Notes under the pieces: generated by a model | What the model saw: only the letters and a program-made list of their open reading frames with translations | Database searches by the model: none | Told to the model about the DNA's origin: nothing | Position numbers and translations under genes: made by a program | Source of the DNA: Agrobacterium larrymoorei | GTDB taxonomy: Bacteria; Pseudomonadota; Alphaproteobacteria; Rhizobiales; Rhizobiaceae | Assembly: GCF_013322225.1 (NCBI RefSeq) | Contig: NZ_JAAMFB010000006.1 | Coordinates: forward strand, 62,001 to 126,000 | Direction of reading: 5' to 3' | DNA: 64,000 nt | Shown here: positions 1 through 64,000 of the stretch, piece after piece | Layout: every line of letters starts with the position of its first letter | Position numbering within the stretch: the first letter of the stretch is position 1

Positions 1-2856
1 AAACAGGAAGCTTTGCCCGTAATGACAGTTCATGCGGGCAAGCTCCGTCGCATCCTCCGGCGTTTCTATACCTTCCGCCACCACCTGCATTTCCAGCGCA
101 CGCGCCATGGCGATGATGGAGCGCAGCAGCACGTTGCGCTTGTCGCTGGTATTGGCGACCAGCGCCTTGTCCAGCTTGATGGTGTCGAAGGGGAAGCGGG
201 TGAGATAGGCGAGCGATGAATAGCCGGTGCCGAAGTCATCCAACGCAAGGCTGAGCCCTGTTTCCTTCAGCTTCGCCAGCACAAGCCGCGCCTGTTCCGG
301 GTTCTCCATCACGATGGATTCCGTCAATTCCAGTTTCAATTGCTGAGGGTTACAGCGTGTCCGCTGCAACATGCTGCGCACATCGTTGTAAAGCTCGTTG
401 TTCAGCAGCTGCGCGCTCGAGATGTTCACCGAAATGAAGATCGGCAGCTTGTCGATGGCGTGCTGCCAGTCCATCAGATCGGTCGCGGCGCGTTCCAGCG
501 CAAACATGCCAAGGGGCTCAATGAGGCCGGATGCCTCTGCCACCGGAATGAATTCGCTCGGCGGAATATTGCCGCGCTTGGGGTGTTCCCACCGCATCAG
601 CGCCTCGAAACCGGCCAGATCGCCATTATCGAGCTTGATGATCGGCTGATAGGCGAGCGATAGTTCCTTGCGCTCGATGGCGCGGCGCAGGTCGCTTTCC
701 ATCTGCAAACGGTCGGTGCCGGAGGTGCGGAAGGCGGGGCGGAATGGCTCGACGCGATTGCCGCCAGCGCGCTTGGCGCGGTACATGGCCAGTTCCGCAT
801 CGCTCAACAGCCCGGCGGCACTCTCCTGCTGATCGATCCACGAGACGAGGCCGATAGAAGCCGTAAGGATGATTTCGCGGTTGGCGAAATTGATCGGCAC
901 CATAATGGCCTTGTTCACGGCCTCTGCAAAATCCGCCACGCGCTGCGGATCGCGTTCCGAGACGAGAATCAGGCCAAACTCATCGCCGCCCAGACGTGCC
1001 AGCGTATCCTGCGGCTTCAACAAACGGCGCAAACGGCGGGTCAGCGCAATCAGGATATTGTCGCCAGCAGCAATGCCAAGCGTATCGTTGACCAGCTTGT
1101 AGCGGTCGATATCGATGGCCATCACGGTCGGGCGTACCGTCTCGCCTTCAGGTGCGAGGTTTAGGACGGACTGAAGGCGGTCGAGAAATACCTGACGGTT
1201 CGGCAGGCCGGTCAGGTTGTCGTTCAACGCATCCTGCAACAGCCGCTCGACGGAATTCTTCTGCTCGGTGATATCGGTGATGGTGCCGACGCAACGAATG
1301 ATTTCACCATTGGAGCCAAGCACCGGACGCGCCCGGATTTGCAGCCAGTGAAAATGCCCGTCCTCGGCGCGAATGCGGAACTCGTGGTTCAGCCTGCCCT
1401 TGCGATGGTCCAGAAGCACGTCGAGCGTCGCTTTAAAGCGGTCGCGATCATCCGGGTGCAGACGTGGAAGCCAGTTGCGGGCGGCACCATGCATGGTGCC
1501 GGGATGCAGACCGAGCTTGATGGAAACATCCGGCGTCGTGACGATGCGGTCACGCGTAACGTCCCAGTCCCAGACCGTATCGCCGCTACCCGTCAGCGCC
1601 AGCGATTGTCGTTCGAGGTCGGAGAACAGGCCTTGCTGGTAGGCGCTTCCGGCAAAGGCGTGCTGAATGACGGTAAAGCCGATCAGAAGAACGATCAGAA
1701 CCAGACCACCGCCGAGGGCAGGCTGCACGATATCGTTGTCCAGTTGTCCGGTTACGGTCAACCAGCCTCCGAACAGCCAGACGAGGATCAGCGCCCAGGA
1801 TGGCACAAGCAGAATGGCGCGATCATATCGGTTGAAGCCGAGATAGATGATCAGCAAAATACCCGCGGTCGCCGTCAGCGCGAAGGAGATGCGAGCGATA
1901 CCGGCTGCTATTGCGGGATCATAGATGGCCACGCCGAACAGCGCGCCAAGCCCGATGATCCACGCAAACGTCGCGTAACCCAGATGCGCATGCCACCTGT
2001 TCAGATTGAGATAGGTGAACAGGAAGACCACGAAGCTGGAGGCGAGCGCGACTTCCGCACCCGCCCTCCACATTCGCTCGTCGCTGGATGTGACGGTAAT
2101 CAGCTTTTCGAGAAAGCCGAAATCCACGCAGATATAGGCAAGCACCGCCCAAGCCAGCGCCGCCGAAGCGGGCAGGACGGACGTGCCCTTCACCACGAAT
2201 AGAATGGTCAGCAACACCGCGAGCAGACCGGCAATGCCAAGAACGATGCCACGATACAGCGTGAAAGCGTTGATCGTATCCTTGTAGGCTTCCGGTTCCC
2301 ACAGATATATCTGCGGCAATTGCGGCGTTGAAAGCTCTGCTACGAAGGTAATGACCGCGCCGGGGTTCAGCGTGATCCGAAACACATCGGCATCCGGGCT
2401 TGGCTGACGGTCGAGCGCAAACCCTTCGCTTGGTGTAATGGCAATGATGCGCTGCGAGCCGAGATCCGGCCAGATCATCTTGGAATTGACGAGGCGAAAG
2501 TGCGGGGCGACGATGACGCGCTCCAGCTGTTCTTCGGAGACATTGGCCAGCGCAAAGACGGCCCAGTCGCCCTGATGGGTAGGGGAGCTTGCCCGCACCT
2601 CGATGCGGCGGCGTATGCCATCCGGTCCGGGGGCGGTGGAAACCTGAAAGGCTTCGCCCTGATTGGCGTAGATGTCGGTCGTCGCCGTCAGGTCGAGTGC
2701 GTTGTCATCGCGGGAAATCTTAACCGGCTCGAAAGCATAAGCTTTCCCCAAAAAAAGGGGGGGCGCCAGAAGCGCGCATACCAGCAGCAAGAAGGTGAAG
2801 CGTGTCGCCATCAAGAAACGCATGACAGGGCGCGACGCAAGGCTGATTTTTATCAT
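1..2856 (-). CDS. Membrane PAS-GGDEF-EAL c-di-GMP signalling protein (3' end outside window)
   Basis: Open reading frame of 952 codons running off the left edge. The N-terminus (about residues 12-33) is a hydrophobic signal or anchor, followed by an extracytoplasmic stretch to about 195 and a block of several membrane segments (about 198-415). A PAS domain (about 420-540) leads into a GGDEF domain with an intact LGGDEFGL motif near residue 622, then an EAL domain with FEALMRW near 748 and DDFGTGYSS further on. Both catalytic signatures look intact, so a dual cyclase/phosphodiesterase is possible. The inhibitory-site position reads KPQD rather than RxxD, so product inhibition may be weak. The start at 2856 is chosen because AGGA lies just upstream; the Met at 2823 has no ribosome site. 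It begins 5 bases after the acetyltransferase stop, which suggests one operon. Confidence 0.9.
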   Translation of the reverse strand, partial: MIKISLASRPVMRFLMATRFTFLLLVCALLAPPLFLGKAYAFEPVKISRDDNALDLTATTDIYANQGEAFQVSTAPGPDGIRRRIEVRASSPTHQGDWAVFALANVSEEQLERVIVAPHFRLVNSKMIWPDLGSQRIIAITPSEGFALDRQPSPDADVFRITLNPGAVITFVAELSTPQLPQIYLWEPEAYKDTINAFTLYRGIVLGIAGLLAVLLTILFVVKGTSVLPASAALAWAVLAYICVDFGFLEKLITVTSSDERMWRAGAEVALASSFVVFLFTYLNLNRWHAHLGYATFAWIIGLGALFGVAIYDPAIAAGIARISFALTATAGILLIIYLGFNRYDRAILLVPSWALILVWLFGGWLTVTGQLDNDIVQPALGGGLVLIVLLIGFTVIQHAFAGSAYQQGLFSDLERQSLALTGSGDTVWDWDVTRDRIVTTPDVSIKLGLHPGTMHGAARNWLPRLHPDDRDRFKATLDVLLDHRKGRLNHEFRIRAEDGHFHWLQIRARPVLGSNGEIIRCVGTITDITEQKNSVERLLQDALNDNLTGLPNRQVFLDRLQSVLNLAPEGETVRPTVMAIDIDRYKLVNDTLGIAAGDNILIALTRRLRRLLKPQDTLARLGGDEFGLILVSERDPQRVADFAEAVNKAIMVPINFANREIILTASIGLVSWIDQQESAAGLLSDAELAMYRAKRAGGNRVEPFRPAFRTSGTDRLQMESDLRRAIERKELSLAYQPIIKLDNGDLAGFEALMRWEHPKRGNIPPSEFIPVAEASGLIEPLGMFALERAATDLMDWQHAIDKLPIFISVNISSAQLLNNELYNDVRSMLQRTRCNPQQLKLELTESIVMENPEQARLVLAKLKETGLSLALDDFGTGYSSLAYLTRFPFDTIKLDKALVANTSDKRNVLLRSIIAMARALEMQVVAEGIETPEDATELARMNCHYGQSFLF

Positions 2857-2861
2857 TTATC

Positions 2862-3449
2862 CTACTGCGTACCGGAAGTGTGCTTGTCGCCGATGAGGGA
2901 GAACATCACATGATCCCGCCACTCGCCGTTTATTTTCAGATATTCCCGCAAGAGACCTTCCCGCTGAAATCCGGCATTTTCGAGCAGCCGAATGCTTTTG
3001 AAGTTTTCTGGAATACAGGCTGCCTCGATACGGTGCAACTGAAGTCCGTTAAAGATGTAGGGTATTACCAGTTTTAATGCGGCAGACATATGGCCTTGGC
3101 CCGCATAAGCCTCACCCATCCAGTAACCCACCATGCAGCTCTGGGCCGCGCCGCGCCGGATATAGCCGATGGTGATGCCGCCCAGAAGCGTGGTCCCACC
3201 CTTGAATATCAGCAAGGAGACGGCGGTGCCGGAGGAAAATTCCTGCCCATTGCGGGTCACGCGAACTCTGAACGCGCTTTCCGTCAGCTCGTCGTTGCGC
3301 CACGTCGGTTCCCACGGCTGCAAGAAGCTACGGCTCTCGGAGCGCAGCTTCTGCCATGGCTTGTAATCGGAATAACGCGGCAATCTTAACAGATAATCCG
3401 CGTTGCGCAGTTCGGGCGTGTCGCTGTTTCGGGAGAGAAAGCGCAGCAT
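2862..3449 (-). CDS. RimJ/RimL-like GNAT N-acetyltransferase
   Basis: A 195-residue single-domain GNAT protein. The acetyl-CoA binding core is visible around residues 118-160 (GYWMGEAYAGQGHMSAALK), followed by the C-terminal signature HRIEAACIPENFKSIRLLE and ENAGFQREGLLREY, the pattern of the ribosomal-protein alanine acetyltransferase RimJ branch. Known RimJ/RimL enzymes acetylate the N-termini of ribosomal proteins S5 and L7/L12; the substrate here is inferred only from family. It sits about 40 bases downstream of the M16 peptidase gene on the same strand and almost touches the following c-di-GMP gene, so thrC, peptidase and acetyltransferase probably share a transcript. Confidence 0.85.
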   Translation of the reverse strand: MLRFLSRNSDTPELRNADYLLRLPRYSDYKPWQKLRSESRSFLQPWEPTWRNDELTESAFRVRVTRNGQEFSSGTAVSLLIFKGGTTLLGGITIGYIRRGAAQSCMVGYWMGEAYAGQGHMSAALKLVIPYIFNGLQLHRIEAACIPENFKSIRLLENAGFQREGLLREYLKINGEWRDHVMFSLIGDKHTSGTQ

Positions 3450-3489
3450 CTAGTCGTCCAACACCATGCTGCGGACCCGTTGCCTGCCG

Positions 3490-4794
3490 TCAGCCGTTTG
3501 CCTGTATCTTGATTGACGGCGATGCAGAAAGCTCCGCCGTGATGTCTGAAAGCGGCGCGAGGTTTTCCAGCGGGCCGATGGCGGACAATGTGGGAACTTT
3601 ATCGAAAAACAGACGGCCCGCAAGATCGGTCAGACGCTCGGTGGTGATATCGCCAAGCCGCGTCATCATCTCGTCATTCGGGATCGGGCGACCATAGAGC
3701 ATCATCTGGCGGGCGATCTGCCCGGCACGGGCAGCAGGGCTTTCCTGACCCATCAAAAGCTGGGCGCGAATCTGCGCGCGGGCGCGGTCGATTTCTTCCT
3801 GATGAATGGTCTGAGACGACTTGCGAAGCTCGTCGATGATGACCGGAACCAGTTCCGGCAGATCGTTTGCGCCGGTTGCGGCATGAATGCCGAAAATGCC
3901 GGTATCGGAAAAGCCCCAGTGGAAGGCATAGACGGAATAACAGAGGCCGCGATATTCGCGCACTTCCTGAAACAGCCGGGACGACATGCCGCCGCCGAGA
4001 ATATTGGCGAGTATTTGCGAGCAATAGAAATCGCGGGCGTGATAGGCCTTGCCTTCGAAACCGAGAAGCACCTGCGCATCCATCAGGTCGCGCGTTTCGC
4101 GAATTTCACCGCCGGTATAGATCGCCTTTTCGAGAACCGGCGTTGCATTCGGCTTCTGCGGCAGGCTGGAGAAGCGCTGCTCCACCTGCTTCACAAAGGT
4201 TTCGTGGTCAACGGCACCCGCAGCAACCACAAAGATGCGGTCCGTCGTGTAGTTGCGGCCAAGATAATGACGGATTTGATTGGTCGTAAAGGACTGGACC
4301 GTTTCAGGCGTGCCGAGAATAGGGCGACCGATGGTCTGGTCGCGATAAGCGACGCCGGAGAAATTGTCGAAGATCACATCGTCCGGCGTATCGGTGGCAG
4401 CACCGATTTCCTGAAGAATGACGTTCTTCTCACGTTCCAGTTCGCCTTCATCGAATGCGGATTCCGTCAGGATATCGGCAAGGATATCGACCGCCAGCGG
4501 AACGTGATCTTTCAGAACGCGCGCATAATAGGACGTCGTTTCCGTCGAGGTCGCGGCATTGACTTCGCCGCCGACGTTCTCGATCTCCTCGGCGATCTGG
4601 CGTGCCGTGCGGCGTGCCGTACCTTTGAAGGCCATGTGCTCGAGAAGATGCGCGATGCCGTGCTCATCATCCGTCTCGTTGCGTGAACCTGATTTGATCC
4701 ACACCCCCAAAGCAACGCTTTCGAGGTGTGGCATTCTTTCGGTGACGACCGTCAACCCGGAGGGGAGCCGAGTTAAGTTCACATTCATGTTCAC
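3490..4794 (-). CDS. M16 family zinc metallopeptidase (processing-peptidase-like)
   Basis: 434 residues, the usual length for the single-unit bacterial relatives of the mitochondrial processing peptidase beta subunit. The inverted zinc motif HLLEH is at about residues 48-52 (HLLEHMAFKGT), with the third ligand expected in the Glu-rich segment about 75 residues on (ELEREKNVILQEI). The C-terminal half keeps the glycine-rich GGGMSSRLFQEVRE loop of the family. The start has GGAAAG about 8 bases upstream. It lies 15 bases after the threonine synthase stop. The thrC-M16 pair is a common alphaproteobacterial arrangement, although no metabolic link between them is established. No signal peptide is seen, so it is probably cytoplasmic. 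Confidence 0.92.
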   Translation of the reverse strand: MNMNVNLTRLPSGLTVVTERMPHLESVALGVWIKSGSRNETDDEHGIAHLLEHMAFKGTARRTARQIAEEIENVGGEVNAATSTETTSYYARVLKDHVPLAVDILADILTESAFDEGELEREKNVILQEIGAATDTPDDVIFDNFSGVAYRDQTIGRPILGTPETVQSFTTNQIRHYLGRNYTTDRIFVVAAGAVDHETFVKQVEQRFSSLPQKPNATPVLEKAIYTGGEIRETRDLMDAQVLLGFEGKAYHARDFYCSQILANILGGGMSSRLFQEVREYRGLCYSVYAFHWGFSDTGIFGIHAATGANDLPELVPVIIDELRKSSQTIHQEEIDRARAQIRAQLLMGQESPAARAGQIARQMMLYGRPIPNDEMMTRLGDITTERLTDLAGRLFFDKVPTLSAIGPLENLAPLSDITAELSASPSIKIQANG

Positions 4795-4809
4795 GTCTTT
4801 CCGCGTCGC

Positions 4810-6207
4810 TTAGTTCTTGGCGCGAGCGTGATTACCGATGAAATTTTCAACGGCGTCCAGCTCAGCTTCCAGAACGTCGAAACGCTCCTCCCGGTTCATT
4901 AGATCAGCGAGCCATACTGGAAGCGCGGGATCGATTTCGCAAGCGGATTTTACAGCCGCCGGAAATTTTGCGGGATGCGCGGTGGACAGCGTGACCATCG
5001 GACTGTTTGTTTTTTCATGCTTTTTGGCAACGAATACACCGGTTGCGGTGTGCGGATCGAGCAGATAACCCGTTTGCGCAAGCGTCTCGCGGATCGTTTC
5101 GGCAACCTGCTTTTCGGTTGCGCGGCCTGCACGAAAATCGCGCTTGATGAACTTCATCGCCGCTTCCGAAATATCGAATGCACCGGATTGCTTGAGCCCA
5201 TCCATCGAACGCTTCACCGCATCGGAATCGCGCCCGTATGCTTCGAAAAGTAGACGCTCGAAGTTGGAGGAAATCTGAATGTCCATGGAAGGCGAGGTCG
5301 TCGCCTTCACACCGCGCATCTCGTATCGCCCGGTCTTCAGCGTGCGCGCCAAAATGTCGTTGTCGTTGGTGGCAACAACCAGCTTGTCGATGGGCAGACC
5401 CATCTGCTTGGCGACGTAGCCCGCGAAGATGTCACCGAAATTGCCCGTTGGCACGGTGAAGGAGACCTTGCGATCCGGTGCGCCGAGCGAGATCGCGGCG
5501 GTGAAGTAATAAACCACCTGCGCCATGATGCGCGCCCAGTTGATGGAGTTTACGCCGGAAAGCTTGACGCCATCGCGGAACTTCGCATCGTTGAACATCT
5601 CTTTGACGAGGTTCTGGCAGTCATCGAAATTACCGTTGACGGCAATCGCATGCACGTTCGACGCAGTGGAGCTGGTCATCTGGCGCTGCTGCACCGGCGA
5701 AACCTTGCCATGCGGGAAGAGGATGAAGATATCGGTGCGTTCGCGACCCGCAAATGCGTCGATGGCAGCGCCGCCGGTATCGCCGGAGGTCGCGCCGACA
5801 ATGGTTGCCCGCTCGCCGCGCTCTGCCAAAGTATAGTCCATCAGGCGGGCGATAAGCTGCATCGCCACGTCCTTGAATGCAAGCGTCGTGCCGTGGAAAA
5901 GCTCGAGAATGTAAGAATTTGGCCCGGTCTGAACAAGCGGAACGACGGCTGGATGGCGGAAGGTCGCGTATGCATCATCGATCATCGAGCGGAAGGTGTC
6001 AGCCGGAATTTCGTTGCCGGTGAAACGATAAAGAACCTCGAATGCGACTTCCTGATAGGTCTTGCCGCGCAGCGCCCGGATTTCTTTTTTCTTCATGGTC
6101 GGCCATTCGCGCGGCACGTAAAGCCCGCCGTCACGCGCCAGACCCGCCAGAAGCGCGTCGCAAAAACCCAGCGATGGGGCGCTGCCCCTGGTCGATACAT
6201 ACTTCAC
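4810..6207 (-). CDS. thrC: Threonine synthase
   Basis: 465 residues, the long form of the PLP enzyme that converts O-phosphohomoserine to threonine. The N-terminus MKYVSTRG is the threonine-synthase-specific domain. The PLP lysine is in FHGTTLAFKDVAMQ (about residues 105-118), and the phosphate-binding stretch GATSGDTGGAAI follows at about 140. The start is a GTG with GAGGA 8 bases upstream. First gene of the minus-strand run toward the M16 peptidase, acetyltransferase and c-di-GMP protein. The roughly 200 bases upstream (6208-6416) contain the divergent control region shared with the lipoprotein gene; no riboswitch or leader peptide was recognised there. Confidence 0.95.
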   Translation of the reverse strand: MKYVSTRGSAPSLGFCDALLAGLARDGGLYVPREWPTMKKKEIRALRGKTYQEVAFEVLYRFTGNEIPADTFRSMIDDAYATFRHPAVVPLVQTGPNSYILELFHGTTLAFKDVAMQLIARLMDYTLAERGERATIVGATSGDTGGAAIDAFAGRERTDIFILFPHGKVSPVQQRQMTSSTASNVHAIAVNGNFDDCQNLVKEMFNDAKFRDGVKLSGVNSINWARIMAQVVYYFTAAISLGAPDRKVSFTVPTGNFGDIFAGYVAKQMGLPIDKLVVATNDNDILARTLKTGRYEMRGVKATTSPSMDIQISSNFERLLFEAYGRDSDAVKRSMDGLKQSGAFDISEAAMKFIKRDFRAGRATEKQVAETIRETLAQTGYLLDPHTATGVFVAKKHEKTNSPMVTLSTAHPAKFPAAVKSACEIDPALPVWLADLMNREERFDVLEAELDAVENFIGNHARAKN

Positions 6208-6416
6208 GAGATAGTCCTCATAACGTCAGCAGCCTGTCCGCTGGAAAATGGCCTTGGATGAAGTCGTAAAAAGCCTTTTGCAAATTTAAGGCAAATCCGA
6301 ACGCAACCAATCGATTTTTCCCAGCGCCGCTGCTATAGACCATCGCCGACAGCCATGAAAGGCCAATAAACAGGTTCTCCGGTCCTGTATCGGGATAGTT
6401 TTAGAGGGTTGAACGA

Positions 6417-6986
6417 GTGACACGGAATATTTTGCGTCTATCCACCGCCATTTCGGTTCTTGCAGTACTGGCCGGTTGCAACTCCTCAAATCCATCGGAT
6501 TCACTGGCGGTCAATCCTCCAGCTGCGCAAACTGCTGTCGCCCCGGTCGTGCAGGCAAACTGCCCGACGATCACCATTCTGGATGCCAGTGCCGTTCACC
6601 GCGTCTATGCCGGTGGCGCGAAGGGCGACGCGAGCAAGCTCGTTTATCAGGCATCTCTCTCTGACACGACCCGCTCCTGCAGCATGAGCGAATCCACTCT
6701 CACGGTAAACGTACTCGCGCAAGGCCGACTTGTTCCCGGCCCGCTTTCCAAGCCCGGCCGCGTCACCTTGCCGATCCGCGTCACCGTGAAGGATGGCGAT
6801 GGCGAGATCTATTCGCAGGTAACAAACTTCGGCGTCGACGTTCCGGCGGGGACCGCGGGCACGCAATTCATCTTCAACAATCCGAATGTCGCCATCCCCA
6901 ACGCGCCGGGCGGCGCATCACGCCAGACGAATGTGTTCATTTCGTTTGAAGAGGCCGGTGCGGGCAAAAAGGGTCGCCGCGGGTAA
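6417..6986 (+). CDS. Conserved hypothetical lipoprotein
   Basis: 189 residues starting at GTG, with AGAGGG about 10 bases upstream. A short charged N-terminus, a hydrophobic stretch and the lipobox LAGC (Cys21) mark it as a lipoprotein. The mature part has a proline/alanine-rich linker followed by a beta-rich domain (about residues 45-175) and ends in a basic KKGRRG tail. No enzymatic motif is visible. Proteins of this shape are frequent in the Rhizobium group, but I do not recognise a named family. It is divergent from thrC and unlinked to the TA pair that follows. Confidence 0.75.
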   Translation: MTRNILRLSTAISVLAVLAGCNSSNPSDSLAVNPPAAQTAVAPVVQANCPTITILDASAVHRVYAGGAKGDASKLVYQASLSDTTRSCSMSESTLTVNVLAQGRLVPGPLSKPGRVTLPIRVTVKDGDGEIYSQVTNFGVDVPAGTAGTQFIFNNPNVAIPNAPGGASRQTNVFISFEEAGAGKKGRRG

Positions 6987-7072
6987 AGCTCGATCTAAGC
7001 TACTCGCGTTTTTCTAAGCTTTGGTTGGAGTATCTTGTTGCGCAGTTATCTCGTATCGGCTATATCTCGCAT

Positions 7073-7396
7073 ATGAGATGGTCTGTCGAAACGCACAATG
7101 CGGCAGACCTTGAAATTGAGGCGCTTCCCGTGGGCCTGCAAGCTCGACTTATTCGCTTGATGGAAGCCGTCGAGAACGTAGGTCTTGAGCAGTTACGAGA
7201 GCCACATGTGAAGCATCTCGAAGGGAAGCTTTGGGAATTGCGCGCAAAGGCAAGCGAAGGCATTGCGCGGGGCATTTACGTTACCATGTCTGGACGACGT
7301 GTCATCGTGCTGCATGTTTTTGTGAAGAAGTCGCAGAAAACTCCCAAAAGCGCATTGGCAATCGCCAGACAGCGAATGAGCGAGATAAATTCATGA
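7073..7396 (+). CDS. Type II toxin, RelE/HigB (Gp49-like) family
   Basis: From the ATG at 7073 the product is about 107 residues. It has the compact RelE-like fold signature of the phage-derived Gp49/HigB group: HVKHLEGKLWELRAKASEGIARGIYVT and VIVLHVFVKKSQKTPKSALAIARQR, where basic residues on the last strand and helix are the usual ribosome-dependent RNase surface. An in-frame TTG at 7025 would add 16 residues but lacks a convincing ribosome site. The TGA stop overlaps the ATG of the following antitoxin (ATGA), the toxin-first order of HigBA pairs. Expected to cleave mRNA at the ribosome when free. Confidence 0.85.
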   Translation: MRWSVETHNAADLEIEALPVGLQARLIRLMEAVENVGLEQLREPHVKHLEGKLWELRAKASEGIARGIYVTMSGRRVIVLHVFVKKSQKTPKSALAIARQRMSEINS

Positions 7397-7671
7397 CGAA
7401 AATTGCCGATCTCAAAAAGAGACTGATGGATGATCCCGGCTTTCGGGAAGAGTATGAAAAGGCAGATGCCGAGTTTCAGCTAATAGAGGCGCTTGTGAGC
7501 GCCCGCACGCGGGCAAAGCTTTCTCAGGCGGAAGTCGCGCGTCGCGTCGGCACCACGCAGTCGGCCATTGCACGGCTGGAAGGTGGCGGAGTTTCCCCGT
7601 CTATTTCCACCTTGAGGCGATATGCGGAGGCAACGGGTGCCAAGCTGGAAATTAACCTGATCAGCACGTGA
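7393..7671 (+). CDS. HigA-like XRE-family antitoxin
   Basis: 92 residues starting at the ATG that overlaps the toxin stop. Residues about 37-90 form a helix-turn-helix of the Cro/CI type (KLSQAEVARRVGTTQSAIARLEGG) followed by SPSISTLRRYAEATG, as in HigA-type antitoxins. The N-terminal MTKIADLKKRLMDDPGFREEY segment is the usual antitoxin dimer or toxin-contact part. It should neutralise the upstream RelE/HigB-like toxin and repress the shared promoter. A longer reading from 7231 in the same frame would overlap the toxin gene deeply and is not credible. Confidence 0.87.
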   Translation: MTKIADLKKRLMDDPGFREEYEKADAEFQLIEALVSARTRAKLSQAEVARRVGTTQSAIARLEGGGVSPSISTLRRYAEATGAKLEINLIST

Positions 7672-7705
7672 GCCATCTAAATTCCACCTGATTGGTGGGG
7701 AGGTC

Positions 7706-8395
7706 TCAGAACGCGCCAGCCCACTCAGACAGCGCCTCGATCGTCGCGGGCAAATCCTGCATGCGGGAAATCACGGTTTCAGCGCCGGCATCCGTCAGTC
7801 TGTCCGCATGGCTGGGGTATGTGTGGGAAGCGCCGGTGAAGCCGATGACGCGCATGCCTGCGGCTTTTGCCCCGGTGATGCCGTGGACGGAATCCTCTAC
7901 TACGATGGCGCGCTCCGGCGAGACGCCGAACTGTTTTGCGCCGTGCAGGAAGATGTCCGGCTTCGGCTTGACGCGATCCGGGCCGAGATCTTTTGCGGAA
8001 TAGATATGGCCGTCGAAATAGGGCTTCAGACCAACCTTCGTCAGCATCATATCAAGACGATGGCTGGAGGAGTTCGAGCAGATGCAGCGCTGTGCGGTTA
8101 GCCGCGAAAGCGCGAATTTCACGCCTTCGATGACCTTCACATCGCGCTCAAGGCGCGCATCCAGCAGCTTCTCGGATTTTTCCAGAAGCGAGGCGGAAAG
8201 CGGAATGCTGGCTTCGCGCTCGATTTCGAGAAGAATGTTCTTCCACGTCATGCCGGAAAAGCGCTCGCCCATCTCTTCAACGGAGATCGGGTAGCCTGCG
8301 TCGGTCAGCAGGCGTGACTCGACCTGCGCGGCGATGATTTCGGAATCGACCAGAACGCCGTCGCAGTCGAAGATGATGAGATCGAAGCTGCTCAT
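7706..8395 (-). CDS. HAD-superfamily sugar-phosphate phosphatase (PGMB/phosphoglycolate-phosphatase-like)
   Basis: 229 residues. Motif I DCDGVLVDSE with the nucleophile and acid Asp pair is at residues 9-18; motif II is in the CSNSS segment near 108; motif III Lys lies in DRVKPKPDIF; and motif IV VVEDSVHGITGAKAAGM is near 160. The four-helix cap between motifs I and II makes it subclass IA, as in beta-phosphoglucomutase, phosphoglycolate phosphatase and sugar phosphatases. The exact substrate cannot be read from sequence. AGAGGAG lies 6 bases before the start. Convergent with the TA pair and divergent from bioR. Confidence 0.88.
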   Translation of the reverse strand: MSSFDLIIFDCDGVLVDSEIIAAQVESRLLTDAGYPISVEEMGERFSGMTWKNILLEIEREASIPLSASLLEKSEKLLDARLERDVKVIEGVKFALSRLTAQRCICSNSSSHRLDMMLTKVGLKPYFDGHIYSAKDLGPDRVKPKPDIFLHGAKQFGVSPERAIVVEDSVHGITGAKAAGMRVIGFTGASHTYPSHADRLTDAGAETVISRMQDLPATIEALSEWAGAF

Positions 8396-8541
8396 GGGCG
8401 CTCCTCTGAAGTGCGGGAAATCGGAAAGTCGGGGGGGCTTTTAGACCATGTGAGGCGCAAGCTCAACCGGTGCCAGTGCAAGACAGCATTGCAGGCAGCG
8501 GGTTTGCTCGACAATCCGTGTGCCGCGCCTTATGTCAAATC

Positions 8542-9222
8542 ATGGCCAAAGCACCGAAAACCAAATCTGAAGACACCATCGCCGCAAAAATCAGCCGCAC
8601 GCTGGCCGATCGCATCGTGCGCGGAGAACTTTCTCCCGGTGAGAGGTTGCGACAGGATCATGTTGCCGAGGAATTCGGCGCTTCGCATGTGCCTGTTCGC
8701 GAGGCTTTTCGGCGACTGGAGGCGCAGGGGCTGGCGGTCAGCATTCCCCGGCGTGGCGTTCGCGTGGCGGATTTCGGTCTTGCCGATGTGAGGGAGGTGG
8801 CGGAAATGCGGGCCGCTCTTGAAGTTCTCGCCCTTCGCCATGCCATTCCCAACATGACGGCGGCAATTCTGGATGAGGCGGAGGCGGCGACGCGGGAAGG
8901 TGACAGCGCCCTTGATGTTCGCAGTTGGGAAGAGGCCAATCGACGGTTCCACCGGCTGATCACGGCACCTTGCAAGATGCCGCGCCTGATAGAGGTCATC
9001 GATGGGCTGCACGCAGCGAGCGCCCGCTTCCTGTTTTCCGCCTGGCGGGCAGGGTGGGAAAGGCGCACCGATACCGATCACCGCGCCATCATCGACGCAC
9101 TGCGTGGCGACCGCGCCGAGGAGGCGGTCCGCATTCTCGACGGCCACGTGCAATGGATCGGACGCACGGCGATCCGTACGCCGACGGGGTCGACACGCGA
9201 AGCCTTCGCGATCGTCGGGTAA
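8542..9222 (+). CDS. bioR: GntR-family biotin regulator BioR
   Basis: 226 residues from the ATG at 8542 (MAKAPKTKSED). The GntR winged helix is at about 15-80, with GERLRQDHVAEEFGASHVPVREAFRRLEAQGL as recognition region, and an FCD-type ligand domain fills 85-215. Naming it BioR relies on context: a perfect TTATAGATAA box follows its stop and a TTATCTATAA box precedes bioY, matching the published BioR motif TTATMKATAA of alphaproteobacteria. The start is uncertain: an in-frame upstream ATG at 8470 would add 24 residues, and neither has a strong ribosome site. It probably represses biotin genes when biotin or biotinoyl-AMP is plentiful; how it senses the signal is not visible. Confidence 0.82.
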   Translation: MAKAPKTKSEDTIAAKISRTLADRIVRGELSPGERLRQDHVAEEFGASHVPVREAFRRLEAQGLAVSIPRRGVRVADFGLADVREVAEMRAALEVLALRHAIPNMTAAILDEAEAATREGDSALDVRSWEEANRRFHRLITAPCKMPRLIEVIDGLHAASARFLFSAWRAGWERRTDTDHRAIIDALRGDRAEEAVRILDGHVQWIGRTAIRTPTGSTREAFAIVG

Positions 9223-9223
9223 A

Positions 9224-9233
9224 TTATAGATAA
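9224..9233. promoter_or_regulatory. BioR operator box 1 (TTATAGATAA)
   Basis: A perfect palindrome beginning two bases after the bioR stop codon. It is the reverse complement of the second box 151 bases downstream (centre to centre) and matches the BioR consensus. Its distance from the bioY start suggests either an upstream bioY promoter element or co-operative binding with box 2. Confidence 0.75.
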
Positions 9234-9374
9234 TTTTATTATCGTCTAATCGTCTGAAAAAATACAGATTTCTAGTTATGCATCCACACGTCTTGTATGC
9301 GTGGATCGTAAAATGCTGCATTCAAGCTAGACTCCACGGTCGATTTCGTTATCAATCATGCGCGTCCTGATAAA

Positions 9375-9384
9375 TTATCTATAA
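9375..9384. promoter_or_regulatory. BioR operator box 2 (TTATCTATAA)
   Basis: A perfect match to the BioR palindrome, lying just upstream of the GGAG ribosome site and the bioY start, where a bound repressor would block the promoter or early transcription. Confidence 0.85.
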
Positions 9385-9402
9385 TTTGGAGATTGGGTGA
9401 TA

Positions 9403-9981
9403 ATGACGACACAGACCCGGAACGCCACGCTTGGCTTCTTTGATATTTCGACCAGATCTTACGTTCAGCAGTCGCTCTTTGCCGTTGCGGGAAGCCTCGT
9501 TCTTGCGCTGGCTTCGCAGATTGCGGTTCCCATGGTGCCGGTGCCGGTTACCATGCAGACTTTTGCGGTGACGATGATCGGCGCGCTTTACGGCTGGCGG
9601 CTGGGCGCTATCACCGTTTTGCTATGGCTCGGTCAGGCGATGATGGGCCTTCCTGTTCTGGCGGGAATGGCATCCGGCCCGGGTCCGTTCATCGGACCGA
9701 CTGCTGGTTATCTCATATCCTTCCCAATCATGGCGGCGCTGGTCGGTTATGTTACGGAAAAGGGAATTGGAGGCGATCGGCCGGTCGCTGGTTTTGCCCT
9801 GCATCTGGCAGCCAATGCCCTTGGCCTCGTTCTTGGCTGGATGTGGCTTGCCAACCTCATCGGTTCTGACAAGGCATGGATCGCGGGCGTTGCTCCCTTC
9901 ATTCTGGGCGCGGTTCTGAAATCCGCACTCGCCGCTGCCATTCTCAAGGCAATCGCTGTCCGGAGCGTCCGCCTAAAGTGA
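9403..9981 (+). CDS. bioY: Biotin transporter substrate-binding subunit BioY
   Basis: About 192 residues, entirely membrane-embedded with six predicted helices. The family core is plain: QIAVPMVPVPVTMQTFAV (about residues 40-57), GPGPFIGPTAGYLISFP, and the C-terminal FILGAVLKSALAAAI. BioY is the S-component of energy-coupling-factor biotin uptake. No bioM or bioN is present here, so it either works alone, as reported for some solitary BioY proteins, or uses a module encoded elsewhere. The ATG at 9403 is preferred; a GTG at 9397 is closer to GGAG (9388-9391) and is a real alternative. Its stop overlaps the next gene start (GTGA). Controlled by the BioR boxes upstream. Confidence 0.93.
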   Translation: MTTQTRNATLGFFDISTRSYVQQSLFAVAGSLVLALASQIAVPMVPVPVTMQTFAVTMIGALYGWRLGAITVLLWLGQAMMGLPVLAGMASGPGPFIGPTAGYLISFPIMAALVGYVTEKGIGGDRPVAGFALHLAANALGLVLGWMWLANLIGSDKAWIAGVAPFILGAVLKSALAAAILKAIAVRSVRLK

Positions 9982-10424
9982 CGATCCGGCTTCGTGGGCA
10001 TCATCTGCTCTGCATGCTGACCTATGTCGGCAAGGGCTATAGCCAAGGCTTCACGGTCAATTACGACCGTGTCGCCGCGCTGCTGAATGCGGGGGAGGAA
10101 ATCGAAATCGTTTCCGGCCCGGACGATATCTGTTCACCCCTGCTGTGCGATGGCGGTGCGCATTGCTTCAATCAGAGTGTGACTAAGCGTGATGAGGCTG
10201 CACTTGCAGCCATCTCTGACTTTCTCCGCGAGCCCGTTGCCATCGGCACGCGCATCCGCCCGACAAAAGACGTCATCGCAAAACTGCGTGCAGGGTTCGC
10301 TCAGGGGGCATTGCGCTCTGCCTGTATCGATTGTGAGTGGGGCGGTCTGTGCGACCGCGTTGCCGCTTCCGGCTTTTGTGATGTCAAAATCGCGCCACAG
10401 AGCATCACGGCTTTCAGTCCGTGA
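9978..10424 (+). CDS. DUF1284 cysteine-rich protein, coupled to bioY
   Basis: 148 residues starting at GTG inside the bioY stop. It opens RLRGHHLLCMLTYVGKGYS, the hallmark of DUF1284, and contains clustered cysteines (DDICSPLLCDGGAHCF and SACIDCEWGGLCDRV plus a final GFCD) that could bind a metal or iron-sulfur cluster. No function is known to me. The four-base overlap with bioY and the shared BioR boxes imply co-expression under biotin limitation, which makes a role in biotin use or in maturing a biotin-related iron-sulfur enzyme a testable guess. Its 3' end overlaps the convergent four-repeat protein gene by 11 bases. Confidence 0.8.
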   Translation: MTIRLRGHHLLCMLTYVGKGYSQGFTVNYDRVAALLNAGEEIEIVSGPDDICSPLLCDGGAHCFNQSVTKRDEAALAAISDFLREPVAIGTRIRPTKDVIAKLRAGFAQGALRSACIDCEWGGLCDRVAASGFCDVKIAPQSITAFSP

Positions 10425-11496
10425 TGTTCAGTTCCGTCCGTTCCGAAGCGGTCACGGTAGCGTTCACCTCCTTGGGTTCGCGCTGCGTCTGCTTCGCGTA
10501 GGTGACCCTCACCATATAGTTTCCGGGTGCCAGCGTTTCCTGATGAGATGTGTCGTAGCGCCCGGAAATCTCCTTCTGCTCACCCTGCAGATCCTTGGTG
10601 ATTTCCATGATGTCGATGCGCTCCGCCTGCGGTGCCTTGACGGCCAATACACCGGCATTCAGGTCAAGCGTCACCTCCGTGCGTTTGCCCGGCTGTACGC
10701 TGAAAGGCTTCTCGACCGTCACCTTGCCCAGGCGCGCCCGCATGACGAAATCACCGGCTGGCATTTCCATGGTCTTGCCGACGCCATATGTTCCGGTAAT
10801 CGTATCGCGCGTTCCGTCTAGTGTCTCAGCCGTGGAAAGCGTTTCGAAACGAATGCTGTCCGTCTCGACCGCACGTCCGCCTTCCTTGTAAACCGCCTTC
10901 GCCACGACGACACCGCTTGGAATGACCAGATCGTGGCTCACGGTCTCGCCTGCGCGAACGTTGATCGTTTCCTCAGCTGTGGCAGGGCCGATGCGTCCTT
11001 CCAGCTTCAACTCTCCAGCCGGAACATAGATTTCCTTTTGGCCGTAGATGCTGTCGCTGTATCCATTCTGCGTCACCGTCACCCGCGATTGTGGTTCGGC
11101 ATCCTTGCTGTCGGCGCTGCGCTTGGGAATGATCGTCAGCTGCGCCGCTTCGAAATCCGCCTTCAGCTCCGCAACCGATCCATCCTTCACGTCGAAGGGG
11201 ATTTCCTTGGAAATATTGCCGAGCGCGGCGACGGCAATATATTTGCCCGCCGGAATTTTCTCCTCGAAGGTCGCATCGTAAGCGCCGCCGACATTTTCGT
11301 CGCTCCGCCCGCCCGCGCTATCGGCCTTGTAGAAATCCCAGCGAACCTTGTCGCTGTTGCCGAGTGAAGGCCCGCCGCTGAACAGTACCGCATCGGTTCT
11401 GACATTTATCTCTGGCTTGGGCAGATCCGGCTTCGGCTGCTGCGCAAATGCGGCGCTGGCAAACAGCGTCGAAACCAACATCAAGGCGATTCGCAT
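10414..11496 (-). CDS. Secreted protein of four tandem beta-rich repeats
   Basis: 360 residues from the ATG at 11496 (MRIALMLVSTLF), chosen because AGGGGAA lies just upstream; the longer frame to 11547 lacks one. A cleavable signal peptide ends near AAFAQQ. The rest is four related units of about 80 residues. Each carries a 'GxYDxxxxxxxPAGxYxxxAxxG' core (seen as AYDATFEEKIPAGKYIAVAALG, then EIYVPAGELKLEGRIG, MEMPAGDFVMRARLG, TLAPGNYMVRVTYAK) and ends in a strand like AELKADFEAAQLTI. The pattern resembles carboxypeptidase-regulatory or PEGA-like surface beta-sandwiches. No catalytic motif is seen. Function unknown; a periplasmic scaffold or binding protein is plausible. Convergent and overlapping with the DUF1284 gene. 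Confidence 0.82.
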   Translation of the reverse strand: MRIALMLVSTLFASAAFAQQPKPDLPKPEINVRTDAVLFSGGPSLGNSDKVRWDFYKADSAGGRSDENVGGAYDATFEEKIPAGKYIAVAALGNISKEIPFDVKDGSVAELKADFEAAQLTIIPKRSADSKDAEPQSRVTVTQNGYSDSIYGQKEIYVPAGELKLEGRIGPATAEETINVRAGETVSHDLVIPSGVVVAKAVYKEGGRAVETDSIRFETLSTAETLDGTRDTITGTYGVGKTMEMPAGDFVMRARLGKVTVEKPFSVQPGKRTEVTLDLNAGVLAVKAPQAERIDIMEITKDLQGEQKEISGRYDTSHQETLAPGNYMVRVTYAKQTQREPKEVNATVTASERTELNITD

Positions 11497-11631
11497 ATTC
11501 TTATTCCCCTGCACCCTTTGAAGGCACCATGATACCGCTGATGCCAAATTTCCGAAATCAAAACGTTAAAAATATCATCCGGTTCCATCGACAGGTTTTT
11601 TCGCTTTTTTCGCCATCCGTTCAGTCTTTGA

Positions 11632-11651
11632 TAACCATCTTCGGTAACCAT
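11632..11651 (+). promoter_or_regulatory. Tandem TAACCAT repeats upstream of ccrM
   Basis: TAACCAT occurs at 11632-11638 and again at 11645-11651, a 13-base period, between the divergent four-repeat gene and ccrM. It resembles the CtrA half-site (TTAACCAT) described in alphaproteobacteria, though each copy lacks the first T. No GANTC site was seen in the leader. Assignment to CtrA is an inference. Confidence 0.35.
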
Positions 11652-11653
11652 AA

Positions 11654-12838
<1,185 letters not shown>

Positions 12839-12917
12839 CGACGCGATCCACCGCCTCGCGCTTTGTGTCAGTCGCCCATCCGGTTTAGTACCTTCAGTCC
12901 CGGATGGGATCAGCGAA

Positions 12918-12944
12918 GGCCCGGTGTTCCCTGGACGCCGGGCC
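12918..12944 (+). terminator. Rho-independent-like terminator of ccrM
   Basis: GGCCCGGTGT pairs with ACGCCGGGCC (one G-T pair) around a 7-base loop, followed by a moderately T-rich tail (TCAGTATTTGTTGTTG). It lies about 80 bases after the ccrM stop. Confidence 0.75.
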
Positions 12945-13167
12945 TCAGTATTTGTTGTTGTTCATAATCGAATTTGTTGAAATATAACAATTGCATGACA
13001 AGTTTCGAGCAAGTAAGGCTGTTTAACAAGTTTTGCCAAGGGGACGACGAAAGCCGCCGCCGCACTGACCCGGAAGTTCGCAAGGTTTTTCGAACAGGCT
13101 CGATGCGGAAAAAGACGGAAGTTTCCCGGCACTGAAAATTCTGATCTGGCTGTTCATTCAGCTGGAC

Positions 13168-13204
13168 TGGCGCAGGCTGGGGACCGCCATTCCCTCCTGC
13201 GCCA
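13168..13204 (+). terminator. Second plus-strand terminator-like hairpin
   Basis: TGGCGCAGG pairs with CCTGCGCCA over 9 bases, with a partly paired interior, followed by AGAATTCTCTTTTC. The T-rich side is on the plus strand, so it does not fit the minus-strand HAD gene. It would end a transcript starting between 12945 and 13100. Confidence 0.55.
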
Positions 13205-13216
13205 AGAATTCTCTTT

Positions 13217-13828
13217 TCAGATGACCACCCCGTAACCGGCCAAATCCGCTCTCAGCTTCTCAGCACCGGTAAAATGAACGGCCTGCCATCCGGCCGCCTT
13301 TGCGCCTTCCACATTCGCAACCGTGTCGTCGATGAATATGCTGGTGGCCGGATCGAGGCCGAATGTTTCTGCGTGCAACTCGTAAATCGCCACGTCCGGT
13401 TTGATCAGGCCGACATCGCCGGAAACGGTGACGCCACGGGAAAGTGTGAGAAACGGATACATCTTCTGTGCTTCGCGGAAGGTGTCGGAAGCGAAGTTGG
13501 TCAGCATCGTTACATCGTGCCCGCCTTCGATCAGTCCTGTCAGGATGCCAACCGAATCATCATAGCTATGCGACACCATTTCATGCCAGTGCAGACGGAA
13601 AGCGCGGATATGCTCTTCGCGATCCGGGTGGGCAGCGAGAAGCAGCGCTTCGGCATCGGCCCAGGTGCGCCCGCGATCCTGCTCGATGTTCCAGTCGTGG
13701 GTGCAAACGTTTTCGAAAAACCATGCGCGTTCCGTCGCATCCGGTATCAGGCGGCTGAAGGGAATATGCGGATCGTAATGGATCAGAACCTTGCCGATGT
13801 CGAAAACGATATGATTGATCTTGCTCAT
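13217..13828 (-). CDS. HAD-superfamily phosphatase (YihX/haloacid-dehalogenase-like)
   Basis: 203 residues. Motif I FDIGKVLIHYD is at about 9-19, motif II in VTMLTNFASDTF near 109, the motif III lysine in GLIKPDVAIYE near 145, and motif IV IFIDDTVANVEGAKAAGW near 170. The motif-I form D-I-G-K-V-L matches the YihX-type group (alpha-glucose-1-phosphate phosphatase in E. coli), though substrates vary. CAGGGAAG precedes the start. It is 27 bases downstream of mutY on the same strand and probably co-transcribed with it. Confidence 0.88.
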   Translation of the reverse strand: MSKINHIVFDIGKVLIHYDPHIPFSRLIPDATERAWFFENVCTHDWNIEQDRGRTWADAEALLLAAHPDREEHIRAFRLHWHEMVSHSYDDSVGILTGLIEGGHDVTMLTNFASDTFREAQKMYPFLTLSRGVTVSGDVGLIKPDVAIYELHAETFGLDPATSIFIDDTVANVEGAKAAGWQAVHFTGAEKLRADLAGYGVVI

Positions 13829-13855
13829 GAAACTTCCCTGATGGACTAAAACTTC

Positions 13856-14950
13856 TCACGCTTTTGGCGCGAACGCCAAAGGAATAGCCTGCGAAATTGC
13901 TTTTTTCATTACGGTCGGCAGCGCCTGCACATCAAGATTTGTGACCGGCTCCCACCATCCGTCATTGCTATGCGGTTTCATCGCGTCTGAAACCTTGGCG
14001 CGGTAGATGGATAGCCGCAATTCAAAATGGGTGAAGACATGCACGATGCTGCCAGCCGCCTCCCAATTGGCGGCAAATGGCGCATGTTCGGTTCCGGTGC
14101 CGCCATCGATGCGCGCGGTCCATGCCGTTGTCGGCACCTCCGTCATGCCACCCAGCAGGCCGGTCTCAACCCGCCGTCGCAGTAGGATTTCACCGGCATC
14201 GTTGACTGCAACGAAGGCTGCACCGACGCGCACCGGCTTGTCCTTCTTTGCGGCCTTGACAGGAAAACGCTCCGGCTCATCCTTCGCCAGCGCCAGACAT
14301 TGGCTGTTGAACGGACAGAGTGCGCAGGCAGGGCGCTTAGGCGTGCAGATCGTCGCGCCGAGATCCATCATCGCCTGCGCAAAATCGCCGGGGCGGTCCG
14401 CGGGGGTAATGTCTGCGACCTTCGCCTTCATCGCAGGCTTGGAGCCGGGCAGGGGCGCATCGATGCAAAAAAGACGCGAGATGACGCGCTCCACATTGCC
14501 GTCCATCACCGCCGCCTGCCGGTTGAAGGCAATGGCCGCAACTGCGGCTGCCGTGTAATCGCCAATGCCGGGTAGCTTTTTCAGACCCTCTTCCGTATCG
14601 GGAAAAACGCCGCCATGCTCGCTTGCAACGGCTTCAGCGCATTTCTTGAGATTGCGCGCGCGAGCATAGTATCCAAGCCCCGCCCATTCCGCCATCACAT
14701 CCTCGCTGGGTGCCGCCGCCAGATCGTTTACGGTCGGCCATGCCGCCAGAAACTTTGCGAAATAGGGCTTCACCGCCTGCACGGTGGTCTGTTGAAGCAT
14801 CACTTCCGAAAGCCACACATGGTATGGATTTGCCCTCAAACCCTTCGCCGCCATCGGCGGTGACGTGCGCCAGGGCAGGTCGCGGTGATGGCGGTCGTAC
14901 CATGCCAGCAGCATCTGCGCGTAGGGCGGCTGTTCGATTTTGTGAAGCAT
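13856..14950 (-). CDS. mutY: A/G-specific adenine DNA glycosylase
   Basis: 364 residues. The N-terminal catalytic domain shows SEVMLQQTTV with the catalytic Glu, and the helix-hairpin-helix LPGIGDYTAAAVAAIAF. The lysine of OGG/Nth types is absent, as expected for MutY (VMDGNVERVISRLF). The [4Fe-4S] loop is C-x6-C-x2-C-x5-C (CTPKRPACALCPFNSQC) near residue 195. The C-terminal Nudix-like domain, which reads 8-oxoguanine, spans about 235-355. It removes adenine opposite 8-oxoG. The ribosome site is weak (CGGAG 14 bases upstream). Divergent from the DUF721 gene. Confidence 0.95.
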   Translation of the reverse strand: MLHKIEQPPYAQMLLAWYDRHHRDLPWRTSPPMAAKGLRANPYHVWLSEVMLQQTTVQAVKPYFAKFLAAWPTVNDLAAAPSEDVMAEWAGLGYYARARNLKKCAEAVASEHGGVFPDTEEGLKKLPGIGDYTAAAVAAIAFNRQAAVMDGNVERVISRLFCIDAPLPGSKPAMKAKVADITPADRPGDFAQAMMDLGATICTPKRPACALCPFNSQCLALAKDEPERFPVKAAKKDKPVRVGAAFVAVNDAGEILLRRRVETGLLGGMTEVPTTAWTARIDGGTGTEHAPFAANWEAAGSIVHVFTHFELRLSIYRAKVSDAMKPHSNDGWWEPVTNLDVQALPTVMKKAISQAIPLAFAPKA

Positions 14951-15023
14951 GGTTTGCGGTCTGTCTCCGGTTCGGCCTATACTTGGTCTATCCGTTCCGC
15001 CCGATCAAGCCACGAGTTTAGAG

Positions 15024-15539
15024 TTGAAAAAGAGCCAGCCCCGCAAAGGCGTCCTCCAGATTGCCGAGGTCGCAAACGGCATCATCGATCCGGTTCTGGC
15101 CAAGCGTGCCGGGATCAGCACTGCCTTGCTCGGCTCATGGGACGAAATAGCAGGAGAGGATTTCGCCGATTGTACGCGACCGGAAAAGATCACCTGGCCA
15201 CGCCGTGATGAGGGACCGGATCGTGGCGGGTACCAACCCGGCGTGCTGACAATTGCCTGCGAAGGCGCACGTGCCTTGTTTCTAACCCATGCGCAGGGCG
15301 AACTGATTGCCCGCATCAACGGCTTCTTCGGATTTCCGGCCGTGCGGCAGATCAGGATCGTGCAGAAGCCTGTGTCGCAGACCTCCAACCGTCCCCGCAA
15401 GCCGCAGCCTCTGCGGGGCGATGCGGCACGGCGGTTGGAAGACATGATGGACGGCATTGAAAGCGACGCATTGCGCAAGGCGGTGGAGCGGCTGGGAACT
15501 GCGGTTCTGCAGAAGCGGAAGAAGACCGGGACAATCTGA
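15024..15539 (+). CDS. DUF721 / DciA-like protein
   Basis: About 171 residues if read from the TTG at 15024 (LKKSQPRKGVLQIAE). A longer frame begins at ATG 14949, but that would overlap the divergent mutY start by two bases, so the shorter form is preferred; neither has a clear ribosome site. The core AEVANGIIDPVLAKRAGISTALLGSWDEIAGEDFADCTRPEKI is the DUF721 signature, followed by a variable insertion and VRQIRIVQKPV. DciA proteins load the replicative helicase in bacteria lacking DnaC, but alphaproteobacterial members are divergent and the role is not proven. A basic tail follows. Confidence 0.85.
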   Translation: MKKSQPRKGVLQIAEVANGIIDPVLAKRAGISTALLGSWDEIAGEDFADCTRPEKITWPRRDEGPDRGGYQPGVLTIACEGARALFLTHAQGELIARINGFFGFPAVRQIRIVQKPVSQTSNRPRKPQPLRGDAARRLEDMMDGIESDALRKAVERLGTAVLQKRKKTGTI

Positions 15540-15677
15540 AGCATGGACATTTGCAAGGCCGTCCCTTGACTGGTCACAATTCTTTGACAAGAACAATTGC
15601 AATGGTGCCTTGTTCGTAACAATGCCGCGCTATATCCGAATCGCAGACATATGAGTCTTTCACAAACAGGTGCTTTC

Positions 15678-16352
15678 ATGCATTTTTCAAAACTGAATAT
15701 GACCCGCCGCAGCCTTTTCGGCACTGTTGCAATGGCTTCCGTTGCAGCAACTTTGCCGGTCGCTGCAAGCATGGCCTTCGCACAGGATCTGCCGGAGTCC
15801 GCGGGTGACGTGGATATGGCGGAAGTTCTGAAGCCCGGCGTTCTGCCAGAGCGTGGTCTGGGTGATGCGAATGCACCGGTGAAGATCGTCGAATACATGT
15901 CGATGACCTGCCCGCACTGCGCGAATTTCCACAACAAGACCTTCGATGAGATCAAGAAGAAGTACATCGACACCGGCAAGGTCTACTTCATCATCCGCGA
16001 ATTCCCGTTCGATCCACGCGCCGCCGCCGCCTTCATGCTGGCCCGTTGCGCGCCTGAACAGCAGTATTTCCCGTTCGTGTCCATGCTGTTCAAGCAGCAG
16101 CAGAGCTGGGCAACGGCGCAGGATGCACGCGCGGCCCTGCTGCAAATGTCGAAAATGGCCGGTTTTTCACAGGAGACATTCGAGGCCTGCTTGACGAACC
16201 AGAAGCTTCTGGATGATGTGAATGCAACGATGCAGCGCGGTGCGACGGAATTCGGTGTGAATTCCACGCCGACCTTTATCATCGGTGGCAAGAAATACGC
16301 TGGAGACATGTCGGTTGAATCCATGTCGGCTCTTATCGACAGCCAACTGTAA
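15678..16352 (+). CDS. DsbA-family periplasmic thiol-disulfide oxidoreductase
   Basis: 224 residues from the ATG at 15678, with AGGTG about 6 bases upstream. The N-terminus has MTRRSLFG followed by a long hydrophobic stretch ending ASMAFAQ, a Tat-like or Sec signal. The thioredoxin domain has VEYMSMTCPHCANFH with the active-site pair Cys78/Cys81 and the cis-Pro in NSTPTFIIGG near residue 200, with a DsbA-type helical insertion between them. It belongs to the thioredoxin_4 group of DsbA/BdbD/Com1-like proteins rather than classic DsbA, so oxidase or chaperone roles are both possible. Upstream of smc but separated by a terminator. Confidence 0.9.
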   Translation: MHFSKLNMTRRSLFGTVAMASVAATLPVAASMAFAQDLPESAGDVDMAEVLKPGVLPERGLGDANAPVKIVEYMSMTCPHCANFHNKTFDEIKKKYIDTGKVYFIIREFPFDPRAAAAFMLARCAPEQQYFPFVSMLFKQQQSWATAQDARAALLQMSKMAGFSQETFEACLTNQKLLDDVNATMQRGATEFGVNSTPTFIIGGKKYAGDMSVESMSALIDSQL

Positions 16353-16397
16353 GCCTAACCATTTCGATATGAAGGGCGGTCGCAATCGGCTGCCCCC

Positions 16398-16420
16398 ATT
16401 CCTGTGCTTGTCACAGGAAT
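16398..16420. repeat. Short palindrome between the DsbA-like gene and smc
   Basis: ATTCCTGTG pairs perfectly with CACAGGAAT around a 5-base loop. No run of T follows directly. Palindromes of this sort are scattered in intergenic regions of this bacterial group, so a repeat copy is as likely as a local signal. Confidence 0.5.
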
Positions 16421-16425
16421 CCAGT

Positions 16426-16456
16426 GCGCCCAAGTCCTTGGGCGCGAAAGATTCTT
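16426..16456 (+). terminator. Terminator of the DsbA-like gene
   Basis: GCGCCCAAG and CTTGGGCGC form a tight GC-rich hairpin at 16426-16445, followed by GAAAGATTCTTTTTCTT. It lies about 75 bases after the DsbA-like stop and upstream of smc. Confidence 0.7.
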
Positions 16457-16559
16457 TTTCTTACCTCTATGCTTCCTTCACGGCGCAGACGCGCCGTGGC
16501 TTGATTTCTGTGACAGGCACAGAAATGAGGGTGGTGGAAAAATTTACCGAGGCAGCGGC

Positions 16560-19500
16560 ATGAAGTTCAACAAGCTGCGCCTGCTTGGCTTCAAATCCTT
16601 CGTTGAACCTTCCGAATTCATCATCGAACCGGGCCTTACCGGCGTCGTCGGTCCCAATGGTTGCGGCAAGTCCAATCTGGTCGAAGCGCTGCGCTGGGTG
16701 ATGGGGGAAAACTCCTACAAGAACATGCGCGCATCCGGTATGGATGACGTCATCTTCTCCGGCTCCGGCAACCGCCCTGCACGCAATACGGCAGAAGTCG
16801 GCCTTTATCTCGATAACTCGGATCGCACCGCACCCGCTGCCTTCAATGACAGCGACGAGATACAGGTGACGCGTCGTATCGAGCGAGAGAACGGCTCGGT
16901 CTACCGCATCAATGGCAAGGAAGCCCGGGCCAAGGATGTGCAGCTTCTGTTTGCAGACGCCTCCACCGGCGCTCGCTCGCCATCCATGGTGGGGCAGGGG
17001 CGCATCGGTGAACTCATCAACGCCAAGCCGCAGGCACGCCGCCAGCTTCTGGAAGAAGCCGCAGGTATTTCCGGCCTGCATTCGCGTCGCCATGAGGCGG
17101 AACTGCGCCTGCGCGCCGCCGAAACCAATCTGGAACGGCTGGAAGACGTTACCGCGCAACTGGAAAGTCAGATCGAAAGCCTGAAGCGTCAGGCCCGTCA
17201 GGCCAACCGCTTCAAGATGCTGTCGGCCGATATCCGTGCCCGCGAAGCCACGCTGCTGCACATCCGCTGGGTGGAGGCCAAGCAGGCCGAGGGTGAAGCG
17301 GATAGCGCGCTCAATCAGGCCACGAACCTCGTCGCGGAAAAAGCGCAACGGCAGATGGAGGCCGCGAAAGAGCAGGGCATCGCCAGCCTCAAGCTGCCGG
17401 AACTGCGTGAAAACGAGGCAAAGGTCGCTGCCGCCCTTCAACGTTTGCAGATCGCCCGCACCCAACTGGATGACGAGGCCAGCCGCCTTCTGCGCCGCCG
17501 GGACGAGCTTGCCCGCCGCCTTGCGCAACTGGGCGAGGACGTTCAACGCGAAGAGCGACTGGTTGCCGATAACTCGGAAATCCTCGCGCGTCTCGATGCT
17601 GAAGAGGCCGAGCTGCTGGAAATCCTCTCCGACGCCGGACGTTATTCGGAAGAGACGAGAGAGGCATTCGAAGGGGCGACCGCCAAACTTGCCGAAAGCG
17701 AACGTGTCTTCACCGCGCTGACGGCGGAGCGGGCAGAAGCTGCTGCCTCCCGCGCCCAGCTGGAACGTGCCATCCGCGATCTCGCGGACCGCAAGATGCG
17801 GCTGGAGCGTCAGGCTTCCGAGGCCTCGGCGGAAATCGAGACCGTGAACGAGAAACTGTCCGGTCTGCCCGATCCCGCCGAAAAACGCGAAAGCGTGGAA
17901 GCGGCGGAAATCGCGGTCGAGGATGCGCTGATCCTGGTGGAGGAGGCGGAAAGTGCCGTTGCCGAAGCCCGCTCTGCCGAAAGCCTTGCGCGCGGCCCGG
18001 TCGACATGGCCCGTAATCGCGTCAATGCGTTGGAGACCGAAGCAAGGACGATCTCCAAGATGTTGGCCGCCGGTGCCGCCTCTGGTTCTTTCACGCCGGT
18101 TGCGGAAGAGTTGCAGGTGGATCGCGGTTTCGAGGCGGCTCTGGGTGCCGCATTGGGCGATGATCTGGAAAGCCCGCTCGATCCATCCGCTCCCGCCTTC
18201 TGGACCGCTAACGGAGATGGTGCGGGCGACCCCGCCTTGCCGCAGGGTGTTTCGTCTTTGCTGAAACATGTTTCCGGCCCTGACGCCCTGAAGCGTAATC
18301 TCCAGCAGATTGGTGTCGTTTCCGGTTCAGACGAAGCGCGCCGGCTGATGCCTTCGCTGAAAGCCGGTCAACGGTTGGTCACAAGAGATGGCGCGCTGTT
18401 TCGCTGGGACGGTCATATCGCCAGCACCGATGCTCCCGGCAGTGCCGCGTTGCGGCTGGCCCAGAAAAACCGCCTTGCCGAGCTGGAAGGCGAAGTCGAG
18501 GAAGCTCGCATTGCTCTTGAAGAAGCAGAAGGGCAATTGGCCGAAAGTGCCGATGAAATCCGCGTTGCGGATGCGCGCTTGAACGAAGCCCGCGAACGCA
18601 GCCGCCTTGCCGCCCGCCAATTGACCGAGGCGCGGGATGCGCTTTCGATGGCGGAGCGTGCTTCCGGCGACCTGTTGCGCCGCCGCGATGTGGTGTCGGA
18701 AGCCATAAACCAGATCAGCGGGCAGATCGAAGAGATCGCTATTCAGGAGGAAAATGCCCGCATCGAACTGGAGGATGCCGCCGATCTTACCGATCTCGAT
18801 TTCCGCCTGCGCGAGAGCCAGCTGGAAGTCGCAACCGATCGCAGTGTTCTGGCAGAAGCCCGCGCTAGGCACGAGGGGCTGAGCCGGGAAGCGGAATCAC
18901 GCCAGCGTCGTATCAATGCCATCACGCAGGAGCGCTCCACTTGGGCTGCAAGAGCCGCAAGTGCCGCCGAGCACATTTCGACCCTGCGGGAGCGCGAGGA
19001 AGAAGCGCGTGACGAGCTTGCGGAACTGGACATCGCGCCGGAAGAATCCGACGAGAAGCGCCGCAATCTTCTGACCGAACTACAGAAGACGGAAGAGGCG
19101 CGCCGTGCTGCAGCCGACCGCCTGGTCGAAGCCGAAAACCTCCAGCGCGAAGCGGATCGAACGGCGACGACTGCGCTGTCCGAGCTGGCGGAAGCGCGGG
19201 AAAAACGCGGACGCGCCGAAGAGCGGCTGGTTTCCGCCCGCGAAAAGCGGCAGGAAGGTGAGCATCGCATTCGCGAGGCGCTCAATGTGGAGCCGCATAT
19301 GGCGTTGCGCCTCACCGGTCTCGCGGTCGAAGCGTCGTTGCCGGAAATCCGCGATGTCGAGCGCGATCTGGATCGCCTCAAGATCGAGCGCGAGCGTCTC
19401 GGTGCCGTCAACCTGCGCGCCGAAGAAGAGCAGGCGGAGCTATCGGCAAAGCTCGCCGCGCTCATCAAGGAACGCGACGACATCATCGATGCCGTGCGCA

Positions 19501-20024
19501 AACTGCGCGCCGGTATCCAGAACCTCAACCGCGAAGGCCGCGAACGTCTGGTCGCCGCTTTCGATGTGGTCAATAGCCAGTTCCAGCGGCTATTTACGCA
19601 CCTCTTCGGCGGTGGCACGGCGGAACTGCAACTGATCGAATCCGACGATCCTTTGGAAGCCGGTCTCGAAATCCTCGCTCGCCCACCGGGCAAGAAGCCG
19701 CAAACCATGACGTTGCTTTCCGGCGGTGAACAGGCGCTGACCGCAATGGCGCTCATCTTTGCCGTCTTCCTCACCAACCCGGCCCCGATCTGCGTGCTGG
19801 ACGAAGTGGACGCGCCGCTGGACGACCACAATGTCGAGCGCTACTGCAACCTGATGGATGAAATGGCGGCGACGACCGACACCCGTTTCGTCATCATCAC
19901 CCACAACCCCATCACCATGGCGCGGATGAACAGACTGTTTGGCGTGACAATGGCAGAGCAGGGCGTTTCCCAGCTCGTTTCTGTGGATTTGCAAATGGCA
20001 GAGAGATTAGCCGAAGCGGTTTAA
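16560..20024 (+). CDS. smc: Chromosome segregation ATPase SMC
   Basis: 1154 residues. The start is ATG 16560 (MKFNKLRLLGFKSF), the conserved SMC N-terminus; a longer open frame to 16404 is not part of the protein. Walker A GPNGCGKSN is near residue 32, followed by a long coiled coil, a hinge around residues 500-640, and a second coiled coil. The C-terminal head has the ABC signature LSGGEQAL (about 1053) and Walker B ICVLDEVDAPLD (about 1076). SMC compacts and individualises newly replicated origins with ScpA and ScpB, which are not in this window. Its length is normal for alphaproteobacteria. Confidence 0.97.
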   Translation: MKFNKLRLLGFKSFVEPSEFIIEPGLTGVVGPNGCGKSNLVEALRWVMGENSYKNMRASGMDDVIFSGSGNRPARNTAEVGLYLDNSDRTAPAAFNDSDEIQVTRRIERENGSVYRINGKEARAKDVQLLFADASTGARSPSMVGQGRIGELINAKPQARRQLLEEAAGISGLHSRRHEAELRLRAAETNLERLEDVTAQLESQIESLKRQARQANRFKMLSADIRAREATLLHIRWVEAKQAEGEADSALNQATNLVAEKAQRQMEAAKEQGIASLKLPELRENEAKVAAALQRLQIARTQLDDEASRLLRRRDELARRLAQLGEDVQREERLVADNSEILARLDAEEAELLEILSDAGRYSEETREAFEGATAKLAESERVFTALTAERAEAAASRAQLERAIRDLADRKMRLERQASEASAEIETVNEKLSGLPDPAEKRESVEAAEIAVEDALILVEEAESAVAEARSAESLARGPVDMARNRVNALETEARTISKMLAAGAASGSFTPVAEELQVDRGFEAALGAALGDDLESPLDPSAPAFWTANGDGAGDPALPQGVSSLLKHVSGPDALKRNLQQIGVVSGSDEARRLMPSLKAGQRLVTRDGALFRWDGHIASTDAPGSAALRLAQKNRLAELEGEVEEARIALEEAEGQLAESADEIRVADARLNEARERSRLAARQLTEARDALSMAERASGDLLRRRDVVSEAINQISGQIEEIAIQEENARIELEDAADLTDLDFRLRESQLEVATDRSVLAEARARHEGLSREAESRQRRINAITQERSTWAARAASAAEHISTLREREEEARDELAELDIAPEESDEKRRNLLTELQKTEEARRAAADRLVEAENLQREADRTATTALSELAEAREKRGRAEERLVSAREKRQEGEHRIREALNVEPHMALRLTGLAVEASLPEIRDVERDLDRLKIERERLGAVNLRAEEEQAELSAKLAALIKERDDIIDAVRKLRAGIQNLNREGRERLVAAFDVVNSQFQRLFTHLFGGGTAELQLIESDDPLEAGLEILARPPGKKPQTMTLLSGGEQALTAMALIFAVFLTNPAPICVLDEVDAPLDDHNVERYCNLMDEMAATTDTRFVIITHNPITMARMNRLFGVTMAEQGVSQLVSVDLQMAERLAEAV

Positions 20025-22246
<2,222 letters not shown>

Positions 22247-22291
22247 GATTGGCCTGCGTTTGATCGATACTCGTTTTACAGAAATCGAGCG

Positions 22292-22330
22292 AACAAACTG
22301 CCCGCATTTCCAGTGCGGGCAGTTTGTTTT
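22292..22330 (+). terminator. Terminator after the chemoreceptor gene
   Basis: AACAAACTGCCCGCA pairs perfectly over 15 bases with TGCGGGCAGTTTGTT around a 7-base loop, and the T run continues into TTT. A strong intrinsic terminator about 45 bases after the stop. Confidence 0.9.
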
Positions 22331-22463
22331 CGTTGAGAGCGCTCCATTCGCCCCAATTATGCTGCACTGCGGTGTAATCTTGGAAAATACGAGCGTTCCC
22401 AATAATGTAACAATGCTGTAAAGGGTTGAAAAACAAGAACGCTTCTGGGTGGAGAGCGTACAG

Positions 22464-25184
22464 ATGAAGAAATGGGTTTATACCTTCGGCGATGGTGAGG
22501 CCGAGGGGCGGGCGACTGATACGGCCATACTGGGCGGCAAGGGTGCAAATCTTGCCGAAATGGCCTCGCTCGGTCTGCCGGTGCCGCCGGGCTTTACCAT
22601 CATCGCCGAAGCGTGTGCACGATACCATCAGGGCGGGCGCTCTCTTCCTGAAGACCTGAAGCTTCAGGTGACAAGTGGCATTGCCGGTATGGAAGCCATT
22701 ACCGGTCGCAAGTTCGGTGCCGGTTCCCATCCGCTGCTGCTCTCCGTCCGTTCCGGTGCCCGCGCCTCCATGCCGGGCATGATGGACACGGTGCTGAACC
22801 TCGGCCTTAACGACGAAACCGTGCAGGCGCTGGCGCAGGATTCCGGCGACGCTCGTTTCGCATGGGATAGCTACCGCCGCTTCATCCAGATGTATGCCGA
22901 TGTCGTCATGGGGCTGGATCACGAAATCTTCGAGGAAATCCTGGAAGATGAGAAAGGTCGCCTCGGCTACGAATACGACACGGATCTGTCTGGCGATGAG
23001 TGGCGGCACATCGTCTCGCTCTACAAGGGCCTGATCGAAGACGAGCTGGGTGAGCCTTTTCCGCAGGACACCGAGGTCCAGCTTTGGGGCGCGATCGGTG
23101 CCGTCTTTGCAAGCTGGATGAACACCCGCGCCGTCACCTACCGCCATTTGCACAATATTCCGGGTGACTGGGGAACGGCGGTCAACGTGCAAGCCATGGT
23201 TTTCGGCAATCTCGGTTCGACCTCGGCCACCGGTGTTGCCTTCACCCGCAATCCGTCCACGGGCGAGCGTGAACTCTACGGCGAATTTCTCGTCAATGCT
23301 CAAGGGGAAGATGTGGTCGCGGGCATCCGCACGCCGCAATCCATCACCGAAGCCGCTCGTATCGTGTCCGGCTCCGACAAGCCTTCGATGGAAAAGCTGA
23401 TGCCGGAGGCATTCCGGGAATTCATGGCCATTTGCGAGCGGCTGGAAACCCATTACCGCGACATGCAGGACATGGAGTTCACCATCGAGCGCGGCACGCT
23501 GTGGATGCTTCAGACCCGCTGCGGCAAGCGGACAACGCGCGCGGCGATGAAGATCGCCGTCGATATGGTGGGTGAGGGATTGATCAGCGCCGACGAAGCC
23601 GTTTGCCGGATCGAGCCTTCCTCTCTCGATCAATTGCTGCACCCCACCATCGATCCGTCGGTCGAACGTCCCGTCATCGGCTCCGGCCTGCCTGCTTCCC
23701 CCGGCGCGGCATCGGGCGAGATCGTCTTCACCGCGGATCAGGCGGTGGCGGCGGAAGCCGAGGGCCGACGCGTCATTCTGGTTCGCATGGAAACCAGCCC
23801 GGAAGACATTCACGGCATGCACGCCGCCGAAGGCATTCTGACCACACGCGGCGGTATGACCAGCCATGCGGCGGTCGTCGCACGCGGCATGGGCATTCCT
23901 TGCGTTTCCGGGGCAGGCTCCATGCGGGTGGATTTACGCAACGGCGTGCTGATCGGCATGGGCTGCATTTTGAAAAAGGGCGATGTCATCACCATCGACG
24001 GCTCCTCCGGCCGAGTGATGAAAGGCGAAGTGCCGATGACGCAGCCGGAGCTTTCTGGCGATTTCGGTAAGCTGATGCAGTGGGCCGATGGCGCGCGCCG
24101 CATGACCATCCGCACCAACGCCGATACACCTGCCGATGCCCGCTCTGCCCGCGCTTTCGGCGCGGAAGGCATTGGACTGTGCCGAACCGAACACATGTTC
24201 TTCGAGGGGGAGCGCATTCAGGTGATGCGCGAAATGATCCTTGCCGAGGACGAAAAGGGCAGGCGCGCAGCGCTGGACCAGCTGCTGCCGATGCAGCGCG
24301 AGGATTTTACCGATCTCTTCTCCATCATGCACGGCCTGCCGGTGACGATCCGCCTGCTGGACCCGCCATTGCACGAATTCCTGCCGAAGACCGATGGCGA
24401 GATCGTCGAGGTGGCCGCTGCCATGGGCATGCCGCAGACGCTGTTTCGCCAAAGGCTGGATGCGCTGCACGAGTTCAACCCCATGCTCGGCCATCGCGGC
24501 TGCCGTCTGGCCATTTCCTATCCGGAAATTGCCGAAATGCAGGCCCGCGCCATTTTCGAGGCTGCGGTGGAAGCCGCCCGCAGAACCGGTGCGCCGGTGG
24601 TGCCGGAAATCATGGTGCCGCTCGTCGGTCTGCGCTCGGAGCTGGATTACGTTCGCGGCGTCATCGACCGCATCGCCGCCGAGGTTGCAACGGAAACGGG
24701 CATGACGCTGGAATATCTGACCGGCACCATGATCGAGCTTCCGCGTGCTGCCCTTCGTGCGCATGTGATCGCCGAAGCTGCGGAGTTTTTCTCCTTCGGC
24801 ACCAACGACCTGACGCAGACGACTTTCGGCATCTCGCGTGACGATGCGGCTCGCTTCATCAACACCTATCAGCGCAAGGGCATCATCGAGCGCGATCCGT
24901 TTGTGTCACTGGATTTCGATGGCGTCGGAGAATTGATACGCATTGCGGCAGATCGCGGACGCCAGACCCGACCGGAGCTGAAACTCGGTATTTGCGGTGA
25001 ACACGGCGGCGATCCGGCTTCGATCCATTTCTGCGAGGACGCCGGGCTGGATTATGTCTCCTGCTCACCATTCCGTGTGCCGATTGCCCGGCTCGCTGCA
25101 GCACAGGCGACGCTCTCTATGGCGGAAAAGCAGCAGGCTGAGCCGGACAGGAAGGTCGTGTCCGTCAGCGGTTTTGCACGATGA
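22464..25184 (+). CDS. ppdK: Pyruvate, phosphate dikinase
   Basis: 906 residues from the ATG at 22464 (MKKWVYTFGDG), 9 bases after GGAG; a GTG at 22449 is in frame but overlaps that ribosome site. The N-terminal ATP-grasp domain (about 1-340) contains GGKGANLAEMASLGLPVPPGF. The phosphohistidine domain has GGMTSHAAVVARGMG with the catalytic His near 467. The C-terminal PEP/pyruvate barrel (about 530-890) has GAEGIGLCRTEHMF and the catalytic Cys in LGICGEHGGDP. It interconverts pyruvate + ATP + Pi with PEP + AMP + PPi; in rhizobia it is considered gluconeogenic. Its last 20 bases overlap the convergent small lipoprotein gene. Confidence 0.97.
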   Translation: MKKWVYTFGDGEAEGRATDTAILGGKGANLAEMASLGLPVPPGFTIIAEACARYHQGGRSLPEDLKLQVTSGIAGMEAITGRKFGAGSHPLLLSVRSGARASMPGMMDTVLNLGLNDETVQALAQDSGDARFAWDSYRRFIQMYADVVMGLDHEIFEEILEDEKGRLGYEYDTDLSGDEWRHIVSLYKGLIEDELGEPFPQDTEVQLWGAIGAVFASWMNTRAVTYRHLHNIPGDWGTAVNVQAMVFGNLGSTSATGVAFTRNPSTGERELYGEFLVNAQGEDVVAGIRTPQSITEAARIVSGSDKPSMEKLMPEAFREFMAICERLETHYRDMQDMEFTIERGTLWMLQTRCGKRTTRAAMKIAVDMVGEGLISADEAVCRIEPSSLDQLLHPTIDPSVERPVIGSGLPASPGAASGEIVFTADQAVAAEAEGRRVILVRMETSPEDIHGMHAAEGILTTRGGMTSHAAVVARGMGIPCVSGAGSMRVDLRNGVLIGMGCILKKGDVITIDGSSGRVMKGEVPMTQPELSGDFGKLMQWADGARRMTIRTNADTPADARSARAFGAEGIGLCRTEHMFFEGERIQVMREMILAEDEKGRRAALDQLLPMQREDFTDLFSIMHGLPVTIRLLDPPLHEFLPKTDGEIVEVAAAMGMPQTLFRQRLDALHEFNPMLGHRGCRLAISYPEIAEMQARAIFEAAVEAARRTGAPVVPEIMVPLVGLRSELDYVRGVIDRIAAEVATETGMTLEYLTGTMIELPRAALRAHVIAEAAEFFSFGTNDLTQTTFGISRDDAARFINTYQRKGIIERDPFVSLDFDGVGELIRIAADRGRQTRPELKLGICGEHGGDPASIHFCEDAGLDYVSCSPFRVPIARLAAAQATLSMAEKQQAEPDRKVVSVSGFAR

Positions 25185-25437
25185 TCCGGCGCTCCACCAC
25201 CACCGGGCGGTAGAACATATCGCGGTTGACCTGCGCCTGCCAGGCGCGCGCATCGGCGCGCCGGTCAAGGTCCAGATCCAGCAGGCACCGTGCCATCTGG
25301 TCGGTGCCGATGCGGAATCCATAGCCTCGGCAGGTCGCTTCATCGCGCGCGCGCCGCTCTTCGGGCGTCAGGGTCTGGCAGGCGGTCAGCGCCAGCGTCG
25401 CTGCAAGTGCTCCGAAAACGATGGAAACGCGCATCAT
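25165..25437 (-). CDS. Small cysteine-containing lipoprotein
   Basis: 90 residues from the ATG at 25437, 6 bases after GGAG. Signal peptide with lipobox ALTAC (Cys20), then a short domain with TPEERRARDEATCRGYGF and a second Cys in MARCLLDLDLDRRA, ending in basic and hydrophobic residues. Similar short lipoproteins with the 'CxGYGFxxGTxxxAxCLxxLDxxR' pattern are widespread in rhizobia and annotated only as hypothetical. Overlaps the 3' end of ppdK on the opposite strand. Confidence 0.8.
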   Translation of the reverse strand: MMRVSIVFGALAATLALTACQTLTPEERRARDEATCRGYGFRIGTDQMARCLLDLDLDRRADARAWQAQVNRDMFYRPVVVERRIIVQNR

Positions 25438-25676
25438 GTCCACTCCCACTGACAGCCAATTTTGGCTGGAATCTCTGACGTACTGATACGCTTCTTCATT
25501 CCTTTAGAAAAGTCCGTATGAGGCCTAAGGCTACCCTCTTCTTCTGCAAATAAAGGTGAAGCGATTCCATTTGCGTTCGAAACGCTTTATGAGGAATTCA
25601 TAACGGTGATTCCAGAGGGAATGGTTCTTTCTGGAGCGCTTCGTCGCCACTGAATATGCCTGCGGGTGCTCGTTTC

Positions 25677-26597
25677 ATGACTGTGCGTTTCGTTCGCCCC
25701 GTTTCCCATGCGGCCTATCTTTCCCGTTATCTCGGGCTGTCCGCCCTGTTGCTTTTCGCCATAGCAGCACCCCTCCATCGATTCGGACCGCTAACAACCC
25801 CTGATTTCGTGGCCCTGACGCTGATTTCCGCCGGGATTGCCGCCGTTTCCCTTCTGCTTGCCCTCATCGGCCTGCAACGCCTCTGGTCGGCAGGGGCGAA
25901 GGGTGGCATGTGGTCGCTCTATGCGATGCTGCTCTCTTCCATTCCACTCGGCGTCGTCGGCTTCGCGGCCTTTCTCTATTGGCAGCAGCCGAAGATTTAC
26001 GATGTCTCGACGGATGTCGCGGATGCACCGAACTGGCTCTCAATTCCCTCAGCCAATCAACAGTGGATGCCGCGTGCGGCCATGGTTTCGAAAGCCGATC
26101 GGGATTTGCAGCTTTCGGCCTATCCAAGCCTCGCAGGCCACCGCTATGAGGGCGCGATAGATCGCGTCTACACCGCTGCCCGCAAGGTTGCACGCGCCCA
26201 GAACATCCGCATCCTCCACACGGATGGCCTGATTGGTGCGATACCGGATGTGCTGCCCGGCGTGCCGAAACAGGACCAGCAGGAAGGCGCAACCGATGCG
26301 CCCATCGAAGAACTGCCAGCTATCGTCCCCGTGCCACTGGCAAGGCCCGCAGACGCTCCCGCCCCGACCTTTTTCAACGGCAGCGGTGTCGTTCTGATAC
26401 AGGGAGACATGCGCACGCTGGTCTGGGGCGCGCGCTTCGACGTCCTCATCCGCCTCAAGGAAGACACCGAAACCACGCTGGTCGACATCCGCGTCGCCTC
26501 CCGCTTCGGCCCGCACGATCTCGGTATGGGAGCGAAGATCGCAAAGGCCTATCTCGACGCGCTGGATGCCGAAATGCAGGGGCTAAACGATAACTGA
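25677..26597 (+). CDS. DUF1499 membrane-anchored protein
   Basis: About 306 residues; ATG 25677 preceded by GGGTG is preferred over ATG 25656. The first 115 residues contain three hydrophobic helices. The C-terminal domain (about 120-300) shows YSLAGHRYEGAID-like spacing (AYPSLAGHRYEGAIDRVYTAARKVA) and VDIRVASRFGPHDLGMGAKIAKAYLDAL, the DUF1499 signature. Its function is unknown. A Pro-rich, acidic insertion (about 195-240) separates two parts of the domain. Convergent with the DCC oxidoreductase gene, 6 bases between stops. Confidence 0.82.
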   Translation: MTVRFVRPVSHAAYLSRYLGLSALLLFAIAAPLHRFGPLTTPDFVALTLISAGIAAVSLLLALIGLQRLWSAGAKGGMWSLYAMLLSSIPLGVVGFAAFLYWQQPKIYDVSTDVADAPNWLSIPSANQQWMPRAAMVSKADRDLQLSAYPSLAGHRYEGAIDRVYTAARKVARAQNIRILHTDGLIGAIPDVLPGVPKQDQQEGATDAPIEELPAIVPVPLARPADAPAPTFFNGSGVVLIQGDMRTLVWGARFDVLIRLKEDTETTLVDIRVASRFGPHDLGMGAKIAKAYLDALDAEMQGLNDN

Positions 26598-26603
26598 TTG
26601 GTG

Positions 26604-27050
26604 TCAGACGAAGCGGTCGCGCTCTTCAGGCGCCGGCATTCGGCAGGCCTGACGCCGCCCGGCGATTTTCATGCGGTTGCGAGCAACGAGATTGTAGACG
26701 CCATCGCGAATGAAGCGCGGCACAATTCGGAGAAGTGCTGCCATTCCGATCTTCCCGCCCATGAGCTCGAGTACCCGCAGCACGCCGTCCGAATAAGCAT
26801 AGGCGATCCCATTGTCGATCAGCAGACTGGTTTCGTAATTGTCGGTCCTACAGCCATAGTGCCGCATCAATGCCGTGCCGAGAGGAGATTGCGCGGGCGT
26901 AAAGCGGAACAGTCCTTGGCTGTCATGGCGAAGTACGAAATCGATATCGCGGGAACAGAAACCGCATTCGCCGTCGAAGACGATCAGCGGCCTGTCGTCC
27001 GGAAAGTCCGGAACGGAAGGGTCCTGGCGATAGCTGTATGCAACCGTCAT
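26604..27050 (-). CDS. DCC-family (DUF393) thiol-disulfide oxidoreductase
   Basis: 148 residues from the ATG at 27050, with AGGGA 7 bases upstream; the open frame extends further, but that part overlaps the MBL gene. The DCC motif is FDGECGFCSRDIDFVLRHD, with the CxxC pair Cys29/Cys32, followed by a small thioredoxin-like fold (FRFTPAQSPLGTALMRHYG) and YAYSDGVLRVLELMGG. Members are thought to be thiol-disulfide oxidoreductases, but physiological partners are unknown. Forty bases downstream of the MBL hydrolase on the same strand, so probably co-transcribed. Confidence 0.87.
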   Translation of the reverse strand: MTVAYSYRQDPSVPDFPDDRPLIVFDGECGFCSRDIDFVLRHDSQGLFRFTPAQSPLGTALMRHYGCRTDNYETSLLIDNGIAYAYSDGVLRVLELMGGKIGMAALLRIVPRFIRDGVYNLVARNRMKIAGRRQACRMPAPEERDRFV

Positions 27051-27090
27051 TGCTTCATCCCTAAAGCGTGTGGCATGTATCGCTGATGCT

Positions 27091-27999
27091 TCAGATCGGA
27101 ACATAAATGCCGTTGATCGAAGGCGCTCCATCGGTCTGCACCATGCCTTTCTCGATAAGATCTTCGATATGCGCAAGCACGGAAAGCGCGGCAGCGCCAT
27201 GGAGGCGAGGGTCGGTGCGGCGGTAGATGATCTTTACCATGTCGGGGATCGTGCGGTCTCCGGCCTTGATCCGTGTCAGCACCGCTTTCTCCCGCATGCG
27301 CCGGTGCGCGCGTAGCCCCCGCATGAAGGCGGTGGGGTCGCTAACAGGTCCGCCGTGGCCGGGCAGAAACAGCCGGTCCTTGCGCTTTAGAAGCTTTTCC
27401 AGCGAGGCCATGTAATCGCTCATCGCCCCATCCGGCGGCGCGACGATGGTGGTTGCCCATGCCATGACGTGATCCGCCGAAAATACGATGCCATCGTCAT
27501 CGAGCGCAAAAGCCGCGTGATTTGCAGTGTGCCCCGGCGTGTGCAACGCCTTCAGAAACCAGCCGTCGCCCGAAATGCTCTCTTCGTCGCCAAGCGCGAT
27601 ATCCGGCATGAACTCGGTATCGGAGCTTTCCGCGAATGGGTTGCGCTCTCCCTCATGTAGCGGACGCGCCGCGCGGTGCGGTCCCTCCGCCACGGTCAAG
27701 GCGCCTGTCACTTGCTTCAGCCTTCCAGCCAGCGGTGAGTGGTCGCGATGTGTATGACTGACGAATATATGCGTCACCTCCCGGCCTTTCAGCGCCTCCA
27801 TCAAAGCCTGAAAATGCGCCTCATCCTCCGGCCCGGGATCGATCACGGCAACCGACTTATTCCCGACGATATAGCTGTTCGTGCCATGAAAGGTGAATGC
27901 GGAAGGGTTGTTGACGGTTATTCGCTGAACACTGCGTGCCACCGGTATTGCCGTTCCGTAGGCAGGTTGAAATTCAAGGTCGAATACTGGTTCTGCCAT
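27091..27999 (-). CDS. Metallo-beta-lactamase-fold hydrolase (LACTB2/GloB-like)
   Basis: 302 residues from the ATG at 27999 (MAEPVFDLEFQPAYG); a GTG at 28032 is possible. The zinc motif is FVSHTHRDHSP (about 95-105), with further ligands in LHTPGHTANHAAF (about 165) and FSADHVMAWATT (about 190). The C-terminal winged-helix-like part (LRAHRRMREKAVL...) resembles LACTB2-type hydrolases. The substrate could be a thioester or a nucleic acid; sequence alone does not decide. First gene of a two-gene unit with the DCC oxidoreductase. Confidence 0.88.
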   Translation of the reverse strand: MAEPVFDLEFQPAYGTAIPVARSVQRITVNNPSAFTFHGTNSYIVGNKSVAVIDPGPEDEAHFQALMEALKGREVTHIFVSHTHRDHSPLAGRLKQVTGALTVAEGPHRAARPLHEGERNPFAESSDTEFMPDIALGDEESISGDGWFLKALHTPGHTANHAAFALDDDGIVFSADHVMAWATTIVAPPDGAMSDYMASLEKLLKRKDRLFLPGHGGPVSDPTAFMRGLRAHRRMREKAVLTRIKAGDRTIPDMVKIIYRRTDPRLHGAAALSVLAHIEDLIEKGMVQTDGAPSINGIYVPI

Positions 28000-28163
28000 G
28001 GATGCCGCAAAGCTGTTGAGAGACTGAACCACGACCTAACATGAAGCATGCGCACCACCCACAAGAAATGTTGCGTTTCCGTGAACATAATGATTGCCGC
28101 TGCCGCTTTGCTTTGCTAATCAGGCGCCGTTCGGGCAATCGGCTTTTTCGCCAACCTGCCTGT

Positions 28164-28238
28164 TGGGGCGTCGCCAAGCGGTAAGGCACCGGTTTTTGGT
28201 ACCGGCATTCCCAGGTTCGAATCCTGGCGCCCCAGCCA
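28164..28238 (+). tRNA. tRNA-Gln (anticodon UUG)
   Basis: Acceptor TGGGGCG pairs with CGCCCCA, discriminator G and encoded CCA. The anticodon stem CCGGT/ACCGG closes the loop TTTTGGT, giving TTG at positions 34-36. The T arm CCAGG-TTCGAAT-CCTGG is canonical. 75 bases including CCA. Confidence 0.95.
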
Positions 28239-28270
28239 TTACTCCTGCAAAAAAATTCGTTCTGTACGCG

Positions 28271-28882
28271 TCAGACGTTCTCTGTGCGAACGCCTAATCG
28301 GCGAGGTGGAGAAACAGGATCTTCACCCCACCATTTGCGTAAGGCTTTCGCGAAAGCTTCAGCCTCGTCATTTTCAAATACTCGTTTCGGAAGTATGTGC
28401 GCCTGAAACTTAGAGGTCCAGAAGTAATACCGTTCTGCGTCCTCTTCGACCGAGACAAGACTGTTCCATGGGCAGAGCCATGTTTGTTGGCGTATAAGGA
28501 TGAAAACTCCCTTGGCGTCCACAGTCATTTCCATCGGAACATCAATCGCTTCGCGAGTTTCGAGAAACCCTTTCCAGAATCCGATAAACTGCGCGCGAAA
28601 GAACCCGTAAACAAGCCACGCGAGAGCGGGACCAGCAGCAATTGCTCCCACGACGATAGCCGCAGCGAGCACGTGCTCTTCCCTTTGCCAAGTGTCGAAA
28701 GCGAAGAAGAGCCCGATAGAAAGGGTGCAAAGGGTGATGAAACCGGCGAAGCGACCGAAAGGGAGCGGCTCGCTACGTGCATAACGCACCGCCATATGAT
28801 CCCCAAGGCCTATTTCAAACTGCTTTGTGAAAACATTCGTAGTAGGGGTTTGCCAAATACTAGGAACGGTCGACTTAGCCAT
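28271..28882 (-). CDS. YcxB-like membrane protein
   Basis: 203 residues with GGAG 9 bases before the start. Two hydrophobic helices (about 45-65 and 70-95) are followed by a cytoplasmic domain with VDAKGVFILIRQQTWLCPW and SLVSVEEDAERYYFWTSKFQAHILPKRVF, the pattern of the YcxB-like C-terminal domain (Pfam YcxB). Function unknown. It follows tRNA-Gln in convergent orientation. Codon use looks a little less GC-biased than the flanking core genes, which may indicate later arrival. Confidence 0.72.
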   Translation of the reverse strand: MAKSTVPSIWQTPTTNVFTKQFEIGLGDHMAVRYARSEPLPFGRFAGFITLCTLSIGLFFAFDTWQREEHVLAAAIVVGAIAAGPALAWLVYGFFRAQFIGFWKGFLETREAIDVPMEMTVDAKGVFILIRQQTWLCPWNSLVSVEEDAERYYFWTSKFQAHILPKRVFENDEAEAFAKALRKWWGEDPVSPPRRLGVRTENV

Positions 28883-29290
28883 ATGAGTTGTCTCCGTTGG
28901 AAAAATTATAGAAACCTGTCAGTGTCCGTCCAGGAGAATTGAAAGTCACTCCAAACACATTAATCGGATAAAATCTGTCCTCATGCATCTGCATCAATAT
29001 ATAAACGATGACGAGTAGAGACAACGCATGCAATCCTGCGTTCTCGTTTTGAGGATTGAGAATGAAATGTGACCGGGAGCGTAGTTTACGCAAGGTAGGC
29101 TCAGCAGGTACCTTATCAAGGGTCGCTTCAGCCTGTCACCGGCTAGTGAAGCTGCATTTTGACCGTACCCCTTACGGGTCGCTGTTCGGCTTTGCGTCGT
29201 AACGTGATCCGCTTGGCATACTCTATGAGAGGATAAAAATGCCCGGAGAAACCGGGCATTGAAATTCGGAAATATATGTCCTCGAAGCGA
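28883..29290. other. Intergenic region between the YcxB-like gene and a lipoprotein gene
   Basis: About 400 bases. It contains the minus-strand terminator of the lipoprotein gene at 29230-29260. A 72-codon open frame at 28875-29093 begins with TTG without a ribosome site and is not accepted as a gene. Nothing else recognised. Confidence 0.45.
29230..29260 (-). terminator. Terminator of the lipoprotein gene
   Basis: Read on the minus strand, AATGCCCGG and CCGGGCATT pair over 9 bases (29238-29260, 5-base loop) and are followed by TTTATCC, with the stem end adding further T. It lies about 30 bases after the lipoprotein stop. Confidence 0.85.
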
Positions 29291-29695
29291 TCAATCCGCT
29301 GCAAGAAACTCCGCGCAATAGCTCGGGCCGTTCACGCCGGGGCGGTCGGAAACTGTGCGGACCGAGCGGATCTTATAGTCTTCTCCAACGGTCATCTGCA
29401 CCGTGCAGGAGAGATAGGCCTTACGGGCAGGCGAAATCTGGCGACCGCGCTTGCCGTTCTTTTCGTCGTATTTCGCAGGTATAGTCGTGGTCTTGTATCC
29501 GCCGCGCCAGTTATAGGTCGTCGTGCTGCCGGACTCGACGTCGCTCAGAGGCGGGCCGAACTTGGCGAAAAATACGCCAGCCGATTGACCAACCCAGCGC
29601 GTCTCGACTGCGTTCTTGGGAGCGATGGAAGGGGTCGTGGTGCAGGCCGAGAGGGCTATGGCAAGTCCTGCAAGCGCTACGCTGCGAAATCGCAT
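29291..29695 (-). CDS. Conserved hypothetical lipoprotein
   Basis: 134 residues. Signal peptide with lipobox LSAC (Cys18), then a domain with WVGQSAGVFFAKFGPPLSDVESG and TTTYNWRGGYKT, ending with two cysteines (LSCTVQMTVGEDY and PSYCAEFL) that could pair. The segment WVGxxxxxxFxxFGPP resembles small outer-membrane lipoproteins of the SmpA/BamE-like shape, but I cannot assign it. AGGGG precedes the ATG. Followed by a clear terminator, so probably a single-gene unit. Confidence 0.8.
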   Translation of the reverse strand: MRFRSVALAGLAIALSACTTTPSIAPKNAVETRWVGQSAGVFFAKFGPPLSDVESGSTTTYNWRGGYKTTTIPAKYDEKNGKRGRQISPARKAYLSCTVQMTVGEDYKIRSVRTVSDRPGVNGPSYCAEFLAAD

Positions 29696-29926
29696 GAGGG
29701 GTGTCCTTTATAAGGGAAGACTGGAAATGCTTTTCCCCTAGCAGATTTGAAAAGAAGGGGCAGGGGGCAGATGATGCCTGTTGAAAGATTTCCTGCCACA
29801 ATTGCTTTTTTGTAACGATTTTGCTGCGCGCCGCATGATTTTGGGGCGGCAAAAATCTGTCACAAAAAATTCTCAAACGCCGCTTGTCGAGTGCAGGAGC
29901 CTGGTTTATAGAAACGCCGCTGGTCA

Positions 29927-30003
29927 CGGAGTGTAGCGCAGTCTGGTAGCGCACGTCGTTCGGGACGACGGGGTCGGAGGTTCGAATCCTCTCACTCCGA
30001 CCA
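29927..30003 (+). tRNA. tRNA-Pro (anticodon CGG)
   Basis: Acceptor CGGAGTG pairs with CACTCCG, discriminator A and encoded CCA. The anticodon stem CGTCG/CGACG closes the loop TTCGGGA, giving CGG. The T arm GGAGG-TTCGAAT-CCTCT has one wobble-type end. 77 bases with CCA. Confidence 0.95.
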
Positions 30004-30275
30004 GATAAACAGCTAATAATAAATGATTTTTTCCATTATATTTCCTGTTCGGAAATTGTTTCCGTTCGTCACGCGCCGCTCCTTCACGCTTGTGATCACG
30101 ACTCTCAATCTTCCTTTTGAAGCACCAGGATCGCGCCTTAAAACTTGCGGGAAAGAATACAGCCCATCTTTCTTGTGAGGTGCCCCGTTCGCTCGCGTTG
30201 CGCGTGGCCTTTCCCATTTGCGGGGAACATTCCTGTCAGGCAGGCATTCTCTATTCACATAGAGGAGAGAAAAAT

Positions 30276-30353
30276 ATGCTGAGAGCTATGCTTTTATGGG
30301 CGCTGGGCGTTCCGTTTTTCGTGGTGGTACTGCTGTGGATGTTCGTTTTCTGA
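30276..30353 (+). CDS. 25-residue hydrophobic membrane peptide
   Basis: A very short ORF (25 codons plus stop) beginning MLRAMLLWALGVP and ending WMFVF; all but the first few residues form a single membrane helix. The ribosome site is excellent: GAGGAGAG 5-10 bases before the ATG. It is followed by an intrinsic terminator, which together make a compact expression unit. Tiny proteins of similar composition with an early Arg and a central Pro occur in many proteobacteria, but I know of no function. It could be a regulatory membrane peptide or a type I-toxin-like peptide; no antisense RNA was identified. It lies between tRNA-Pro and cysN. Confidence 0.62.
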   Translation: MLRAMLLWALGVPFFVVVLLWMFVF

Positions 30354-30382
30354 AGCATTGATCACCCCAATCCACAAAGTTC

Positions 30383-30417
30383 AAAAGGTGCCGGGTTTTG
30401 CCCGACGCCTTTTCTTT
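30383..30417. terminator. Bidirectional terminator between the small peptide gene and cysN
   Basis: AAAAGGTGCCGGG pairs with CCCGACGCCTTTT (one wobble, one mismatch) around TTTTG. CTTTAAT follows on the plus strand and TTTTGAACTTT on the minus strand, so it can end both the peptide transcript and the cys operon. Confidence 0.78.
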
Positions 30418-31891
30418 AATCCAGTTCACCCAAAACCCTCGCGGCATTGCTGCCCGATGTTCGCCTTATGTCGATCTCATCCCGGCGGCTGGAGAGAAGT
30501 TCGCTCGCCAGAAGCGCCTCCGCCAGATCGGCTGGAATCGAGAGGATGACACGTTCGCCGCTGGATGCGCGGTCCGTGGCGTTCCTCTTGGCTAGAATCA
30601 TGCCGCCCGCCACCGTATTGTTGGTATCGGGATCGATGAGGATGAAGGAACCTGTGGCGCGGTTCTGCTCATAGGGATCGAAGATCGCAGTTTCATCGAA
30701 GGCCAGACGAACCTTGCCGATGGCGTTCATCTGAAGCGTATCGGCGTGGGGAAGCCACTGACCGTTCTTGAGGTCCAGCTGCGTCACCGGCTGCGCGCTC
30801 ACACGCTGGCGGCGGCTGCCGCTTTTCAGCCAGTAGCGCTTGTTCGGCTCGATGCCACCCGGCTGCAACGCCACGATCTGCGCGTCGAAGGCGAGGCCCG
30901 TCTGCGGCTGTGCGTCGATGGAAACGATCATGTCGCCGCGCGAGACGTCGACCTGACGGTCCAGAACGAGGGTAATGGCATCGCCTGCAACGGCAGCATT
31001 GCGTACGAGATTGAAGGTCACGATCTGCTTGACGTTGGCGACCATGCCGGATGGCAGGATGACGACGGAGTCGCCCGGCTTCACCGCACCACCGGCAACT
31101 GTGCCCTGGTACCCACGAAAGCTTTCGCCGGGGCGGGAAACCCGCTGGACGGGCAGGCGGAAGCCACCGGTCTGGGTGGAGCGGACAGTGGCAAGTTCCA
31201 GCGTTTCGGCCAGCGTTGGACCTTCATACCACGGCATGGATGCCTTGGCCGAAAGAACCACGTTCTCACCCTTCAGCGCCGACATGGGGATTGCTGTGAT
31301 CTGCTTGATGCCGAGCGACAGCGCGAATTCCCTGAATTCATGCGCAATCAGCTCGAAACCGGCCTTGTCGTAATTGGTCAGATCGATCTTGTTGACGGCC
31401 AGCACGAACTGGCGAATGCCCATCAGGGCCGCAATGGTGGCGTGGCGGCGGGTCTGCTCCAGAATGCCGGTGCGGGCATCGACCAGCAGCACGGCGAGAT
31501 CGGCGGTCGAAGCGCCGGTTGCCATGTTGCGGGTGTACTGCTCATGGCCGGGCGTGTCGGCTACGATGAAGGCGCGCTTGTCGGTGGCGAAATAACGATA
31601 GGCGACATCGATGGTGATGCCCTGTTCGCGCTCGGCCTGAAGACCATCGAGCAACAGCGCAAAATCGGGCAGGCCGAGATCGTTCTGCTTACCGCTGTCA
31701 CGCTTCAGCGTCGCCGCCTGATCTTCCTTCACCGCCTTGGTGTCCCAAAGCAGACGGCCGATCAGGGTGGACTTGCCATCATCCACGCTGCCGCAGGTGA
31801 TGAGGCGAAGCGGGCGCGTGTCCTTGACGGATTTCGCTGGCTCGACAAATGGCAGGATGGTCGCGGATTGCGCGTTTGCGTTCTGTGTCAT
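30416..31891 (-). CDS. cysN: Sulfate adenylyltransferase subunit 1 (GTPase)
   Basis: 491 residues. An EF-Tu-like GTPase: G1 GSVDDGKSTL (about 34), G3 DTPGHEQYTRNM (about 115) and G4 NKIDL (about 168), followed by beta-barrel domains II and III. Its GTP hydrolysis drives APS formation by CysD. It ends without the C-terminal APS kinase domain found in NodQ-type fusions, consistent with direct APS reduction by the nearby cysH product. The start codon overlaps the cysD stop by one base (TGATG), giving tight translational coupling. Confidence 0.96.
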   Translation of the reverse strand: MTQNANAQSATILPFVEPAKSVKDTRPLRLITCGSVDDGKSTLIGRLLWDTKAVKEDQAATLKRDSGKQNDLGLPDFALLLDGLQAEREQGITIDVAYRYFATDKRAFIVADTPGHEQYTRNMATGASTADLAVLLVDARTGILEQTRRHATIAALMGIRQFVLAVNKIDLTNYDKAGFELIAHEFREFALSLGIKQITAIPMSALKGENVVLSAKASMPWYEGPTLAETLELATVRSTQTGGFRLPVQRVSRPGESFRGYQGTVAGGAVKPGDSVVILPSGMVANVKQIVTFNLVRNAAVAGDAITLVLDRQVDVSRGDMIVSIDAQPQTGLAFDAQIVALQPGGIEPNKRYWLKSGSRRQRVSAQPVTQLDLKNGQWLPHADTLQMNAIGKVRLAFDETAIFDPYEQNRATGSFILIDPDTNNTVAGGMILAKRNATDRASSGERVILSIPADLAEALLASELLSSRRDEIDIRRTSGSNAARVLGELD

Positions 31892-32844
31892 CAGAAGTAA
31901 CCCTCGCGCTTTTTCTTTTCCATGGAGCCGGACTGGTCGCGGTCGATGGCGCGACCCTGACGCTCAGAAACGGTGGCGATTTCAAGCTCGGAAATCACTT
32001 CGTCCAGCGTTGTCGCCTCGGAGCGGATCGCGCCCGTCAGCGGGAAGCAGCCCAGCGTGCGGAAACGGATCGAATCATACTTGATCTCTTCGCCCGGCTG
32101 GAGCTCGAGACGCTCGTCTTCAGCGAGGATCATCATGCCGTCACGCTCGATATAGGGGCGTTCCGCAGCATAATAGAGCGGCACCAGCGGAATATTTTCC
32201 GCCTGAATGTAACGCCAGATATCGACCTCGGTCCAGTTGGAGAGCGGGAATGCGCGAACGCTTTCGCCCTGACGAACCATGCCGTTATAGATGTTCCACA
32301 GTTCCGGGCGCTGGTTGCGCGGGTCCCATTTATGGTCCGGCGTGCGGAAGGAATAGATGCGCTCCTTGGCGCGGCTTGCTTCTTCGTCACGGCGCGCGCC
32401 GCCAAAAGCGGCGTCGAACTTGCCGGCGTCCAGCGCCTGACGCAGCGCTTCCGTCTTCATGATATCGGTATAGAGCGCAGAACCATGCGTGAATGGCGTC
32501 ACATTCTCAGAGGCGCCACGCGGGTTGGTATAGGAAATCAGATCGAGATCGTATTCCTTGACGATATTGTCGCGGAATTCAATCATCTCCTTGAACTTCC
32601 AGCCGGTATTGACGTGCAGAAGCGGGAAGGGGATGCGCCCCGGGAAGAACGCCTTGCGCGCAAGATGCAGCAGCACGGACGAATCCTTGCCGATGGAATA
32701 GAGCATCACCGGTCGGTCGAACTCGGCTGCAACTTCGCGAAAGATGTGAATGGCTTCGTTTTCGAGGGCTTTGAGATGAGGATCGAGCGGCTGCTTGGGG
32801 CTGCTTACGCTGTTGCCTTCCGTTTCCGGAACTGCATTGGACAT
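31891..32844 (-). CDS. cysD: Sulfate adenylyltransferase subunit 2
   Basis: 317 residues from the ATG at 32844 ([10 protein letters not shown]), with GGAG 7 bases upstream; the open frame extends further without a better start. A PP-loop enzyme: [23 protein letters not shown] carries the modified P-loop, followed by [16 protein letters not shown] and the family's C-terminal [27 protein letters not shown]. With CysN it makes adenosine 5'-phosphosulfate from sulfate and ATP. Middle gene of cysHDN, about 30 bases after cysH. Confidence 0.97.
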
Positions 32845-32876
32845 TTTAAACTCCGGCAATGTACTAAATCTGGAAA

Positions 32877-33647
32877 TTAGCTCTGGTGGGCGGTGGGTAT
32901 GGTCGAAGCTTGCGCCTGATCGGCTACGTGGAGACCGCATTCACGCTTCTCGTCATTTTCCCACCACCATCGGCCGGCGCGCTCTGGCTCGCCGGGCTTG
33001 ATGGCGCGGGTACACGGCTCGCAGCCGATGGAGGGATACCCGCGTGCGTGAAGGGGATTGACGGGAATGTTTTCCACCGTGACATGGGCCTTGATCGTAT
33101 CGATATCCCAGTCGGCCAGCGGGTTGATCTTGATGAGGTTGCGATCCGCATCATATTCCGCAAAAGGCGTCATCGCGCGATTGCCTGACTGGCCGCGACG
33201 CAGACCCGTGATCCAGAAACCTGCACCTTCCAGCGCTTTCGCCAGCGGCACCAGCTTGCGCACATGGCAGCAGGCGTGGCGAGCCTCTACGCTGTCGTAA
33301 AAGCCGTTGAGGCCATATTTTGCGGCGTAAGCGTCTATATCGTCCTGTTCGGGATAAAACCGCTTGATATCGATGCCATATCGTTCTTCCGTTTCAGCGA
33401 TCAGCTTTACGGTTTCGGGAAACAGCCTGCCGGTTTCGAGCGTTGCAACATCGATGGGCAGTCGGTGCGTGCCGATAGCGGCGGTAATCACCTGATCTTC
33501 GATGCCGAGGCTGGTGGTAAATACCGTTCGCGCTCCAAGTCCCGCAACAAGTGCCAGCCTTTCGGCAAGGCCAAGGCCCGCCAGCTCGGCGTCAAGCGAT
33601 GCTATGTCGTTGCTGGAAATGTCTTGCGAAGGCGTATTGATCGTCAT
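32877..33647 (-). CDS. cysH: Assimilatory adenylyl-sulfate (APS) reductase
   Basis: 256 residues from the ATG at 33647; the ribosome site is weak. A PP-loop domain with [17 protein letters not shown] and the substrate-binding Arg and Lys segments. It has the paired cysteines [12 protein letters not shown] and [13 protein letters not shown] of the [4Fe-4S] cluster, and the catalytic Cys in the C-terminal KRECGLH. The cluster cysteines indicate an APS reductase rather than a PAPS reductase, as in other rhizobia, and match the absence of an APS kinase. Product is sulfite, for a reductase encoded elsewhere. First gene of the minus-strand sulfate operon, divergent from sbp. Confidence 0.94.
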
Positions 33648-34160
33648 TTCTCGATTCCGAAACTTTACTGTTTCGATAATCCCAGAAACACGCAACAGAT
33701 GACAGGAATGGCTATTCTTCTATGCTGGGGTGTTGAGCAAATATCTCTCTTCCGGCGAACTTACGCGCAAAAGAGTCCCAGAAATAGCAAATTGATACAC
33801 CTTATCGCCGCGACATAAGGGCAAGTCAGCCGAAATTGCAAGGGGTTAGATCACATTTTCTCTAATTTTTGTAGATTTCTGTTGCTCTCTGATTGGCTGA
33901 TTGGCTCTTTCATCTTGAAATGCTATTCTATTCAACAGAATTTTATGTGGGCAGAGGACGAAATTGTGAGGAAAACGAGAACTGTTTTTGCTTTTCCTGC
34001 GATCATCCTGTGCAACTTATTGCGTCTTCTTATGGGCGAGCGGCGCATTTGTTATCGTCACACTCTGCCGAGGGGAAACACTTTTGCGATTGCCGTCGGA
34101 CAGATTGATTAGTTTTTCACAGCCGTTACGTTGAAGGCCGAAGCATCCAGGAGGGTAGTG
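33648..34160. other. Divergent control region of the sulfate genes
   Basis: 513 bases between cysH and sbp, more A/T-rich than the genes. It holds a LysR-type TTGAA-N11-TTCAA site near 33925, presumably both promoters, and the strong sbp ribosome site. An open frame of about 75 codons (33882-34112) looks accidental. Confidence 0.6.
33915..33941. promoter_or_regulatory. Candidate CysB/LysR-type operator
   Basis: TTGAA, 11 bases, TTCAA forms the interrupted palindrome T-N11-A typical of LysR regulators; an overlapping ATTCT-N7-AGAAT follows (33925-33941). Its position between two sulfate operons fits a CysB-like activator. No regulator gene is in the window, so the factor is inferred. Confidence 0.5.
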
Positions 34161-35186
34161 ATGTCGAAATTTCTTTCCAGCCTCAGCGCTGTCGCGCTCA
34201 GTCTGTCGGTTACATTGGGTGCTGTGGGAACGGCGTCGGCAGAAACGAAGCTGTTGAACGTGTCGTATGATCCGACCCGCGAACTCTATAAGGACTTCAA
34301 CGAGGCTTTCGCCAAGAAGTGGAAGGCCGACACGGGTGAAGACGTCACCATTCAGCAGTCGCATGGCGGCTCCGGCAAGCAGGCTCGCTCGGTCATCGAC
34401 GGTCTCGAGGCCGATGTGGTGACGCTCGCATTGCAGAGCGATATCGATGCCATCGTAAAAAACGGCGGCAAGATCAACGCCGACTGGCGCACGCGCCTGC
34501 CGCACAACTCATCGCCTTACACGTCCACCATCGTGTTTCTGGTCCGAAAGGGTAACCCGAAGGGCATTAAGAACTGGGGCGATCTCGTCAAGGGCGATAT
34601 TCAGATCGTGACGCCAAACCCCAAGACATCCGGCGGCGCGCGTTGGAATTATCTGGCGGCATGGGCCTGGGCGAATGAAGAATTCAAGGGCGATCAGGAA
34701 AAGATCAAGGCTTATGTGGGTGAGCTTTACAAGCGTGCTCCCGTTCTCGACACTGGCGCTCGCGGCTCGACCGTGACGTTTGCGCAGCGCCAGATCGGCG
34801 ACGTGCTGCTGGCATGGGAAAATGAGGCCTATCTTGCCGGCCAGGAATTCGGAGCGGATGCTTTCGATATCGTCGTTCCGCCGATCTCGATCCTGGCTGA
34901 GCCGCCGGTTGCAGTCGTCGATGCCAATGTGGACGCCAAGGGAACACGCAAGGCCGCTGAAGCCTATCTGCAATATCTCTATTCTGATGAAGGCCAAAAC
35001 CTTGCGGCGAAGCATTTCTACCGCCCGTCCAACCCATCGGTCGTTTCCAAGGATCTCCTGAAACAACTGCCGGACATCAAGCTCGTCACCATCGACGATC
35101 CGATCTTCGGTGGCTGGGCAAAGGCGCAGCCGGAACATTTCGGTGACGGCGGCATCTTCGACCAGATTTACAAGCCCGCAAAGTAA
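34161..35186 (+). CDS. sbp: Periplasmic sulfate-binding protein
   Basis: 341 residues from the ATG at 34161, preceded by a perfect AGGAGG at 6 bases. The signal peptide ends near GTASAET. The mature protein opens [17 protein letters not shown] and has [31 protein letters not shown] and [16 protein letters not shown], the sulfate-binding loops of the Sbp/CysP family. It delivers sulfate (or thiosulfate) to CysTWA. It is separated from cysT by about 160 bases with two stem-loops, which may let it be made in excess over the membrane parts. Confidence 0.96.
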
Positions 35187-35249
35187 GTGGATGATGCGAA
35201 AAATCCGGGTTGTCTGCCCTAGGGCAACTTCCCGGGCCGCTATGAGGAT

Positions 35250-35302
35250 CGACCGGCTCAAAAGGCCGGTCGTTGGTGCATCGGAGCATCGGACTGATGC
35301 TC
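35250..35302 (+). promoter_or_regulatory. Two stem-loops between sbp and cysT
   Basis: First, CGACCGGC and GCCGGTCG (8 bp, 7-base loop, 35250-35272); second, GAGCATC and GATGCTC (7 bp, 5-base loop, 35284-35302). Neither has a long T run. In binding-protein transporter operons such elements stabilise the upstream message or partly stop transcription. Confidence 0.6.
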
Positions 35303-35348
35303 GAATGGAAGTCGGCTGCTTGCAGCCACCACGTTACCCGGAGCCTTG

Positions 35349-36206
35349 ATGAGCAATACCCCATCGCACAGCAGATGGAAGTGGCGTCAGTCGAGTGTCC
35401 TGCCAGGATTTGGCCTGACACTCGGTTACACGATTACCTACCTGTTTCTAATTATTCTGATCCCACTCGGTGGCCTCATCTGGTCCACGGCAAAACTTGG
35501 CCTTGCTGACTTCATAGCGATTGCTACCGACAGCAGAACGCTGAATGCATTGCGTGTCAGCTTCGGGACGGCATTCATCGCGGCACTCGTCAATGCCGTC
35601 TTCGGCGTCATCATCGCATGGGTGCTGGTGCGTTACCGCTTCCCCGGTCGCCGCTTCGTGGATGCCATCGTGGATTTGCCCTTTGCGCTTCCCACAGCCG
35701 TTGCCGGTATCGCGCTCACCGCGCTTTATTCCAATCGCGGCTGGGTCGGTGCGCTGTTCGAACCTCTCGGTATCAAGATCGCATTCACGCCAACCGGCAT
35801 CGTCATCGCGCTCATCTTCATCGGTCTGCCATTCGTGGTGCGCACCGTGCAGCCGGTGATGGAAGAGATCGACCGGCAGGTGGAGGAAGTGGCCGCAACG
35901 CTTGGTGCCAATCGCTTCCAGACCATTACCCGGGTTTTGCTGCCGAGCCTCACGCCTGCCATTCTCACAGGTTTCGCGCTCGCCTTCGCGCGCGGGGTGG
36001 GGGAGTACGGTTCGGTCATCTTCATCGCCGGCAATATTCCTTATGTCTCTGAAATCGCACCCCTTCTGATCGTGATCAGGCTGGAGGAGTTCAATTACGC
36101 AGGCGCGACCGGCATCGCCACGATCATGTTGATCATTTCCTTCGCGATGCTTTTCGTCATCAATCTCATTCAGGCGTGGAGCCGCAAGAGGTACGGTTAT
36201 GCCTGA
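35349..36206 (+). CDS. cysT: Sulfate ABC transporter permease CysT (CysU)
   Basis: 285 residues from ATG 35349, with GGAG 8 bases upstream. Six membrane helices and the permease coupling loop [23 protein letters not shown] (about 182-205), which contacts the ATPase. N-terminal [23 protein letters not shown] is typical of CysT. Together with CysW it forms the membrane channel. Its last 8 bases overlap the start of cysW. Confidence 0.95.
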
Positions 36207-37071
36207 GAACACGCACGCATTGAAACCTCGCCCGTTTCGTGATCCCGCCAGCGAAGCGCTGCCCGCAAAGCTGGCTCTGTTTACGCTCGCCTTTCTGTTT
36301 CTGGCGCTCTTCCTCGTGTTGCCGCTGGTATCGGTGTTTTTCGAAGCCTTCCGCAAGGGTGCGGAAGCCTTCTGGGAGGCCATCGTCGAGCCGGATGCGC
36401 TCTCGGCCATCCGCCTGACGCTGCTGGTCGCGGCCATCTCGGTGCCGCTCAACCTCATCTTCGGCGTCGCTGCCGCCTGGGCCATCGCCAAGTTCGAGTT
36501 CAAAGGCAAGGCGTTTCTGATCACGCTGATCGACCTGCCATTTTCCATCTCGCCGGTCATTTCCGGTCTGGTCTATGTCATTCTGTTTTCCTCGCACAGC
36601 GTGCTGGGGCCGTTCCTCAAAAGCTATGGCATCGAAATCCTCTTCGCCGTGCCGGGCATCGTGCTCGCCACCATCTTCGTGACGTTCCCCTTCGTCGCGC
36701 GTGAGTTGATACCGCTCATGCAGGATCAGGGAACGGGAGACGAGGAAGCGGCGATTTCGCTCGGCGCATCCGGCTGGCAGACCTTCTGGTACGTCACGCT
36801 GCCCAACATCAAATGGGGACTGCTCTACGGCGTACTTCTGTGTAACGCCCGCGCCATGGGTGAATTCGGTGCTGTCTCGGTGGTCTCGGGCCACATCCGC
36901 GGCGAAACCAACACCATGCCGCTGCATGTCGAAATTCTTTACAACGAGTACAATATCGGTGCCGCTTTCGCCGTTGCCACGCTTCTGGCTGGCCTCGCGC
37001 TCGTTACCCTTGTTCTCAAAACCATTCTCGAACTACGCTTTGGCGCGGGCAACGCTGCCGGCAAGCATTGA
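36199..37071 (+). CDS. cysW: Sulfate ABC transporter permease CysW
   Basis: 290 residues, six membrane helices, and the coupling-loop motif [27 protein letters not shown] (about 184-210). It has the CysW-specific features [25 protein letters not shown] near the C-terminus. It starts inside the end of cysT and is followed 12 bases later by cysA, so the three are translationally linked. Confidence 0.95.
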
Positions 37072-37082
37072 AGGGCATATTT

Positions 37083-38120
37083 ATGGAAGTGAAAGTTTCC
37101 GGCATCACCAAGCAGTTCGATCGCTTTCCGGCGCTGAACGACGTGTCGCTCGATATCCGCTCCGGCGAACTGATCGCGCTGCTCGGCCCATCCGGCTCCG
37201 GCAAGACGACGCTTCTGCGTCTCATCGCGGGTCTGGAACAGCCCACGCAGGGGCAGATCTTCTTCGGGGATGAGGACGCCTCGCACCGCACGGTGCAGGA
37301 GCGTAACGTCGGCTTCGTGTTCCAGCACTACGCGCTGTTCCGGCATATGACCGTGGCCGATAACATCGCCTTTGGCCTGAAAGTACGCCCATCCTCTCAG
37401 CGCCCGCCAAAGGCGGAAATCCGCAAGCGCGTTTCGGAACTCCTGGACATGGTGCATCTCTCGGGTCTCGAAAAGCGCTACCCCAACCAGCTCTCCGGCG
37501 GTCAGCGCCAGCGCGTGGCGCTTGCCCGTGCGGTCGCCATCGAACCCCGCGTCCTGCTTCTGGATGAGCCCTTCGGTGCGCTCGATGCCAAGGTGCGCAA
37601 GGAACTGCGCCGCTGGCTGCGCGAATTCCACGACCGCACCGGCCACACCACCGTTTTCGTCACGCATGATCAGGAAGAGGCGCTGGAACTGGCCGACCGC
37701 GTTGTCGTCATGAGCCAGGGCAAGATCGAACAGGTCGGCACGGCGGATGACGTCTATGACACGCCGAACTCCCCTTTCGTGTTCTCCTTCATCGGCGAAT
37801 CCTCCAACCTGCCAGTCACGATCAAGGACGGCCATGTGCTGTTCCAAGGCGAAAGCATTGGCATCAGTGAGAGCGAGGCGGGCGCTGGCGACCTGTTCTT
37901 CCGCCCGGAAGACGTGGTGCTGACGGACGAGCGCGACGCCCTCTACGGCAAAGTCACCACCTGCCGCCGCCTCGCAGGCACCCGCATCGCCGAAATCGAC
38001 ATCGCCAATAATGGCCATGAGCCGTATCACCTCGAAATCGAAGTCCCTCTGGATGCAACAGTGGCGGTGGGCAACGATGTGCGTTTTCGCCCGACGCGGT
38101 GGAAGGTGTTTCGGAAGTAG
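37083..38120 (+). CDS. cysA: Sulfate/thiosulfate import ATP-binding protein CysA
   Basis: 345 residues from ATG 37083, with GAAGGG upstream. Walker [11 protein letters not shown] (about 35), Q-loop [14 protein letters not shown], signature [14 protein letters not shown] (about 137), Walker [12 protein letters not shown] and the switch His in [12 protein letters not shown] are all intact. The C-terminal 110 residues form the regulatory TOBE-type domain seen in CysA ([12 protein letters not shown]). It energises sulfate uptake. Last gene of sbp-cysTWA; no clear terminator directly follows. Confidence 0.96.
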
Positions 38121-38263
38121 GAAGGTGTGGGAAAAGGACTGTGAGCTTGCTGAAAGCAGTTCCCCTCTGCTGCCATTCCAGCGCAAGTCCACTGCTGCCC
38201 GGATGCGGTTGTTGGAAAACCCTGGGCAATACGAATTGATGGGGCGGCCAACAAACCCACTCC

Positions 38264-38339
38264 GTCATCCTCGCCCTTGAGGCGAGGATCCATGGCGGCA
38301 CCCTAGGGCGTGGATCCTCGGGTCAAGCCCGAGGATGAC
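38264..38339. repeat. Paired palindromic intergenic repeat
   Basis: Two 29-base hairpins, GTCATCCTCG...GAGGATCCA (38264-38292) and TGGATCCTCG...GAGGATGAC (38311-38339), are each self-complementary and are also inverted copies of each other across an 18-base spacer. The GTCATCCTCGGG-type arm is a common dispersed palindrome in alphaproteobacterial genomes. Confidence 0.8.
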
Positions 38340-38453
38340 CAAAGTTGGAGGGCTGTCGGTGGACGAAAGCCGCCGGTCCAAATCTCATCATGTCATAAGC
38401 CAAGCAAAAGCTTGGCGGAGTGTTTTGGACACGATGTCAACGACAAAATGATT

Positions 38454-38487
38454 GATAAAAAGGAAAAGGGTCGCTTGCGCGACCCTT
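38454..38487 (-). terminator. Terminator of the small ORF unit
   Basis: Read on the minus strand, AAGGGTCGC and GCGACCCTT pair over 9 bases around a 4-base loop, followed by TTCCTTTTTATC. The T-rich side faces away from the small ORF, as a terminator for it should. Confidence 0.8.
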
Positions 38488-38514
38488 CCATGAGTTTGGT
38501 CATTGTTTCAGACC

Positions 38515-38536
38515 CGAAACGTTTAGCAACGTTTCG
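38515..38536 (-). promoter_or_regulatory. Perfect 9-bp hairpin after the small ORF
   Basis: CGAAACGTT and AACGTTTCG pair perfectly around GCTA (minus strand), 14 bases after the small ORF stop. A CCTTCCCTTC stretch at 38536-38545, just before it, could pair with the small ORF's ribosome site. Confidence 0.6.
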
Positions 38537-38549
38537 AAGGGAAGGCGGA

Positions 38550-38624
38550 TCAGGCCGAGGGCTGCCTCGTCAAAATCAAATCCTTTCCATTGCCTGCTAC
38601 GAAGACCGAAATCTCACTAGACAT
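38550..38624 (-). CDS. Candidate 24-residue small ORF with extreme Shine-Dalgarno
   Basis: Minus-strand ATG at 38624 opens 24 codons (begins MSSEISVFVAGN, ends LTRQPSA) and a TGA. The ribosome site AAAGGAAGGTGATCC (38626-38640) matches the 16S tail complement AAGGAGGTGATCC at nearly every position. Downstream come a possible anti-Shine-Dalgarno, a perfect hairpin and a terminator, so the whole looks like a transcript of about 200 bases. Options are a leader peptide, a dual-function small RNA, or a small protein. I do not recognise the peptide. It follows the TumA-like antitoxin gene by 77 bases and might be read through from it. Confidence 0.5.
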   Translation of the reverse strand: MSSEISVFVAGNGKDLILTRQPSA

Positions 38625-38701
38625 TGGATCACCTTCCTTTCACTACGTTGAACATAAGAAGAAGGTAATACGATTCGCGGGGATTGCAAGGGGTGACGAA
38701 T

Positions 38702-39067
38702 TCAAGCGGCCTTTTCAGCAGTCACATCGAACTCGAAATGAATTTGATCGTAAGGAAATTCCACGCCCTTCTCATGCCGGTCGATAATCCCGGAATTGAT
38801 CAGCGTTGTAATGTCCCGATGCACCGCCTGAACATCGCGTTCAACGCGACGCGCCACTTCGCGGATGGAAAGCGCCCCTTGCCCGACCAGTGCTTTGACG
38901 ATCGCCAGTCTTAGCGGCGCAAGAATGCGGTGGAGGTCGTCGTAGTTCGAAAACTCGATCGAAGGCTTGGCTTCTAATGCCTTTCCAGACATTGCGCGTT
39001 GTCCTGCCTTCGCAAAACGAGCCTTCATGTCGTCCATTGTACTGAGCCGCACTGTCAATGTCGTCAT
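38702..39067 (-). CDS. TumA-like winged-helix antitoxin (HVO_A0114 family)
   Basis: 121 residues. The C-terminal half is a winged helix-turn-helix: LRLAIVKALVGQGALSIREVARRVERDVQAVHRDITTLINSGII, then a wing with GVEFPYDQIHFEFDV. The N-terminal TLTVRLSTMDDMKARFAKAG part is the probable dimer or toxin-contact region. Proteins of this family are encoded next to DUF6516/TumE toxins, as here. The start ATG overlaps the toxin stop (ATGA). Likely represses the pair through the inverted repeat upstream of the toxin. Confidence 0.8.
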   Translation of the reverse strand: MTTLTVRLSTMDDMKARFAKAGQRAMSGKALEAKPSIEFSNYDDLHRILAPLRLAIVKALVGQGALSIREVARRVERDVQAVHRDITTLINSGIIDRHEKGVEFPYDQIHFEFDVTAEKAA

Positions 39068-39345
39068 TTCAGCATCCTTTCCATGTCGGCTTCAAACGCC
39101 TCAAAAAGCTCTTCCAAACCCAGAAACACGATGGATTCCTCTTGTCCATCAATATGGCGATGGTCGCCCTTGCCACGTTCGTTATCGTATCGAAGCACGC
39201 ACTCGCCGTTGATCACTAACGCCAGCCGATACTTGAATGGATGTCCACTACCAGGGACAGGTTCCGGCAAATGCCAAAGTACAACCTCGAAAAAGGCCGC
39301 TTCACTGATGACTTTGCGCGTTTTTTCGATAAGAACGGCCTTCAT
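39064..39345 (-). CDS. TumE-family (DUF6516) toxin
   Basis: 93 residues from the ATG at 39345 (MKAVLIEKTRKVISEAAFFEVVLW). The central YRLALVINGECVLRYDNERGKGDHRHI with conserved acidic and His residues, then FLGLEELFEAFEADMERML, matches the DUF6516/TumE pattern. An upstream in-frame start at 39390 exists, but it lies inside the operator palindrome. It overlaps the antitoxin start by four bases, toxin first. Predicted to be a growth-inhibiting toxin; the molecular target is not evident. Confidence 0.75.
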   Translation of the reverse strand: MKAVLIEKTRKVISEAAFFEVVLWHLPEPVPGSGHPFKYRLALVINGECVLRYDNERGKGDHRHIDGQEESIVFLGLEELFEAFEADMERMLK

Positions 39346-39363
39346 GTTGTCAACGATGACAAC
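39346..39363. promoter_or_regulatory. Operator palindrome of the TumE/TumA pair
   Basis: GTTGTCA-ACGA-TGACAAC, perfect 7-base arms directly against the toxin start codon, where a winged-helix antitoxin dimer would autoregulate. Confidence 0.65.
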
Positions 39364-39367
39364 ATTG

Positions 39368-39397
39368 GCGTCTGTTGTCAATGAAAACAACAGACGC
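39368..39397. repeat. 11-bp inverted repeat upstream of the TumE gene
   Basis: GCGTCTGTTGT and ACAACAGACGC are perfect over 11 bases with an 8-base loop. It lies just after the quinone oxidoreductase stop on the minus strand, so it could be its terminator (no good T run) or a second operator sharing the TTGTC half-site. Confidence 0.55.
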
Positions 39398-39408
39398 GTT
39401 GCATGGGT

Positions 39409-40410
39409 TTACGAGACCCGCATCACAATCTTCCCGATATGCCCGCTGCTTTCCATCAACTTGTGACCCTCCGCAACCTGCGCGAAATCAATCACATCAT
39501 GGATGACCGGCGCGAGTATGCCTGTTTTCAGCAACGGCCAGACCTGCTCTACCAGCTCATCACGGATGGCGCGTTTTTCGTCAGCGGTACGGGGGCGCAT
39601 GGTGGAGCCGGTGACTGTGAGGCGCTTGACCATGATGGGGCGTAGATCGACCTTTTCGGCTATCGTGCCGCCGAGGAAGGCGATGATGGAAAGGCAGCCA
39701 TCCTTGGCCAGCGAGGCGACGTTCTTTTCGAAATAGGAGGCGCCGATCATGTCGAGAATGACGTCCACGCCCTTGCCGCCGGTCGCTTCCTTGATGACGG
39801 CAGCGAAATCTTCTTCGCGGTAATTGATCGCTCGTTTTGCGCCAAGCTTTTCGCAGGCATCGCATTTTTCCTTCGAGCCCGCCGTTGTATAGACCTCAGC
39901 GCCAAACGCCTTGGCAAGCTGGATGGCCGTCGTGCCGATACCGCTGCTGCCGCCATGGATCAGCACGCTCTCGCCCTCGGTCAGACCAGCCATTTGGAAG
40001 AGGTTGGCCCACACGGTAAAGAACGTCTCCGGCAGTGCCGCTGCCTTGACCGCATCATATCCTTCAGGAAAGGGGAGGGCCTGACCGGCGGGCACCACAC
40101 AATATTCCGCGTAACCGCCGCCATTTGCCAGGGCACAGACGTGATCACCGATCTTGTACTCGCCAACGCCGTCGCCAAGCGCCACGACCTCTCCGGCAAT
40201 CTCCAGACCCAGGACGGGACTTGCATCCTTCGGAGCAGGGTAATTGCCTTGCCGCTGCGCCACATCCGGTCGGTTTATGCCCGCTGCCTGCACCTTTACG
40301 AGTATTTCTCCGGCCTTCGGCAAAGGCAAGGGGCCGTTCGAAAACGTCATGACCTCAGGGCCGCCAAAGCTCGGCAGATCGACATATCGCATGGTGGTTG
40401 GCAGGGTCAC
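39409..40410 (-). CDS. NAD(P)H:quinone oxidoreductase, zinc-less MDR family
   Basis: 333 residues starting at the GTG at 40410, preceded by a perfect AGGAGG at 6 bases; the next Met is 6 codons on. A medium-chain dehydrogenase fold without the zinc-loop cysteines: N-terminal GroES-like domain ([22 protein letters not shown]), then the nucleotide fold [31 protein letters not shown] (about 140-170). The PIG3/QorA-like group reduces quinones using NADPH. Monocistronic, followed by the inverted repeat upstream of the TA pair. Confidence 0.9.
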
Positions 40411-40548
40411 GGATGGCCTCCTCAAAGGTTCTCAATAATGGGAACTTAGGTCAGACAGACTTCTAATTAAAGAAGACCTTTTGACGCTGCTGCGATAATC
40501 TTCATTTTAAAACCTGCTTATCCCACTGAATTTTAGGAAGGACTTTTG

Positions 40549-40998
40549 ATGAACAAGGTCGTTGTTCGGGCCGTTCGGGTTGAGGATCGAGCAGGGTGGG
40601 ATGTTTTGTATCAAGGCTATGCGGCTTTCTACAATGTCGTGCAGACGGCCGAAATGCGAGACACGGTATGGGCGTGGCTGCATGACGATAGCAAGGAGTC
40701 ACGGGGCCTTGTCGCGGTGGATGCAGACGGACGGCTGACCGGGATCACACATTTTCGGCCGTTCGCCCGACCGTTGTCCGCGACGACTGGCTGCTATCTC
40801 GATGATCTTTTCGTCTCGCCATCAGCGCGTGGCACCGGCTGCGCCGAAGCGTTGATCGAAGGTGTCAAGGCGGTAGCCCTCAGCGAAGGATGGTCGGTCG
40901 TAAGATGGATTACCGCCGAGAATAATTATCGCGGTCGCGCGGTCTATGACAAGTTGGCGACACGAACCAATTGGGTCACCTACGACATCAAGGTATGA
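40549..40998 (+). CDS. GNAT acetyltransferase
   Basis: 149 residues from ATG 40549, with AGGAAGGA upstream. GNAT core: GCYLDDLFVSPSARGTGCAEALIEGVKAVALSEG (about 83-115), including the acetyl-CoA loop, and ENNYRGRAVYDKLATRTNWVTYDI at the end. The pattern LDDLFVSPxxRGxGxxxALIE with NxxARxLYDKxA matches small diamine or amino-acid acetyltransferases, but the substrate is undetermined. Probably single-gene. Confidence 0.85.
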   Translation: MNKVVVRAVRVEDRAGWDVLYQGYAAFYNVVQTAEMRDTVWAWLHDDSKESRGLVAVDADGRLTGITHFRPFARPLSATTGCYLDDLFVSPSARGTGCAEALIEGVKAVALSEGWSVVRWITAENNYRGRAVYDKLATRTNWVTYDIKV

Positions 40999-41105
40999 AG
41001 GATTTCCAGCAAAGGCGCGAAGTGGTTTTGCGCCCGGAGAATGCGTGAAACAGAAAGTCAGAGCATATCGGCGAAAAGCGGAACCTCAGATGCGCCTCAC
41101 GGCGA

Positions 41106-42908
41106 TCACTCCTTCTCGCCGTAACTACGAATAATCAGCCCGGAATCGCTTTCCTTCGCAGCTTTCTTGATGCAGGCAATTTCCGAGCCGATCTTTTCCG
41201 GAGCTCCGATGATCAGGCCCTTCGGCAGCTTCAGCACGCCGATGGAGCAGCGCAGCAACGCAAAATCGCGCTCGTTACCGAAGCGGTCATGTCCTTTGAT
41301 CTGGCCCGCAGCGCGATCCTCGTCGGAGTAGAGTTCAACTACATCGTCATGGAAATCGCTCAGCAGACGCTCAAGAATTTCGGTCAGCTCGTCCTTCGTC
41401 CAGTCACGCACGCCTATGAAGAAATCATCGCCGCCGATGTGGCCGAGGAAGCAGCCGCCTGCGAAGAAATAGCGTCGCATGAGTGCCGAAAACAGGCTGA
41501 TGGCATGGTCGCCAATGTGGAAGCCGTATTTGTCGTTGAACGGCTTGAAGTTATCGAAATCGCAGTAGCAGAAGAAACGGCTTTCATCATCGTCGCCACA
41601 GGCGTCCTCGATAAAACCGCTTATCGCACGGTTGCCGGGAAGGGCGGTGAGCGGGTTTTGCTCCTGCGCCAGCTTCAGCTGCTTCTCGTTGATGACCTTG
41701 ATGAGCGAAGCGGCGGAGACCACGCCGACATAGCGCATGTTCTCGGTCAGGATCACGCAGGCGCTGCCGCCCATATTGGCGAAGATGTTCATCAACTGAT
41801 CCGCATCGGCATCGAGGCCGACGATGGGCGCGCCATCCACGAAGTGCGAAATCGTTCGCTCATAGACCTTGTTTTTCAGCAGATCGCGCCCGAACGGTTG
41901 ATAGATATATTCCTTGAGATGATATTCGTTGATGACGCCACGCGGCTCACCATTGGCGTTCAGAACGGGGAAGAACGCCTGAGAGGGATTGCGACGGAAC
42001 AGCTCGAACACGCTGTCGATGCTGTCGTTTTCGAAAACGGTCGGTAGCCGCTCGATCTGGCGACGGATAAGGATTTCGTCCAGCGTCTGGCTGTTGCGGC
42101 GCGCTTCGCCCAGATGCTGAAGGTGCGGAAAGGCGCCTTGCAATTCGCTGATGAAGGTGGTGGGGCGTGAAATGAACCAGCCCTGTACCAGATCGACACC
42201 ATACTCGCGGCAGGCCAGAAATTCCGCTTCCGTCTCGATGCCCTCGGCAATCACCCGCACGCCAAGCACATGCGCAATGTTGACGATGTTCTTGACCATG
42301 TGTCGCTTGCGCGGATTTCGATCCACGCCTTCGATGAAGTAGCGGTCGATCTTCAGATAGTCGACCGGAAAATCGCACAGCAGCTTCATTTCGCCATGAC
42401 CAACGCCGAAGTCGTCAATGGCGAGCTTGAAGCCTTCGCGGCGCATACGTGTGATCAGGGCGCTGAACTCCGGCACGCTTGTATTATCGAAGCGTTCCGA
42501 AAGCTCGAAGCATATGGAGGAGGGCGGTATCGAGGCCTTTGCCAGATGCTCCAGCAAGGTATCCAGAATGGCGTCGCCATGGCGAATGAGCCGGACATCG
42601 AGATTGAGGAACAGCGTGGCCGATGAAAATTCAGCTAAGGTGGAGAACTTGGCCAGAGCCCGCCCTGCCAGCATCTGCTCCAGCGAAACCAACTGGCCAT
42701 CGGCTTCGACGTGGTCGAGAAGTTCCAGCGGGTTATCGAAGCCGATGCGGTCGTAGCCGCGCATCAGGGATTCGTAACCGAATATTGTTCCGGTGGTCGC
42801 CTCGACAATGGGCTGAAAAGCAGTCTCCAGAACGAGTTTCGCCATGGAAATCATCTGACCGTTTGCGAACCGCCTGATCGCCTCGGGGTCGACCGCCGTG
42901 GACTGCAT
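41106..42908 (-). CDS. EAL-CBS-GGDEF cytoplasmic protein, probable c-di-GMP phosphodiesterase
   Basis: 600 residues with GGAG 7 bases before the start. The EAL domain comes first (about 25-265): GYESLMRGYDR, ELSERFDN, AIDDFGVGHGEMKLL, LKIDRYF and AEGIETEAEF keep the metal and base residues. Two CBS repeats follow (about 285-400), then a GGDEF domain whose motif reads HIGGDDFFIG (about 494), with Asp in place of the Glu. That suggests a hydrolase controlled by nucleotide binding to CBS or to the degenerate GGDEF. No membrane segment. A perfect 13-bp hairpin lies in its leader. Confidence 0.92.
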   Translation of the reverse strand: MQSTAVDPEAIRRFANGQMISMAKLVLETAFQPIVEATTGTIFGYESLMRGYDRIGFDNPLELLDHVEADGQLVSLEQMLAGRALAKFSTLAEFSSATLFLNLDVRLIRHGDAILDTLLEHLAKASIPPSSICFELSERFDNTSVPEFSALITRMRREGFKLAIDDFGVGHGEMKLLCDFPVDYLKIDRYFIEGVDRNPRKRHMVKNIVNIAHVLGVRVIAEGIETEAEFLACREYGVDLVQGWFISRPTTFISELQGAFPHLQHLGEARRNSQTLDEILIRRQIERLPTVFENDSIDSVFELFRRNPSQAFFPVLNANGEPRGVINEYHLKEYIYQPFGRDLLKNKVYERTISHFVDGAPIVGLDADADQLMNIFANMGGSACVILTENMRYVGVVSAASLIKVINEKQLKLAQEQNPLTALPGNRAISGFIEDACGDDDESRFFCYCDFDNFKPFNDKYGFHIGDHAISLFSALMRRYFFAGGCFLGHIGGDDFFIGVRDWTKDELTEILERLLSDFHDDVVELYSDEDRAAGQIKGHDRFGNERDFALLRCSIGVLKLPKGLIIGAPEKIGSEIACIKKAAKESDSGLIIRSYGEKE

Positions 42909-42982
42909 TTCAATTCTCCGCCGTTCTATTGCCTGATCTGCGCTGAAAACCTGGCGGATGAGGGCTCTTTTTGGCGGGGATG

Positions 42983-43017
42983 ATGATGGAAAGTTCTCAA
43001 CGAAAACTTTCCATCAT
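42983..43017. repeat. 13-bp perfect hairpin upstream of the EAL gene
   Basis: ATGATGGAAAGTT pairs with AACTTTCCATCAT around a 9-base loop. No T run on either side, so an ordinary terminator of the parD-like gene is doubtful. It lies between that gene and the EAL-CBS-GGDEF gene on the same strand. Confidence 0.65.
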
Positions 43018-43065
43018 GTGAAGCTTTCATGAAACTTCGTTAAATCTGTAACGTCTTAAGGCCGT

Positions 43066-43299
43066 TCAGCCGTGACGTCGCACCGAGTGGGCAGCATAGA
43101 GATCCGCCACATTCAGATGTTCCTCGGTGGAGTGGGGAGGGTTGGCTTCGCGGGACATGGTTTCCTGTTCGGCGGAAGCGACCCACAGACGCAAGGCGGC
43201 GCGAACGACTTCGCTGCCCGAAGCATATGCCCCGCAGGCGACGGCTTCGCGCATTTTTGCCGCCTGCTCCGGGGAAATGGAAACGGTTACCATTGGCAT
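43066..43299 (-). CDS. ParD-like antitoxin, apparently without partner
   Basis: 77 residues with GGGAG 9 bases before the start. The ribbon-helix-helix N-terminus VTVSISPEQAAKMREAVACGAYASGSEVVRAALRLW (about 4-40) is typical of ParD, followed by an acidic, flexible tail. The expected ParE gene is missing: only about 150 non-coding bases separate it from the next gene downstream, and none lies upstream. It is either a solitary regulator, an anti-addiction remnant, or half of a decayed pair. Confidence 0.8.
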   Translation of the reverse strand: MPMVTVSISPEQAAKMREAVACGAYASGSEVVRAALRLWVASAEQETMSREANPPHSTEEHLNVADLYAAHSVRRHG

Positions 43300-43732
43300 C
43301 GTGTTTCTCCCTATTTGAAGCGGCGTATTTCGGTCATCATGCCGAAGGTCGGTCGCTCTGGCCGTTATGGATATTCACCGCTGGCCGTTTCGGTGAACCT
43401 AAGTGATTATTAAATTAGCACGAACTCGTTGTGCGACCGAACAAACGCGGGGCTGGAATATAGGTTCCGGCGGAAAATTCGTTTCGTGACGCTCGGATTT
43501 GGAAGGCAAATCTTTGCCTCAGCGCCGGAACATTGCATTCCGTCATCAAGCGAATTTCGTCGGTCATGCCGCACCTCCACTTGGTTTTGTGTCGAGAACT
43601 TATCAGCAATACCTTATGAGCGCAAAGCTTTCCGCTGGCTTTGATCTGCCTCAAAAGCACGATTGCGTGTCGAGATTTTTATTGATTGATCAGTCAATCA
43701 ATAATAAAAGAGGCAATCGAAGGAGATTGTTG
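43300..43732. other. Region between the parD-like gene and betI
   Basis: 433 bases with no accepted gene. It contains the BetI operator at 43679-43704 and, further upstream, presumably the parD promoter. Open frames here (for example 43415-43660 minus) have no family match or ribosome site. Confidence 0.5.
43679..43704. promoter_or_regulatory. BetI operator
   Basis: TTATTGATTGA-TCAG-TCAATCAATAA, perfect 11-base arms. The ATTGATTG / CAATCAAT core is that of BetI sites in other bacteria. It lies about 30 bases upstream of the betI start, where BetI would repress betIB until choline is present. Confidence 0.82.
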
Positions 43733-44344
43733 ATGCCGAAAGTCGGAATGGAACCGCTACGGCGCAAGGCGCTGGTGGATGCCGCACTTCGCACCATAGG
43801 CCATCATGGTTCGCTGAATGTGACAATGTCGGATATCGCGCGCGAAGCCGGTGTTTCGGCAGCACTCGCGCATCATTACTTCGGCAGCAAGCAGCAGCTT
43901 TTGCTGGAAACCATCCGCAGCCTCCTGCGCGATTTAAGGCGCGATGCCGTTGCCGCGCTCACCCGCGCATCCGGCCCGCGCGAACGCCTGAGCGCCATCG
44001 TGCGCGTGTCCTTCCAGAGCGATCAGTTTACGCAGGAGACGGTTGCCGCATGGCTGGCCTTCTATGTGGAGGCTCAACGCTCGGAAGAAACGCGAAAGCT
44101 CTTGGTCATCTACACCAAGCGGCTGCGCTCCAACATCATGGATAGCCTTAACCGCCTTTGCCCGCCGGATGATGCGGCGCGAATTGCGGAAGGGGCGGCG
44201 GCCATGATCGACGGTCTCTACATTCGCCACAGCCTGCAGGCCGCGCCGCTTGGCCTGTCCGCAGCGCCGACGCTTGTCGAGGATTACTTCGACACACAGC
44301 TGAAACAATTTTCGGACAACAAACCGTCCATCCGCATTCTTTGA
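43733..44344 (+). CDS. betI: TetR-family choline-responsive repressor BetI
   Basis: 203 residues from ATG 43733, with AAGGAGA upstream. The TetR DNA-binding domain has [34 protein letters not shown] (about 32-65), followed by a ligand domain with [10 protein letters not shown] and [10 protein letters not shown] typical of BetI. It represses the choline-to-glycine-betaine genes. Followed 11 bases later by betB. Confidence 0.95.
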
Positions 44345-44355
44345 GGACAGATAAA

Positions 44356-45825
44356 ATGACGTTGAACGCCCAGCCAAAAGCCTCGCATTTCATCGATGGC
44401 GAGTACGTCGAAGACGCCAATGGCACGCTGATCGAAAGCATCTATCCGGCCACCGGCGAAGTCATCGCCCGGCTCCATGCGGCAACACCTGCTATCGTTG
44501 AACGCGCTGTCGCCTCTGCAAAGCGCGCACAGAAAGAGTGGGCGGCGATGAGCCCAACGGCACGCGGGCGCATTCTGCGGCGCGCGGCGGATATCATGCG
44601 CGAGCGCAACCGCGAGCTTTCCGAACTGGAAACGCTGGATACCGGTAAGCCCATTCAGGAAACCATCGTCGCCGACCCGACATCGGGGGCAGACTCGTTC
44701 GAATTCTTCGGCGGCATCGCGCCTTCGGCGCTGAACGGCGATTACATTCCGCTCGGCGGCGATTTTGCCTATACCAAGCGCGTGCCGCTTGGCGTTTGCG
44801 TCGGCATCGGCGCGTGGAATTACCCGCAGCAGATCGCCTGCTGGAAGGCAGCTCCAGCACTTGTGGCGGGCAATGCCATGGTCTTCAAGCCGTCTGAAAA
44901 CACGCCGCTCGGCGCGCTTAAGATCGCTGAAATCCTGATCGAGGCCGGTTTGCCGAAGGGTGTCTTCAACGTCATTCAGGGTGATCGAGATACCGGCCCG
45001 CTGCTCGTCAACCACAAGGATGTCGCCAAGGTCTCGCTAACCGGCTCCGTGCCGACAGGCCGGAAGGTAGCCGCTGCCGCTGCCGGTCACCTGAAGCACG
45101 TGACGATGGAACTCGGCGGCAAGTCTCCGCTGATCGTGTTCGACGATGCCGATATCGAAAGCGCCGTCGGCGGAGCCATGCTCGGCAATTTCTATTCCTC
45201 CGGTCAGGTCTGCTCCAACGGCACCCGCGTTTTCGTGCAGCGCGGCGCAAAGCAGCGCTTCCTCGAGAACCTCAAGAGCCGCACGGAAGCCATGAAGATC
45301 GGCGATCCCATGGACGAAACCACCCAGATCGGACCGCTTGTTTCCAAGGCGCAGCAGGAAAAAGTGCTGGCCTATATGGAAAAGGGCAAGGCCGAAGGCG
45401 CAACGCTCGTCACGGGCGGCGGCATTCCGAACAAGGTCTCCGGTGAAGGTTTCTACGTGCAGCCCACCGTCTTTGCCGATGTGACCGACGAGATGACCAT
45501 CGCCCGCGAAGAAATCTTCGGCCCCGTCATGTGCGTGCTGGATTTCGACAGCGAAGAAGAGGTCATCACCCGCGCCAACGCCACCGAGTTCGGGTTGGCG
45601 GGCGGGGTGTTTACGGCCGATATCAACCGTGCGCATCGCGTGGTGGATCAGCTGGAGGCGGGAACGCTCTGGATCAACACATATAATCTCTGCCCGGTTG
45701 AGATGCCCTTCGGTGGTTCGAAGCAGTCAGGCTTCGGGCGGGAAAACTCGGCGGCAGCGCTCAACCATTACAGCGAGTTGAAGACGGTTTACGTCGCGAC
45801 GGGCAAGGTTGAAGCGCCGTATTGA
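44356..45825 (+). CDS. betB: Betaine-aldehyde dehydrogenase
   Basis: 489 residues from ATG 44356, with GAGGA upstream. The catalytic Cys is in [15 protein letters not shown] (about 286), the general-base Glu in [18 protein letters not shown] (about 252), and the NAD fold in [15 protein letters not shown]. Family-typical residues [16 protein letters not shown] end the domain. It oxidises betaine aldehyde to glycine betaine, an osmoprotectant and carbon source. In the usual order betA would follow directly; here a TA pair on the other strand intervenes. Confidence 0.96.
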
Positions 45826-45835
45826 TATGGGCCTG

Positions 45836-46186
45836 TTACACCACCAAATCATCGAGATCGACGTTGAGCGCTACGGCGATGCGTTTCAGTGCATCGACGG
45901 AGCCGGTTTTCTTACCGCTCTCAATGTCGGAGAGATAGGGCTGCGATATTCCAGCATCCTTGGCGAGTTGGGTCATGGTTATCTTGCGGTGCTTGCGAAA
46001 CACTGTAACGGGATTTTCGCCATTTGCGCGCGCTATGACGACCTCCATAGGCCATGTTTCTTCCCCGGCATCGATACGGGCCTTGATGGATTTGGCATGC
46101 AGACCGTCGATCAGATCCTCATAGTCCTCTTCGCTGAGCAGGACATATGTCTTGCCTTCGATGGTCAGTTTCTGAATTTCGCTCAT
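45836..46186 (-). CDS. XRE-family antitoxin inside the bet cluster
   Basis: 116 residues. The C-terminal half is a Cro/CI helix-turn-helix (ITMTQLAKDAGISQPYLSDIESGKKTGSVDALKRIAVAL). The N-terminal MSEIQKLTIEGKTYVLLSEEDYEDLIDGLHA is a typical antitoxin toxin-binding segment. It ends 10 bases from the betB stop, convergent with it. Six bases downstream of the RelE-like toxin gene on the same strand, so a toxin-first pair. Confidence 0.85.
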   Translation of the reverse strand: MSEIQKLTIEGKTYVLLSEEDYEDLIDGLHAKSIKARIDAGEETWPMEVVIARANGENPVTVFRKHRKITMTQLAKDAGISQPYLSDIESGKKTGSVDALKRIAVALNVDLDDLVV

Positions 46187-46192
46187 AGGTCT

Positions 46193-46438
46193 TCACTCCT
46201 TGTAAATGCCGCCACGCGGGCCAACGTCGAGAACGAGGATCACAACCCCATTTTCGTCAATTATGACCCGGTCTTGACCGACGCGGATGCGGAAAAAGTC
46301 GCATCCTTTCATCCTTTTGATGTCAACGGGCTCGCCGCGGGCATAAGCAGAAATCTTTTCGAGGATGGCCAACCTGCGTTTTGGTTGCATTCGCTGCAAC
46401 GCCTTGTCCGCAACCCGCGAAAAAGTGACGTTCTTCAT
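46193..46438 (-). CDS. RelE/ParE-like toxin inside the bet cluster
   Basis: 81 residues from the ATG at 46438 (MKNVTFSRVADKALQRMQ). RelE-type features: KRRLAILEKISAYARGEPVDIKRMKGCDFFRIRVGQDRVIIDENGVVILVLDVGPRG, where the Arg-rich strand and the final GPRG(D/G)IY match the RelE/HigB pattern. The upstream ATATC-AAATA-GATAT palindrome (46448-46462) may be its operator. Convergent with betB and divergent from betA. Confidence 0.85.
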   Translation of the reverse strand: MKNVTFSRVADKALQRMQPKRRLAILEKISAYARGEPVDIKRMKGCDFFRIRVGQDRVIIDENGVVILVLDVGPRGGIYKE

Positions 46439-46447
46439 AATCAACTC

Positions 46448-46462
46448 ATATCAAATAGATAT
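46448..46462. promoter_or_regulatory. Putative operator of the bet-cluster TA pair
   Basis: ATATC-AAATA-GATAT, 5-base arms, about 10 bases upstream of the toxin start in an A/T-rich patch that also separates it from betA. A short palindrome, so only suggestive. Confidence 0.45.
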
Positions 46463-46525
46463 AAAAATCTCAATAAATTTATAGCCGATGATTATGGCTA
46501 TGAACAGAGCAAGAGGCATTGATCC

Positions 46526-48181
46526 ATGACAGTGAGTGCAGATTTCGTCATCGTCGGCTCAGGTTCAGCTGGCTCAGCCATGGCCTATCGCCTGTCGGAA
46601 GACGGGAGATATTCCGTCATCGTCATAGAGGCGGGCGGTTCGGATTTTGGACCGTTCATCCAGATGCCAGCCGCACTTGCCTGGCCGATGAGCATGAAGC
46701 GCTACAATTGGGGTTATCTCTCGGAGCCTGAGCCGAACCTCAATAACCGCCGCATCACCGCGCCGCGCGGCAAAGTCATCGGCGGATCGTCTTCCATCAA
46801 TGGCCTCGTCTATGTTCGCGGCCATGCGGAGGATTTCAACCGGTGGGAAGAGCTGGGCGCGCAGGGCTGGTCCTATGCGGATGTGCTGCCCTACTTCAAG
46901 CGGATGGAACACAGCCATGGCGGCGAGGAAGGCTGGCGCGGGACGGACGGGCCGCTGCACGTGCAGCGCGGGCCGGTGAAAAATCCGTTGTTCCACGCCT
47001 TCATTCAGGCAGGCCAGCAGGCAGGTTTCGAGACGACAGAAGACTACAACGGCTCCAAGCAGGAAGGCTTCGGGCTGATGGAGCAGACGATCCACAATGG
47101 TCGCCGCTGGTCTGCCGCCAACGCCTATCTGCGCCCGGCGCTGAAGCGCGGCAACGTCACACTTGTTCGCGGGTTTGCGTGCAAGATCGTGATCGAGAAC
47201 GGTCGCGCAACGGGCGTCGAGATCGAGCGCCGGGGCAGTGTGGAAACGATCAAGGCGAACCGCGAAGTCATCGTCTCCGCATCGTCTTTCAACTCCCCGA
47301 AACTGCTCATGCTTTCCGGCATCGGCCCGGCGCAGCATCTGCGCGATATGGGTATTGAGGTCAAAGCTGACCGCCCCGGCGTCGGCGCCAATCTTCAGGA
47401 CCATATGGAGTTCTATTTCCAGCAGGTCTCCACCAAGCCGGTGTCGCTCTATTCATGGCTGCCATGGTTCTGGCAGGGTGTGGCCGGTGCGCAGTGGCTT
47501 ATGACCAAGGGTGGGCTCGGTGCCTCCAACCAGTTCGAAGCCTGCGCCTTCCTGCGCTCCGCACCCGGCCTCAAACAGCCGGATATCCAGTTCCATTTCC
47601 TCCCCGTCGCCATTTCCTATGATGGCAAGGCAGCGGCGAAAAGCCACGGTTTTCAGGTGCATGTGGGCTATAACCTGTCGAAATCGCGCGGCAATGTGAC
47701 GCTGCGATCAGCCGATCCGAAGGACGACCCGGTCATCCAGTTCAACTATATGAGCCACGCCGAAGACTGGGAAAAATTCCGCCATTGCGTGCGCCTGACG
47801 CGGGATATTTTTGCCCAGAAGGCGTTTGATGAGTTTCGCGGCCCCGAAATTCAACCGGGCGAAAACGTACAGTCGGATGCCGAGATTGACGCTTTCCTGC
47901 GCGAACATCTGGAAAGCGCCTACCACCCCTGCGGCACCTGCCGCATGGGCGCGAAGGACGATCCGATGGCTGTGGTCGATCCCGAATGCCGCGTCATCGG
48001 CGTCAATGGCCTGCGCGTGGCAGACAGTTCCATCTTCCCGCACGTCACCTACGGCAACCTCAACGGCCCATCGATCATGACCGGAGAAAAGGCGGCGGAT
48101 CACATTCTCGGACGCCAGCCGCTGCCGCGTTCCAATCAGGAGCTCTGGGTCAATCCGCGTGCGGCAGTGAGCGACCGGTGA
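46526..48181 (+). CDS. betA: Choline dehydrogenase
   Basis: 551 residues from ATG 46526, with AGAGG about 9 bases upstream. A GMC flavoprotein: FAD dinucleotide fold [21 protein letters not shown] at the start, GMC signature [20 protein letters not shown] (about 82-101), and the catalytic region [10 protein letters not shown] (about 466) and [20 protein letters not shown]. It oxidises choline to betaine aldehyde. Its promoter must lie in the roughly 90 bases after the TA toxin start. The cluster lacks betC, the choline-sulfatase gene found in some rhizobia. Confidence 0.96.
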
Positions 48182-48184
48182 CGG

Positions 48185-48484
48185 TTAATGATAGTCGTCT
48201 TCGCGTTGGTGGCGAACGGCGAGTATTGATACCGTCTCGCCGTCTTCGATTTGGATGAGCGCAATATAGCCTGACGACCCGAAAGGGATAAGCAGTTCCC
48301 GTAGGAGCGCGCTATCGCCGCGCGCTTTTCTTGTAGCGAAAGGAAACTCGCTTAGTCCTTCTATGGTAGAAATAATGCGGTCAATTGCCTTTTCCGCCGT
48401 ATCAAAATCTTTGTCCAAGAGGAAATTATAGAGCCGCGTTATGTCTGCACGGGCCTTGATGGTATAGCGTAGATGAAACGTCAC
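48185..48484 (-). CDS. ParE-family toxin
   Basis: 99 residues, start GTG 48484 overlapping the antitoxin stop (GTGA). ParE/RelE-plasmid-stabilisation features: RADITRLYNFLLDKDFDTAEKAIDRIISTIEGLSEFPFATRKARG and YIALIQIEDGETVSILAVRHQREDDY, the C-terminal VRHQRE being characteristic. The target would be DNA gyrase for ParE or ribosomes for RelE. Its stop lies 3 bases past the betA stop, convergent. Confidence 0.88.
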   Translation of the reverse strand: MTFHLRYTIKARADITRLYNFLLDKDFDTAEKAIDRIISTIEGLSEFPFATRKARGDSALLRELLIPFGSSGYIALIQIEDGETVSILAVRHQREDDYH

Positions 48485-48762
48485 TGGTTACGCTCAGCCT
48501 TCTTGGCCGCAAGCATCGCTCGCAGTTCTGCGTGTACTTCTTCTGCAGAATAAAAGACGCCGGTGCTTCTGGATTCTTCCAGCGCAGCCAAGCCCCTGGC
48601 AATAAACTCTTCTTGCGATTTGCGGATTTCAACCTGTTTGCGAACAGCGTCTTCGATGAAGCCTGATAGCGTTTCACCCTCTCGCAGCACGCTTTCCGCC
48701 TTATCCCGAAATTCAGGCTCGACCCTAAGCGAGGGCAATGTCGCGGTTTTCAGTAATTTCAT
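48481..48762 (-). CDS. ParD/RHH-type antitoxin
   Basis: 93 residues from ATG 48762, with AGGAG 8 bases upstream. The N-terminal ribbon-helix-helix-like part is TATLPSLRVEPEFRDKAESVLREGETLSGFIEDAVRKQVEIR, and the rest a charged helix ending AKKAERNQ. It precedes the ParE gene with overlapping stop and start, antitoxin first. Expected to autoregulate the pair. The open frame continues to 49230, but that extension overlaps the ClC gene and is not coding. Confidence 0.87.
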   Translation of the reverse strand: MKLLKTATLPSLRVEPEFRDKAESVLREGETLSGFIEDAVRKQVEIRKSQEEFIARGLAALEESRSTGVFYSAEEVHAELRAMLAAKKAERNQ

Positions 48763-48912
48763 CGTCCAACTCCTGCATTGCAATTGCGATGCACAAACTC
48801 TGCGCCTTTCGTTGGCAATTGTCAAAGACGCGGTTGCAATCCGGGCTTGAGGGGTCGATAAGGAGGGTCTCCCGACACATCCGCAACACTCATCCAAGAT
48901 GTCTGGATTACC

Positions 48913-50256
48913 ATGCCTGCCAATTACAAAAAGCTGAAAATGCTGCGCCGTACCCGTGTTGTCTGGGGTTCGTGGCGCATCTGGAAACCGCGTGCCGTCT
49001 TCTGGCTCGGAGCGCTCGCCGTCGGCGTGATCAGCGTTGTCTTCGCGATACTGGCCGATCACGCCCAACATCTTTTCTCGACGGCGGTTTCGTCGGGCCG
49101 ATATACCTATCTGTTGCCGCTGGTTATCAGCCCGCTCGGTTTCATGCTGTGTGCTTGGCTTGCTTTTTCTTATTTCCCAAATGCGCAGGGCAGCGGTATT
49201 CCGCAGGCGATTGCGGCGCGGCATTTCCATGAGGATGAGGACCGTTCGCGCCTGCTGTCGCTGAAGCTGGCCTTCGGGAAAATCGTCTTGACGATTGCCG
49301 GGCTTATGTCCGGGGCGTCTATCGGCCGTGAAGGGCCGACGGTTCAGGTCGGTGCGTCCATCATGTTGCAGGCGGCTCGCTGGGGTGGTATGGCGCAGGC
49401 CAAGGGGCTCATTCTAGCGGGCTCTGCCGCAGGCATTGCCGCCGCCTTCAATACGCCGCTGGCCGGTATCGTCTTCGCCATCGAGGAAATGGGCAAGGTG
49501 TACGAATCGCGCACCAATGGCATCGTACTGACTGCTGTCATTCTCGCTGGCCTGTCCTCTATCGGTCTTGTCGGAAGCTACAATTATTTCGGCACCAGCG
49601 CGGTCATGGCGACGACAGCGGCGGACTGGGCACTGGTGCTCATCTGCGGTCTCGGTGGCGGCGTGCTGGGCGCTTTGTTCAGCTCCACGGCAGTGAAGAT
49701 CATGGCGCGCATTCGCCGCTGGAGCCATGTGATGCCGCTGAGGCGCCTGCTGGCTGTTGCAGCGATCTGCGGAATTCTTTCCGCCATCATCGGAATCATT
49801 TCCGGCGGAACCACTTATGGCACGGGGTATGAACAGGCTCGCGCCGCGATTGAGGGCCACGCTGCTCCCGCCATCTTCTTCATCGAAAAGCTGCTGGCCA
49901 CCTTCCTTGCCATGCTTTCCGGCATTCCGGGCGGCTTCTTTGCGCCGTCGCTATCCGTCGGCACCGCGTTCGGTAGTACGGTGGCGGATCTGGTTGGGGC
50001 CAGCATCGGCCTCGGGGCCATTCTCGGCATGGCGGGCTATTTTTCAGGCGTCACGCAAGCTCCGATGACCACATTCGTCATCATTCTGGAAATGACGGGC
50101 AATCATCGCTGCATGATCCCCATCATGGCCGCCTCGATGCTGGGATATCTGACCTCGCGCATTATCATGCCCGAGCAGTTCTACCACGGCATGGCGCGGG
50201 TCTTCGTCGCCAACGTCATCCGGGCGAAACGCGCCGGACATACACCCGAGCATTGA
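48913..50256 (+). CDS. ClC-family chloride transporter, probable Cl-/H+ antiporter
   Basis: 447 residues with about 10 membrane helices. Chloride-pore motifs: GSGIPQAIAA (about 92), SIGREGPTVQ (about 137, with the gating Glu) and GIPGGFFAPSL (about 336). FAIEEMGKVYE (about 188) keeps the second Glu that conducts protons in antiporters, so an exchanger is more likely than a channel. The central Tyr is probably in the C-terminal third. No CBS domains are attached. Acid-stress or chloride-homeostasis roles fit the family. Confidence 0.93.
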   Translation: MPANYKKLKMLRRTRVVWGSWRIWKPRAVFWLGALAVGVISVVFAILADHAQHLFSTAVSSGRYTYLLPLVISPLGFMLCAWLAFSYFPNAQGSGIPQAIAARHFHEDEDRSRLLSLKLAFGKIVLTIAGLMSGASIGREGPTVQVGASIMLQAARWGGMAQAKGLILAGSAAGIAAAFNTPLAGIVFAIEEMGKVYESRTNGIVLTAVILAGLSSIGLVGSYNYFGTSAVMATTAADWALVLICGLGGGVLGALFSSTAVKIMARIRRWSHVMPLRRLLAVAAICGILSAIIGIISGGTTYGTGYEQARAAIEGHAAPAIFFIEKLLATFLAMLSGIPGGFFAPSLSVGTAFGSTVADLVGASIGLGAILGMAGYFSGVTQAPMTTFVIILEMTGNHRCMIPIMAASMLGYLTSRIIMPEQFYHGMARVFVANVIRAKRAGHTPEH

Positions 50257-50265
50257 TGGGGCGGA

Positions 50266-51063
50266 TCAGGCGCTTGCCGGTTTCCGCTCCGGTGCCGGCT
50301 CGAAGGAGTTGACGCCGAAATAGCCGAGGCCGGGGATCTTGATGCCGGGGTTCTTTACGTCGATCCCGGCGACGAGGCCAAGGAAATTCACCTCGAAACC
50401 GCTGCGTGCGCCGAGCGAGACCCCGAAGAAACCGCCGAGCGAGACGCTCGCATCCTTCCAGTCGTCAGCGATGTGGACGAACTCACCGTTTGGCAGATAA
50501 TCGCGCCCCACCGCATCCGGCGGTAGCACGACGCCAAGTTCCGGCACCTGGCGCAGCACATGCGCGACGAAGGTATTGGAGTTCGGGCCGGGATAAATCC
50601 GGTATCCGCCCGCCTTGCCATAAGGATAATCCGCGATGGCCTTCTGGATTTTGGGAATGAGCCGCTCGGCCTCTTCACCATGCAGTTCAAGCACCCGACG
50701 CGGCATGTTGGAGTACCAGTAGGCATCCGGCGCGTAGCCGTTGCGGCGAATGGGCGTTCCCCATCCCACCTTATCGTAACGTTCGTAACTTGAGGCATTC
50801 TCCGGCTTCATCACGATCCAGGCGTGGCTGGCAATGGAGCCTTTCAGGCCACCGGTCATCGCTGAGTAAATATAGATGGCGGCGGGCTTGTCCGCGGGGG
50901 CTTCCGGCAGGATGCCCGCCGAAGACCAGCGCGCATTGCGGTAGCCTGTCGGATGTTCCTTCATGGCCCATAATCCGGCGGAAGCCAGAGCGGGCAATAG
51001 ATAGACGATGAAAACGACAGCGAGAAATCGTTTGGCGAATTTCAAAGAGATAGCCCCGTGCAT
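50266..51063 (-). CDS. DUF3750 membrane-anchored protein
   Basis: 265 residues. One N-terminal hydrophobic helix (about 12-34), then a periplasmic domain with ASHAWIVMKPENASSYERYDKVGWGTP, GPNSNTFVAHVLRQVPEL and LPPDAVGRDYLPN, all typical of DUF3750. The invariant-looking His, Asn and Cys-poor core hints at a papain-like or hydrolase fold (SHAW... NSNTF), but no activity is known. Ends 10 bases from the ClC stop, convergent, and starts close to the divergent asparaginase gene. Confidence 0.85.
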   Translation of the reverse strand: MHGAISLKFAKRFLAVVFIVYLLPALASAGLWAMKEHPTGYRNARWSSAGILPEAPADKPAAIYIYSAMTGGLKGSIASHAWIVMKPENASSYERYDKVGWGTPIRRNGYAPDAYWYSNMPRRVLELHGEEAERLIPKIQKAIADYPYGKAGGYRIYPGPNSNTFVAHVLRQVPELGVVLPPDAVGRDYLPNGEFVHIADDWKDASVSLGGFFGVSLGARSGFEVNFLGLVAGIDVKNPGIKIPGLGYFGVNSFEPAPERKPASA

Positions 51064-51120
51064 GATGCGAATGATTTAGGTAAGAACAGGCGCAATTTCG
51101 AATTTTTTGAGGCCAGCATC

Positions 51121-52125
51121 ATGCACAACCCCGTTACCGTCGAAGTCACACGCGGAAATCTCGTCGAAAGCCGCCATCGGGGCATGGCCGTAGTGGTGGA
51201 TGGAGATGGCAAAACCCTGTTTTCGGCAGGTGATGTGGAAAGCGGTGTGTTTCCCCGCTCTGCCTGCAAGGCGATGCAGGCGTTGTTCCTTGTCGAAAGC
51301 GGTGCCGCAGATGCCTATGGCTTCGGCGACCGGGAACTTGCGCTGTCTTGCGCCTCTCACTCGGGCGAAGATGCGCATGTCGAGCTTGCAGCCTCAATGC
51401 TGGCCGAGGCGGGCAAGGATCTAAACGCGCTGGAGTGCGGTGCGCACTGGTCGCTGGACCAGAAGGCGCTGATCCAGCAGGCCCGCGCCATGGACAGGCC
51501 AACCGCGCTTCACAACAACTGTTCCGGCAAGCATTCCGGCTTCATCTGCGCCTGCTCCCATTCGGGCATCGAGACGAAGGGCTATGTGAATTACGAGCAT
51601 CCCCTACAGCGGGAAATCCGCGCCACGATGGAGAGCCTCACCGGTACGGCGCTTGGCGAGGACAATTGCGGTGTCGATGGCTGTTCCATTCCCACCTATG
51701 CCGTGCCGCTGAAGTCACTGGCGCATGGCTTTGCGAAAATGGCAACGGGGCAGGGGCTGGAGCCGGTGCGCGCCAAGGCGTCACGCCGCCTGATGGAGGC
51801 CTGCATGGCAGAACCCTTCTACGTGGCGGGTACAGGCCGCACCTGTACCAAGCTGATGGAAATCGCACCGGGCAGGATATTCGCCAAGACCGGCGCGGAA
51901 GGTGTTTTCGTTGGCGTGCTGCCGCAACAGGGCATCTCGATCGCGGTGAAATGCGAAGACGGCACGACCCGCGCCGCAGAATCCATGATCGCGGCACTTC
52001 TTGCGCGCTATGTAGAGAAGGACAGCGCCGAACAAGCGGCGCTGTTAGCCTTCGCCAATCGTCCCCTGAAGAACTGGAACGGCATCCATCTGGGCGATGT
52101 CAGGGTGACATCCGCGCTGGCTTGA
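51121..52125 (+). CDS. L-asparaginase, R. etli type (Asparaginase_II family)
   Basis: 334 residues from ATG 51121, with GAGG 8 bases upstream. The family signature appears as SPRSACKAMQALFLVESGAAD-like (FPRSACKAMQALF), CASHSGEDAHV, LHNNCSGKHSGFICACSH and DNCGVDGCSIPTYAVPL, with the Cys and Lys residues that bind zinc in the R. etli enzyme. It hydrolyses asparagine to aspartate and ammonia. Unrelated to E. coli asparaginases I and II. Followed a few bases later by the convergent GST gene. Confidence 0.93.
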   Translation: MHNPVTVEVTRGNLVESRHRGMAVVVDGDGKTLFSAGDVESGVFPRSACKAMQALFLVESGAADAYGFGDRELALSCASHSGEDAHVELAASMLAEAGKDLNALECGAHWSLDQKALIQQARAMDRPTALHNNCSGKHSGFICACSHSGIETKGYVNYEHPLQREIRATMESLTGTALGEDNCGVDGCSIPTYAVPLKSLAHGFAKMATGQGLEPVRAKASRRLMEACMAEPFYVAGTGRTCTKLMEIAPGRIFAKTGAEGVFVGVLPQQGISIAVKCEDGTTRAAESMIAALLARYVEKDSAEQAALLAFANRPLKNWNGIHLGDVRVTSALA

Positions 52126-52128
52126 GCC

Positions 52129-52788
52129 TCACGCCGCTTCTGCGGCCCGGGCTTCCCACATGGCCTTGAAAGCAGGCCGGGCCTGGCAGCGCTCCAGCCA
52201 TGCTTTGACAGAGGGATGCGCCTCGAATAGCGGCGCATGGGCCTGTGCGTAGCGAACCACTTCCGCGGCGTTGATATCGGCCACGGTGAAACGGTCCCCC
52301 ACCAGATAGTCCTTGTCGGAGAGGTGCTGTTCCAGCACGCGGAAAGGGCGTCGCAGCATGCGGGCGGCCACGTCCATCACGGCTTTACCCGTCTCGCTTT
52401 CGGCCAGCCCTTCGGCAGCGGTCGAGGAGATCTTCAGTGCATAGCTCTCGATTTCGGTCGCTGCAAAGAAGGACCACTGCATCATATGCGCGTCTTCCGC
52501 CGGATCGGCTGGCGCAAGCGAAGTGCCATGCTTGCGTGCCAGATAGAGGTTGATCGCCATGGATTCGTAAAGAACCATGCCATCATCATCGATGCAGGGA
52601 ATGGTCCCCATGGAGTTGACGGCAAGATAGGATGGCGTCAGCGTGTTGAGCGGGGCGTCGACAGCCAGCGGATCTGCAAGGCGTCGGGCCTGGATGACGG
52701 GGATATGCTCGAAATCAAGGCCAAGCTCTCCTGCGAGCCATAATGTGCGCGTTGCGCGCGACCGATACACCCCGTAAATCTTCAGCAT
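52129..52788 (-). CDS. Glutathione S-transferase family protein
   Basis: 219 residues. The N-terminal thioredoxin-like domain has [31 protein letters not shown] and the glutathione contact [22 protein letters not shown] (read as [19 protein letters not shown]). The all-alpha C-terminal domain has [26 protein letters not shown] Ser in YRSRAT is the likely active-site residue. Substrate unknown. Monocistronic. Confidence 0.9.
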
Positions 52789-53127
52789 TCACTTCCCCTT
52801 GAAACCTGTATTGCGCCCGCAAGCTATTGTCCGCGCGGAAAAAGTAAAAGTGGCAGAAACCGCGATCCAGCATGATTTTTTCTGATGCTTACGCAACTTT
52901 CGATTGCTGCCGCGAGAAAATAGCGCTAATGGCAGTTATATTGTGCCAGTATTGTTCAGAGGTAGATATATTTTTCGATATATACAGTGTTAAGACTCAC
53001 CTTAATCAAGCATAAGTAAATATGTCTGATAGTGGTTGCATCTGGACTGTTGCATCGAGTGTGTGTTCCAGAGGCGCCTGATGGCGGCGAGTAGTCGATA
53101 CACTTTGGGGTAAAAGGTTCTTACGCT
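52789..53127. other. A/T-rich region upstream of the PAS-GAF-GGDEF gene
   Basis: 339 bases with no credible ORF. Contains the A/T-rich near-palindrome GATATAT-TTTTC-GATATATAC around 52964-52984. Presumably holds the divergent promoters of the GST and cyclase genes. No terminator seen. Confidence 0.45.
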
Positions 53128-54603
53128 ATGCGTGAAGAAAAGGGCGCTCAATCGTTCACGGCGCAAGCATCAGTCATGCATTTTCTTCAGGAAGCGGTCG
53201 TCGATGAACGGCTGGCCTACCTGTTCGATAACATTCCCGAGATGGTGTTTCTGAAAGACGCTGACGGCAACTACAATTACATGAATGCGGCAGCGCTTGC
53301 CTGTCTTGGCCATGAGCCGGGTTTTCTCGGAGGCCGCAAGATGACCATTTACGACATGGCGCCGCCTGAAGTGGCGCGCCGCCTGGACGAGATGGATCGC
53401 CGCATCATGTCGAGCGGCGTCGGCCTTTATAACGCAGAAGAGCGTGTGGCAGGAAAAGACGGCCAGGTGCGCTGGTATTCCGGCACGCGCATACCGGTCA
53501 GAAATGCCGAGGGTCAGGTCATCGGCATTGCCGGTATTTCGAGGGAAATCACCGCTGCCAAAAGGCAGGAAACCTTGCTCCGCTGCCATGCGGACCTGTT
53601 GGAAATGGTCGTAAAAGGCCTGCCACTACCGACGATCCTCAAATCCGTGGTCAGCACGATCGAGGGGTTGCTGGACAACGTCACCGGCGCTGTCATGCTG
53701 CTGGACGAAAAGCAGGAGTGCCTTCGCAACATTGCCGCACCCGGGCTGCCAGATGCGTATCTGGCGCTGATCGATGGCCTGAAGATCGGCCCGAAGGCAG
53801 GTTCCTGCGGCACGGCAGCCTGGCGGCGCGAAGCAGTTTATGTCCGCGATACGTTTCAGGACGAGCTCTGGGCAGACTTCGTGGAACTCGCCATGCGCTA
53901 TGGCCTGCGCTCCTGCTGGTCCACGCCGATCATGGGAAATGGTGGCGTTCTGCTCGGTACCTTCGCGCTTTACTCCGGCACGGTGCGGCTGCCGACGACC
54001 GTTGAATCGGAAATCATCGACATGGCGACGAATATCGCCGGTATTGCCATCGATCGTTGTCGCGCCGAAGAGCGTGTCCATTTCATGGCGCACCACGATC
54101 CGCTGACGGGTCTTTCGAACAGAAACCTGTTCTGGAGCCAGTTCGGTCGCGCCATTCACGAGGCGAAACGCGAATCCAGACTGGTGGCGATCACCTACCT
54201 CGATCTGGACAACTTCAAGCAGATCAACGATGTGCATGGCCATGCGGTGGGGGATGAGGTGTTGCGTGCTTTCGCGGAGCGCGTCGGCAGCTGCATTCGC
54301 GCCTCCGATATCGCGGTGCGCCTCGGCGGTGACGAATTCGCCATCATCTTCAGCAACCCCAAGCATGATCAGGCGGGCATCCTGCGTCGTCTGGAGGCTA
54401 TTCGCAGCAAGGTCGGCGAGCCAATTGCGCTGGAAAACGGCTTCATTAGCGTTACCTGCTCTTCCGGAACGGCATTCTACCCCGATGACGGCGAGACGCC
54501 CGAAGTGCTGTTGGCCAGAGCCGATGCGGCAATGTACGACGCGAAAAAGAGCGGCCGCAACAGCGTGAAGGTTTTCGAACAGCAGCACGGCGCCGGGATA
54601 TAA
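53128..54603 (+). CDS. Soluble PAS-GAF-GGDEF diguanylate cyclase
   Basis: 491 residues without membrane helices. A PAS domain (about 28-150; FDNIPEMVFLKDADGNYNYMN) with a PAC segment (RWYSGTRIPVRNAEGQVIGIAGISREIT), a GAF domain (about 165-315; GSCGTAAWRREAVYVRDTFQDELW), then GGDEF (about 330-485) with intact RLGGDEFAIIF near 400. The I-site RASD sits five residues before the motif, so product inhibition is expected. It makes c-di-GMP in response to a small ligand or redox state. Third c-di-GMP protein in the window. Confidence 0.94.
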   Translation: MREEKGAQSFTAQASVMHFLQEAVVDERLAYLFDNIPEMVFLKDADGNYNYMNAAALACLGHEPGFLGGRKMTIYDMAPPEVARRLDEMDRRIMSSGVGLYNAEERVAGKDGQVRWYSGTRIPVRNAEGQVIGIAGISREITAAKRQETLLRCHADLLEMVVKGLPLPTILKSVVSTIEGLLDNVTGAVMLLDEKQECLRNIAAPGLPDAYLALIDGLKIGPKAGSCGTAAWRREAVYVRDTFQDELWADFVELAMRYGLRSCWSTPIMGNGGVLLGTFALYSGTVRLPTTVESEIIDMATNIAGIAIDRCRAEERVHFMAHHDPLTGLSNRNLFWSQFGRAIHEAKRESRLVAITYLDLDNFKQINDVHGHAVGDEVLRAFAERVGSCIRASDIAVRLGGDEFAIIFSNPKHDQAGILRRLEAIRSKVGEPIALENGFISVTCSSGTAFYPDDGETPEVLLARADAAMYDAKKSGRNSVKVFEQQHGAGI

Positions 54604-54740
54604 ATACTTCGATAGAAACGAATTACGTCGACGTCGCAACCACTCTTAAGGGCGTCGTTCTGCTCATCTCAAGTGCCCTATGAATCAGGACTGATTACCG
54701 ACAACACGTTGCATCCTGACCAAATAATTATTTGTCAAAT

Positions 54741-54758
54741 TGTACCGTATAAGGTACA
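54741..54758. promoter_or_regulatory. Putative operator of the HigBA-like pair
   Basis: TGTACC-GTATAA-GGTACA, 6-base arms, about 15 bases upstream of the toxin start and overlapping a TATAA-like -10 element; where a HigA-type antitoxin would repress. Confidence 0.65.
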
Positions 54759-54770
54759 TGGAGTATTTGA

Positions 54771-55148
54771 ATGAAACGCATTATTGCCCGGTTCTTCGTC
54801 ACCGACGAAGGGGCGGAGCCTGTGAAAGAGTGGCTGAAAACACTTGATAGACAAGATCGTCAGACAGTTGGATCAGATATCGCAACAGTCGAATTTGGAT
54901 GGCCGATTGGAATGCCCACATGCAGGCCGATCAGGGATGGTGTCCGTGAAGTCAGGTCCAGCATAAAAAATGGAAGTGTTGAAGCCAGAACATACTTCGG
55001 AATTGACACCAGCATAATGCTCTTGCTCCACGGTGAAGAGGGTAAGGACGGCCAGCAGGATGCTATCAAGCTTGCGGTCAGGCGCTGGAAAGAACATCTG
55101 GAACGATCGAAACGACAAAAGAAGAACGACAGGAAGAGCAAGAAATGA
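54771..55148 (+). CDS. HigB/Gp49-like toxin
   Basis: 125 residues with GGAG 7 bases before the ATG. Features: MKRIIARFFVTDEGAEPVKEWLKTLDRQDRQTVGSDIATVEFGWPIGMPTCRPIRDGVREVRS is the phage-derived Gp49/HigB pattern, followed by the basic TYFGIDTSIMLLLHGEEGKDGQQDAIKLAVRRWKEH and a Lys/Arg-rich tail. It overlaps the antitoxin start by four bases, toxin first. Low GC and codon use differ a little from the flanking core genes, suggesting acquisition. Confidence 0.86.
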   Translation: MKRIIARFFVTDEGAEPVKEWLKTLDRQDRQTVGSDIATVEFGWPIGMPTCRPIRDGVREVRSSIKNGSVEARTYFGIDTSIMLLLHGEEGKDGQQDAIKLAVRRWKEHLERSKRQKKNDRKSKK

Positions 55149-55438
55149 GCGATTCAAAACATTCCGTCGGTAGCACGCTCGAAGATTTCCTCGAGGAACT
55201 GGGTGAAAAAGAAGAAGTCTATGGCGAGGCCATAAAACGGGTGTTGACGTGGCAGATCGAGGAAGCACGGAAAAAGCAGTCAATTACCAAATCCAGTATG
55301 GCCACAAGAATGGGCACAAGCCGGACTCAGGTGAAAAGAGTTTTAGATCCGAGTAACGTCGCTGTCTCACTCGACACACTCGACCGAGCAGCGCGTTCGG
55401 TGGGTAAGAAGCTGAAGATCGAGTTGGTCGACGTTTGA
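55145..55438 (+). CDS. HigA-like XRE-type antitoxin
   Basis: 97 residues. Helix-turn-helix at about 45-90: KQSITKSSMATRMGTSRTQVKRVLDPSNVAVSLDTLDRAARSVGKKL. The acidic N-terminal segment TLEDFLEELGEKEEVYGEAIKRVLTWQIEEA likely grips the toxin. ATG overlaps the toxin stop. Partner of the HigB-like gene and repressor of the shared promoter through the GTACC/GGTAC palindrome. Confidence 0.87.
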   Translation: MSDSKHSVGSTLEDFLEELGEKEEVYGEAIKRVLTWQIEEARKKQSITKSSMATRMGTSRTQVKRVLDPSNVAVSLDTLDRAARSVGKKLKIELVDV

Positions 55439-55478
55439 GCAAGTCGGGAGGTGTTGCAGACCGTGGCTGAGCGAAGTC

Positions 55479-56012
55479 TCATTCGGCCCTGGTATTGCCA
55501 TCTTCCCTCATCGCCGCGTCCGGCGTCAGCCGCGTCTCGAACCGGCCGATGAATTTGTCGAATAACCGCGCGAATTCTGCGACGTCCTCCAGCGGCCAGT
55601 CGCTCACAACTTCGCTTACGAGTGCGAGCTTCGCACTTCGCATTTCTTCCAGAATGCTGTTGCCGAGCGGCGTGATGCCGATGACGCTGCGCCTTCCGTC
55701 ATCCTGGCAGACCTCGCGCTGCAACAGGCCCCGGCTTACCATATCCGCCACCACGCGGCTTCCGCGCGAAGGGTCTATGCGCATGCCCTCGGCGATCGAT
55801 CCCACCGTTGCGGCACCTTTGGCGCGGTGAACCACATCCAGCACATCGATGTGTGAAAGCTCCAGCCCCGGTGCGAGCTTTGCAATAGCCATCCGCCCGA
55901 TCACCCGTCGACCGATCATCAGCCGCATACGTGTCATCGTATGGCCGATATGCAGCACTTCATCGCTGACGGGTTTCTCGCGCTGCTCCGAAACGGATTT
56001 CTGCTGGTTCAT
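55479..56012 (-). CDS. MarR-family transcriptional regulator
   Basis: 177 residues from ATG 56012, with GGGGAA upstream. Winged helix at about 50-125: LSHIDVLDVVHRAKGAATVGSIAEGMRIDPSRGSRVVADMVSRGLLQREVCQDDGRRSVIGITPLGNSIL. The DDGRR wing is typical of MarR. It is divergent from the drug-exporter gene, with its own control region, and probably represses it. No ligand can be read. Confidence 0.9.
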   Translation of the reverse strand: MNQQKSVSEQREKPVSDEVLHIGHTMTRMRLMIGRRVIGRMAIAKLAPGLELSHIDVLDVVHRAKGAATVGSIAEGMRIDPSRGSRVVADMVSRGLLQREVCQDDGRRSVIGITPLGNSILEEMRSAKLALVSEVVSDWPLEDVAEFARLFDKFIGRFETRLTPDAAMREDGNTRAE

Positions 56013-56059
56013 GCCACGGTTCCCCAAATCACAGAAACGATCCTATCATAATTCAATGA

Positions 56060-56096
56060 ATGTGCCATTGACACATATATGCTAAAGGCACATAAA
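56060..56096 (+). promoter_or_regulatory. Promoter and MarR-type operator of the exporter gene
   Basis: TTGACA (56068-56073), 17 bases, CATAAA (56091-56096) form a good promoter. The inverted repeat ATGTGCC / GGCACAT (56060-56066, 56087-56093) flanks and overlaps it, placed to let a repressor block polymerase. Confidence 0.62.
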
Positions 56097-56123
56097 TTAC
56101 ATATCAAGTGCGAGATTTTCCCG

Positions 56124-57641
56124 ATGGATATGTCACATACGCCTGCAGCGCCCCTCGTTGCAGATCCCCGCCGCAGGATTGTGGTGTTTCTGTTTCTGAT
56201 GTTCGCCATGTTCATGGCAACGCTCGATAACCAGATCGTATCGACCGCACTTCCCACCATCGTGGGTGAATTCGGCGCTCTGGAGCGTTTCGGCTGGATC
56301 GGTTCGGCCTATCTGCTGGCAACGAGCGCGGTCATGCCCGTCTACGGCAAACTGGGCGATCTCTTCGGTCGGAAATATGTGATGATTGCCGCTATCGTGA
56401 TCTTCACTCTGGGTTCGCTTGCCTGTGGTCTCGCATGGTCGATGAATTCCTTGATCGCGGCCCGCGTGCTTCAGGGTATAGGTGGCGGCGGCATCATGGT
56501 GTCGATCTTTTCGGTCAATGCCGATCTGTTCGAGCCGCGCGAGCGGGCGCGTTACCAGAGCTATTCCAGCCTCGTCATCATGGCGTCGGGCAGCGTCGGG
56601 CCGATCCTCGGCGGCACGATGAGCGACCTGTTCGGCTGGCGCTCGATCTTCCTCATCAATCTGCCCATCGGCATTGTCGTCATCACCGGCATCGCACTTC
56701 TTCTTCCCTATCGCCGTCCCGATCGCCAGCCGAAGATCGATTATATCGGTGCCGTTCTCTTGGCCGTCACCATCTCCTGCGTGGTCATTTGGGCCGATAG
56801 CGGCGAAATGTTCGGCTCCATCTTCGCGTGGCAGAGCCTCTGCATCGTCGCCGTCTCGGTTCTCACCGGATATCTGTGGGTACAGGTTGAGCGCCGGGCA
56901 GCGGAACCCATCGTGCCGCTGCGCCTGTTCAAGGACAGCACCTTTCCGCTGTTTATGGTCATTTCGCTGGTCAGCGGTGGGCTTGGCATCGGCATGGTGA
57001 ATTACTATGCGCTGTTCCTGCAAACAACGACCGGCCTTTCGCCATCTTCCGCAGGCCTGTTCTTCATCGCCGTGACTGGCGGCATCGTCATGGGCTCGCT
57101 GACGGCGGGACGTCTGATTTCCATCACCGGCAGCTACAAGCCCTTCTCCATCATCAGCCTGTCCATCGCCCTCGTCGTCATGCTGGCCTTCTCGCAGGTC
57201 CATGCCGGAACGTCGCTGGTCATCATCGCACTATTGATGCTGGTGCAGGGCATGGGCGTTGGCCTTGGACAGCAGGCACCCATCATCGGCGTGCAGAATT
57301 CGGCACCAAGGGCGGATATCGGGGCTGCGAGCGGGGCGGTGACGCTGACGCGCATGGGCGGTGCTGCGATTGCCATATCGATCTACGGTGCATTCATTAC
57401 CTCCAGCCTCAAGGGAGCGGGAGCGGATATTCCCGGCGTCGGCAAGATAGAGCAACTGACGCCGAAGATGCTGGCGGAACTGCCAGCGGCTTCCCAAAGC
57501 GCGGTCGCCAATCTTTACGCTGGCGCATTCACGCCGATGTTCTATGCCGCTGCGGCGACCGCTGCCGTCGGTCTCGTCGCGGCGATCATGCTCAGGAACG
57601 TCAAGCTGCCCGTCGCTACCGACGAGAAACGCGCGCGGTAG
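56124..57641 (+). CDS. MFS drug exporter, DHA2 (14-helix) family
   Basis: About 505 residues from ATG 56124 (MDMSHTPAAP), chosen because the promoter lies downstream of the alternative ATG 56079. Fourteen membrane helices. Motif D1 FMATLDNQIVSTALPTIVGEFG, motif A GKLGDLFGRKYV (about 75-86) and motif C-type SGSVGPILGGTMSDLFGWRSIF identify DHA2 exporters of the EmrB/QacA kind. Likely exports amphipathic compounds with proton exchange and is controlled by the divergent MarR gene. Confidence 0.93.
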   Translation: MDMSHTPAAPLVADPRRRIVVFLFLMFAMFMATLDNQIVSTALPTIVGEFGALERFGWIGSAYLLATSAVMPVYGKLGDLFGRKYVMIAAIVIFTLGSLACGLAWSMNSLIAARVLQGIGGGGIMVSIFSVNADLFEPRERARYQSYSSLVIMASGSVGPILGGTMSDLFGWRSIFLINLPIGIVVITGIALLLPYRRPDRQPKIDYIGAVLLAVTISCVVIWADSGEMFGSIFAWQSLCIVAVSVLTGYLWVQVERRAAEPIVPLRLFKDSTFPLFMVISLVSGGLGIGMVNYYALFLQTTTGLSPSSAGLFFIAVTGGIVMGSLTAGRLISITGSYKPFSIISLSIALVVMLAFSQVHAGTSLVIIALLMLVQGMGVGLGQQAPIIGVQNSAPRADIGAASGAVTLTRMGGAAIAISIYGAFITSSLKGAGADIPGVGKIEQLTPKMLAELPAASQSAVANLYAGAFTPMFYAAAATAAVGLVAAIMLRNVKLPVATDEKRAR

Positions 57642-57712
57642 AGGCGTGAGGAGGGAACACGCGGCCACCACATCGCGTTTTCATCGCCTGTAACTTGAAC
57701 GTCCGGGCGCAT

Positions 57713-58723
57713 ATGAAACCTGAAAAGCTGCTGAACCCGACGCCGAAAGGGTTGTATTGCCCCGTTGGCGATTTCTATGTCGACCCCGTGCGGCCTGTGC
57801 CGCGTGCGCTGATAACCCACGGACATTCCGACCATGCACGGGCAGGGCATGAAAAGGTTCTGGCGACGCGCCAGACGCTCGACATCATGCGCATACGTTA
57901 TGGCGAGGATTTCACCGCCAGCGAACAGGCCATCGGTTTCGGCGAATATGTGGATGTGAACGGGGTGAGGGTCGGCTTTCATCCGGCAGGCCATGTTCTC
58001 GGATCGGCGCAAATTTCCATCGAACATGATGGGACGCGCATCGTCGCGTCGGGCGATTACAAGCGCGGAGTGGACCCGACCTGCGCGCCTTTCGAACCAG
58101 TGCCGTGCGATGTGTTCATCACCGAGGCTACTTTCGGTCTGCCCGTCTTTCACCACCCTGCACCCGGCCGCGAGATTGCCAAGCTCCTGACCTCCATCAA
58201 GCAGTTTCCAGAGCGAACCCATCTTGTCGGCGCCTATTCGCTGGGCAAGGCGCAGCGCGTCCTGAGGCTTCTGCTGGACAACGGTTATTCCGGACCCGTC
58301 TATATCCACGGCGCACTGGCAAAGCTCTGCGATTACTACATCAGCCAGGGGATTGATCTCGGCGATATCCGCCCTGCGACGCTCGAAAAAAGCAATCCCG
58401 AACTCTTCAAAGGCGCCATCGTCGTTGGCCCGCCATCCGCGTTTCAGGAGAAATGGGCGCGCCGCTTCAACGAACCGCTCATCGCTTTCGCATCCGGCTG
58501 GATGATGGTGCGTCAGCGCGCCAAGCAGGGCGGCGTGGAACTGCCGCTGGTGATATCCGATCATTGCGACTGGCCGGAACTGCTGGAAACGATCAAGGAG
58601 GTCTCACCATCGCAAGTCTGGGTAACGCATGGCCGCGAGGAGGCGCTGGTCCGCTGGTGTGAGTTGCAGGGCATTCCGGCACGTCCGCTGCATCTGGTCG
58701 GTTATGAAGATGAGGGAGACTAA
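57713..58723 (+). CDS. Ligase-associated MBL-fold DNA exonuclease
   Basis: 336 residues from ATG 57713. Metallo-beta-lactamase fold with ALITHGHSDHARAGH (about 35-47), GFHPAGHVLGSAQI, and GDYKRGVDPTCAPFEPVPCDVFITEATFG, plus beta-CASP features HLVGAYSLGKAQRVLRLL and VISDHCDWPELLETI. This combination is the DNA exonuclease encoded with bacterial ATP-dependent DNA ligases. It is 4 bases upstream of the ligase gene, so the two are one operon. Expected to trim DNA ends for repair. Confidence 0.92.
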   Translation: MKPEKLLNPTPKGLYCPVGDFYVDPVRPVPRALITHGHSDHARAGHEKVLATRQTLDIMRIRYGEDFTASEQAIGFGEYVDVNGVRVGFHPAGHVLGSAQISIEHDGTRIVASGDYKRGVDPTCAPFEPVPCDVFITEATFGLPVFHHPAPGREIAKLLTSIKQFPERTHLVGAYSLGKAQRVLRLLLDNGYSGPVYIHGALAKLCDYYISQGIDLGDIRPATLEKSNPELFKGAIVVGPPSAFQEKWARRFNEPLIAFASGWMMVRQRAKQGGVELPLVISDHCDWPELLETIKEVSPSQVWVTHGREEALVRWCELQGIPARPLHLVGYEDEGD

Positions 58724-58727
58724 GGCC

Positions 58728-60359
58728 ATGAAATCCTTCGCAACCCTTCTGGATCGCCTCGTCCTCACCCCATCCCGAAACGGCAAGCTCAAGCTGCTCA
58801 CCGACTACTTCCGCGACACGCCGGACCCGGATCGCGGCTATGGCCTTGCGGCGATAGCGGGCACGCTGGACCTCAAGGGTGTAAAGCCTGCCATGCTGCG
58901 TGAACTGGTGCTGGAGCGCATGGATGACGTGCTGTTTCGCTACTCTTACGATTACGTCGGCGATCTGGCCGAGACCATTTCCCTTGTCTGGGACACCAGC
59001 CAGAACGCCGATCAACCGCCAGCGGACGATCCCGGCCTTGGTGAAGTCGTGCGACAGATGAATTCGCTCGGCAAAACGGAAATACGGTCCGCCGTCCGCG
59101 ACCTGTTGAACCGTCTTGACACCTCCTCGCGCTTTGCTTTCCTCAAGCTCGTCACCGGCGGGCTGCGCATCGGTGTATCCGCCCGGCTGGCGCGGCAGGC
59201 GCTCGCGGATTTCGCAGGCAAGGACATCGTCGAGATAGAAACGCTCTGGCATGGTCTTGAGCCGCCCTACGAAACATTATTCGCGTGGCTGGAAGGCAAG
59301 ACGGATCGCCCGGTTCTGGCCACCCCCGCCATCTTTCACTCCGTCATGCTGTCCACCCCCGTGGGCGATAACGATCTGCAAAACCTCGATCCACAGGATT
59401 TCGTCGCCGAATGGAAATGGGACGGCATTCGTGTCCAGCTTTCGCGGGCAGGGGATACGCGAAAGCTCTATTCCCGTTCAGGCGACGATATTTCTGGTGC
59501 CTTTCCCGACATTCTGGAGGCGGCCAATTTCGATGGCGTCATCGACGGCGAGCTCCTGATCGGCGGCACCGCACGCTCCAACAGTTCCACGCGCACCTTT
59601 TCCGACCTGCAGCAGCGCCTTAATCGCAAGACGGTAACGGGCAGGATGATGGAGGATTACCCCGCCTTCCTCCGCGCTTACGACCTTCTGTTCAAGGGCG
59701 ATGAGGATATTCGTGCGCAAGCGTTTCTGGAGCGGCGAAAGAGCTTGGATGAGCTTATCGACAAGGCTCCACACGACCGCTTCGATCTATCCCCCTTCGT
59801 GCCGTTTTCGAGCTGGCAGCAGCTGGACGACCTGCGCAAGGTTCCGCCTGATCCCGTCATCGAAGGTGTGATGATAAAGCGCAAGGACAGCATCTATCAG
59901 GCTGGCCGTGCCAAGGGACCGTGGTTCAAGTGGAAGCGCGATCCGTTCAATATCGATGCGGTAATGATGTATGCGCAGCGCGGCCACGGTAAACGCTCCA
60001 GCTACTATTCCGATTTCACCTTCGGCGTCTGGTCGGAAGGAGAGGAAGGCGAGCAGCTGGTACCGGTTGGAAAGGCCTATTTCGGCTTTACCGATGCGGA
60101 ACTGGAGATCCTCGACAAGTTCGTGCGGGATAACACGGTGGAACGTTTCGGGCCTGTGAGAGCCGTTCGCGCAAAGCCGGATTTCGGCTTCGTGCTGGAA
60201 ATCGCCTTCGAGGGTATTGCGCGCTCCAACCGCCACAAATCCGGCGTCGCAATGCGTTTCCCCCGTATTGCCCGGTTGCGTGCGGACAAGCTGCCATCGG
60301 AGGCGGATCGGCTCTCTACATTGGTGGCGATGATCGATGAGAAGGCGGGCGCGTCCTGA
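58728..60359 (+). CDS. ATP-dependent DNA ligase
   Basis: 543 residues from ATG 58728, with AGGGAG and AAGG upstream. N-terminal DNA-binding domain (about 1-200), then the nucleotidyltransferase motif I EWKWDGIRVQL with the AMP-accepting Lys near 229, motif III GVIDGELLIGG, motif IV EGVMIKR and motif V GPWFKWKRDP. The OB-fold domain follows. Bacterial ligases of this class act in repair, distinct from the NAD-dependent replicative LigA. The usual companion helicase and phosphoesterase genes are not adjacent. Confidence 0.94.
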   Translation: MKSFATLLDRLVLTPSRNGKLKLLTDYFRDTPDPDRGYGLAAIAGTLDLKGVKPAMLRELVLERMDDVLFRYSYDYVGDLAETISLVWDTSQNADQPPADDPGLGEVVRQMNSLGKTEIRSAVRDLLNRLDTSSRFAFLKLVTGGLRIGVSARLARQALADFAGKDIVEIETLWHGLEPPYETLFAWLEGKTDRPVLATPAIFHSVMLSTPVGDNDLQNLDPQDFVAEWKWDGIRVQLSRAGDTRKLYSRSGDDISGAFPDILEAANFDGVIDGELLIGGTARSNSSTRTFSDLQQRLNRKTVTGRMMEDYPAFLRAYDLLFKGDEDIRAQAFLERRKSLDELIDKAPHDRFDLSPFVPFSSWQQLDDLRKVPPDPVIEGVMIKRKDSIYQAGRAKGPWFKWKRDPFNIDAVMMYAQRGHGKRSSYYSDFTFGVWSEGEEGEQLVPVGKAYFGFTDAELEILDKFVRDNTVERFGPVRAVRAKPDFGFVLEIAFEGIARSNRHKSGVAMRFPRIARLRADKLPSEADRLSTLVAMIDEKAGAS

Positions 60360-60470
60360 GGGTTGAAATCTCCGGGGCCAGCGCCGAAACTTTCCAAAGC
60401 TTAAGTGGACAAATGCCCGAAATTAGTGATGAAATAAAATCAAGCTGAAAACGCCGAGTGGGTCGCATTT

Positions 60471-61421
60471 ATGAAAAATGGGCTTATCCATACTTCTGTT
60501 TCTTCCATCATCGGTGACGGGTTGACGCGTCGCGGGTTTCTTTCCGCATCGGCAGGTGTCGCGGCCATGGCGCTTTCGCCCGTGCAGGCGGTGGCGGAAC
60601 TCGCTGCACCGGAAACATTGCCTCTGGAAAGCGATGATTACGCCTTTGCGCGGGAGCGTTTTCATACGCATCTGCTACGCAAGATGGCAGCACCGGAAAA
60701 ATCAGAGCCGTTGGGCGCGGCACCCGGCGCCCGGCATGTGACGTATCCGGGCGGGCCGCATGGTTCGATTGAGCTTGTCGCCTGGCTTTCGCACTACGAG
60801 CCAGCCAAATCGCTGAAACCTGCGGTTCTTTTCCTGCATGGCGGCAATGCTACCGGTGTTGGTCATTGGGAACTGATGAAGCCCTTTTGGGAGGCGGGTT
60901 TCGTGGTTTTGCTGCCATCGTTCCGCGGAGAAAACGGGCAGGAGGGTAACTATTCCGGCTTTTACGATGAAACTTCGGACGCGCTCGCTGCCGCAAGCTA
61001 CCTCGAAAGCCTGCCGGGGATCGACAGGGAGCGGCTGTTTCTCGCGGGGCACTCCAATGGCGGCACCCTGTCTTTGCTGGCATCCATGACACGCAGGTTC
61101 AGGGCGTCGGTACCGATCTCCGCAGGCGTCAATTCGTGGCGCTATTTCAACCGTTATTCGGACGAAATCTGCTTCGATGGCACCGATCCGAAAGAGTTCA
61201 TCATGCGCTCCTCGGTCTGTTTCGGCCCCAGCCTGAAATGCCCGACCCTGCTTTTACGCGGTATGGAAGAGCGTCCTTTCGATGCCGACCACCGGCTATT
61301 GATGGACAGGGCGCGCTCCGCCGGGATGCATATTTCCCACCGGCTTTTGCCGGGAACACACAATGGTGTCGTGCCGGGTGCGGTTGTGGAAAGCATTCGC
61401 TTCTTCAACGAGTTCGCATAA
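60471..61421 (+). CDS. Tat-exported alpha/beta hydrolase (dienelactone-hydrolase or peptidase-S9-like)
   Basis: 316 residues. Tat signal DGLTRRGFLSASAGVAAMAL (about 17-36). The alpha/beta fold follows: oxyanion FLHGGNATGVGHWEL, catalytic Ser in LFLAGHSNGGTLSLLAS (about 193), acid likely in RGMEERPFDADH (about 264) and the His in LLPGTHNGVVPG (about 290). The pattern is that of dienelactone-hydrolase or S9-like esterases in the periplasm. Substrate unknown. Confidence 0.85.
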   Translation: MKNGLIHTSVSSIIGDGLTRRGFLSASAGVAAMALSPVQAVAELAAPETLPLESDDYAFARERFHTHLLRKMAAPEKSEPLGAAPGARHVTYPGGPHGSIELVAWLSHYEPAKSLKPAVLFLHGGNATGVGHWELMKPFWEAGFVVLLPSFRGENGQEGNYSGFYDETSDALAAASYLESLPGIDRERLFLAGHSNGGTLSLLASMTRRFRASVPISAGVNSWRYFNRYSDEICFDGTDPKEFIMRSSVCFGPSLKCPTLLLRGMEERPFDADHRLLMDRARSAGMHISHRLLPGTHNGVVPGAVVESIRFFNEFA

Positions 61422-61516
61422 CCGCGCATATTTGTCCAAAACCTTGCGGTTTCTCCAGCCTCGCGCCAGCCGGGCTTGGCATTGTTGCGCCAATGCTATC
61501 AATGTGAAGCGGCTCA

Positions 61517-62401
61517 ATGAAATCACTCGCCTCAAAAGCCATCCGACGCTTCGTCTGCGTTTTCAGCCTGCTTCCGCTTCTGAGCGGCTGCCTTTTCGTG
61601 ACGGATACGAGCCGCATGAATGCCGATGTCTTCGTGCAGGAAACCGCGCCTGTTTTCCAGTTCAACAATGTCGGCTCCATTCCGCGCCAGCCTCTGCCGC
61701 CGACGCCGGGGTCGATCAACAGCCGCCCGCCGGATCTTTTCCGCTCGCAGTTCCAGCAGCTTTACGGCCCGCCGACGACCGCAAGACCAGCGCCCGCCAT
61801 GTCTCCGGCCTATACCGACCGCAGCGTAGGCTATGGTCTGCCGGTCAGCAATCCGCTGCACCGTGTCATGTATGACGTGGTTCGTGACGAAGATCATACG
61901 CTTCCTGCCATTCCCTATAGCCGGGTTGATCCCCGCTATCTGCGGCAGGAAGTCAGTTATCAGTCTGCGGAAGCTCCCGGCACAATCGTCGTCGATACGA
62001 GGCAGCATTTCCTCTACCTCGTTCAGCCGGGCGGCAAGGCCGTGCGTTACGGCGTAGGGCTAGGACGCGATGGTTATGCCTGGGCCGGTCGCGGCAAGAT
62101 ACAATGGAAGGCCAAGTGGCCGCGCTGGACGCCGCCCAACGAAATGGTGGCGCGACAACCGGAGCTGGCTTCGATTTCGGCCAGTAATGGCGGCATGGTT
62201 CCCGGCCTGAACAACCCGCTCGGTGCGCGGGCTCTTTACATTTTCAAGGACGGCAAGGACACGCTCTACCGCGTCCACGGCACACCGGATTGGCAATCGG
62301 TCGGCAAGGCGACCTCTTCCGGCTGCGTGCGCATGTTCAATCAGGATGTGATCGATCTGTACGAGCGCGTGCCGCAGGGTGCGCCAATTGTGGTTATCTG
62401 A
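61517..62401 (+). CDS. L,D-transpeptidase (YkuD) lipoprotein
   Basis: 294 residues. Signal with lipobox LSGC (Cys25), a Pro-rich linker (about 50-105), and a YkuD domain (about 145-294). The catalytic motif is HGTPDWQSVGKATSSGCVRMFNQD, with His near 255 and Cys near 272. It should form 3-3 peptidoglycan crosslinks or attach proteins. Alphaproteobacterial Rhizobiales rely heavily on such crosslinks. A close paralogue follows in tandem. Confidence 0.92.
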   Translation: MKSLASKAIRRFVCVFSLLPLLSGCLFVTDTSRMNADVFVQETAPVFQFNNVGSIPRQPLPPTPGSINSRPPDLFRSQFQQLYGPPTTARPAPAMSPAYTDRSVGYGLPVSNPLHRVMYDVVRDEDHTLPAIPYSRVDPRYLRQEVSYQSAEAPGTIVVDTRQHFLYLVQPGGKAVRYGVGLGRDGYAWAGRGKIQWKAKWPRWTPPNEMVARQPELASISASNGGMVPGLNNPLGARALYIFKDGKDTLYRVHGTPDWQSVGKATSSGCVRMFNQDVIDLYERVPQGAPIVVI

Positions 62402-62596
62402 TCACTAGCGCCGGTAAATGAGAGAAGGCTGGGCCAATGTTGCATCGCTGCAACTGGCCTTATGTATGTATTAACCACTATACCAATACGTCAGTAAGCG
62501 TGGAACAAATGACGTACAGCGAGATTGAAGGGCTGGTCCTGCGCGTAAGTTCGCGAGCCCGCCCCCGATCGCTTCCGATGTGAGAAAACCGGCCTT

Positions 62597-63334
62597 ATGA
62601 TGAGCACCGACACAAACTTTTCCAGACGTACCTTCCTTTCCCTTCTCGGCCTTTCGTCCGCATCGCTTTTGGCGGGTTGCGCGTCTTCCGGCGTCAGACC
62701 TTACAACAGCGCGCAGCCTGCAAGCTTTGCGGGCGGCATGGCGAATGATTTCCGCCAGATGTTCTCTTCCGGCATTTCCGATGCCGAGCTTGCCGTGATG
62801 TATGGCTCCATGGAAGATGGCGGCTTCGTCATCCCCGCCGTGCCATACCAGAAGATCGATTCCCGCTATTATCGCCAGCGCGTGGTCGATCCCACGGGGG
62901 AACGTCCCGGTACGGTCGTGGTCGATACCCGCTCGCGTTTCCTCTATGTGGTAGAGCAGGGCGGCTCCGCCATGCGCTACGGCGTCGGCATCGGCCGAGA
63001 AGGCTTTGCATGGTCGGGTGAGGGCGTCATCCAGTGGCGTCAGAAGTGGCCGAAGTGGACCCCGCCAGACGAGATGGTTGCCCGTCAGCCGGAACTCACC
63101 AAATATTCCGCCAAGAACGGCGGCATGCAGCCGGGTCTTAAGAACCCGCTTGGTGCCCGTGCGCTCTACATCTTCCAGAACGGTCAGGACACGCTCTACC
63201 GCCTGCATGGCTCTCCAGAGTGGAATTCCATTGGAAAAGCCGTCTCCTCCGGCTGCGTGCGCCTGATGAACCAGGACATCATCGACCTCTACGACCGCGT
63301 GCCGAACAAGGCGCGTGTGGTGGTCTGGCAGTAA
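62597..63334 (+). CDS. Second L,D-transpeptidase (YkuD), Tat-type lipoprotein
   Basis: 245 residues. The signal combines twin arginines and a lipobox (NFSRRTFLSLLG, LLAGC with Cys28), so export through Tat followed by lipidation is likely. The YkuD domain is nearly identical to the previous gene product: [36 protein letters not shown] and HGSPEWNSIGKAVSSGCVRL with His and Cys. The linker is much shorter. Followed by a strong terminator. Confidence 0.93.
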   Translation: MMSTDTNFSRRTFLSLLGLSSASLLAGCASSGVRPYNSAQPASFAGGMANDFRQMFSSGISDAELAVMYGSMEDGGFVIPAVPYQKIDSRYYRQRVVDPTGERPGTVVVDTRSRFLYVVEQGGSAMRYGVGIGREGFAWSGEGVIQWRQKWPKWTPPDEMVARQPELTKYSAKNGGMQPGLKNPLGARALYIFQNGQDTLYRLHGSPEWNSIGKAVSSGCVRLMNQDIIDLYDRVPNKARVVVWQ

Positions 63335-63352
63335 GCTATTCGCATTTCGATA

Positions 63353-63400
63353 ATGACAAAGCCTCAGGCAGCGAGCGCAGCCTGGGGCTTTGTCATTTCT
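63353..63400 (+). terminator. Terminator after the second L,D-transpeptidase gene
   Basis: ATGACAAAGCCTCAGGC pairs with GCCTGGGGCTTTGTCAT over 17 bases (one wobble), loop of 10, then TTCT. A strong stem-loop about 20 bases after the stop. Confidence 0.82.
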
Positions 63401-63452
63401 CGCAGATTATACAATTATTGATTGATTTTTTCTGTATCGCCGCGATATCCTG

Positions 63453-63827
63453 TTGCCATCGAAATGCGAGATTTCCATCTTGGTCAGCGTGCCGAAAATT
63501 TCAGCCAGTTCCGACGATCCCGAAGATGTGCCGCCGCAAGTACAAGTGGTTGACCGCAAATTGACCTGGGTCGCATATCTTCTGCACCTGTTGGGTGGTG
63601 GAGGACTATTCGGGCTGCATCGGTTTTACCTGGGCTCCTATCGCTCCGCCAAGATTCAGCTTGCCATTGGCGCACTTTCGCTTCTGCTGCCGTTTTTCAT
63701 CGGTCGCAACATTATAGTCGACATGCTCTTTTATGTGGCCATGACGTGGTACATCGTCGATCTGTTTTTGATACCGAAAATGGTGCGCGAGAAAAACGCC
63801 ATCGCTTCGGAGACGCATTCGTCCTAG
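63453..63827 (+). CDS. TM2-domain-like small membrane protein
   Basis: Up to 124 residues. Start uncertain: TTG at 63453 gives the full length, and a GTG at 63489 is an alternative; no good ribosome site. Residues about 35-115 hold two to three hydrophobic helices with WVAYLLHLLGGGGLFGLHRFYLGSYRSAKIQLAIGAL, the TM2-type motif GxxGxHRFYLG, and VAMTWYIVDLFLIPKMVREKN. TM2 proteins are small, of unknown function. The stop overlaps the stop of the convergent MarR gene. Confidence 0.8.
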   Translation: MPSKCEISILVSVPKISASSDDPEDVPPQVQVVDRKLTWVAYLLHLLGGGGLFGLHRFYLGSYRSAKIQLAIGALSLLLPFFIGRNIIVDMLFYVAMTWYIVDLFLIPKMVREKNAIASETHSS

Positions 63828-64000
63828 GCTTTTACCAGATTGTCCCTGAGTGCGTTTAGCCGGTCCCTCAGTGCGCCAAGCTCATCAAGACTGCATCCCG
63901 TCGCTTCTCCGATCGAGCGCATCACGTCGACTGCCTTTTTCTTCAACTCCGCACCATCCGGTGTAAGCGCGATCAACACCTGGCGCTCATCCACCGTGCC
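63824..64000 (-). CDS. MarR/OhrR-like regulator (5' part outside window)
   Basis: The last 58 codons of a minus-strand gene: DERQVLIALTPDGAELKKKAVDVMRSIGE, then LDELGALRDRLNALRDNLVKA and TAG. The D-E-R wing followed by 'LTxxGxxLxxxA' and a C-terminal helix reading LRxxLxxLRxNL matches OhrR-type MarR regulators of peroxide response. The DNA-binding helix is outside the window, so the family call is provisional. Confidence 0.7.
   Translation of the reverse strand, partial: GTVDERQVLIALTPDGAELKKKAVDVMRSIGEATGCSLDELGALRDRLNALRDNLVKA

Follow-up and report, generated by a model that had tools for sequence, protein, structure and literature searches.

On the minus strand of the window (the whole 64-kb stretch of DNA analysed here), we identified a predicted small RNA containing a short ORF of about 24 codons. 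To judge from comparison of homologous sequences, the start-to-stop length of this ORF is strongly selected, but the encoded peptide is hardly conserved, and this selection on ORF length with a near-neutral peptide appears to be new. The locus stands an even chance of being a translation-gated small regulatory RNA, distantly related to the Rfam family CC2171.

Layout, surroundings and distribution of the small RNA

The features of the small RNA are collected in Table 1. An earlier note on this DNA had placed a small ORF, its ribosome site, a hairpin and a terminator on the minus strand, and all of them, including the perfect 9-bp hairpin and the T-tailed terminator, were found where it had put them. 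Comparative evidence indicates that the unit is more than a chance arrangement, because every genome sampled from the genus (37/37) has a homolog. The region also folds more stably than shuffled sequences (z -4.9 and -4.1, with 0/200 shuffles as stable in each comparison). Terminator-like sites number two on both strands of 1 kb, one of them on the minus strand, vs 1.2 expected from shuffles; since such a site by itself is about what shuffling yields, the support for the terminator is its conservation. Upstream, a T/G-rich peak occurs at -66..-63 across 107 members, and no sigma-70 consensus was found in the conserved block listed in Table 1.

Table 1. Features of the predicted small RNA and of its upstream region.
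Feature	Position	Strand	Remarks
Small RNA, ~190 nt	38458..38650	(-)	predicted transcript; ends inferred from homologs, the Rfam CC2171 alignment and the terminator
Conserved block, possible promoter	38655..38690	(-)	lies 5' of the small RNA; genus-wide conservation judged by eye (20 loci)
Extended Shine-Dalgarno (SD) GAAAGGAAGGTGATCCA	38625..38641	(-)	16S 3' tail complement carrying one additional A
24-codon ORF and stop, encoding MSSEISVFVAGNGKDLILTRQPSA	38550..38624	(-)	length conserved, peptide hardly
P1 5' arm	38604..38618	(-)	about codons 3-7 of the ORF; long-range helix, covariation
P1 3' arm	38489..38501	(-)	directly before the terminator stem, touching it; covariation
P2 hairpin CGAGG-CAGC-CCUCG	38556..38569	(-)	ends one codon before the stop
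Intramolecular anti-SD CGCCUUCC	38540..38547	(-)	just 3' of the stop codon
P3, perfect 9-bp hairpin	38515..38536	(-)	varies between relatives
Intrinsic terminator stem-loop, then T-rich tail	38464..38489	(-)	kept in relatives

The gene that follows the small RNA, which by its looks we take to be cysA, lies on the other strand and is convergent, and no long same-strand gene is found closely downstream within the window. Outside the genus the neighbours are dissimilar and occur in either orientation (15 loci inspected, gene names compared by eye). The unit thus stands alone, as the earlier note had it. Of the three readings that the note offered, a dual-function small RNA comes closest, and the other two, an attenuator and a leader peptide, are unsupported, as the gene that follows is convergent and the neighbours differ between the families examined. 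The presence of an ORF, alternative pairings and a terminator does recall an attenuator or leader of a downstream gene; this reading is nevertheless very improbable, given the convergent cysA-like gene, the lack of a close long gene on the same strand, the dissimilar neighbours among the 15 loci and the differing peptides.

Several other elements lie nearby. Directly upstream, genes for an HVO_A0114-type antitoxin and a TumE toxin (38705-39390, assigned by Pfam) form a pair that is apparently an insertion relative to some same-genus genomes. At locus L016, for instance, 95 nt separate the start codon from the end of a quinone-oxidoreductase-like gene, and the toxin-antitoxin pair is therefore not there. 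The interval that separates the small RNA from the cysA-like gene contains palindromic, GC-rich repeats (gaggatcc ... ggatcctcgggtcaagcccgaggat; 38256-38341), and a terminator-like hairpin on the plus strand (38399-38416), perhaps serving the cysA-like gene, faces the terminator of the small RNA. A 600-aa ORF in the neighbourhood of the small RNA (41106-42908) looks, by eye, similar to the GGDEF-domain protein annotated beside the RNA in S. meliloti (L175, 57-1856), and this may reflect microsynteny shared with S. meliloti.

Searches with a 251-nt query matched every sampled genome of the genus, with one copy each, and through a short core 4/24 genomes of other families; the four matches have the same 5' element, an ORF of 24-30 codons and a terminator-like end. 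A DNA pattern for the 5' element matched 32/385 genomes of the class and gave at least 120 matches in a named collection, where, among the matches listed, one title is outside the alphaproteobacteria by name and some MAGs are labelled just Proteobacteria. The title in question names a Ramlibacter (betaproteobacterium) MAG (member L126), for which mis-binning is likelier than transfer. The covariance model R1, built from 64 members (alignment A2, 64 of 75 prepared references), detected the RNA at E 0.01 in 117/151 genomes of the family, three of these (G504, G512 and G528) by the 3' part only, and in 124/385 genomes of the class, the weaker ones often matched just by the 3' part. At E 1e-5, 95/398 genomes of a phylum sample were matched, and all 95 belong to the same class. 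Since members are related, counts are not independent and are inflated, so that the count of one member per family given below is the fairest. L048 (the same locus as L001), L226 and L228 (both with the site missed by anchoring) were left out of the counts, and L342, L346, L352 and L353, which have no start codon at the first anchor, were re-anchored before counting.

The ribosome site stands out in the window. At 0 mismatches, GAAAGGANGGTGATCCA is found once in the 64 kb, in GAAAGGAAGGTGATCCA. Of the 5,820 ATG, GTG and TTG codons in the window, the one served by this site has the strongest 16S-tail duplex (-25.9 kcal/mol); the second-best (-19.6 kcal/mol) also belongs to this site, and the best independent codon reaches -18.7. 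These energies refer to the S. meliloti 16S 3' sequence in the oligonucleotide table of PMC6943124 and not to the tail of the host, which was found neither in this draft assembly nor in five same-genus genomes, where rRNA may be missing. The description of the site as a near-complement of the 16S end, stronger than any other around, is borne out as to rank, but the match is not exact: the clade of the window has one extra A relative to the 16S complement (GGAAGG for GGAGG). AAGGAN{0,1}GGTGAT occurs seven times in the whole assembly, and the copy in the small RNA alone continues into GATCCA-ATG. SD conservation at -12..+4 arises by construction in pattern-found sets and is partly built in for the model-found set; GAAA at -16..-13, which falls outside the search pattern for most members, is kept in 98, 97, 106 and 104 of 107 members, resulting in a 15-nt complement of the 16S tail. 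Extension of SD pairing toward the start codon resembles the start-proximal SDs of S. aureus, which the accessible text of PMC13009471 presents as a general initiation feature of that species; here, extension concerns one RNA family in another phylum.

Such a site could also mean that the RNA is a decoy that titrates small subunits through the 16S tail, the short ORF just recycling them. The conserved GAAA with its 15-nt tail complement and the best 16S-tail match in the window agree with this. We nevertheless hold a decoy to be improbable, as it needs neither a fixed ORF length nor P1 and P2, and the clade of the window has weakened the match by one base (-25.9 vs -29.7 kcal/mol without the change) in favour of self-pairing.

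The reading frame and its peptide

Among 107 dereplicated pattern-found members, the frame-0 stop falls at 20-27 codons in 96, vs 7/105 and 9/105 in the other frames. Members found with the model behave alike: 135/145 have ORFs of 18-27 codons, against 16/137 and 12/143 in the other frames. When the first locus of each family was taken (70 loci in 40 families), 36/40 families fell in the same range, and the remaining four have ORFs of 30-36 codons. The other frames reached this range in 6/40 and 3/40 families, and dinucleotide shuffles did so in 14.5%. All three start codons (ATG 108, GTG 31 and TTG 6 among the 145 model-found members) and all three stop codons (TGA 84, TAA 38 and TAG 23) are used, so that what has been preserved is a reading frame rather than a fixed RNA word. 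The earlier note would have abandoned the unit if neither the frame nor the hairpins were conserved in relatives; examined for conservation, the unit withstood this objection. A plain non-coding sRNA with a chance ORF, which might be proposed as Rfam lists the relatives as sRNA CC2171, is scarcely credible, being contradicted by the frame and length statistics and by probable Ribo-seq evidence in S. meliloti (PMC10117765, available text).

The peptide behaves differently from the frame. Over 115 independent pairs drawn from 316 ORFs, the whole-ORF pN/pS is 0.83 (0.75-0.90), vs 0.95 and 0.88 in the wrong frames, and the middle part of the ORF gives 0.88. Substitutions are spread over the three codon positions (461/521/480), and evenly so beyond the first seven codons (166/177/162, with pN/pS 0.91). 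The bias toward synonymous change that the earlier note had proposed to look for is thus missing, as codon position 3 has no excess of change, and the frame seems to be conserved but the peptide hardly. Purifying selection on the peptide appears to be little (pN/pS 0.8-0.9); a weak constraint is possible, as the frame-0 interval lies below 1. Within the ORF, 39/45 indels at higher identity are not multiples of three, the net frame being nearly forced by the aligned stops, and the indel comparison at low identity is noisy. Peptides of different families are unlike one another. MS[SN]...QPS is common to many Rhizobiaceae members, and the conserved N terminus overlaps P1 and QPS overlaps P2. Preservation of length with hardly any preservation of the peptide suggests that the passage of the ribosome matters, and not its product.

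A member of the family has probably been described as a protein. The peptide predicted from L175, the S. meliloti ortholog, has 23 aa and a computed pI of 4.18 (3.95 with another pK set), and SEP1 of S. meliloti 2011 (Hadjeras et al. 2023, PMC10117765) is, in the available text, a protein of 23 aa and pI 4.18 conserved in Rhizobiaceae. The two are probably the same, an identity that rests on equal length and pI. According to the same text, SEP1 has the highest translation efficiency (TE) of 54 non-annotated sORFs and is represented by one peptide spectrum, below the authors' threshold; tagged SEP1, expressed from a foreign promoter and preceded by 15 nt of native sequence, gave a Western-blot signal with aberrant migration and an extra band that the authors deemed non-specific. 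SEP1 and the family described here share a length under 30 aa, conservation in Rhizobiaceae and very high TE. They differ in treatment: SEP1 figures in PMC10117765 as a small protein, and the available text takes up neither an RNA family nor the class-wide occurrence of the ORF nor the near-neutrality of its peptide.

The locus could accordingly be a small mRNA for a functional microprotein like SEP1, with an RNA structure that only regulates translation or stability. Strong conservation of the ORF as an ORF speaks for such a protein, as do the translated, blot-positive and Rhizobiaceae-wide SEP1 (PMC10117765, available text), the shared MS[SN]...QPS, the predominance of one frame in P2 (see below) and a whole-ORF pN/pS interval of 0.75-0.90. 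We nevertheless regard it as unlikely, because pN/pS is about equal to that of wrong frames, position 3 lacks an excess, the conserved N terminus and QPS coincide with P1 and P2, the P2 loop occurs in all three frames and the families have dissimilar peptides.

Four loci with the same 5' element (L026, L071, L083 and L148) have longer ORFs of 56, 59, 57 and 58 codons with a signal-peptide-like start; L071, L083 and L148 are Azospirillum by title, and ORFs and starts were judged by eye. In these, the ORF has possibly turned into a real secreted small protein.

Pairings of the start region and of the stop region

RNAalifold on a mixed alignment returned the terminator and two trivial pairs only; P1 was subsequently tested by named pairs and partner swapping. 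In 90 dereplicated pattern-found members, native P1 partners pair at -12.0 kcal/mol vs -8.9 for swapped partners, and 0/5,000 permutations were as good; members without a detected terminator were omitted from this sample (138/175 had one). In alignment A2, each of the seven P1a pairs (7/7) shows two-sided changes, with 85.5% of cells pairing; P1b is weaker, with 63.5%. Sliding the partner by 1-3 columns lowers pairing over the whole named structure from 83.9% to 33-60%. By these measures, a covarying long-range helix, P1, ties the start region to the terminator.

P2, a hairpin with a CARY loop, is present in 110/257 dereplicated members, including the window copy, and absent from 147/257. The motif was wide enough to admit the GAGGCAGCC form of the window. 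The arms of P2 (95 distinct arm pairs, including the type of the window) co-vary, with 6.77 of 8 positions paired vs 5.29 when permuted, a value reached in 0/5,000 permutations, without the minimum of 4 bp that was applied to hairpins in the frame test. The latter, in which the search window was fixed to the start codon, revealed that the loop is read in frames 0, 1 and 2 in 93, 3 and 14 of the 110 members. This skew to one frame may reflect kinship or a trace of peptide constraint. The ORF stop lies -6 to +32 nt from the P2 loop in 110/110 members, and within -3 to +30 nt in 104, vs 36/220 for stops of the other frames. In L292, L299, L301, L308 and L313, the motif is in another frame, and 21-codon ORFs ending in SSL stop inside the 3' arm of the hairpin. 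Even members that read P2 in other frames end their ORF at the hairpin. This placing of the stop is our chief argument that selection acts on the end point of the ribosome and not on the peptide.

Conservation of the CARY loop in these 110/257 members also fits a trans-acting base-pairing sRNA in which translation only stabilises or destabilises the RNA, as in other dual-function sRNAs, and the same can be said of its stand-alone position, its own terminator and the lack of conserved neighbours between the families examined. Taken alone, this reading leaves the position of the stop beside P2 unexplained, and we consider it rather unlikely.

The third pairing involves CCTTCCCTTC (38545-38536), 5-14 nt 3' of the stop codon. 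In the single-sequence MFE fold from 38650, the SD GGAAGGUG (38637-38630) pairs with CGCCUUCC (38547-38540) over 8 bp, and the full P1 is absent; with more 5' sequence, the fold shows P1 instead. SD:anti-SD crosses P1, and the two would therefore compete or form a pseudoknot. Among GGAAGG members of the Rhizobiaceae type, 20/21 have CCTTCC a few bases at most beyond the stop, and their post-stop regions pair better with GGAAGG (-15.5) than with GGAGG (-11.4), whereas those of 80 GGAGG members show no such pairing (-8.0 and -8.4). Two related GGAGG-type members carry CCTCCT or CCTCC post-stop. L194, with the SD GGATGG, has no matching CCATCC after its stop, and in 97 members of other types SD-to-post-stop pairing is hardly above shuffles (mean z -0.29). 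On this evidence, the pairing appears to be real in the clade of the window, where it changes together with the SD, and is not a feature of the class. The anti-SD that the earlier note had proposed thus exists and co-varies in this clade, but it sits after the stop and not near the start region.

Relatives and possible mode of action

An Rfam scan of the window yielded only two tRNAs above cut-off. CC2171 (RF01867), typed by Rfam as an sRNA gene (Caulobacter), matches 38467-38649 over model positions 1-159 with 27.6 bits (E 5e-4), against a gathering cut-off of 75, which makes the window copy a distant relative of CC2171 and not a member by the rule of Rfam. The cut-off was passed by 6/20 small RNA loci scanned, and in a laxer scan seven other loci (7/7) scored 34-47 bits, including S. 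meliloti L175 (34.0) and L076 (36.4). The CC2171 architecture, i.e., a 16S-complementary 5' element (GAAAGGAGGUGAUCCA[AG]UGUCU), a helix closing the start region onto the sequence before the terminator, and the terminator, is found in the window copy, and R1 detects both types. GGAAGG, the anti-SD and the CARY-loop P2 of the window copy were, in contrast, not seen in CC2171-type members. In the accessible text of the RNA literature naming CC2171, we found neither mention of an ORF nor a described function, and a class-wide description of the ORF was not found in searches of largely open-access literature.

Other candidates fared less well. BjrC68 scores 26.9 of 39 bits and covers just the 3' end (38458-38511). 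Agrobacterium PmaR is an unlikely identity, because its accessible description restricts it to Agrobacterium and one Rhizobium strain. No match by position was established with the S. meliloti sRNA families in the accessible part of PMC3927594.

Selection on frame and length indicates that the ORF is translated, as expected of a dual-function sRNA, and direct translation data concern only the probable S. meliloti ortholog, in the available text cited above. Like rnTrpL/peTrpL, Spot 42 and SgrS, the RNA combines a small RNA with a translated short ORF. In those systems, the peptide or its codons matter; unlike them, the family of the window lets the peptide vary almost freely and keeps the span of the ORF.

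Gating by translation is favoured by the selected length, the near-neutral peptide, the stop beside P2, the covarying helices P1 and P2, the co-change of anti-SD and SD, and the translation of probable SEP1. Weighing against it are the restriction of the anti-SD to one clade, the 147/257 members without a CARY-loop P2, the skew of P2 to one frame, the MFE fold from 38650 that lacks the full P1, and the longer ORFs of four families and of the Azospirillum loci. If the RNA is translation-gated, the strong SD would seize a 30S subunit even though P1 can close the start region, and P1 would open as the ribosome initiates. Judging by the size of a ribosome footprint, termination at 38552-38550 would place P2, the stop and the anti-SD under a single ribosome (about 38570-38540), so that the SD would stay free for the next round of translation. 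Should initiation fail, P1, P2 and SD:anti-SD would re-form, and the RNA would close. Because translation would open the RNA and its lack would close it, the shape of the RNA would change with the state of translation. The regulatory output would be carried by exposed strands, such as the P2 loop and the P1 3' arm, and the peptide would be a by-product; an ORF of ~24 codons is too short for its peptide to leave the exit tunnel. More tentatively, and with somewhat less than even confidence, we propose that the family is a class-wide RNA device reporting the state of translation, in which the termination site beside P2 (and, in one clade, the anti-SD) sets the fold and the activity on other RNAs.

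The analysis unites a curated sRNA (CC2171) with what is probably an orphan 'small protein' (SEP1) in a single old RNA, and it cautions against taking the conservation and good translation of an sORF as proof of a functional protein. If the proposed reading is true, many alphaproteobacteria, including plant symbionts and Caulobacter, would carry a dedicated translation-sensing RNA.
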